From contig JADFIJ010000009.1 in NCBI GenBank assembly GCA_022566775.1, positions 1-32,839 on the forward strand: a stretch of 32,839 nt of DNA, in the 5' to 3' direction. Source of the DNA: Pseudomonadota bacterium. GTDB taxonomy: Bacteria > Pseudomonadota > Gammaproteobacteria > Pseudomonadales > Pseudohongiellaceae. Of this stretch, positions 1 through 32,839 are shown in pieces (position 1 is the stretch's first letter; each line of letters starts with the position of its first letter). The translations under genes were made by a program, and so were the position numbers. Under the pieces are notes generated by a model. It saw only the letters and a list, made by a program, of their open reading frames with translations, searched no databases and was not told where the DNA came from.

Positions 1-136
1 CAACTACTTGGATTCTGACCTCAGGCTGCCAGATCAGCGGCTGCGCTGTGATACTCCATGCAACTTAATCATCACATTTTTCATGCGCTGCTCCGTATTA
101 TTCGCCAAGTCGTTCTGGTACGGACTCGCTCCAGCA

Positions 137-1108
137 ATGGCCGGTAATAACACTTCTTCACTTTGGCAGTTAGATGATGCCAAACCCGAGCATGTACCCC
201 AAATACGCGAATTATTTAAATCAGTCTTCAAACAGGAGATGTCACATGCGCTGTGGGCATGGAAATATGACAACGGCAGGGGGGCTGGTGTTATTGTTCG
301 ACACGGCGATGAGATTATTGCGTACTTTGGTGGCACCGAGCGTCGAGTCTTATTTAAGGGCGAGGCGGTTTACTCCATTCAATGTGGCGACTCCATGGTG
401 GCGCCGGAACACAGGGGCACGCTTTCGAAGAGGGGGCCCTTCTATCTCTCCGTTACCGGGTTTCTCGGCAAATACACCGGTTTCAATCGTCCCTATCTAT
501 TGTCCCATGGTTTCCCCAACGCCAGGGCCATGCGGCTTGCCGAACGCTTGGGCATGTATGAGGAAGTCGGTACTCTGCTTAATATCTCATGGAGTGCGCA
601 ACATAGTGCCGTATTCAGTTCCGAGCTGTTCGATTTTGAATCCTCCGACCACGTCAGTGCCCTCGATGAGCTATGGTCAAATATGGCGTCAGAATTTAGA
701 GATAGAACAATTGGCATTCGGGATCTGGAATATTTGCGGCATCGATACCATGATCACCCGGATTTAAGCTACCAACTGCACCTGGTTTACAGTAATGGCC
801 AGACCAAGCCCCTGGGACTCGTTGTTACTCGCAAAATCAAAGACAGGTTATTGTTACTGGACATGGTTTCGGCAAAAAGCGAGTTTCGAACCCTGGCCAA
901 CTTTGGTCGGCACCTGGCCAGCGAGCTTGGCTGTCGTGAACTTTATGGCTGGTTGACCGAAATCGATATTAAGCTAGTTTCAGATTCGGCGCTTGTCATC
1001 GAAGAACCACCACTGAAACTTCCTCTCGGTGTTTATAGTGACGGGCTTAAAGCCGAAGATATAAGAGACACGTGGTTTTTTATGTGCGGCGACAGTGATT
1101 TTTTGTAG
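137..1108 (+). CDS. GNAT-like acyltransferase
   Basis: Protein of about 323 residues that looks like a GNAT-fold acyltransferase. The N-terminal half has the expected pattern: a charged strand/helix opening, a W-x-W-K-Y segment, a strand with IIAYFGG, then the acetyl-CoA-loop-like stretch MVAPEHRGTLSKRG, and later SHGFPNARAMRLAERLGMYEEVG, which resembles the end of a GNAT domain. The C-terminal part, after about residue 180, is a second, less recognisable domain. The acceptor is unknown. The frame is open back to a TTG at 8, with ATGs at 83 and 137. I chose 137 because the recognisable domain begins right after it, but no strong ribosome binding site decides the matter. The next gene on the same strand is a PIG-L deacetylase 111 bases downstream. 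Such pairs are common at the edges of polysaccharide or lipid modification clusters, so a sugar-N-acyl role is a guess. Confidence 0.7.
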   Translation: MAGNNTSSLWQLDDAKPEHVPQIRELFKSVFKQEMSHALWAWKYDNGRGAGVIVRHGDEIIAYFGGTERRVLFKGEAVYSIQCGDSMVAPEHRGTLSKRGPFYLSVTGFLGKYTGFNRPYLLSHGFPNARAMRLAERLGMYEEVGTLLNISWSAQHSAVFSSELFDFESSDHVSALDELWSNMASEFRDRTIGIRDLEYLRHRYHDHPDLSYQLHLVYSNGQTKPLGLVVTRKIKDRLLLLDMVSAKSEFRTLANFGRHLASELGCRELYGWLTEIDIKLVSDSALVIEEPPLKLPLGVYSDGLKAEDIRDTWFFMCGDSDFL

Positions 1109-1219
1109 ATGTCCGTTAACGCCTACAAAATGTTGTTTGTTCAATTGTCGCATCTCTCCACATTTGTTGCCTCGTTGGATTAATCCCTGAATTGATCTTG
1201 ATTGAGTGTGAGTACGAAT

Positions 1220-1948
1220 ATGTTATTGGAAAGTGAGCTTCTTCCCTACACCACATCTGAAATACCTGAAGGCCCCTGGCTGGTTTTTGCTCCTCACCCG
1301 GATGATGAAACATTTGGTATGGGTGGGTCCTTGCTTAAGGCCAGAAACCAGCAACTGGACACACATGTTGTTTTCGTCACCGATGGAGCACTTGGCGGTA
1401 ATGGCGATAAAGAAGCCCTGATTCAAAGGCGAATAGACGAAGCCACATCTGCGACGACCTTATTAGGGGTCAAAACAATCCATTTCTTTGGAGAACCAGA
1501 TCGGGGCTTGCGAGTCTGTGACAGAATAATCGATAAGATCGAAAAACTTCTGGAAGAAATAAAGCCTCGGAGTGTCTTCTTCCCCACGCCAATGGAATAT
1601 CATCCCGATCACCGAGTGACGGCAGAACTGGTTTGGAAAAGTGTGCAAAATTCGAAGTGGTTTACGGGTGGCGCCTTTGCTTACGAGATTAGTACGCTAG
1701 CACCCATTAATTTGCTGATAGATACATCCGAGGTGGCAGCAGAGAAGTATGACGTCGTCAAAATCTATGCCAGTCAATTAACCCAGACCAAATACCTTGC
1801 CCTGGTGCAAGCAATTGACACGGCCAGAACATTTTCCCTGTCAATGGATCGCATTGCTGCGGAGGGGTTTTTTAACTATGCAGACAAAAATCTGAGTCTC
1901 GAAGAGCAATTGACGCGAAGTATACCACCCTACTTCGAAGGTGTTTGA
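1220..1948 (+). CDS. PIG-L/LmbE family deacetylase
   Basis: Zinc-dependent N-deacetylase of the PIG-L/LmbE family, 242 residues from the ATG at 1220 (in-frame TTG at 1202 and GTG at 1208 are alternatives). The family signature APHPDDETFGMGG is near residue 25, where the His-Pro-Asp-Asp segment supplies metal ligands and the catalytic base. The second metal-binding motif YHPDHR is about 110 residues later, as expected. Members remove acetyl groups from N-acetylglucosamine-type sugars in glycolipids, mycothiol/bacillithiol-like thiols or polysaccharide precursors; the substrate cannot be read here. There is no signal peptide, so it is probably cytoplasmic. It follows the GNAT-like gene on the same strand, suggesting an acyl-exchange pair on an amino sugar. 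The downstream gene mutL is convergent. Confidence 0.85.
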   Translation: MLLESELLPYTTSEIPEGPWLVFAPHPDDETFGMGGSLLKARNQQLDTHVVFVTDGALGGNGDKEALIQRRIDEATSATTLLGVKTIHFFGEPDRGLRVCDRIIDKIEKLLEEIKPRSVFFPTPMEYHPDHRVTAELVWKSVQNSKWFTGGAFAYEISTLAPINLLIDTSEVAAEKYDVVKIYASQLTQTKYLALVQAIDTARTFSLSMDRIAAEGFFNYADKNLSLEEQLTRSIPPYFEGV

Positions 1949-2175
1949 AGCTGGACAATTACGAATTCTGAGAGCTCAGGGCAGATCGTGCCAATTCTGT
2001 ATGAAAATTCCATCCGATGCCACCTGGGCGGAGATAGGTGCCCTAGATTTAGTAGCCAGAGGTTCCTTAAGTGTCATCGTACTCACTGTCTTGGTTATTA
2101 GGATCTGGCAAAAACACACGCTCGAATCATCAGCTCAATTAGATTTGTGCACGAAAAAGGTTTGATTGCATGGGA

Positions 2176-3993
2176 TTACTGGCCGCGAAGAAACAACTTG
2201 TCCAGTTCATCCAGGGATTGATAGACCCAGGTTGGTCGCCCGTGGTTGCACTGACCGCTCCGCTCGGTGGCTTCCATGTCGCGCAGCAAGGCATTCATCT
2301 CCGGGATGCTGAGTTGTCGATTGGCTCGGACCGAACCATGACAGGCCATGGTGGACAGTAGCTCATCCTGGTGCGCCTGAATGCGATCGCTGCTGCCGTA
2401 TTCGAGCACATCACAGAGGACGTCTCGCACCAGTTGTTCGATGTCTGCGTCGCGCAGGATGGACGGAATCTGGCGAACGATAATCGATTCGGTAGCGGCT
2501 CGTTCCAGCTCAATGCCGAGTTGCAATAGCATCTGACGCTGGGACTCGGCACATTCTGCCTCGGCGGCGCTGACCGCAATCGACAGCGGCACCAATAGCG
2601 GCTGCATTTTTAACTCTTCGTTCTTACAAGCTTGCTTCATGCGCTCGTAGGTAATGCGTTCGTGGGCGGCATGCATATCGACCACGATCAATCCCTCCTG
2701 GTTCTGAGCCAAGATGTATATTCCGTGCAATTGCGCGATGGCGTAACCCAGGGGCGGCACTTCGTCGTCATCGGCATTAAGTCTGGCATAGGCGGCGAGC
2801 TGTTGCTGAATAACTGCGGGCCCGGAACTGTGAGAACCAGTCCCATAGGCTTGACGCGTCGGCTCCGACAATGACAAATGACTCTGCGCCCCGCCGCCGA
2901 AGTCGGCACCAGGCCCGGCATAACTCGAGCCGAAAGCCGCGCTGCTGTGCAATTTTGAATCGGCCGCAGCAAGCTGGTCTGTCGGTGTGATTTTCGCCAG
3001 GGCCTTATGCAGGGAGCTGAACAGGAAATCGTGTACCAGGCGGCTGTCCCGAAACCGGACTTCGTGCTTGGTGGGATGTACATTGACGTCCACGGCGCCT
3101 GGCGCCAATTCCAGATAAAGCACATAGGCGGGATGACGGCCATGAAACAGCACATCCCGATAGGCTTGTCTGATCGCATGGGTGACTAACTTGTCGCGAA
3201 CAATGCGGCCGTTTACATAGAAGTATTGCAGGTCGGCCTGGCTGCGCGAGAACGTGGGCAGACTGACCCAACCCCAGAGCCTGAGTTCAGGCCCATCCAT
3301 GTCCACAAAGACAGAGTTCTCGACAAAAGCCGGCCCGCACACCAGCCCCACCCGGCGCTGCTGTTCCTGCTCGGTCTTCGCCGCCAGCAGTTTGTGAATC
3401 GTACGCTGATTATGATTCAGCGTGAACTGCACGTCGAAACGACTGAGCGCAATGCGTTTTACAATCTCATCGATACGGGTGAATTCGGTTTTCTCTGTCT
3501 TCAAAAACTTTTTGCGGGCAGGCGTATTGAAGAATAGATCCCTCACCTCCACCGTGGTCCCCTGGGGGTGCGCGGCGGGGGCCATTTGTGTCTCCATTTC
3601 CTGACCTTCGGCCGCTACCCTCCAAGCGCTGCCGTCGCCAGCCTCCCCGGTTTTTGAAGTCAGGTTGAGACGGGAGACGGAGCTGATGCTGGCCAGGGCC
3701 TCGCCGCGAAAGCCGAGGCTGCGAATATTTTCCAGGTCTGCCAGTTCTGTAATTTTGCTGGTAGCGTGACGACTCAATGCCAGGGCAAGATCCTGCTTGT
3801 GAATGCCTGCGCCGTTGTCCCTCACCCGTAAGAGTTTGGTCCCACCCTGCTCCACATCTATTTCCAGTCTGTCGGCACCGGCATCGAGGCTATTTTCCAT
3901 TAACTCTTTAATCACCGAGGCTGGACGCTCCACAACTTCGCCGGCTGCGATCTGATTGCTAAGGCGTTGGCTGAGGACGGTAATGCGCTTCAT
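2176..3993 (-). CDS. mutL: DNA mismatch repair protein MutL (endonuclease type)
   Basis: MutL, 605 residues from the ATG at 3993. An ATG 15 codons further upstream also exists, but family members begin with the sequence seen at 3993. The N-terminal GHKL ATPase has [13 protein letters not shown] (about residues 15-27), catalytic E30 and N34 in [17 protein letters not shown] (59-64) and GFRGEAL (94-100). A low-complexity linker of about 100 residues follows, then the dimerisation domain. The latter carries [12 protein letters not shown] near residue 438, which fits the D-[QM]-H-A-x2-E-x4-E nicking-endonuclease motif, and ends with ACHGSVRA and CNHGRPTW. E. coli MutL, which relies on MutH, lacks that motif, so this host probably uses MutH-independent repair. 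Last gene of the nnr–tsaE–amidase–mutL run; the usual following miaA and hfq are not here. Confidence 0.97.
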
Positions 3994-4125
3994 GCTTTGG
4001 GGAATCTGTGCTGGAGAAGTGGTGGGGAGCTGCAGCATTGTAGCATCATCGATGTGGATTAGAATGATGGCTGACGGTGGTGGTAGCGCCCGTGGTAATA
4101 CGACCGGTGCCGGGACGGCGGCAGA

Positions 4126-5637
4126 TTAACTGGCGGGAATCTTGAGTTTCTGGCCGATCATGATGCGATCGCCGGAGAGCTTATTGGCCTGCCTCAGGCT
4201 GGCAAGACTCACCTGGTATTGCCGCGCGATTTCCGAGAGCGTTTCACCCCGGCGAATCGTATGCTCGGATGCTTGCGAACCAACGCCCCCAGGAATACTG
4301 AGCTGCTGACCAATTTGAATCATGTTGCTAGCAAGGCCGTTGCCGGCTTTGAGGCCGGCCAATGAAACCCCAAAGCGCTGGGCGATCATCGAAAGACTGT
4401 CGCCGCGTTTAACGGTGTATGAACCCGGCACGATGCCGTTCTGTTTTTGCCAGGCAATCAGTGAATCATCCGGTGGTGCGTCGTAGAAGTAATTCACCAC
4501 GCCCTGGGCAATAGCGGCCGCAAGCCGTAGCTGAAACTCGGGACTGTTGAGCCGACGTGCCTCGGCGGGGTTCGTCAGATAACCAGTCTCTATGAGAAAC
4601 GAAGGGATGTCCGGCGAGTTCAACACCTGCAGTGAAGCCTGCTGAACCTTGTCCCGCCGCAGGCGGGTGATACCATCGAGCGATTCCAGCACCCGGGTGC
4701 CGGCAATCAGACTCTGTTCCATGCTCCAGGCCATCTGCAGTGACACCAGAGTCAGGGCCACGTCGTCATCCAGTACATCCAGGCTAAGATCGCCACCGAC
4801 GCCTCCCAGCAGATCCGCCTGGTTTTCCTTCTCGGCGACGCGGCGAGCATTCTCCCGGTCGGCGCGGTCACCGGATAAGGCGTAGAGAGTCAGGCCACGC
4901 GCATTGCTATTACGATACCAGTCTGCGTGGATAGCAATAAACAGGTCGGCGCGATTGTTGCGGGCAATTTCCGGCCGGCGTTTTAGTTCCACATAGTAAT
5001 CACTATTTCTGATCATCACCGGCTTATAACCGGTCATGCTATTGAATCGGGCGAACAGGGCACGGGAAATCGCCAGGGTGATGTTCTTCTCCTTGATGCG
5101 CTTATCGACCCCCAGTGCGCCCGGGTCCTCGCCGCCATGGCCGGCAGAAATGGCGATGACGATGTCTCTCTTCTCGGCCACCACCGGCGTTCGGATCGCA
5201 CTGCCACTGCGCGCGCCGGCCTCTGCCGGCACCTCATCGTAGAGGTCGACCACCAGGCGGTGCCCAAGCTCGGTATTTGGTGCCAGGATAAAACCGGAGG
5301 GCTCGACGGCGCTGTTTATATCCAACACGATTCTCAGGGTATTGCCCTCTCGGGTCCCACTCCTGATCCCGGTGATGGGACTGTCGCTGAGATCCAGCCC
5401 GGCAAGCGAGCCGGTGAGAGAAGAATTCTCAATATCGATCACAATACGGTCGGGATTGGCCAGGGTGAACAGATTAAAATCCACGCGCTCGCTCAGATCA
5501 AAAACCAGGCGGGTGTGATCCGGCGCGCGCCACACCCTCACCTCCTCCACCTCGGCGGCGTACAGGGATGTGGCTACCAGCACCAGGGTCGAAATCACCC
5601 CCACAACTGACTGATTTAAACTAATGCGAAAATTCAT
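4126..5637 (-). CDS. amiB: N-acetylmuramoyl-L-alanine amidase, AMIN + Amidase_3 + two LysM
   Basis: Periplasmic cell-wall amidase of 503 residues that cleaves the amide bond between N-acetylmuramic acid and L-alanine, mainly during daughter-cell separation. Order of parts: signal peptide (about 1-28), AMIN domain (about 30-125, targeting to septal peptidoglycan), the zinc amidase_3 domain with SAGHGGEDPGA near residue 165 (first His ligand), the KEKNITLAISRAL Glu region, the second His in DLFIAIHAD and the catalytic Glu in FLIETGYLTNPAEA, and finally two LysM repeats (about 408-452 and 460-503), each starting with a RGD/RGE-SLS or TLS pattern. This architecture matches the AmiB/AmiC group seen between tsaE and mutL in Gammaproteobacteria; the AmiB symbol rests mostly on that position. 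The gap to tsaE is 31 bases, so the two are probably cotranscribed. Confidence 0.93.
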   Translation of the reverse strand: MNFRISLNQSVVGVISTLVLVATSLYAAEVEEVRVWRAPDHTRLVFDLSERVDFNLFTLANPDRIVIDIENSSLTGSLAGLDLSDSPITGIRSGTREGNTLRIVLDINSAVEPSGFILAPNTELGHRLVVDLYDEVPAEAGARSGSAIRTPVVAEKRDIVIAISAGHGGEDPGALGVDKRIKEKNITLAISRALFARFNSMTGYKPVMIRNSDYYVELKRRPEIARNNRADLFIAIHADWYRNSNARGLTLYALSGDRADRENARRVAEKENQADLLGGVGGDLSLDVLDDDVALTLVSLQMAWSMEQSLIAGTRVLESLDGITRLRRDKVQQASLQVLNSPDIPSFLIETGYLTNPAEARRLNSPEFQLRLAAAIAQGVVNYFYDAPPDDSLIAWQKQNGIVPGSYTVKRGDSLSMIAQRFGVSLAGLKAGNGLASNMIQIGQQLSIPGGVGSQASEHTIRRGETLSEIARQYQVSLASLRQANKLSGDRIMIGQKLKIPAS

Positions 5638-5668
5638 AGCAAATTCTTGACGGCATAGCCCGCGTTGT

Positions 5669-6160
5669 CTATAAGTTTCGGCCCGAAGCCCACAATCTTT
5701 TGGCTATTGCCTCGCCCTTTTCAGAATTTGTTTGACATCCCAGCAGGCGTCCCGTTCCCTCTATTTCGATATCCAGGCGCAGATCTGCCGGTGGAATCGC
5801 CCCGCTCCCTCTTTCTGCCCACTCCACGATACAGAGATTTTCCGGGTTGAAATAGTCTTCGACCCCCAGGAATTCTACTTCCCCGGGATCATCCAGCCTG
5901 TAAAAGTCGAAGTGATAGAGTTTGCAGAGCGTGAATTCATAGGGTTCCACCAGGGTATAGCTTGGGCTCTTCACCGCGCCGGCATAGCCGTAGCCTCTCA
6001 GAATACCGCGTGTCAGAGTGGTTTTACCGGCACCAAGATCACCATGCAGATGCAATACCCCACCGATTGTGGGGACACCCTGGCCGGCGCTTACATCGGC
6101 CAGAGTAGTGGCGGCATCGGCGAAAGTCGCCTGTGCAATTTGGGCACCAAAGAGCAGCAT
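5669..6160 (-). CDS. tsaE: tRNA t6A biosynthesis ATPase TsaE
   Basis: Cytoplasmic P-loop ATPase that works with TsaB, TsaC and TsaD in making N6-threonylcarbamoyladenosine at position 37 of ANN-decoding tRNAs. From the ATG at 6160 the product is 163 residues, close to the usual 150-160. A GTG 13 codons upstream (6199) is open but has no visible ribosome binding site. Walker A is GDLGAGKT at residues 40-47; the SPSYTLVEPY and HFDFYRLDDPGE segments and the IVEWAERG block are diagnostic of the family. It sits between nnr (18 bases from the possible GTG start, 57 from this ATG) and the amidase gene, the standard gammaproteobacterial order. Confidence 0.95.
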   Translation of the reverse strand: MLLFGAQIAQATFADAATTLADVSAGQGVPTIGGVLHLHGDLGAGKTTLTRGILRGYGYAGAVKSPSYTLVEPYEFTLCKLYHFDFYRLDDPGEVEFLGVEDYFNPENLCIVEWAERGSGAIPPADLRLDIEIEGTGRLLGCQTNSEKGEAIAKRLWASGRNL

Positions 6161-6217
6161 TGCTGACTCGTCTTTAATATGGTGTTTTTTGTTGGGCACG
6201 ATGCGTTTGGACGACTC

Positions 6218-7789
6218 TTAGTCAATCGAGGGATTCACTAACTGGCGGATAAATGGAAACAGATCCGTAGCCACCATGCCGCGTTCACCCTCTGCTGCCA
6301 TCGCCAGATCGGCGGCTTCTCCATGAATGCAGACCCCACAACACAGGCTGGTTTGCGCGCTGTGACCCTGGGCAACGAGACCCGCAATAATGCCGCTTAA
6401 GACATCACCCATGCCTGCGGTCGCCATGCCCGCATTACCCTCGGTACTCAGAAACACCTGGGCTTGCGCGCCATTTTCGCTTTCGACGCAGACCAGACTG
6501 CCGCTACCTTTCAACAGGCAACTCCCACCCCAGCGTTGAAGCAAGGATCTTACGGCGGTGAACCTATCATCCTGGATCGCCGCCACGGAACAATCCAACA
6601 GCGTTGCCGCCTCTCCCGGGTGCGGAGTAAGTATCCAGTTGTCTCTTTTTAAGGGGGCGCCGGTCGCGCTGCGCTGGGCTAATAAGTTCAAGCCATCGGC
6701 ATCTATTACCAGTGGTATGTCGTGAGCAACCTGGGCGCTCAATGCTTGTCGGAATAAAGCCTGACCCCAGGGTCCGCGTCCTAGCCCTGGCCCCAGTACG
6801 ATGACGCTGGCCTTCGATATTGGTTCTGCTACCTCGGCGCCCTCATCCTCGGTGCCCAGCACCATCAGTTCCGGTCGCCGCGCCAGCACGGCCGGACGAT
6901 GGCTGCTACGGGTAATCAGAGTAACGAGGCCAGCGCCAGTTCTCAGTGCAGCTTCCGCCGCCATCAATGCAGCGCCACCATAGCCATAATCACCTCCCAG
7001 TACCACCACGTGACCGTGACTGCCCTTGTGAGAGGAGCGGGTTCTTGGCACCAGGATTTTCGAGGTGATATTGATATCGATGCGCAGTGCCGATGGCGTC
7101 GGCGCCGTCGCCGTCGAGTAGACGCCTTCGGGAATATCCAGGTCGGAAAAGTGAACGCCGCCGGCGAAGTCCCGGCCACGATAGGTCAGCAAGCCCTGTT
7201 TCATGCCTACGAACGTCACCGTCTGATCCGCACACACAGCGATACCGAGTTGCGCCCCGGTATCGGCACTAAGCCCGGAGGGGATATCCAATGCCAGCAC
7301 TGGACAGGCCGCGACGTTAATATGCTCGATTGCCTGCCTGTACTCGCCTGCAACTTCACGATCGAGGCCAGTCCCCAGCAGGGCATCGACGATGACCGTA
7401 TGCAGATGAGTGGGTTGCGCCTCGGCAAGGAAATCGGCATAGGCGATCACCTGCACAGCCCGTTCCCCAGCCCACTGCCAGGCGGCCCGGGCATCGCCCT
7501 TTAGTTGCTGCGGGTCGGCAACTGCGATGAGTTCCACACCGAGGCCATGCTCGCTGGCCAGAGCGGCAACTATGTAGCCATCGCCGCCGTTATTGCCGCT
7601 GCCCACAAATATCCGCAGGTGTTGAACCTGAGGCCAGGCCTCCAAAAGCTGGTTGAAGGCGACCGCCCCGGCTACCTGCATCAGCTTGAAGCCGGCGATG
7701 TCGAATTCCTCGATGGCGATGCGGTCGAGTTCACGGACTTGCGCGGCCCGATATAGATTGCGGGGAAGCTTGGTGGTGAAATCAGTCAT
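6218..7789 (-). CDS. nnr: Bifunctional NAD(P)H-hydrate epimerase / ADP-dependent dehydratase
   Basis: Nnr (YjeF), 523 residues, repairs damaged NADH and NADPH. The N-terminal YjeF_N domain (about 10-230) epimerises the R and S hydrates; its phosphate-binding NNGGDG is at residues 66-71. The C-terminal ribokinase-like domain (about 245-515) dehydrates S-NAD(P)HX with ADP, with GPGLGRG near 335, the TPHPGEAATLL block, and the G-x-GD-x-LSG motif in GMGDVLSGIIAGL near 456. Both domains look complete. The start codon overlaps the stop of the upstream MarR gene by four bases (ATGA), implying translational coupling. In many relatives the gene before nnr is queG, so the MarR neighbour is less usual. 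Confidence 0.96.
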   Translation of the reverse strand: MTDFTTKLPRNLYRAAQVRELDRIAIEEFDIAGFKLMQVAGAVAFNQLLEAWPQVQHLRIFVGSGNNGGDGYIVAALASEHGLGVELIAVADPQQLKGDARAAWQWAGERAVQVIAYADFLAEAQPTHLHTVIVDALLGTGLDREVAGEYRQAIEHINVAACPVLALDIPSGLSADTGAQLGIAVCADQTVTFVGMKQGLLTYRGRDFAGGVHFSDLDIPEGVYSTATAPTPSALRIDINITSKILVPRTRSSHKGSHGHVVVLGGDYGYGGAALMAAEAALRTGAGLVTLITRSSHRPAVLARRPELMVLGTEDEGAEVAEPISKASVIVLGPGLGRGPWGQALFRQALSAQVAHDIPLVIDADGLNLLAQRSATGAPLKRDNWILTPHPGEAATLLDCSVAAIQDDRFTAVRSLLQRWGGSCLLKGSGSLVCVESENGAQAQVFLSTEGNAGMATAGMGDVLSGIIAGLVAQGHSAQTSLCCGVCIHGEAADLAMAAEGERGMVATDLFPFIRQLVNPSID

Positions 7790-8226
7790 TTATCAAACTT
7801 CTGAATCAGCCGTCGCACCAGGCGCAGGGCGCTCTCCAACTCCTCGATAGGGATGTCTTCGGTGGTGCCAAGCGCCCAGGGATCCTGGACCTCACGTAGC
7901 AGGTTGTAAATTTCCGTGCCCGCGTCCGTAAGGGTGACGATTACCGAACGCTTGTGCCTGGGATTGACCTGGTAAAACAAGAGGTTGTCGCTAACCATCA
8001 CATCGGTAATACGTTGTACGGCCTGGCGGGACTGACCGAGTACACGAGCGATGCCAGGAACGGTCAGGCCCTTACTGGAGAGGGCGATGGCGCCGATCAC
8101 CTTCCAGCGCGCGCTGGTCAAGCCCAGCTTTTCGGTCATGGCATCGCCTTCGGAGATCAACAGGCCATTTAACCGGAACACCGACAACACAAAATCGAGA
8201 AATAGCAACCGTTTTGGAGAGTGCAT
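7786..8226 (-). CDS. MarR-family transcriptional regulator
   Basis: Winged-helix regulator of 146 residues. An N-terminal dimerisation helix (about 1-35) is followed by the wHTH: LTSARWKVIGAIALSSKGLTVPGIARVLGQSRQAVQRITDVMVSDNLLFYQVNPRHKR, reported here only by its key parts, the recognition helix SRQAVQRITDVMV and the wing with NPRHKRS. The end is a long dimerisation helix. The ligand is unknown. It is the first gene of the - strand run and overlaps nnr by four bases, so it may be autoregulated together with the nnr–tsaE–amidase–mutL genes. It is divergent from the SIMPL gene, separated by 226 bases that would hold its operator. Confidence in the family is high; the target is an inference. 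Confidence 0.88.
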   Translation of the reverse strand: MHSPKRLLFLDFVLSVFRLNGLLISEGDAMTEKLGLTSARWKVIGAIALSSKGLTVPGIARVLGQSRQAVQRITDVMVSDNLLFYQVNPRHKRSVIVTLTDAGTEIYNLLREVQDPWALGTTEDIPIEELESALRLVRRLIQKFDK

Positions 8227-8452
8227 GAGTCACGGAATTCCTGGTCCGATAATGTCAGCATGTTGTCATTGTTGTCTGCGGCAGTCAATCGATCTGATAC
8301 AGTAAGCAGCAGCCAGAGAACTATTGCGGAAGCCACTTCGACTGTAGTGGTAAACTCATGGTTGTTCCTGTCAGCTTACTGGATAACGTTGAGCTCCAGA
8401 TCCAGTCTCTGATTTGGACTCCTGAGTTCGGAATCAACCCAAGGGTACCATC

Positions 8453-9253
8453 ATGATAAAAGCATTCGTTCCGAGCCTCTTGCTCCTATTCTCATGCGTC
8501 GGCTACAGCAGTATGGCCATGGCCCAGGCGCAATTGTCCGGTACTCCGAATGAACTGCGCGAGTTTTTATATCCCCGGCCAGTCACAGTGAATATCAGCG
8601 GCGAAGGCGAAATTACAGCGTACAAAGACCTGGCGAAAGTCAGCCTCATGGTGACCACCGAGGAGCGCAGCCTGAATGCAGCCATGGCGGCGAATCAGGC
8701 ATTAAGAAACCGCCTGATCGATGACTTCGTGAGCGCCGGCATAGCGGCCAGTGAGATTAACAATTCCAGATTTTCCAGCTCTCCACAATTCGGATTATTC
8801 GGCCGTAAACCAAATCGATTCGAGGTGTCGGCGCGACTGGAAATCTCCGTGTCCAGCGAGGAGCATTTGCAGGTGCTGGCTGCGGCAGCCGATGCCAATG
8901 AAGAAGTTGAATTCGAAGCCACCGAATTCGAACACAGCCTGGAGGATGATTTTGAAGACCAGGTGAGAGCACTGGCCTTACAAGATGTGATGGAGAAGAA
9001 GGCCTTCTACGAAAATAATCTGGGGGTAGAATTAAAGGCCATCAATTTTTTCTATGCGAGAATTCAGCAGCTGGCCCGGGCGATGCCGATGGTAGCGAGG
9101 TTCGAAAATGCGGATGCAGGCCTGGCACTTAGCTCCAGTTCGATTGCAGTGGAAGCAGCCCCGGTTGTTGCCACGAGTTTTGATGAAGTACAATACCAGA
9201 CTTCATTAACCGTGGTATTTGAAATCATCGGTGAAGATTCAGAAGACAACTAG
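8453..9253 (+). CDS. SIMPL domain (DUF541) exported protein
   Basis: Protein of 266 residues with a signal peptide ending near AMAQA (about residue 25) and a single SIMPL/DUF541 domain. The domain is recognisable by VNISGEGEITAYKDLAKVSLMV, the helix with NQALRNRLIDDFVSAGI, the alternating strand-rich middle and the DVMEKKAFYENNLGVEL segment. Periplasmic or surface proteins of this family have no agreed biochemical activity; some have been linked to oxidative stress. The gene heads a three-gene + strand unit: it overlaps the next gene, which in turn touches aceE. The start ATG at 8453 is preceded by a moderately purine-rich stretch only. The divergent MarR gene upstream is a plausible regulator but nothing in the sequence proves it. 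Confidence 0.85.
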   Translation: MIKAFVPSLLLLFSCVGYSSMAMAQAQLSGTPNELREFLYPRPVTVNISGEGEITAYKDLAKVSLMVTTEERSLNAAMAANQALRNRLIDDFVSAGIAASEINNSRFSSSPQFGLFGRKPNRFEVSARLEISVSSEEHLQVLAAAADANEEVEFEATEFEHSLEDDFEDQVRALALQDVMEKKAFYENNLGVELKAINFFYARIQQLARAMPMVARFENADAGLALSSSSIAVEAAPVVATSFDEVQYQTSLTVVFEIIGEDSEDN

Positions 9254-9761
9254 TTTCTTTCTCCTACACTTGGCAGCGCCATGCCTGGCCGCGGTGCTAT
9301 GCTCCGGCATCACCGCCGCCTATGCCGATTCAATATACGACGCCAACCGCCTGTTGCGGGTCACAGATACCGGTGATCGCTTCGAGTCGATGGCCCTGCA
9401 GCAGACCCGTGACATCATCAGAACCTACTCGAGTATCGTCAGCATGTCGGCGGAGGTGGCATTGCCGCTGAATCTGAAACGGACCATCGCCGCCTGCTAC
9501 GCCGAAGCCTATGCCTGGCACAAATTCAGGCCCGGTATTGCACAAATTCTTGTAGAAGTGCTGAACCAGAAAGAACTGCTCTTGCTAATCGATTTTTACA
9601 GCAGCCGCAGCCTGCCGCCCAGGGAAATTCCGGCCTTCAAGAGGGTCATCAGAAAAGCCGACCAGATCCAGCGATTGTCGGCAGATTACATTTACGCCCA
9701 TGCCGACAGCTGCGTGGACAGGGATGCCGAATTAATTTTCTCGTATTTAAGGAGCCTCTAA
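9231..9761 (+). CDS. Small exported protein of unknown function
   Basis: Product of 176 residues from the GTG at 9231 (a TTG at 9219 is also in frame). I prefer 9231 because it gives a compact signal peptide: a short basic start MKIQKTTS, a hydrophobic core, and a cleavage region around AAYADS. The mature part is helical, with one Cys in the middle (AACYAEAYAW) and another near the end (ADSCVDRDAE), which could pair in the periplasm. The arrangement is reminiscent of DUF2059-type proteins, though I could not fix the family. Its start lies inside the end of the SIMPL gene and its TAA stop shares a base with the proposed ATT start of aceE, so translation of all three seems coupled. No function is assigned. 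Confidence 0.72.
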   Translation: MKIQKTTSFFLLHLAAPCLAAVLCSGITAAYADSIYDANRLLRVTDTGDRFESMALQQTRDIIRTYSSIVSMSAEVALPLNLKRTIAACYAEAYAWHKFRPGIAQILVEVLNQKELLLLIDFYSSRSLPPREIPAFKRVIRKADQIQRLSADYIYAHADSCVDRDAELIFSYLRSL

Positions 9762-9763
9762 TT
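9749..9763 (+). promoter_or_regulatory. Ribosome binding site deciding the aceE start (AAGGAG + ATT)
   Basis: AAGGAG at 9749-9754, six bases, then ATT at 9761. The upstream gene's TAA (9759-9761) shares its last A with the ATT, giving TAATT where a coupled gene would ordinarily show TAATG. No ATG, GTG or TTG occurs in frame between here and 9938. Confidence 0.65.
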
Positions 9764-12472
9764 AGCCAAGCAGGGAATAACAACGGAGCCGGGACGGACG
9801 CTCTCGCCACAGAGGAAACCAGCGAATGGCTGGAGGCACTGGCGGATGTTCATGACCTCTACGGCGATGAGGGGGTTAATGAACTGCTGGCCGGCCTCTC
9901 GAATTGGCGCAGCACACGGCAGATCTCTTACCCTGCTGTGTCGGTGAATACGCCTTATCTGAATACTATTCACGTTTCCGAACAGCCTGCCTATCCCGGC
10001 GATCGCGAGATTGAACAGCGCCTGGAGAATATCTTGCGCTGGAACGCCATGGCGATGGTGCTGCGGGGGCAGGATGCCGGCACCGGAGTCGGCGGCCACA
10101 TCGCCACCTACGCCTCTGCCGCGACCTTGATCGAGGTGGGCTTCAATCATTTCTTCCGTAAAAAATCTGCCGATTACGGCGGCGACCTGGTGATTCTGCA
10201 ACCCCACACGTCCCCCGGTATCTATGCCCGCTCCTGGCTGGAAGGTGTGCTGGATACCAAGCGCTTCCAGAACTATCGACGAGAACTCCAGAGCGGAGGC
10301 GGTCTCACTTCCTATCCTCACCCGCGCTCTATGCCGGAGTATTGGCAGGTGGCGAATGCGTCGATGGGGCTGTCGACACCGACGGCAATTTACCAGGCAC
10401 GCTTCTCCAAGTATCTCGAGAATCGCGGGCTGAAGCCTAAACTCGGTGGCAAGGTATGGTGTTTCATCGGCGATGGGGAGACCGATGAGCCGGAAGTACT
10501 GGGCAGCATTAACATCGCAGCGAGAGAACAACTGGATAATCTGATTCTGGTGGTGAACTGCAATTTGCAACGTCTCGACGGCCCGGTGCGGGGTAATGGC
10601 AAGATCATTCAAGAACTGGAAGCCTCCTTCATCGGCTCCGGCTGGGATGTGATCAAGGTGATCTGGGGCAGCGGCTGGGACAAGCTGCTGGCCGAGGACG
10701 TGAACGGCACCCTGCGACGACGCATGGAAGAATGTGTGGACGGTGATTACCAGCGCTATTCCATATTGCCGGGGGAACGGCAACGGGAGCACTGGGTCGA
10801 TGGAAATCCCGAACTCGAGAAGATGATGGACTCGCTCTCCGATGCCGAGGTGAAACAAATCAAGCGGGGTGGACAGGACACCGTGAAGATTTATGCCGCC
10901 TACCATCGCGCCATCAACAACACGGGCAAGCCGACAGTAATCCTCATCAAGACCGTCAAGGGCGACGGCATGATTGGTGCCGAAGGCAGCAACACCGTAC
11001 ATCAAAAGAAAAACCTGGACGGCGATCAACGCCTGTTAATCGCCAGAAATTTCGGCATACCACTGAGTGACGAGGCGATAAAAAACGCCGAGCCCTATAG
11101 ACCACCCCAAGACAGTCCGGAACTGCAGTACCTCAGGAATCGACGCGCAGAACTGGGTGGCGCAATTCCTGTGCGCGAGAGCATCTGCAAAAAACTGAAG
11201 CCGCCGGGCCTCGAATCATTCGAGTCCCTGCTGGCTGGATCGGGCCAGCGGCCACAGTCGACTACCATGTCCCTGGTAAGAATTCTGTCGGCGCTACTGC
11301 GCGATAAAACCCTGAACAAATACATCGTGCCGATCGTTCCGGATGAAGCGCGCACCTTCGGCCTCGAGGCCCTGTTCAAGATAGCCGGCATCTTCTCTTT
11401 ACAGGGACAACGCTATACACCGGTGGATGCCGGGACCCTGTCGGCCTATCGAGAGGCCGAAGACGGCCAGATTCTACAGGAGGGAATCTGTGAAACCGGC
11501 GCCCTCGCCTCTTTTCTTGCGGCGGGGACCGCCTACTCTATTCATGGCCTGCCCATGATTCCATTCTATTTTTTCTATTCCATCTTCGGCTTCCAGAGAG
11601 TCGGCGACATGATCTGGACCTGCGGTGATATGTTATGCCGGGGTTTCTTGATCGGAGGCACCGCCGGCAGAACCACACTCAACGGTGAGGGCATCCAGCA
11701 TCAGGATGGTCATTCCCAGATAGTTGCGAACACCTATCCGAATCTAAAGAGCTATGACCCGGCCTTCGCCTTTGAGCTGGTGGTGATCGTGCGGGAAGGC
11801 ATCCACCGAATGTATGAATTGCAGGAAAATATCTTCTATTACATTACCGCCTATAACGAAAATTATGTCATGCCGCCGATGCCAGCAGAGAAAAACCTGG
11901 ATAAGGCGATTATCGCCGGGGCCTATTTGTATTCGAGTTCGAAGCCGGCAAAGCGCGCCGGAAAGCGAACTGCACAGCGCCGGGAAATTCATCTGCTGGC
12001 CAGTGGCTCGATCATGCAACAGGCCATTGCCGCCAGCGACTTGCTGGTAGCGAGAGGCCACACCGTCTCGATCTGGAGCGTCACCAGTTATAACGAGTTG
12101 TACCGGGAAGCGGAAGCCTGTGAGCGCCACAACCGACTGCATCCCTTTGCCAATGCAAAGACGCCTTACCTTGAGCAATTGTTTACCGATAAGAGTGGAG
12201 TTTATGTCGCCGTCACAGATTATATGAAGGCGCTTCCCAACAGCATCGCACCGTGGATGCCGGACAATTTCACGATTCTGGGTACCGACGGCTACGGCCT
12301 CAGCGAATCCAGGCCAGCGCTTCGATCGTTCTTCGAGATTAGCCCCGACTACATTTGTCATGCCGCTCTGGTGGGACTCTATCGAGACGGCAAGCTCAAC
12401 GCTGCCGAGCTAAAAAAGCAGCTAAAAGGCTTGGATGTGGATGCAGATAAGTTAAACCCGATGGACAGGTAG
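9761..12472 (+). CDS. aceE: Pyruvate dehydrogenase E1 component, homodimeric type, ATT start proposed
   Basis: Thiamine-diphosphate E1 that decarboxylates pyruvate and acetylates the lipoyl arm of E2. Read from the ATT at 9761 it has 903 residues, near the 887 of E. coli AceE. The first ATG/GTG/TTG in frame is GTG 9938, which would lose about 59 residues including ETSEWLEAL, a segment matching the AceE N-terminus used for E2 binding, and has no ribosome binding site. By contrast AAGGAG at 9749-9754 lies six bases before the ATT. Visible family features: GGHIATYASAATLIEVGFNHFFR, the ThDP motif from GDGETDEPE to NCNLQRLDGP, the catalytic Glu in ILQEGICE, and TTLNGEGIQHQDGHSQ. Neither aceF nor lpd is adjacent, so this may be a paralogue or a scattered pdh gene. 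Confidence 0.93.
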   Translation: MSQAGNNNGAGTDALATEETSEWLEALADVHDLYGDEGVNELLAGLSNWRSTRQISYPAVSVNTPYLNTIHVSEQPAYPGDREIEQRLENILRWNAMAMVLRGQDAGTGVGGHIATYASAATLIEVGFNHFFRKKSADYGGDLVILQPHTSPGIYARSWLEGVLDTKRFQNYRRELQSGGGLTSYPHPRSMPEYWQVANASMGLSTPTAIYQARFSKYLENRGLKPKLGGKVWCFIGDGETDEPEVLGSINIAAREQLDNLILVVNCNLQRLDGPVRGNGKIIQELEASFIGSGWDVIKVIWGSGWDKLLAEDVNGTLRRRMEECVDGDYQRYSILPGERQREHWVDGNPELEKMMDSLSDAEVKQIKRGGQDTVKIYAAYHRAINNTGKPTVILIKTVKGDGMIGAEGSNTVHQKKNLDGDQRLLIARNFGIPLSDEAIKNAEPYRPPQDSPELQYLRNRRAELGGAIPVRESICKKLKPPGLESFESLLAGSGQRPQSTTMSLVRILSALLRDKTLNKYIVPIVPDEARTFGLEALFKIAGIFSLQGQRYTPVDAGTLSAYREAEDGQILQEGICETGALASFLAAGTAYSIHGLPMIPFYFFYSIFGFQRVGDMIWTCGDMLCRGFLIGGTAGRTTLNGEGIQHQDGHSQIVANTYPNLKSYDPAFAFELVVIVREGIHRMYELQENIFYYITAYNENYVMPPMPAEKNLDKAIIAGAYLYSSSKPAKRAGKRTAQRREIHLLASGSIMQQAIAASDLLVARGHTVSIWSVTSYNELYREAEACERHNRLHPFANAKTPYLEQLFTDKSGVYVAVTDYMKALPNSIAPWMPDNFTILGTDGYGLSESRPALRSFFEISPDYICHAALVGLYRDGKLNAAELKKQLKGLDVDADKLNPMDR

Positions 12473-12487
12473 TCAATCATCGGGTTT
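12454..12487. terminator. Possible terminator hairpin straddling the aceE stop
   Basis: A perfect 10-bp inverted repeat, AAACCCGATG at 12454-12463 and CATCGGGTTT at 12478-12487, with a 14-base loop containing the aceE TAG stop. Only three T follow in either direction, so it is a weak candidate for an intrinsic terminator. Its place in the 49-base gap between convergent genes supports a 3'-end role. Confidence 0.4.
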
Positions 12488-12521
12488 GGAGATCTGCGCT
12501 CGCTGTCTTCTAAATCAGACG

Positions 12522-13292
12522 CTACTTCTGAACTATTTCGATTCTTACGCCGTCAGGTCCTTCGGCGAAGGAAATGCGAATGTCGCGATAGTCCCGTGGG
12601 TCCATGGAAAAAACCACGCCATTGGCTTTCAATGTCTCCGCCCCAGCATCCAGATCCTCAAAATTCCAACCCAGGTGATCGAAGCTTCGGCCCTCGGTCG
12701 GCGCTATATCGCCTCTAGCCTGTGCTACCAGCAGCCAGATATCACCGTAATTCAAGCCCGGCAAGGCACCGGCAAACATCTCGCTCTCGCCACCGAAATT
12801 TTCGGCGTACCATTGCAGGGTCGATTCCGGGTCCGCAGATGACAGGTGCAGGTGATGCATACCACGTAAGTTCGCGTCGTTTATGATTTCGATCTTGGTA
12901 CCCCAGGGGTCCTCGACAAAACCAATCTGCATACCACTAAACTCGATCAGGTCACCGAGTTGAGTGCCACCATCGGCAACCACAGCGGCTACGACTTCCG
13001 CCACATTGGGCATGGAGAAGCCAAAATGGTCGACGCCGGTACCTACGGATCCACCGGTGGGTTCACGCTCGAAGAAGATCACCGCGATATTGCCATACAT
13101 GACCCGGTCGATGGGAAGATCGGGATCGCTACGGCGCATAAACCGGGCCGCCTCCCCACCAAAATGTTTCACATACCAATTAACTGCGTCCTCGGCGCTG
13201 GGGGCGGCGAGGTGGATGTGGTCATAGGGTGCGGCCTGAGCGAGACCTGAGAACATCAAACACAGGGTCGCCAGCAATAAGAATTTTTTCAT
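12522..13292 (-). CDS. Exported protein with two VOC (glyoxalase-like) domains
   Basis: Protein of 256 residues with a clear signal peptide (MKKFLLLATLCLMFSGLAQA) and two tandem vicinal-oxygen-chelate modules. The first opens with DHIHLAAPSAEDAVNWYVKHFGG (given by its DHIHLA…WYVKHFGG ends), and the second with MHHLHLSSADPESTLQWYAENFGG (ends MHHLHL and WYAENFGG). Each module ends with a strand containing Glu, IEIIND and IEIVQK. His and Glu at the usual metal positions are present in both modules, but the chemistry (lyase, dioxygenase, isomerase or simple binding) cannot be told from this. A strong AAGGAGG site lies just before the start. It is the last gene of the - strand series sixA, cytochrome, chaN-like, DUF4159, VOC. 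Confidence 0.85.
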   Translation of the reverse strand: MKKFLLLATLCLMFSGLAQAAPYDHIHLAAPSAEDAVNWYVKHFGGEAARFMRRSDPDLPIDRVMYGNIAVIFFEREPTGGSVGTGVDHFGFSMPNVAEVVAAVVADGGTQLGDLIEFSGMQIGFVEDPWGTKIEIINDANLRGMHHLHLSSADPESTLQWYAENFGGESEMFAGALPGLNYGDIWLLVAQARGDIAPTEGRSFDHLGWNFEDLDAGAETLKANGVVFSMDPRDYRDIRISFAEGPDGVRIEIVQK

Positions 13293-13344
13293 GGGTTTCC
13301 TCCTTTTTTATAATTATTTCAATTGGACAAAAAATGTCGGCGAG

Positions 13345-14100
13345 CTAATGGGTCATCGAGTACATCAGATAATTAATTCCCAGTCGATAAGCCGAATTTG
13401 CATAACGCGTAGGGTAGGCCGGATGGTAGGTGTGCTCCCAGCCATCACCCATGTCGGAATTCCAGTTTATCAACACCATAATCCGACCATTTTCATCGAG
13501 GATGGCGTGGTTGCTGGCGAAATTGATGCCCTGCTCGCCGTACTCATCGGAGCGATACAGGGCCGGTATCATCTGGGGGCCGTCGATATCATAATAGACA
13601 TGAAAAATCTCATGGTCTGACGCCAGTTCGATGATTTCCCGATCCGGAAAAACCTGGCTGAAGGCGGCATAAAAATTATTCCACTGCTGCTGGCCCCAGA
13701 AATCATCAACCAATAGAAAACCACCGCGCAACAGGTACTCCCGCAGGTTTTCTATTTCCCGGGGGCTGAGAGTCAGGCCGCCGCCCTGCCCGACTTCCAG
13801 CATATAGAGAAATGGGTAGTCGAATATCTGATCATCATCCAGGCGCAGAACGATAGGCTCACTCATGACCCGGACATTGGTCAAACGAGAAACGCCACGC
13901 AGAAAATTTACATCGGCATCGGGAAAATCTATGGCCCAGGGGCCATAACCTCGACCTCGGCCCCAATAGGTATCAAATTGCACACGCACGAAATTAAACT
14001 CGCCCGCTTTATCATAGGCGAGATCGGTAGTTGCGATCTGGCCGTTGACCGCCGGGGTGGCAACAATAAGTGCAAATAAAAGGTTTCGAAAATTCAACAT
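13345..14100 (-). CDS. DUF4159 domain exported protein
   Basis: Protein of 251 residues with a signal peptide (MLNFRNLLFALIVATPAVNG) followed by a single DUF4159 domain. Recognisable pieces: FVRVQFDTYWGRGRGYGPWAIDFPDADVN near the start (key residues R, W, DFPDAD), the strand FLYMLEVGQGG, and LREYLLRGGFLLVDDFWG, the glutamine-amidotransferase-like turn typical of the family. DUF4159 domains occur alone or at the C-terminus of large membrane proteins near MoxR/DUF58 genes, with unknown function. None of those partners is in this window. Position between the ChaN-like and VOC genes on the same strand suggests one transcription unit, although a gap of 100 bases upstream could hold its own promoter. 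Confidence 0.83.
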   Translation of the reverse strand: MLNFRNLLFALIVATPAVNGQIATTDLAYDKAGEFNFVRVQFDTYWGRGRGYGPWAIDFPDADVNFLRGVSRLTNVRVMSEPIVLRLDDDQIFDYPFLYMLEVGQGGGLTLSPREIENLREYLLRGGFLLVDDFWGQQQWNNFYAAFSQVFPDREIIELASDHEIFHVYYDIDGPQMIPALYRSDEYGEQGINFASNHAILDENGRIMVLINWNSDMGDGWEHTYHPAYPTRYANSAYRLGINYLMYSMTH

Positions 14101-14200
14101 GGGATCTCGGCTTGAGGCTGAGCTAGTGTGTCTGGATTACAAGTTTTATTCAAGTCTATGGCCTTCCTGTTTGCGCGATATCATCACCGCTCGCTCTCGA

Positions 14201-15178
14201 TCACCGCAGTGATGCGCAATAATCCTCGTTACTTATTGCCGGGGTGAACCAGATAAAATCATAGGCTGGAATGGCGCCGAATTGTTGCAGGTATTCAGAC
14301 GGATCGGCGATCTCAGGATCCACCTCCATGAATGATAGCGCCACAATCTTGCTATTTATTGCAACATCGACGGGCTGCAGATGCTGGGCACGCAAATAGT
14401 TCGGCACGCCAAGATCCTGACGTATATGGTAATTACCGGCGACCAGCACACTGAGTTTATCGTGCTCCGTTGCATTCATACTGGCTGCCATAATAAAGTC
14501 CCGATACTGTTGCACCCTCACCATTGCCGGGAACTGGGACTCGGGCAGCAAGCCGCAGTGGCTTTCGTCGATGTCGAGGTTAAGCTGCTCCATCGTCGAC
14601 GCATCCAATACCCCCTCGATAGAAGCGGGCAGTTCTTCGCTGTACACCTGCATCATGCGCGCCGAATTGATGTTCGCCGCCGCCATTGAAATGCCCCCGC
14701 GATAGACGGCGTCGATGAGAGGCCCGTAAAATGACCAGTCCCAACCCTCTTCGTCCCACTGCAGGTAATTCTTGAGCTCGTCAAGACTGGATAGTTGTTG
14801 CTGCTGAATGTCATCCAGCAAATTACTAGCGTCAGTATCCAGCATCTCGAAGGCGACCTGGGAAACGACCCGCCGGGCTATCAGGTGGTTGAGGACCGCT
14901 GCCTGCAAATGATGATGATCGGGATTGTCGTGCTTCTCCCCTAATAGAAGATAACTGGCACCTTCAACCGCCACCAGGAGATCATTTACCGGAACAAACT
15001 CCGAAGTCCTGCTATTGAATATCTTTCCGACAAGAGGATGGTCGGAATACAGTTGCGACTCCCAGCTCGCAGGCACATCGACCTGGGCCTGTACCGTCGC
15101 CGTGAATACCAGCACAGCGGCAACCGCTAGTGCTCTAATTGGATCCACCCATCTTTTGCCACTGCGCATAGGTTTCAT
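14201..15178 (-). CDS. ChaN-family (haem-binding/erythromycin-esterase-like fold) exported protein
   Basis: Product of 325 residues from the ATG at 15178, which gives a credible signal peptide (basic MKPMRSGKRW, hydrophobic core, cut near TVQA). The open frame extends to 15337, but that extension lies inside the cytochrome gene and is not plausible. Family marks are the LLLGEKHDNPDHH block near residue 60, AFEMLDT about 40 residues later, and VLVAGNYHIRQDLGVPNYL near residue 250, the conserved His-rich ends of the ChaN domain. ChaN proteins are often lipoproteins tied to haem or iron handling; no lipobox is seen here. The start overlaps the end of the c-type cytochrome gene by 44 bases, so the two are likely coupled. 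Confidence 0.82.
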   Translation of the reverse strand: MKPMRSGKRWVDPIRALAVAAVLVFTATVQAQVDVPASWESQLYSDHPLVGKIFNSRTSEFVPVNDLLVAVEGASYLLLGEKHDNPDHHHLQAAVLNHLIARRVVSQVAFEMLDTDASNLLDDIQQQQLSSLDELKNYLQWDEEGWDWSFYGPLIDAVYRGGISMAAANINSARMMQVYSEELPASIEGVLDASTMEQLNLDIDESHCGLLPESQFPAMVRVQQYRDFIMAASMNATEHDKLSVLVAGNYHIRQDLGVPNYLRAQHLQPVDVAINSKIVALSFMEVDPEIADPSEYLQQFGAIPAYDFIWFTPAISNEDYCASLR

Positions 15179-15608
15179 CGTTCCAGTAACTCTGGAAGTA
15201 GGCGATTGCTGCCAACTTGTCCGCTTCATTGAGGACATTTTCGAAGGCAGGCATGTTACCACCGAAGGCGGCGCCACCGGTATTAATGACCTGCAGTAAG
15301 ACAGAATTTGGGTGATGCCAGGCATGGGCCGACCCATTCAGCGGCGGCGCTGGAAAAGAGCCATCGTCCAGGCGCGCGCGCCAATCACTCACCAGGCCCT
15401 CGGCATTGTCACCATGGCACTGGGCACAATTGTCAGCGAATACCGTGGCTCCGGTGTCTAGCTGGGTTTGACTATACCACCTGCCGGCCGCGATCGTGGC
15501 CGCCGGTTCAGGTCCGGGTTCTGACTCGCTGCAACTACCCAGCGTGAAACTGAGAACTAAAACCAAAGGCCCAAATATTGTCTCGACGTGCATCTTCCGC
15601 CACCACAT
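15135..15608 (-). CDS. c-type cytochrome lipoprotein
   Basis: Small monohaem cytochrome c, 157 residues from the ATG at 15608 or 152 from the ATG at 15593. The second start gives the better leader, with a lipobox LGSC placing the lipidated Cys at residue 21. The haem site CAQCH has C56, C59 and H60 (numbering from 15593), and the GNMPAFENVLNEADKLAAIAYFQSYW segment holds the likely Met ligand. The C-terminal helix with LAAIAYFQSYW is typical of class I cytochromes. The ATG at 15608 follows the sixA stop immediately (TAGATG), so coupling to sixA is likely whichever start is used. A role as electron carrier at the membrane face is inferred; no cognate oxidoreductase adjoins it. Confidence 0.88.
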   Translation of the reverse strand: MWWRKMHVETIFGPLVLVLSFTLGSCSESEPGPEPAATIAAGRWYSQTQLDTGATVFADNCAQCHGDNAEGLVSDWRARLDDGSFPAPPLNGSAHAWHHPNSVLLQVINTGGAAFGGNMPAFENVLNEADKLAAIAYFQSYWNDETYAQWQKMGGSN

Positions 15609-16103
15609 CTAATCGAATTTCTTGGGATAATCGAAATTCACCAATGTCGCCTCACCCAATTGGACATCGGACCAGCTCTCGATGGGCAGACTCAATTCAA
15701 CCAGCCCACTGGTTGGAATATTGTCGATGTCGGATTCTGCCATCAAATTAACAAAATCTGTAATCGCCGGATTGTGCCCTACCAGCATCGCAGACTCACA
15801 AGTTTCATCTACCAGGCTGGCCGCCTTCAGAAACATGTTGGTGCCGGCAAAATAGAGCTCCGGATTGCTGATAATATCATCCCCGGGAAAGCCAATCTGT
15901 TTTGCGAACAGCCTGGCCGTGGATTTTGCACGGTTAGCCGGACTGCAGATCATGCAATCCAGATCCGAATGAGTATTCTTGAAGCGACCTGCCATGATCG
16001 GCACATCGCCGATGCCACGGTCACTGAGTGGCCGCTCAAAATCCTTCAACTTCTGATCATCCCAGCTTGATTTGGCGTGGCGAAGCAGATAAAGGGTTTT
16101 CAT
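15609..16103 (-). CDS. sixA: SixA-type phosphohistidine phosphatase
   Basis: Histidine phosphatase of 164 residues, the short form typical of SixA. The catalytic LRHAKSSW has the nucleophile His at residue 9, followed by the basic Lys, then ERPLSDRG, the CSPANRAKSTARL block with the second phosphate-binding Arg, and MLVGHNPAI with the second His. SixA in E. coli removes phosphate from histidine of ArcB and of the nitrogen phosphotransferase system protein NPr. No such partner is nearby. First gene of the - strand run; 203 bases separate it from the divergent DUF481 gene. Confidence 0.9.
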   Translation of the reverse strand: MKTLYLLRHAKSSWDDQKLKDFERPLSDRGIGDVPIMAGRFKNTHSDLDCMICSPANRAKSTARLFAKQIGFPGDDIISNPELYFAGTNMFLKAASLVDETCESAMLVGHNPAITDFVNLMAESDIDNIPTSGLVELSLPIESWSDVQLGEATLVNFDYPKKFD

Positions 16104-16245
16104 TGATGGGCTTCAGAGCTTGACTCTACTATTCGATATGAAATCAGGACCCGGACAGGTAGGTCGGAGTTATACCGCAATTATGCCGCCAACTCCAGAG
16201 CTGACGCGGGATAGCGGGCGCAGCATTTCCTCTGCTTCCCTAAGC

Positions 16246-16302
16246 CGGGTTCCACTTCTGCCGAAATAATGTAGAATGCTGCGCTTTTAATGATGGAACC
16301 CG
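16246..16302. repeat. Inverted repeat upstream of the DUF481 gene
   Basis: CGGGTTCCA at 16246-16254 is mirrored by TGGAACCCG at 16294-16302, with 39 bases between. The right arm contains the only purine-rich stretch that could act as ribosome binding site for the ATG at 16307. Between the arms a TAGAAT-like -10 element lies at 16272-16277. It could be an operator flanking the promoter or, if the leader starts upstream, a hairpin masking the start. Confidence 0.45.
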
Positions 16303-16306
16303 AAAC

Positions 16307-17020
16307 ATGCGATCGACAGCCATACCATTCATGCTTACATTCATGGCATTAGCAGCTAATGCCGCCCTTGCCCAGGAAGAAAATGGGCTAACAAGGGAAA
16401 TACAGCTCGGCGCTCTGTTTACTTCGGGTAACACGGAAGATCAGACCCTTAACTTTGCGGGCAGCATTAGTTTGCTGCAAGACCGGTGGGAATACGTGTT
16501 TTCATTGGATGGCTTGTTCTCGTCGAATGCGAATGATGTTACCGGGCAAAGATTTTATGCGGTTGTCAGTGCCAATTACGAGTTTTCCCAGAATAGCTTT
16601 TTCCTGACCCGGCTTGCCCATGAGGATGATCGCTTCAGCGGATTCGATAGTCAGTCCGACATCACCTTTAACTACGGTCGCAAGCTGCTGGGTAACATTG
16701 CGGATATGGAGCTGATTCTAAACGCGGGTGTCGGTGTGCGCTGGTCGCGACTCGATGATTCTGATTTCGATGAACCCATCGTAAGGCTCGCCGGCGACTA
16801 CGATTGGAAAATATCGGATACTGCCTCCTTCGGTCAGCAGCTGAGTGTAGAAGCCGGCAGCCAGACCAACATTTATCGCTCCGAGACCAGTATTGAAACC
16901 CAAATCCTCAATAATTTGTCATTGCGATTTTCGGTTAACATCAAGCATCAAACCGATGTACCGGCAGGACGTGAGAAAACGGATACCGAAACAGCGATAT
17001 CGTTTGTTATGAATTTTTAG
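16307..17020 (+). CDS. DUF481 (YdiY-like) outer-membrane protein
   Basis: Protein of 237 residues with a signal peptide ending at about AALA-Q and a DUF481 domain. The family opening is EIQLGALFTSGNTEDQTLNFAGS, seen here by the LGALFTSGNTEDQTLN core, followed by alternating beta strands rich in aromatic residues and a C-terminal Phe (ISFVMNF), as in outer-membrane beta barrels inserted by BamA. DUF481 proteins are usually called salt-induced outer-membrane proteins; their transport role is unproven. The gene stands alone on the + strand, with an inverted repeat directly upstream. Confidence 0.9.
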   Translation: MRSTAIPFMLTFMALAANAALAQEENGLTREIQLGALFTSGNTEDQTLNFAGSISLLQDRWEYVFSLDGLFSSNANDVTGQRFYAVVSANYEFSQNSFFLTRLAHEDDRFSGFDSQSDITFNYGRKLLGNIADMELILNAGVGVRWSRLDDSDFDEPIVRLAGDYDWKISDTASFGQQLSVEAGSQTNIYRSETSIETQILNNLSLRFSVNIKHQTDVPAGREKTDTETAISFVMNF

Positions 17021-17114
17021 TCGGCGATGCCTGCATTAACAACATACGCGAATGTAATGAAGAGTGTATCCGGTCTGGCTGGTTCGGCATAACCCAACTA
17101 AGAGAGGTTTGTTC

Positions 17115-18734
17115 ATGACTCCCGTGGTAAGACTATACTGGGCTATCGCCCTCATCTTCATGCCCCTTAGTCTGGTCTGGTTACTGGCCAGCATAGACGG
17201 GGCAATCTCGATTCTGGCAATCCTTGGCGCGCCTTTACAGCTCACGGTCTTTCTTGTGCTTCTCGCCTGGGTTCTGGTGGGAGCTTATGAGCTGTTCTTT
17301 AGCGCGAGTAATTTACGGAGGAATTACCCGGTTCTCGCCAATCTTCGCTATCTGCTTGAGTATATTCGTCCCGAAATACAGCAGTATTTCATTGCCAACA
17401 ATATTGAGGAGCGGCCTTTTAGCCGAGAACGTAGAAACCTCGTCTATCGGCGTGCGAAAGGCATAAGCGATACCTTACCTTTTGGTACAGAACAAGACAT
17501 TCTCGCCGAGGGTTACAGGTTTTTGGCCCATTCAATCAATACCACCGAAGTTGCCGAGGAACATATCAGGGTCAAATTTGGTGGGCCTGCCTGCAAGCGA
17601 AGTTATAGTGCATCCCGACTCAATATATCCGCGTTGAGTTTTGGAGCGCTGAGCTCAACGGCGATAGCGGCCCTGAATAAAGGCGCCAAACTCGGTGGCT
17701 TCGCCCACAACACCGGTGAAGGTGGCATCAGCAGGCATCATCTGGAACATGGGGGCGATATCATCTGGCAGATTGGAACCGGGTACTTCGGCTGCCGTAA
17801 TCCTCACGGCAGATTCGATGACAGTGCATTTGCGGAGCGTGCCGGTCTCGACGTGGTAAAAATGATCGAGATTAAACTTTCCCAGGGAGCCAAACCCTCA
17901 CACGGCGGCGTGTTACCCGGCGCCAAGGTAAGCGAGGAAATCGCGGCAATTCGTATGGTCCCTGCCGGGGAGACGGTGTTGTCACCGCCGAGTCATCCGG
18001 AATTCAATTCCCCAAAGGGCTTGCTGGAATTCGTGCAGAGACTGAGAGAGCTGAGCGAAGGCAAACCGGTAGGATTCAAACTGTGTCTCGGCATAAAATC
18101 CGAATTCATGGCGATCGTCAAGGCCATGCTCGATACCGAAATCCTGCCGGACTTTATTACCATCGATGGCGCCGAAGGCGGCACCGGCGCAGCCCCGGTG
18201 GAATTTTCCAACCGCCTCGGCACCCCGTGTATGGAGGCGACCTACTACATCCACCAGGTGCTGACCGGCGCAGGCCTGCGCAGGCAGATCAAGATCATCA
18301 GTGCCGGACATACTTCAACCGGTTTCGATATGTTGGAAAAAATTATCGTCGGTGCGGACACGGTTAATGCTGCGAGATCGATGATGATGGCGTTGGGTTG
18401 TGTACAGGCAAAAAGTTGTAATACCAATCACTGCCCCACCGGCGTCGCCACCCAGAACCCGGCCCGGGCCAGAGCGATAGATGTTCCCCAAAAAGCCATC
18501 CGTGTCCATAAGTTTCACCAAGCTACCGTGCATGCATTTCTGGAGTTGTGCGGCGCCATGGGCTTTTCCAACCCGGACGATCTCGGCCCGACTGATCTTC
18601 TGAGTCGCCACGAAGGCAGCGTGAAAAATTTCGATCAGATCTATCAACCGCTGATCGAAAACCAGCTACTCACGGACTCGATTCCCGATCAATACGCCGA
18701 GGACTGGCAGAAGGCATCCGCCGCAGCTTACTGA
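17115..18734 (+). CDS. Membrane-anchored FMN-binding glutamate-synthase-like protein
   Basis: Protein of 539 residues beginning at the ATG 17115, which has an AGAGAGG site and leaves out an unlikely 17-residue extension. Two hydrophobic helices (about 5-25 and 37-60) precede a GltS alpha-subunit FMN/3Fe-4S domain (about 110-510). Seen in order: GEGGISRHH, GAKPSHGGVLPGAKV, TIDGAEGGTGAAP, SAGHTSTGFD and the iron-sulfur motif C-x5-C-x4-C (CVQAKSCNTNHC, about residues 428-439) just before PTGVATQNP. The glutaminase domain and the NADPH-binding beta subunit of true glutamate synthase are missing, so it is not a complete GOGAT. Proteins of this type are common, and their reaction is unclear. No redox partner gene is next to it. 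Confidence 0.88.
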   Translation: MTPVVRLYWAIALIFMPLSLVWLLASIDGAISILAILGAPLQLTVFLVLLAWVLVGAYELFFSASNLRRNYPVLANLRYLLEYIRPEIQQYFIANNIEERPFSRERRNLVYRRAKGISDTLPFGTEQDILAEGYRFLAHSINTTEVAEEHIRVKFGGPACKRSYSASRLNISALSFGALSSTAIAALNKGAKLGGFAHNTGEGGISRHHLEHGGDIIWQIGTGYFGCRNPHGRFDDSAFAERAGLDVVKMIEIKLSQGAKPSHGGVLPGAKVSEEIAAIRMVPAGETVLSPPSHPEFNSPKGLLEFVQRLRELSEGKPVGFKLCLGIKSEFMAIVKAMLDTEILPDFITIDGAEGGTGAAPVEFSNRLGTPCMEATYYIHQVLTGAGLRRQIKIISAGHTSTGFDMLEKIIVGADTVNAARSMMMALGCVQAKSCNTNHCPTGVATQNPARARAIDVPQKAIRVHKFHQATVHAFLELCGAMGFSNPDDLGPTDLLSRHEGSVKNFDQIYQPLIENQLLTDSIPDQYAEDWQKASAAAY

Positions 18735-18865
18735 GCCGAGACCAGACCAGTCGCTGTGGTGCTCCTGTCGCCGGGGAGGTCGCCAGACCACTGCATCTTC
18801 CGCCGAGCACAGATCCCGGAAAATTCCTGCTGCAGAGGTTTTGAAATTGAGCTATCTTTAAACGC

Positions 18866-18895
18866 CCTGGTGTCGGTGGTCACTCCGACACCAGG
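18866..18895. repeat. 11-bp perfect inverted repeat
   Basis: CCTGGTGTCGG at 18866-18876 and CCGACACCAGG at 18885-18895 with an 8-base loop; a further near-copy, CCGACACCTGG, follows at about 18902-18912. No T-run follows on the + strand, so an intrinsic terminator is not clear. It lies 40-70 bases before the TPR gene and could be an operator or an mRNA hairpin at the end of the glutamate-synthase-like transcript. Confidence 0.5.
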
Positions 18896-18934
18896 AATGC
18901 CCGACACCTGGTAACTGAATTTGAGCATCTCATC

Positions 18935-19483
18935 ATGCGCCTGCTTCACATCCTGCTTTCATGTTTTATTCTGACTCCCTCGCTGGGCTGGACCGACCAG
19001 ACCGATTCCCGCCTGGATGCACTCTTTGTCACCCTGAAACAGACAGCCGATGGCCAGGTAATTCGCATCACCGAAAATCGAATCTGGAGTATCTGGCTGC
19101 AACACTCGAACTCCACCGTTGTAGAGTTGATGCAAATGGGCTCCACACGGATGAATGGCCAGATGTATTCGGAGGCCCTGCTGATATACAACCGCATCAT
19201 AGAGAACTTCCCCGATTACGCCGAGGCCTGGAATCAGCGCGCAACCCTTTACTACATGGTTGGCAACCACGACGCGTCCATCGCCGATATTGAGATGGTC
19301 CTGTCGTTGGAACCGAGGCACTTCGGCGCCCTGTCTGGATTGGGTCTGGTCTATATCCAGCGCGAGGAACTGGGCAAGGCCAAACAAGCCTTCGAGGATC
19401 TGATTGCGGTCCACCCCAATAGCCCAAATGCGCAGCAGAGCCTGCAATCTGTCATCGATAGCCTGCGCCGAAATGTAATCTAG
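18935..19483 (+). CDS. Exported TPR-repeat protein
   Basis: Protein of 182 residues with a short signal peptide (MRLLHILLSCFILTPSLGWT) and about three tetratricopeptide repeats between residues 75 and 175. Typical TPR positions are seen in YSEALLIYNRIIENFPDYAEAWNQRATLYYMVGNHDASI (described by its A-x-Y-N and P-D-Y-A-E-A-W-N signatures) and in GKAKQAFEDLIAVHPNSPNA. TPR modules mediate protein contacts; the partner is unknown. It sits 200 bases after the glutamate-synthase-like gene and 120 bases before the redoxin selenoprotein candidate on the same strand. The start is the first ATG with a hydrophobic leader; the upstream GAG is only a weak ribosome binding site. Confidence 0.82.
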   Translation: MRLLHILLSCFILTPSLGWTDQTDSRLDALFVTLKQTADGQVIRITENRIWSIWLQHSNSTVVELMQMGSTRMNGQMYSEALLIYNRIIENFPDYAEAWNQRATLYYMVGNHDASIADIEMVLSLEPRHFGALSGLGLVYIQREELGKAKQAFEDLIAVHPNSPNAQQSLQSVIDSLRRNVI

Positions 19484-19603
19484 GGCAGCTCTGAATAATG
19501 CAGTAATGTCTCGGCGCTGCCTAAGTAGTATCATCGGTGCTTCCGGTAGTAAAATACCGGTCCAAGCAATCCCTGCTAATACAGAAGAGGTGAGAATACT
19601 GGC

Positions 19604-20743
19604 ATGAAAAGATTAAAAATTCTCGGCTCCCTCGTTGCTGGTCTCTTGATCAGCGGTATCGTCGGCGCTCAGGGCGCGACGGTGCTCTATAACGAGCGAG
19701 TCATCGAGGTGGCGAATACTCTCCCGGATGCAACCGATTTATGGGTAGCTCCGGAGGATCTCACACGAATCAATGATTTCGTCCTGAAACCTGAAGGCGC
19801 CTGTCTCGATGCGCTCTGCATTCCAGTGCTACAGGATCGGGATAGCGAGATGTTTGTGCGGCGCTCGGGTCAGGCCTGGTTCAATGTGACGGTCCTCGCA
19901 GACAAATTGCAGCAGGCCCATGTCACCGATTACGAAGATGGCATCTGGAGCTTTGGTGTCATGCCCCTGGAGCGAACACCTTTTCTCAAAGGTGGTATAG
20001 CCCCCGATTTTGAACTCACCGATCGTGACGGTAAACTTGTGAAGCTATCTGATTTCCGTGGTAAGAAGGTACTCCTGCTTACCTGGGCGTCGTGGTGAGG
20101 ATGTAGATTAGACGTGCCCGTGTGGCAGGCAATCTACGAAGAACTCAAGACCAACAATTTCGAAATAATCTCCGTCGCCCAGGATTCGGGTGGCGAAGCG
20201 GCAGCCGGCCCAATCTTCGACGCGGCCAATGTCAGCTATACGGCGATTATCGATGTCAATCATCACATCAGCGCGCTGTACAATCTGGTGAATGTTCCTT
20301 CGGGAGTCTGGATCGACGAAGAAGGCAGGATAGTCCGGATTAACGAAGGCACTTACGCTAAGAATCACGGCAGCTTCGGCACCGATGAATATGCGCCCAT
20401 CGTTCGGGATTGGGCAGTAAATGGCGCCGATAGCCCCTACGTGTGGGATAAGGACCAGGTGCTGGAACATATTTTCCAGCGCACAGAGGACGCAGAAAGA
20501 GCGCAGCCAGCCTTCTTGTTGGGCACGCACTACTTCACCCACGAAAACGAGGAAAAGGCAGAGTATTACTGGACCATGGCGCAGGAACTGGACCCGGATA
20601 GCTGGAATTATCTGCGCCAGGACCTGCTCTACGAGGAAGGCGGATCGGCCGGACCCGAATGGCGCGCAAGACGGAGCGCCGAAGAGGGTCGGGGTGAGAC
20701 CTATTATGCTCCCCTGGAAATTGAGGAACAGGTCAATCAGTAG
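19604..20743 (+). CDS. Redoxin/TlpA-like protein, probable selenoprotein (in-frame TGA = Sec165)
   Basis: Read through the TGA at 20096-20098, the frame gives a 379-residue exported protein: signal peptide (about 1-23), an N-terminal domain with C67 and C72 (EGACLDALCIP), then a thioredoxin-fold redoxin from about 140 (APDFELTDRDGKLVKLSDFRG) and a helical tail. The active site reads WASW-TGA-GCR, codons TGG TGA GGA TGT AGA, so the stop sits where TlpA-like proteins have the nucleophilic Cys and Cys167 is two residues on. Downstream residues (LDVPVWQAIYEEL, IISVAQDSGG, NVPSGVWIDEEG) are a normal redoxin continuation, and the frame is open for 214 more codons. A SECIS-like hairpin begins four bases after the TGA. 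Ribosome binding site GAGGTGAG precedes 19604. The rival explanation is a single nonsense mutation of a Cys codon. Confidence 0.8.
20099..20137 (+). promoter_or_regulatory. Candidate bacterial SECIS element
   Basis: Directly after the TGA: GTAGATT (20103-20109) pairs perfectly with AATCTAC (20131-20137); inside, TGCC (20115-20118) pairs with GGCA (20124-20127), leaving a 5-base apical loop CGTGT (20119-20123). The loop starts 21 bases after the TGA and has G at its second position. Small apical stem, G early in the loop and this spacing are the known traits of bacterial SECIS hairpins that bind SelB. The hairpin lies in coding sequence, also as in bacteria. Confidence 0.72.
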
Positions 20744-20774
20744 GCTACAGACACAAACATAAGTGGTATGAATG

Positions 20775-20805
20775 AAAAAGGGTCGCAACAATGCGACCCT
20801 TTTTT
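20775..20805 (+). terminator. Rho-independent terminator after the redoxin gene
   Basis: A perfect 8-bp stem GGGTCGCA (20780-20787) / TGCGACCC (20792-20799) with loop ACAA, preceded by AAAAA and followed by TTTTTT. It sits 32 bases after the redoxin stop. The A-tract on the left lets it also serve the convergent lipoprotein gene on the - strand. Confidence 0.95.
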
Positions 20806-20865
20806 ATTTTCGGCCGATCTTTAACGGCCAGTTCACCCTGCTTTCACCAGGGCCTTAGTTCAGAT

Positions 20866-21228
20866 TTACTGGCGGGTGCCGGTCACTCCGAAGGCACCAA
20901 AATCACTGTCGAATTCACCTTCAATCGAATCGCCTTCGACTGTGCCGCTGAATTCCAGTACCAGGATCGTGCCCTGCGCATCGACTTCTGCCGTGAATGT
21001 GACCATGTTGCCATCGTAGACGATGCCTTCGATCGGTGCTTCGCCGAGGGCATCGGCTGCCATGGTGCCGGTGCCATCTTCATTAAGTGTCAAGACAGCT
21101 GGGAGGTTGCCCAGGGGGGTATTCATCTCAACGCCCCATACACCGACGGCGGGAGGAGGTCCACCCGCAACACAACCAACCAAAGTAGCCAAGGAAAGCA
21201 CCAACAGACCGCTCATTAATTTTTTCAT
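20866..21228 (-). CDS. Small lipoprotein of unknown function
   Basis: Product of 120 residues from the ATG at 21228, preceded by a GGAG ribosome binding site; the open frame extends further to 21351 but that part has no leader character. The signal peptide ends in a lipobox, LVGC, giving a lipidated Cys near residue 19. The mature part is a short beta-rich domain (VGVWGVEMNTPLGNLPAVLTL, shown by its GVWGVEMNTP start, then NEDGTGTMAADALG and FSGTVEGDSIEGEF), the strand pattern of proteins that sum up an ester or lipid-binding barrel, but I recognise no family. It is convergent with the redoxin gene across the shared terminator. Confidence 0.72.
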   Translation of the reverse strand: MKKLMSGLLVLSLATLVGCVAGGPPPAVGVWGVEMNTPLGNLPAVLTLNEDGTGTMAADALGEAPIEGIVYDGNMVTFTAEVDAQGTILVLEFSGTVEGDSIEGEFDSDFGAFGVTGTRQ

Positions 21229-21450
21229 GTTCAACTCCACCCTTATGTAAACCCTATTGTCCAAACAGCCAAATAACGAAAGTCTAATCTTGCTTTCTTG
21301 CCCCGACAGCTTTCGCCCCAAATCCCCCTTGTTGGGAGTTGCCTCAATCATGAAACAGATGGCCTATTGTCCGGTTAATGGCGGTGCAGTCAACCGAAAT
21401 TAACCTGTATCTGGCCCGATTGGTCCCAAAAACTCGCCATGTCATGAAGC

Positions 21451-22359
21451 TTAGGGGATTTTCCAGGCCGTGAGCCAACGCTGATTCTTTCTTTCGAAGC
21501 CCAGGGAATTCACGACTTCCCTCTCGATGCCGGCCATATGAGCGACCCCATAGAATATGCTGATAGCGCGTTGACGGGGTTCCTTCAGCGTGTCGGTCAA
21601 CACTTCGATTGCGACCCGATTCCGCTCCCCCAGCAAGGTGATTTGCTGCTCCAGTTCTGAGCCAAGCACGATACCACCACTGTAACTCAGCTCCTCGGCA
21701 AACAAATACTTGAAGGCGCTGGTCTGGTCGTCTGCGGCGAGCGCGCTAAACAGCGTGAATATATTCAATGCCGACACCGAGGCATCCGCGGTTTCCTGGC
21801 GCTGATCGCTGGCCATCTGCGCGAGTGCCAAACTCAGAAACATGGAGAAAAAATTCTCGCCCTTAGATTGCATGATCTTCTGTAACTGAGTTGGGCTAAG
21901 ATCGGCGTGGCGAAAGTTATTGGCACTGTAGTCAATCTGCTCGAGTTGAAAGCTCACATCCAGAAACCTGGCCAGGGCAGATTGGATGAAACCCAGCGCC
22001 GAGTCGCCGTCGCTAACCGCATCGGGAGATGGTCTCTCATTTGCCTCTGCAACCAGTTCATAGAGAACAGAATCCTGGCTAGCGAAATAATCATTGAGGC
22101 CGGCGTAGTATTCTGCATCTGCGATGTGAATGGCGGCCACCAACTCGATAACGACTCCGTCGGGGTTCTGATAGCGAGTTATTGCAGTTTGTAGTTCTCC
22201 CTGCCAGGGCTCGGCGCCGGCGACGAAGCGAATCCAGCCGACAGCTTCATCATCGGATTGCCCATTTACCCCCGTCGTGGGGATTGCGGCGATCAGACAG
22301 AAGGCAACAACCCTGGCAGCAAAACAATTAAATACAGAAGTAAATACGCTTAGGTTCAT
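21451..22359 (-). CDS. TraB/GumN-like exported protein
   Basis: Protein of 302 residues with an N-terminal signal peptide (cut near GVNG-Q). The sequence VELVAAIHIADAEYYAGLNDYFASQDSVLYELVAE, indicated here by its AAIHIADAEYY and VLYELVAE parts, and the C-terminal FYGVAHMAGIEREV match the first and last conserved blocks of the TraB/PrgY/GumN (Tiki-like) fold, in which a His/Glu pair is thought to bind metal. The middle third is helical and variable. No substrate is known for the bacterial members. The ChaN-like gene at 14.2-15.2 kb belongs to the same broad superfamily. It stands alone between a small lipoprotein gene and the Fe-type alcohol dehydrogenase gene, all on the - strand. Confidence 0.7.
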   Translation of the reverse strand: MNLSVFTSVFNCFAARVVAFCLIAAIPTTGVNGQSDDEAVGWIRFVAGAEPWQGELQTAITRYQNPDGVVIELVAAIHIADAEYYAGLNDYFASQDSVLYELVAEANERPSPDAVSDGDSALGFIQSALARFLDVSFQLEQIDYSANNFRHADLSPTQLQKIMQSKGENFFSMFLSLALAQMASDQRQETADASVSALNIFTLFSALAADDQTSAFKYLFAEELSYSGGIVLGSELEQQITLLGERNRVAIEVLTDTLKEPRQRAISIFYGVAHMAGIEREVVNSLGFERKNQRWLTAWKIP

Positions 22360-22436
22360 AAAATTAATCAGCTATCCATCGAAAACAACCAGGACACCTC
22401 GTTCATCCAGCGCTGCCCTGGTCGCCCGATGCGTTA

Positions 22437-23636
22437 TCAACTCCAGGCGATTTGCAGAATCTCCATGACCTGTTGCGCCGATTCCAGGCGCCGGGGATTA
22501 TTCCTGACCACCGGATGTTTGATCGCCCGCTCCGCGATAGCCGGCAACTGATCAGATTGCACCTTGAGCTGCTGCAATGTGGTAGGCAAATCGAGGCCTG
22601 CGATCAGGTTTCTAACTGCATCTGCCGCGCTCTGCCCGGGATGACCCAGGGCTTCGGCAATAGCTCTCTGGTGCCGGCTATTATTTTTAGAATTCCATTC
22701 CAGAACAGCGGGCAGCATGACACAGGAAGTGTGCCCATGGGGCACGCCGCACAGACTACCAAGAATGTAACCAATACCGTGGCTGCCCCCATGGGCGACG
22801 GTGCCGAGTCCACAGCAAGCTAACCACACCGCCTGCTGATTGAGGCTGCGGGCGCCCAGATCATCGGGGTTGTTTTTGGTTTGTGGCAGGGATTCGGCGA
22901 ACAGGCGCATGGCGTGCAGGAAGTGTCCATCCAGAAAGGCATGGGAATCAACCGAGCAGTAGCCTTCGATGGCATGATCGAGTGAACGAATCGCCGTCGA
23001 CAACCACAGCCACTCTGGTGTGTGCACGGAAAGTGCCGGATCGTAGATGATATGTTGAGGGCACAGATCGATGCCCCGATAGCCTTCCTTTGCAGACTTT
23101 TCCGTATCCAGCACACCGGCATTATTACTGAACTCGGCCCCGGACAGGGTAGTGGGTACCGCGATCTGTCGAATTTTCGAGGGCTTGGAGAACAGGCTGT
23201 AGTCGCCGGCTTTAGGGCCCCGACTACCATCACTCAGTTGTGCGTATTGCAATAGCTGTGTTTCGGTGTGAATGTCCTGGTCGATTGCCAGTTGCACCAC
23301 TTTGCAGGCGTCAATGATTGACCCACCTCCCAGGGCTACCAGCACATCGGCATCCGCGTCACCTGCGGCCTGTAACGCCGTGAGCACGTCGGCTCTCGGG
23401 GTATGGGCGCCAATTTCTGTAAAAAGCCCGGCACAACGATCACCGAGGACGTCCTGTAAGGCCTGGAATTCCCCGGTGGCCTGGCTCAGGGTTCTGGATG
23501 CCACCAGAAACACACGCCCCGCACCCATCAATTCCACCAGTCCCGGCAGTACCGATGTCACTGGCGCGCCACTGCTAACTGACTCGAGGGCACTGTAATT
23601 AAACTGAATTGATTCCAGCTCCAGGGACTTGTTCAT
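22437..23636 (-). CDS. Iron-containing (group III) alcohol dehydrogenase
   Basis: NAD(P)-dependent dehydrogenase of 399 residues from the ATG at 23636 (an upstream GTG/ATG extension to 23705 looks non-coding). The nucleotide-binding motif is GGGSIIDACKVV near residue 98, with PTTLSGAEFSNNAG following. The metal region has LDHAIEGY, then AHGGSHGIGY and VPHGHTS, which supply the usual His ligands. In classical members an Asp stands four residues before the His of LDHAIE; here that position is Arg and an Asp directly precedes the His, as in a maleylacetate-reductase-like side branch, so metal use is uncertain. The substrate is not known. It is divergent from the iorA-like gene, with 281 bases between the two. 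Confidence 0.88.
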   Translation of the reverse strand: MNKSLELESIQFNYSALESVSSGAPVTSVLPGLVELMGAGRVFLVASRTLSQATGEFQALQDVLGDRCAGLFTEIGAHTPRADVLTALQAAGDADADVLVALGGGSIIDACKVVQLAIDQDIHTETQLLQYAQLSDGSRGPKAGDYSLFSKPSKIRQIAVPTTLSGAEFSNNAGVLDTEKSAKEGYRGIDLCPQHIIYDPALSVHTPEWLWLSTAIRSLDHAIEGYCSVDSHAFLDGHFLHAMRLFAESLPQTKNNPDDLGARSLNQQAVWLACCGLGTVAHGGSHGIGYILGSLCGVPHGHTSCVMLPAVLEWNSKNNSRHQRAIAEALGHPGQSAADAVRNLIAGLDLPTTLQQLKVQSDQLPAIAERAIKHPVVRNNPRRLESAQQVMEILQIAWS

Positions 23637-23917
23637 AGACGCCGGCTCGCTCTCTGTGCTGTGGTTTTTCCTCAGCCTGCAACTATACCTATTGCTGTTC
23701 GACAAATCCTGAAAACAGGATTCGAAAGTAAAGCTAAGGCATTGCCGCGATCCCGGAAGCGCAGATTGCAGCGAGCGCTGGCCTCACGTTAGGTACAATT
23801 TCGTGTTGATGCGGGTATTGGCCTGCTATATTCTCCACTCGGACATCCGTGTCTGGATAGCGAGTGCCTATCCAGTATCGAAGATTCGAATCGACACATC
23901 CATCGAGAGGATTGGCA

Positions 23918-24391
23918 ATGGCAACATTTAGGGTAAATGGGTTTGAGCAAAATCTGGATATAGAGCCAGAGATGCCGCTACTTTGGGCCCTCAGAGACGA
24001 GCTGGGCATGACCGGCACCAAATTTGGTTGTGGCATAGCCTCATGCGGTGCCTGTACGGTGCATGTAAACGGCCGTGCGGTGCGCAGCTGTACGACCCCG
24101 GTGAGCGCGGTGGAAGGACAGGACATTACCACCATCGAAGGTCTTGCCTCAATGGCGGCGGGCGCGAATGCCTCGGCGCCGAGTCTGACTGCGGTGCAGC
24201 AGGCTTGGATCGATCACCAGGTACCCCAGTGCGGCTACTGCCAGTCCGGCATGATCATGGCCGCTTCCGCGTTGCTCGCCTCTAATCCGAATCCCAGCGA
24301 TGCGGAAATCGACAGCAGCATCACCAATGTTTGCCGTTGCGGCTCCTACCCCCGGGTACGCAAAGCCATTCGTTCACTGGCGACAGCGTAG
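23918..24391 (+). CDS. (2Fe-2S) subunit of a molybdenum hydroxylase (IorA-like)
   Basis: Small iron-sulfur subunit of 157 residues, starting at the ATG 23918 after GAGAGGA. The plant-type 2Fe-2S cluster uses C38, C43, C46 and C58 ([16 protein letters not shown]…RSC); the second, all-helical cluster uses C105, C108, C139 and C141 (CGYC…CRC). Both sets are complete. Such subunits pass electrons from the molybdopterin centre to a membrane or cytochrome acceptor. The large subunit follows 18 bases downstream. The pair lacks a FAD subunit, which is the layout of isoquinoline 1-oxidoreductase and of related aldehyde dehydrogenases. I give no symbol, since the substrate is undetermined. Confidence 0.93.
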
Positions 24392-24409
24392 GGACACAGG
24401 AGAGCAATC

Positions 24410-26629
24410 ATGAAAAAAATAAGCAGACGACGATTCATTTTAACCACGGCCCTGGTTGGCGGTGGGGTATTAATTGGCTACTCGGCGACCCGACCCAGCA
24501 GACACCGACTGGCAAACACCGAACTGGCCCAAAGCGGCGAGCACTATGTCACCTCTTTCCTGAAAATCGAAGCCGATAATACGGTCACCATCTACGTGCC
24601 CCATTCCGAAATGGGACAGGGCGTGCATACCTCGCTGTCCATGATGGCTGCCGATGAGCTTGATGCCGATTGGGAGTTGGTCAAAATCGAACAGGCGCCG
24701 GCGATAGATCTGTTCGCCAATGGCGACGTAATCAAGGGCTTCGCCAGTGAATTTGGGGTGCCAAGCTTTCTCGAAGGCCTGGTTAGCGTCAGCGCCATAA
24801 AGGTTGCCGAACTGATGAATATGCAGATCACCGGCGGCAGTTCTTCGGTGCGTTTCACCGGGGAATTTGGCATGCGCACCGCAGGCGCAGCGGCACGACA
24901 AATGCTGATCGAGTGTGCCGCAACCCGCTGGGGTGTGGCTGCGGACGAATGTACGACGCAGTTGAGTCACGTGCACCACAACGCCAGTGGCCGCTCCCTC
25001 GCCTATGGCGAACTGGCGGCCGATGCGGCGCTGCTGGAACCACCGAAAGATCCGGTATTAAAAGACCCCTCCCAGTTCACCATCATGGGCAAGGCAATCT
25101 CCCGCGTCGATATTCCCGCCAAGGTAGACGGTTCTGCCATTTATGGATTAGATGCGAAGCCTGACGGCTTGTTGTATGCCGCCATCCGATTCGCGCCGGT
25201 TTTTGGCACCAAACTGGTGTCTGTGGATGCCGGTGTCGTCTTGAACCGGCGCGGCATCAAGCGCATCGTCGAGTTAGAAGATTCCGTCGCTGTGGTTGCC
25301 GACAGCTACTGGCGCGCCAAGGAAGCGCTGAAACTGGTTACCACGGTGTTCGAGGCATCGGATAACGACAGCACTTCCAGCGCCGATATTTATGCTGGCT
25401 TCGAACGCAGCCTCGCCGACGAAAATGGCAGCAAGGTGATGGAACAAGGTGATACCGAGGCGGCGATGGAGTCGGCCGCAGATGTGATCGAAGCGAATTA
25501 CCGGGTCCCCTATCTTGCCCACGCCGCCATGGAACCGATGAATTGCACGGTGCATATTCATGACGACAAGGTGGACGTGTGGACAAGTACCCAAGATGCC
25601 CTGGGCATCAAGGCCAGGGTGGCGAAAATTGCCGGCATCGCCGAAGACGATGCGACTTTTCATCACAGCTACCTGGGCGGTGGTTTCGGTCGACGCCTGC
25701 CGTTCAACTGGAATGTTATCGATCACGCCACCCTCATCGCCAAAGAATTCGACGTGCCGGTGAAAACCGTGCTGAGTCGTGAAGACGATATGCAGCAGGA
25801 CTACTATCGACCCGCCGTTGCCAGTAATTTCAAGGCCGCGTTCGACGCAGAAGGCAATGTGCTGGCCTGGCACAACCGCTTTACCGGCCCGGTACAGACG
25901 CCGGGCGCATCACACATTCCCTATGCGATTGCCAATCAGTCCATTCGCGTAGTCGATGGTGACACCCATGTACCAATCGCTGCCTGGCGTAGCGTGGATC
26001 ATTCGCAGCAAACCTTCTTTACCGAATCCTTTGTCGATGAGATCGCCCACCGTGCCGGTAAGAACCCCTATCAATTCCGCATGGAACTGTTGCAACAGCA
26101 CCCTCGCCATCGCAAGGTGTTGGAGGTGGCGGCCGAGGCTGCGGGCTACGGTCAGAATCTGCCGGAAGGTCGGGCGCTGGGCATCGCCGTGCAGGAAAGC
26201 TTTGGCAGCATCGTCGCCGAAATTGCGGAAGTATCGATCGGCGACGACAACCAGGCCGTCGTACACAAGGTAACCTGTGCCATCGACTGTGGCTGGGCGG
26301 TTAATCCAGACACGGTGGAAGCCCAGGTGGAGAGCGGCATTATCTTCGGCTTAACGGCTGCGATGTATGGTGAGATCACCATCGAAAACGGCCGCGTTGC
26401 CCAGAATAATTTTCCGGACTACGAGATGGTGCGGATGGCGACTTCACCGGAAATCGAAGTGCATATCGTCGAATCCGGAGAAGCACTGGGCGGGCTGGGT
26501 GAACCTGCGACGCCGCCTATTGCCGCTGCCGTGACCAACGCGATCTATATTCTGACTGGACAGCGAGTACGGGAATTGCCGATTAAGAACCACGATTTTT
26601 CTCGCGTCAATCCTCTAGCCCAGGTTTAA
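24410..26629 (+). CDS. Molybdopterin-binding subunit of a xanthine-dehydrogenase-family enzyme (IorB-like)
   Basis: Catalytic subunit of 739 residues. The N-terminus is a Tat signal (SRRRFILTTALVGGGVLIGY), so the folded enzyme is exported to the periplasm. Then come the aldehyde-oxidase a/b hammerhead region (about 215-320) and the molybdopterin-binding domain, with YLGGGFGRRLPFNW near residue 420 and AWRSVDHSQQTFFTESFVDEIA, seen through its AWRSVDHS core, near 525. The end carries the conserved [19 protein letters not shown] with the active-site Glu. No FAD domain. A diverged copy of the last 50 or so codons lies at 32427-32587. No XdhC-like maturation factor is adjacent. Confidence 0.93.
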   Translation: MKKISRRRFILTTALVGGGVLIGYSATRPSRHRLANTELAQSGEHYVTSFLKIEADNTVTIYVPHSEMGQGVHTSLSMMAADELDADWELVKIEQAPAIDLFANGDVIKGFASEFGVPSFLEGLVSVSAIKVAELMNMQITGGSSSVRFTGEFGMRTAGAAARQMLIECAATRWGVAADECTTQLSHVHHNASGRSLAYGELAADAALLEPPKDPVLKDPSQFTIMGKAISRVDIPAKVDGSAIYGLDAKPDGLLYAAIRFAPVFGTKLVSVDAGVVLNRRGIKRIVELEDSVAVVADSYWRAKEALKLVTTVFEASDNDSTSSADIYAGFERSLADENGSKVMEQGDTEAAMESAADVIEANYRVPYLAHAAMEPMNCTVHIHDDKVDVWTSTQDALGIKARVAKIAGIAEDDATFHHSYLGGGFGRRLPFNWNVIDHATLIAKEFDVPVKTVLSREDDMQQDYYRPAVASNFKAAFDAEGNVLAWHNRFTGPVQTPGASHIPYAIANQSIRVVDGDTHVPIAAWRSVDHSQQTFFTESFVDEIAHRAGKNPYQFRMELLQQHPRHRKVLEVAAEAAGYGQNLPEGRALGIAVQESFGSIVAEIAEVSIGDDNQAVVHKVTCAIDCGWAVNPDTVEAQVESGIIFGLTAAMYGEITIENGRVAQNNFPDYEMVRMATSPEIEVHIVESGEALGGLGEPATPPIAAAVTNAIYILTGQRVRELPIKNHDFSRVNPLAQV

Positions 26630-26838
26630 GATTTGCAGAGGGTACTGATGCGTTAACGGTCAAAGCCGCAGAATAATCGCTCAAACCATGCCCATATCGC
26701 TACTGCCTTTTCCCAAGTCGCAAAGGCACGCAGCCGCATGGGTATCCAGAAAACGCTACGCTTGATGAGATGTTCGCACACTTAGCGTCCCGTTAGAGTC
26801 CCATAAATAGAACTTTATCTAGCAAAAACACCTATACT

Positions 26839-26854
26839 GTCCAATTTATTGGAC
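26839..26854. promoter_or_regulatory. Palindrome upstream of hipB (operator candidate)
   Basis: GTCCAA-TTTA-TTGGAC, a perfect inverted repeat with 6-base arms, 93 bases before the hipB start. HipB-type antitoxins repress their own operon by binding palindromes in this zone; the assignment rests on symmetry and position only. Confidence 0.5.
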
Positions 26855-26883
26855 TTTATATAAAAACCACTTCAATTTCTGTG

Positions 26884-26907
26884 TAGTGCGCTATAATGGG
26901 TGCACTA
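26884..26907 (+). promoter_or_regulatory. hipBA promoter -10 box within an inverted repeat
   Basis: TATAAT, a consensus -10, lies at 26892-26897, centred between TAGTGC (26884-26889) and GCACTA (26902-26907). A repressor bound to the repeat would cover the promoter. A -35 element is only weakly visible (TTCAAT at 26871-26876, 15-base spacing). Confidence 0.55.
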
Positions 26908-26947
26908 AGAGCGTAAAACTGTATTAATATCCATAATAAGGATCATT

Positions 26948-27277
26948 ATGCGCCTTGCAAATAGGTCACCAGCAGCCATAGCGAATGAGCTTGGTGATAG
27001 ATTGAAACAAGCGAGATTAAATAACAATCTCACTCAAGTAGAAGTAGCAGAGCTAGCCGGCGTCACCAGAAAAACCGTTCTAAATGCAGAAAAAGGCAAA
27101 GTTCAGATTGAAGCTTTTATTGCGATCATGTCCGCACTGAACTTAACCGAGCAATTAGATAGATTTCTACCTAAGCAGGATATTTCACCCATTCAACTTT
27201 CCAAACTACTGCGTAAGACCCGCCAAAGGGCATCTGGTCGAAGAAAGACCAAAAATCGGGAAGCTTCCGAATGGTAA
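26948..27277 (+). CDS. HipB-like antitoxin, XRE-family HTH
   Basis: DNA-binding antitoxin of 109 residues. The helix-turn-helix runs from about residue 12 to 70 (GDRLKQARLNNNLTQVEVAE, then AGVTRKTVLNAEKG as the recognition helix). The tail is basic (RKTRQRASGRRKTKN). Its last codons overlap the hipA start by seven bases, so the two are made together. It would neutralise the HipA kinase and repress the operon, as known for E. coli HipB. AAGGA lies six bases before the ATG. Low GC and codon use unlike the flanking genes suggest the pair arrived by transfer. Confidence 0.88.
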   Translation: MRLANRSPAAIANELGDRLKQARLNNNLTQVEVAELAGVTRKTVLNAEKGKVQIEAFIAIMSALNLTEQLDRFLPKQDISPIQLSKLLRKTRQRASGRRKTKNREASEW

Positions 27278-28587
27278 TGGAAGTCGTCAAAATAAATTAC
27301 GAGAACCACCAAGTGGGGGCTGCAAGTTTTGACACAGATACCGGTGTAGGTGCGTTTGAATACCATACCGCTTTTATTGAACGCGGTATCGAGCTAGCCC
27401 CGATAAAGATGCCACTAGCAAAAAGAATCTATTCGTTTCCTGAACTTGATTATGAAACATTCAAAGGGCTACCCGGACTAATAGCAGACTCACTACCAGA
27501 TGATTTTGGTAATGCCGTCTTAAATGCCTGGGTTGCAGGAAAAGGTGAGCAGCCAAAAGACATAACACCGCTTCAAAGACTGCAATACACCGGCAAACGG
27601 GGAATGGGGGCGCTTGAATATTCCCCTGCAACCAAGCTGAAAAATCTTAACGTTTCTCAGCAAGTCGAAATTAGGTCGTTGGTCAATATTGCTCAGGAAA
27701 TACTGACTACTCGCTCGGAATTTAATGTTGCATTAAACAAAGGTGGGAAAGAAGATCGCGAAGCAATGTTATCACTTTTATCAGTAGGCACGAGTGCAGG
27801 CGGCGCACGTCCTAAAGCAGTGCTAGCCTTCAACGAAGACTTTACTCAGGTTCGCTCAGGTCAGGCCAACATACCAAAAGAATTTACTCACTACCTCATG
27901 AAGTTTGACGGCGTAAGTGAGCACAATAAGGACAAAGAAACCTTCGGCGACCCTCTTGGATATGGCGCAATGGAATATGTTTATTACCTCATGGCCAAGA
28001 GGTGCGGGATTAATATGATGCCTTGTCGGCTACTGCACGAAGGAGACCGGCAGCACTTCATCACACAGCGATTTGACCGCAAGGGTAATGAAAAAATTCA
28101 CATACAAACTCTCAATGGGTTGGCTCATGTCAACTACAAAAACCCAGGATCATTTTCCTATGCAGAACTATTTGGCATAGCCAGAGAGCTACGACTCTCG
28201 GCGATCGAAGCCGAACAGCTATTTAGACGCATGGTTTTCAATATCGTATCCAGAAACCATGATGACCACTCTAAGAACTTTGCATTTTTGTTGACCGGCA
28301 CCAAGTGGTCACTGACCCCAGCCTATGACTTAGCCTACAGCTATAAACCAGGCAGCAAGTGGGTAAACAGTCATTGGATGAGCCTTAACGGAAAACGGGA
28401 TGACTTTTCCCGCCAGGATTTCTATTCTCTTGAAAAACTCAGCCCTTTATTCACGCGAAAAAAGATCAACAACATGATAGATGAAACAATTGATCATGTA
28501 TCAACATGGAGGCGCCTTGCGAAAGAGCATGACATTTCGGCATCTTTTATTGATAAAGTTGAGTCAAATTTGAGACTTTTTTTATAA
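27271..28587 (+). CDS. HipA-like serine/threonine kinase toxin
   Basis: Toxin of 438 residues, the usual HipA length. The N-terminal domain (about 5-130) includes LPGLIADSLPDDFGNAVL; the kinase core (about 155-410) has a glycine-rich loop SAGGARPKAVL near residue 175, the catalytic loop RNHDDHSKNFAF near 330 (Asp and Asn that position ATP and metal) and PAYDLAYSY as the second metal-binding motif. The autophosphorylation Ser of E. coli HipA sits in a different loop sequence, so regulation may differ. E. coli HipA phosphorylates glutamyl-tRNA synthetase and induces dormancy; the target here is unknown. The stop is followed within two bases by the broken TPR-like gene. Confidence 0.9.
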   Translation: MVMEVVKINYENHQVGAASFDTDTGVGAFEYHTAFIERGIELAPIKMPLAKRIYSFPELDYETFKGLPGLIADSLPDDFGNAVLNAWVAGKGEQPKDITPLQRLQYTGKRGMGALEYSPATKLKNLNVSQQVEIRSLVNIAQEILTTRSEFNVALNKGGKEDREAMLSLLSVGTSAGGARPKAVLAFNEDFTQVRSGQANIPKEFTHYLMKFDGVSEHNKDKETFGDPLGYGAMEYVYYLMAKRCGINMMPCRLLHEGDRQHFITQRFDRKGNEKIHIQTLNGLAHVNYKNPGSFSYAELFGIARELRLSAIEAEQLFRRMVFNIVSRNHDDHSKNFAFLLTGTKWSLTPAYDLAYSYKPGSKWVNSHWMSLNGKRDDFSRQDFYSLEKLSPLFTRKKINNMIDETIDHVSTWRRLAKEHDISASFIDKVESNLRLFL

Positions 28588-28588
28588 A

Positions 28589-28915
28589 CTTGCGCCACCG
28601 AACTGGATTTATACGGCAACGGGCGCCGCGCACTATCTTCGTGATGAATATGAGCAAGCCTTCATCAAACTGAGCAATTCGGACATGTCAGCCGACACCC
28701 AGACCGAGATCTTCAAGGCGGCGTCACTTGGAATGCTCGATCGACATCAGGAGGGATGGCGAATACTGGATGCGTTAATGGCGGCGAACGCAGAATTTAA
28801 GGTAGATCCGTTGTGTGAGATTCGACGATATTTTGCGGCACCGAAAATGATGAATGTTATTTCGAAGGGCCTTTCCAAAGCAGGCCTGCAAGTGGAACTC
28901 GGGCAGTACCGATAA
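28589..28915 (+). pseudogene. 3' stump of a TPR/cyclase-associated-type gene
   Basis: An open frame starts abruptly one base after the hipA stop, with no start codon for the first 32 codons (ATG only at 28685), and runs to TAA at 28913-28915. The 108 codons encode PPNWIYTATGAAHYLRDEYEQAF, in key parts PPNW and AAHYLRDEYEQAF, then LGMLDRHQEGWRILDALMA, DPLCEIRRYFAAPKMMNVISKGLSKAGL. This is the usual C-terminal end of TPR regions in adenylate-cyclase-type regulatory proteins: (A)AAxAxLGR, R-R-x-F, P, GL-x-KAGL. The 5' part is absent upstream of hipB, so the gene was truncated, most simply when the hipBA module was placed here. Confidence 0.7.
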
Positions 28916-28918
28916 TCA

Positions 28919-29962
28919 TCACGGAATTAGTTTTCGAGACCACATCCGCGCCGCCACATTACTGCCTGCGGTGGCGCCACCGGCAAGGAACAATGTCTCT
29001 TCGATGATGGCAGCGGCCGGAGAAGACAGTGGCATCGGCAGGCTGCCGATCACTTGCCACTGGCCGCCTGCACTCAGCCTGAGAATATCCGCGTCTGTAG
29101 ATTTCGTCCCGCCTGCCGGAGTCGTGTGCCCGCCGAGCATGTAGATTTGATTGTCGTGCACGAAGGTCGCCCCCTCGGCGTGGGAGTGCCCCTTGGGTAG
29201 AGAGGGTCCGCTACTCCAGGAGTTGGTCTGGGGATCGTATATGTCCACCCGGGACTGGTCGAGTTGCATGCTATCGTGATGGAACTGGCCGCCGATGGCG
29301 TAGATTTTCCCTTCGAGAACCACGGTTGAGAACTGATTGCGCGGTACCGGCATGGGCACAGATTCCGTCCACCTGGCCGAACCCTGCGCCCATGCATCCA
29401 GATCCAGTACCCAGTGATCACTGGAATCCGTATCCCGATCTGCCATGAGTCCCCCGAAAAAATGCAGCTCGCGGCCGACCAGAGCCAGACCCCCACCTGC
29501 CCTGGGCGCGGGCAGTAAGGGTGCCGCCGTGTAACGATCTTTATCGATGTCGTAGTTCCAAACCTCGGCGATCGCATGACCCTTGTAGCCATCCTTAAAA
29601 CCGCCGGCAAACCAGACCGTCCTGCCATCGAGCACCATGTTCATGTGCGTGATGGCACTGGGCAGATCCTGAATCCGGGTCCAGCTATTGTCGCTGGGAT
29701 CAAAAACCTCGGAGCGTTTGCTCGATACCACCCCCAGCGTGTAGCCGCCGAACACAAAAAGTTTGTGGTCCAGTACCACGGTGCCGGGCTCCCACTTGCC
29801 AAGGGGCATATCGGGCAGCACTTGCCAGGCACCTTCATCCTGAGCCAACGCACGCTGTCCCCACGGCAGTCCCCACGGGGGTGCCACCAGGGTTCCGATG
29901 CAGAGCACTGCCAAGAGAATCCAGCGGATGTGACCGTGGGCTGTGCTTAGTTCTTTCATCAT
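28919..29962 (-). CDS. Exported kelch-repeat protein
   Basis: Protein of 347 residues: signal peptide with hydrophobic core (IRWILLAVLCIGTLVAPPW) cut near ALAQ, then five or six kelch blades. Each blade shows the double-glycine and the spaced Tyr/Trp: LFVFGGYTLG…SWTRIQDLP, VWFAGGFKDG, LHFFGGLMAD, IYAIGGQFHH…SWSSGPSLP, IYMLGGHTTP, and LFLAGGATAG. These fold as a beta propeller that binds proteins or sugars, or lines an oxidase active site. No copper-oxidase Cys-Tyr motif is visible, so binding is the safer guess. GGAG lies seven bases before the first of two adjacent ATG codons. The gene is divergent from the PQQ dehydrogenase. Confidence 0.87.
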   Translation of the reverse strand: MMKELSTAHGHIRWILLAVLCIGTLVAPPWGLPWGQRALAQDEGAWQVLPDMPLGKWEPGTVVLDHKLFVFGGYTLGVVSSKRSEVFDPSDNSWTRIQDLPSAITHMNMVLDGRTVWFAGGFKDGYKGHAIAEVWNYDIDKDRYTAAPLLPAPRAGGGLALVGRELHFFGGLMADRDTDSSDHWVLDLDAWAQGSARWTESVPMPVPRNQFSTVVLEGKIYAIGGQFHHDSMQLDQSRVDIYDPQTNSWSSGPSLPKGHSHAEGATFVHDNQIYMLGGHTTPAGGTKSTDADILRLSAGGQWQVIGSLPMPLSSPAAAIIEETLFLAGGATAGSNVAARMWSRKLIP

Positions 29963-30262
29963 CTGTCTCCAGTTCCAATGAAGCCGTGAAAAGCGCCTCG
30001 CGCAGTTCAGTCTACCTATCTATCTATTGGGTGGAATAGCATGACTAACGGCTTACGAAGGAAAAATACCCTTATCCGCTAGTGCGAAAATACGCTCTAA
30101 TAAAATTAGAGACTTTCCGGAATCGAGGTAGTATCCATTAACGCGCACCCAGCTCGATTATTTTGCTGGCAAGTAATATCACGATTGCGGCGTTCGGGAA
30201 ATCGAATTCGGGATGATCACATCGGCTGTGCTCCAATAATAGAGACTAGAGCAGGAGATCTA
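29963..30262. other. Divergent promoter region, kelch and PQQ dehydrogenase genes
   Basis: 300 bases without a gene. It contains the perfect palindrome CTCTAAT-AAA-ATTAGAG at 30095-30111 and AT-rich stretches suited to promoters in both directions. The sequence 30185-30262 is open in the frame of the dehydrogenase but reads as untranslated leader. No clear -35/-10 pair can be fixed. Confidence 0.5.
30095..30111. repeat. Palindrome between kelch and PQQ dehydrogenase genes
   Basis: CTCTAAT (30095-30101) and ATTAGAG (30105-30111), a 7-base perfect inverted repeat with a 3-base spacer. Size, symmetry and location suit a dimeric repressor or activator site. Confidence 0.45.
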
Positions 30263-32413
30263 ATGCAGACCAGGTTTAAGACACGACTAATACCACCTTC
30301 GATTGCCGCATTCGCTACCACCATGATTGTTGCCCATGCGTCGCTCATCCCATCGGTAACTGCCCAGGCCACAGCTGCGCAAACAGTCAGCTACACCGAA
30401 ACCCAGGCAGTTGCCGGCAAGCTTATTTACGACGTTAGCTGCGCCAGTTGCCATGGTGTGAATTTGGAAGGTGCGGCGGTAGTTCCGAACTTATCGGGAG
30501 ATGGCTTTGCCGTGAAATGGAGCGGCGCGCCTGTCGCTGAACTGGCCACGAAGCTACGGCAAATGCCGCCGGGTGGTGGCGGATTGAACGAGCAGGCCTA
30601 CGAGGAAATAGCCGCCTATATTCTGGCCTTTAATGGGATAGCCGCCAACTCGAATACACCACCAATCCAGCTAGGCCTGCGATCCGGATATTTGTTACCT
30701 GACATGACGGACGGGAGACAAATTGTTACCACCAGCGATATCGCAGCCGGTGCGGCTGCGGTGCTTGAAAAGCTTAGCCCCGTAAGCGATGACATGCTCA
30801 ATAATCCCCCTGCCGAAGATTGGTTGTTATGGCAACGCAGCTATGACAACCAGGGCTACAGCCCCCTCGATCAGATCAATCGAGAAAACGTGGCCGACTT
30901 ACGGCTGAGTTGGCGCATGCCGCTGCAGGCCGGAGACAATAACCCCGGGCCTATCATCCATGATGGTGTCATGTTTTTCTTTACCTTTCCTGACACCGTG
31001 CTGGCCATCGATGCCAGTAATGGCGCATTGCTGTGGCGTTACCAACACCAATCGGATGTTCGCGCCAGCCAGAAAAAGGGTATCGCACTACACGGCGACA
31101 AGGTTTTCGTCCCCACTTCTGATCTGCATGTGCTGGCGCTGAGTGCAAAAACCGGTGAGCTGATCTGGGATCACGAGATCGAAACCGAGGCGGGGCTAAG
31201 TGGCTATAATCTGAGATCTGCGCCATTTATTGTTGGCGACAAGGTAATGCAGGGAATCACTTCCCTGCGCATCGCAAAGGGTGGTTGGATTATAGCCCTC
31301 GACATCGAAACCGGCGAAGCAGAATGGCGATTCAATACCATACCGCGGCCTGGTGAGCCGGGAGGTAATAGCTGGAATGGATTGCCTATTGAAGAGCGGA
31401 GCGGCGGCTCGGTCTGGAATGCGGGCGCCTACGACAGGGAACTTAATCTCGCTTATTTTGGTGTGGCACCGACCTACGATACCGGGCCACTATTGTATCC
31501 GGTAGATATCGATGGCATTAACAACGATGCCCTGTACACGAATGCCACCATTGCCCTTAATCCGGAGTCGGGTGAACTGGTGTGGTATTACCAGCACCTG
31601 GCGAATGACCAGTGGGACCTGGATTGGGCTTTCGAAAGGCAGATCGTTACGATTCCCTATGGGGGCCGGACTCGAAAGGCGGTAGTGAATATAGGCAAGC
31701 TCGGCATCCTGGATGCGCTGGATGCGGCAAGCGGTGAATACCTGTTCTCTATGGACATGGGCCTGCAAAACGTGGTTTCCGCCATCGACCCGATTACTGG
31801 TTACAAGACCATTAATCCCGAGACGATTCCAAACCCAGAGCAGACCCGACTCATTTGCTCCACTCACTATGGCTCCAAGAGCTGGCCGCCCTCGGCTTTT
31901 AACCCTCGAACCAATCGACTCTATGTCGCTCTCAATGAAGGTTGTATCGAAGCCGGTCCAGAAGGCTACGAACTACTCACCTCCGGTGTCCGCCTGGCTG
32001 CTGCCCTGAACCCTGATAGCAACGGCTATATGGGAAGAATTCAGGCCCTGGATTTGGGACAGCAGCAATTCGCCTGGCGCTATCGTCAACCCAGCCCGAT
32101 AATCAGTTCCATCGTGGCAACCGCCGGCGGGTTAATATTTGCCGGCGATCTGAATCGGACCTTAAGGGCCTTCGATGAAGAGACCGGTGAGATTCTCTGG
32201 GAAACTACGCTTGACGATGTGCCGAGTTCTACTATCGTCACCTATGCAGTCGACGGCACCCAGTATCTAGCAGTTGCGGTGGGTCAGACTTCCTACCATG
32301 TAAATGACTGGACCCGGATGTATAGCCTGTTCGCCGAGCAGGAAGGCATGCCGGTCAACGATTCACCAAAAGGCGGCGCGGCTATTTGGGTGTTTTCGTT
32401 GCCACCGAGGTAG
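30263..32413 (+). CDS. PQQ-dependent quinohemoprotein dehydrogenase with N-terminal cytochrome c domain
   Basis: Periplasmic oxidoreductase of 716 residues from the ATG at 30263 (GGAG seven bases upstream; the extension to 30185 is not a leader). Signal peptide to about SVTAQA (35), then a cytochrome c domain with CASCH (C60, C63, H64) and a probable Met ligand in LRQMPPGG. An eight-bladed PQQ propeller follows from about 180, with tryptophan-docking repeats such as [42 protein letters not shown] and EILWETTL. The DQWDLD segment holds the likely catalytic Asp, while the Cys-Cys pair of methanol dehydrogenase is not seen. The haem is N-terminal, unlike the common C-terminal haem of soluble quinohemoprotein alcohol dehydrogenases. 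The substrate is probably an alcohol or polyol, inferred only from the family. Confidence 0.9.
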
Positions 32414-32426
32414 AATGAACGGTTTT

Positions 32427-32587
32427 GAATCCGGAGAGGCACTCGACGGTCCGGGTGAACCTGCGACGCCGCCTATCGCCGCGGCCGTGACCAACGCAAT
32501 CTATATTCTGACTGGACAGCGAGTGCGGGAATTGCCTCTTAAGACCCCCGATTTTTCCGTGTCTATCCTGTCGCCCAGGTTCAATAA
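32427..32587 (+). pseudogene. Diverged copy of the 3' end of the IorB-like gene
   Basis: The 161 bases match 26471-26630 closely, by eye 80-90 per cent identical. The translated piece [21 protein letters not shown] and [18 protein letters not shown] mirrors the C-terminus of the IorB-like protein. Many differences are at third codon positions (GAA/GAG, ATT/ATC, GCT/GCG, GTA/GTG), so the source was a functional paralogue before truncation. It begins right after the PQQ dehydrogenase stop and ends at the long palindrome. Confidence 0.85.
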
Positions 32588-32656
32588 ATGGGGTCAGGTC
32601 TTGCATGTTAGCACCGTCGGTTGGCGGTGCTAACATGCAAGACCTGACCCCATTTA
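32585..32656. repeat. Long perfect palindrome, 32-bp arms
   Basis: The left arm 32585-32616 starts TAAATGGGGTCAGGTCTTGC; the right arm 32625-32656 is its exact reverse complement; the loop is the 8 bases TCGGTTGG. No mismatch is seen. The outer motif resembles sequences I associate from memory with REP-associated tyrosine transposase (IS200-like) elements in Proteobacteria, but no transposase is in view. It separates the iorB remnant from a partial convergent gene and could also act as a terminator, although it lacks a T-run. Confidence 0.9.
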
Positions 32657-32659
32657 GTA

Positions 32660-32839
32660 TCAGCGAATGTTTTCAGCGATACCGTTGAGCGTTGAAGCCA
32701 AGCCTTGGTAACGCGTACGGGTAATTCCGCGGTAACTACCTGCTACTTCGGAAAAATTTTCTGCCAAATCTTCGAGGGCATTGGCCGCACGCCGGCTATT
32801 GCCATTGCCACCAGCGAATAGAGATTGGGCAGTATCCAA
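32660..32839 (-). CDS. 3' end of an unidentified gene (partial)
   Basis: Reading the - strand from the window edge, a 59-codon frame is open to TGA at 32660-32662. The peptide is helical and rich in Ala, Asn and Glu: AANALEDLAENFSEVAGSYR, then GITRTRYQGLASTLNGIAEN. The stop lies four bases from the long palindrome. I do not recognise the family. The heptad-like spacing suits a C-terminal coiled helix. The rest of the gene lies outside the window. Confidence 0.5.
   Translation of the reverse strand: MDTAQSLFAGGNGNSRRAANALEDLAENFSEVAGSYRGITRTRYQGLASTLNGIAENIR

Follow-up and report, generated by a model that had tools for sequence, protein, structure and literature searches.

Are two adjacent open reading frames (ORFs) separated by a single TGA codon two genes, the remains of a broken gene, or one intact gene in which the TGA encodes selenocysteine (Sec)? 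The question is raised by a locus in an uncultured gammaproteobacterium of the Pseudohongiellaceae (assembly GCA_022566775.1), situated in a 32,839-nucleotide stretch of contig JADFIJ010000009.1 that was analyzed in full and is referred to here as the window. The original prediction, made from the nucleotide sequence, was that the two ORFs form a single redoxin gene in which a probable Sec occupies the active site.

A single redoxin gene with an in-frame TGA codon

The mechanical ORF list contains two ORFs at this locus, 19604-20098 and 20114-20743, the second of which starts at a GTG. Translation of frame 1 of the window from 19604 to 20743 yielded 164 residues, one TGA (codon 165), 214 more codons and a terminal TAG. 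The ORF list and the translation thus confirm that the two ORFs share one frame and are joined through one TGA, and that both halves are intact; the coordinates and the description of the gene given in the original prediction were also right. If the TGA is read as Sec (U), the product has 379 residues and the site sequence WASW-TGA-GGA-TGT-AGA translates as WASWUGCR. The Pfam domains AhpC-TSA (6.9e-16, residues 132-244) and Redoxin (3.4e-14, residues 132-249) each span the TGA as a single domain, which agrees with the predicted location of the codon within a thioredoxin-like active site. The parts of the gene are as follows:

19604..20743, + strand: selenoprotein gene, 379 residues with TGA as selenocysteine (translation, homologs)
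19604..19669, + strand: probable signal peptide, residues 1-22 (sequence inspected by eye; low pLDDT there)
19673..19963, + strand: N-terminal domain, about residues 24-120 (confidently modelled; without a Pfam match)
19802..19804, + strand: Cys67 codon (invariant in 39/39 aligned sequences)
19817..19819, + strand: Cys72 codon (invariant in 39/39 aligned sequences)
19997..20350, + strand: AhpC-TSA/Redoxin domain with a ResA-like thioredoxin fold, residues 132-249 (Pfam, ResA comparison, fold)
20096..20098, + strand: TGA codon 165, selenocysteine reading (TGA in homologs of both collections)
20102..20104, + strand: Cys167 codon, partner in the U-x-C pair (invariant in 39/39)
20103..20137, + strand: stem-loop, probable bacterial SECIS element (position after the TGA, pairing, conservation)
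20450..20689, + strand: C-terminal helical region, about residues 283-362 (structure model)

Cys67, Cys72, Sec165 and Cys167 make up the entire Cys/Sec content of the protein. In alignment A3, which consists of the window sequence and 38 of the 80 kept loci described below, all four positions carry Cys or Sec in 39/39 sequences, which represent several phyla. The TPR_2 domain matches 21 of these 39 homologs, as counted per protein with no region of the match given.

The TGA codon is conserved among homologs

Homologs were collected from two sources. The first comprised 58 genomes from the host's genus and order, the window's own included. The full-length protein was identified in 17 of them (16 of the 37 genus genomes and one of the 21 from the wider order), and TGA was present at the position of codon 165 in 17/17. 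In the second collection, of genome contigs, 210 relatives were confirmed and the 80 most similar loci were kept, of which 75 have TGA, four have TGC and one (L079) was unscored. The latter, which contains several stops and apparent frameshifts, was excluded from all counts, while the truncated L104 was left out of the tree, the stem count and the automatic codon count, and its TGA was read separately. Since 13 of the 17 genus and order records are also present, with identical sequence, among the 80 loci, the merged collections comprise 84 distinct records: 79 with TGA, four with TGC and the unscored one. By record title, the kept loci belong to Gammaproteobacteria, Acidobacteriota, Planctomycetota, Actinomycetota, Chloroflexota and others, and the relatives of the host in the tree include an uncultured Pseudohongiella. 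One relative with the gene (L093) is a named strain, Candidatus Litorirhabdus singularis IMCC14734. On the 79-row tree, a quick tree with some long branches, the Sec and Cys states require two changes.

The peptide patterns used in the scan lie away from the TGA, so the search did not favor TGA over Cys. Because the 80 of 210 loci were kept in order of similarity, Cys forms may be more common further out. The proposed search for homologs with Cys or TGA at position 165 turned up both, overwhelmingly TGA. The expectation that relatives have a redox Cys at this site holds for the ResA-type relatives but not for the nearest ones, among which Cys is the exception.

A TGA within a gene might also stem from an error in sequencing or assembly, or from a mutation that disabled the gene and left a pseudogene, and the draft assembly is indeed fragmented (299 contigs) and simple gene calling yields two fragments. 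However, the identical TGA is found in 79/84 distinct records, and a codon shared by dozens of genome assemblies is very unlikely to be a sequencing error. Moreover, the median pN/pS relative to the window sequence is 0.225 before the TGA and 0.204 after it (uncorrected proportions, with synonymous sites near saturation), which indicates comparable constraint on both sides of the codon; the relaxed selection in the downstream half that would have spoken against the original prediction was not seen. Given the shared TGA and purifying selection on both halves, error and pseudogene were rejected for the family, and for the window gene we consider such an origin of the TGA exceedingly improbable.

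We also considered that the TGA is a functional stop, yielding either a 164-residue product with the full protein made by rare readthrough, or two separate proteins. UGA readthrough at a low level is known in bacteria, and a GTG start is located 15 bases 3' of the TGA. Such a split would, however, divide the redoxin domain right at the active site, and Cys replaces the stop in 4/80 loci. Furthermore, TGA is the sole stop codon found at the site among the scored rows, and the host carries both tRNA-Sec and SelB. We therefore regard a functional stop as very improbable. General reassignment of TGA was likewise rejected, since TGA terminates 6 of the 28 window ORFs taken as genes and is thus not simply reassigned. 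The best explanation, in which we have high confidence, is one intact selenoprotein gene.

A conserved stem-loop follows the TGA

Synonymous codon identity was analyzed in 16 same-genus rows, with L017 left out. Over the 13 codons that follow the TGA, it was 0.359 above expectation, as compared to a gene mean of 0.086, and 0 of 100000 random column draws were as high. The 14 highest of the 352 windows of synonymous identity all overlap this 13-codon stretch. Such a sharp rise in synonymous codon identity points to an element at the nucleotide level immediately 3' of the TGA.

The putative element is a stem-loop in which the upper stem pairs 20115-20118 with 20124-20127 (UGCC:GGCA) around the loop CGUGU (20119-20123), which has a G at the second place followed by a U; the distance from the TGA to the loop is 20 nt. 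The four pairs of the upper stem hold in 75, 74, 74 and 74 of the 75 Sec sequences, although invariant Trp and Gln codons account for part of this conservation. The original prediction had named plain-Cys close relatives lacking a hairpin as evidence against it; the close relatives instead carry TGA, followed by a nearly invariant stem. The stem-loop fits the bSECIS model in all four constraints printed in the accessible part of a recent review (PMC13188914). The model is loose, with 4049 of 8301 control codon positions (48.8%) fitting it too, and 1074 (12.9%) fitting a stricter form, so that the fit is weak on its own.

Alternatively, the conservation of the stretch after the TGA may reflect the protein sequence or a different RNA function, with little or no specific hairpin being used for Sec insertion. 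By folding energy alone, the stem-loop does not stand out. When the window sequence was shuffled among synonymous codons, 216 of 1000 shuffles folded as well as the original, and in this test the proportion is under 5% for two of 17 sequences, the other 15 being unexceptional. A second folding test gave a z of -1.71, with 16 of 200 shuffles as good. Because the upper stem hardly varies among the 75 Sec sequences, it receives no support from covariation, and Rfam produced no match above gathering scores in the window; close to the TGA, its matches were all weak (E 1.8 to 8). Against this stand the strong fixation of synonymous codon choice just after the TGA and the broken upper stem in 3/4 Cys versions (L101, L107 and L125, with the stem kept in L099), though the protein changes there too. 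On balance, we find conservation without a specific hairpin unlikely, and prefer the interpretation that the stem-loop is a probable bacterial SECIS element.

Most of the Sec decoding machinery is present in the host

The host assembly (G000) is a draft in 299 contigs and is 86% complete. A tRNA-Sec with a TCA anticodon, a SelB (399.8 bits) and a SelD within a 771-residue open frame were identified, while no match to SelA was found in this assembly. A check of the genome for selA, selB, selC and selD, as proposed with the original prediction, therefore gave a positive answer for all but SelA. SelA is present in the sister genome G058, the DNA of which is about 94% identical to that of the host around the redoxin gene. 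When the 2965-base SelA stretch of G058 was compared with the window's assembly, seven matches of 26-70 bases were all that it gave; since the whole stretch is missing along with SelA, the absence is most simply explained by a gap in the assembly. In a second selB piece (L135, contig C164:2170-3246 of the host assembly), located near a contig end, the sequence is 93% identical to the copy on contig C217, which reflects either a strain mixture or a duplicate.

SelA was found in three of four genomes examined separately, G058 among them, the one without being the genome of L058. Among the 17 genomes that carry the redoxin gene, 14 have SelA, 15 have SelB over the cut-off, 15 have tRNA-Sec over the cut-off and 16 have at least one of these, whereas the gene is present in 0 of the 17 genomes of the same order that lack SelA. 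The exception among the 17 carriers is G019 (85% complete), which has the gene without decoding genes over the cut-off: no SelA, no SelB (E <= 1e-30) and no SelD (E <= 1e-20) were found. The highest tRNA-Sec score in G019 was 46.5 bits, just short of the cut-off of 47, and many relatives show such a score beside a clear tRNA-Sec; this genome counts against the Sec reading. In another genome (G028, contig C40:116-1042), the SelD match has one in-frame TGA and is possibly a selenoprotein SelD itself.

Considering the reading frame, the conservation of the codon and the presence of most of the decoding machinery, we regard it as nearly certain that TGA165 is decoded as Sec.

Structure and proposed mechanism

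A structure model with Cys in place of Sec165 had a mean pLDDT of 87.4. The fold search with this model returned 1472 matches, of which 50 were listed, mostly named thioredoxin-like proteins. ResA was the best among the matches listed (E 3.8e-11), with a TM-score of 0.84 by target length for 1su9_B. The thioredoxin fold is thus shared with the ResA/TlpA oxidoreductases, and the Sec of the window protein aligns with the first Cys of their C-x-x-C motif. The motif itself is absent, in that U-G-C is one residue shorter than C-x-x-C. In contrast to ResA/TlpA, the window protein also has an N-terminal domain with a C-x4-C motif and a C-terminal helical extension.

In the mechanism that we propose, UGA codon 165 would be decoded as Sec by tRNA-Sec and SelB in this uncultured gammaproteobacterium, assisted by the stem-loop that starts a few nucleotides 3' of the UGA. 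The product would probably be exported, and its ResA/TlpA-type redoxin domain would act through Sec165, which would attack the substrate, and Cys167, which would resolve the reaction to give a selenenyl-sulfide, with a U-x-C pair replacing C-x-x-C. The presence of TGA in the relatives, the selection on the gene and the identification of tRNA-Sec, SelB and SelD, with SelA not found, support the reading of Sec165 and Cys167 as a U-x-C pair. The protein is likely a thiol(selenol)-disulfide oxidoreductase or a peroxidase, with the chemistry and the substrate predicted. The Cys67/Cys72 pair of the N-terminal domain probably either passes electrons to or from Sec165/Cys167 or forms a structural disulfide. 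That the protein is an exported selenoenzyme with two centers, in which Cys67/Cys72 and Sec165/Cys167 constitute an internal electron relay, is a tentative suggestion that we consider rather doubtful.

Relationship to known selenoprotein families

We compared the window protein to NCBIfam NF041054 (WAxxUGC_long, "ResA-like WAxxUGC motif-containing protein"), which it matches at an E-value of 4.7e-75; each of the 39 sequences in A3 matches this family at E <= 1e-20. Common to both are the WAxxUGC motif (WASWUGC here), a long N-terminal part and a redoxin core. The window protein differs from the members of NF041054 in its score, 253.1 bits, which is under the curated cut-off of 300. Among 20 relatives scored singly, three pass the cut-off, namely the Cys form L099 and the Sec forms L126 (300.4) and L129 (317.9), while 17 fail, including all three Gammaproteobacteria among them. 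These three place the known family and the branch of the window protein in one tree, and NF041054 is the family of the window protein or its nearest neighbor.

In the literature, as far as the accessible parts of the publications extend, a UGC-containing Prx-like selenoprotein has been described since 2008, when a marine survey listed 46 selenoproteins and 855 Cys homologs in the UGC family (PMC2398784), and reviews from 2022 and 2026 include the family under Prx-like and TlpA names (PMC9312934, PMC13188914). According to the same parts of these sources, the UGC-containing Prx-like/TlpA disulfide reductase family selenoprotein has an AhpC-TSA (pfam00578) or TlpA-like domain together with a UGC motif, which are also the features of the window protein (PMC2398784, PMC9312934, PMC13188914). 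Based on this match by domain and motif alone, the two are very probably the same. The 855 Cys homologs given in the accessible text of the 2008 survey (PMC2398784) contrast with the 4/80 in our set of nearest relatives. No mention of WAxxUGC by name was found in the literature searched, nor of Pseudohongiella together with selenocysteine or anything closer. As shown by NF041054 and the publications since 2008, the finding is true yet not a new kind: the selenoprotein family is already known, and the window gene belongs to the catalogued family or adjoins it.

Other TGA-containing genes and the Sec trait

Of the 21 AhpC-TSA matches in the host, four have one in-frame TGA, the window gene included. 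The other three (L145-L147) are further redoxin-family genes with TGA:

G000 contig C216:8771-9136
G000 contig C200:5145-5540
G000 contig C148:2150-2512

The TGA contexts in these genes are PKAFTGG-U-TMQC, RSFDW-U-PFC and YRGHW-U-PFC, which we take to be redox positions by comparison with known motifs. By comparison, 0 of 4 matches to the CMD/AhpD family in the host have an in-frame TGA.

Gene neighborhoods of about 5 kb revealed no shared partner gene: among the 25 clusters listed, the widest occurs in 16 of 81 sources, the gene and its antisense ORF aside. Elsewhere in the window, 32304-32633 repeats a 27-residue stretch near the C-terminus of a large ORF (24410-26629), and two adjacent ORFs at 26948-28587 presumably resemble an XRE-type regulator and a HipA-like kinase.

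Implications

The present analysis extends the known family by a branch from Gammaproteobacteria that scores under the NCBI cut-off, and by a second pair of invariant residues, Cys67/Cys72, which together with Sec165/Cys167 accounts for all Cys and Sec of the protein. Because simple gene calling splits such genes and the branch falls below the NCBI cut-off, genes of this branch may appear in annotations as fragments. SelA is found in 31 of the 37 genus genomes, yet formate dehydrogenase alpha (TIGR01553, E <= 1e-50) was found in 0 of 25 genomes (the host's own and 24 of the same genus), which makes redoxins of this kind candidates for maintaining the Sec trait in the genus. The invariant second Cys pair provides a direct handle on how a U-x-C redoxin is recycled; if the relay is true, one chain would do a job that usually needs a separate reductase partner.
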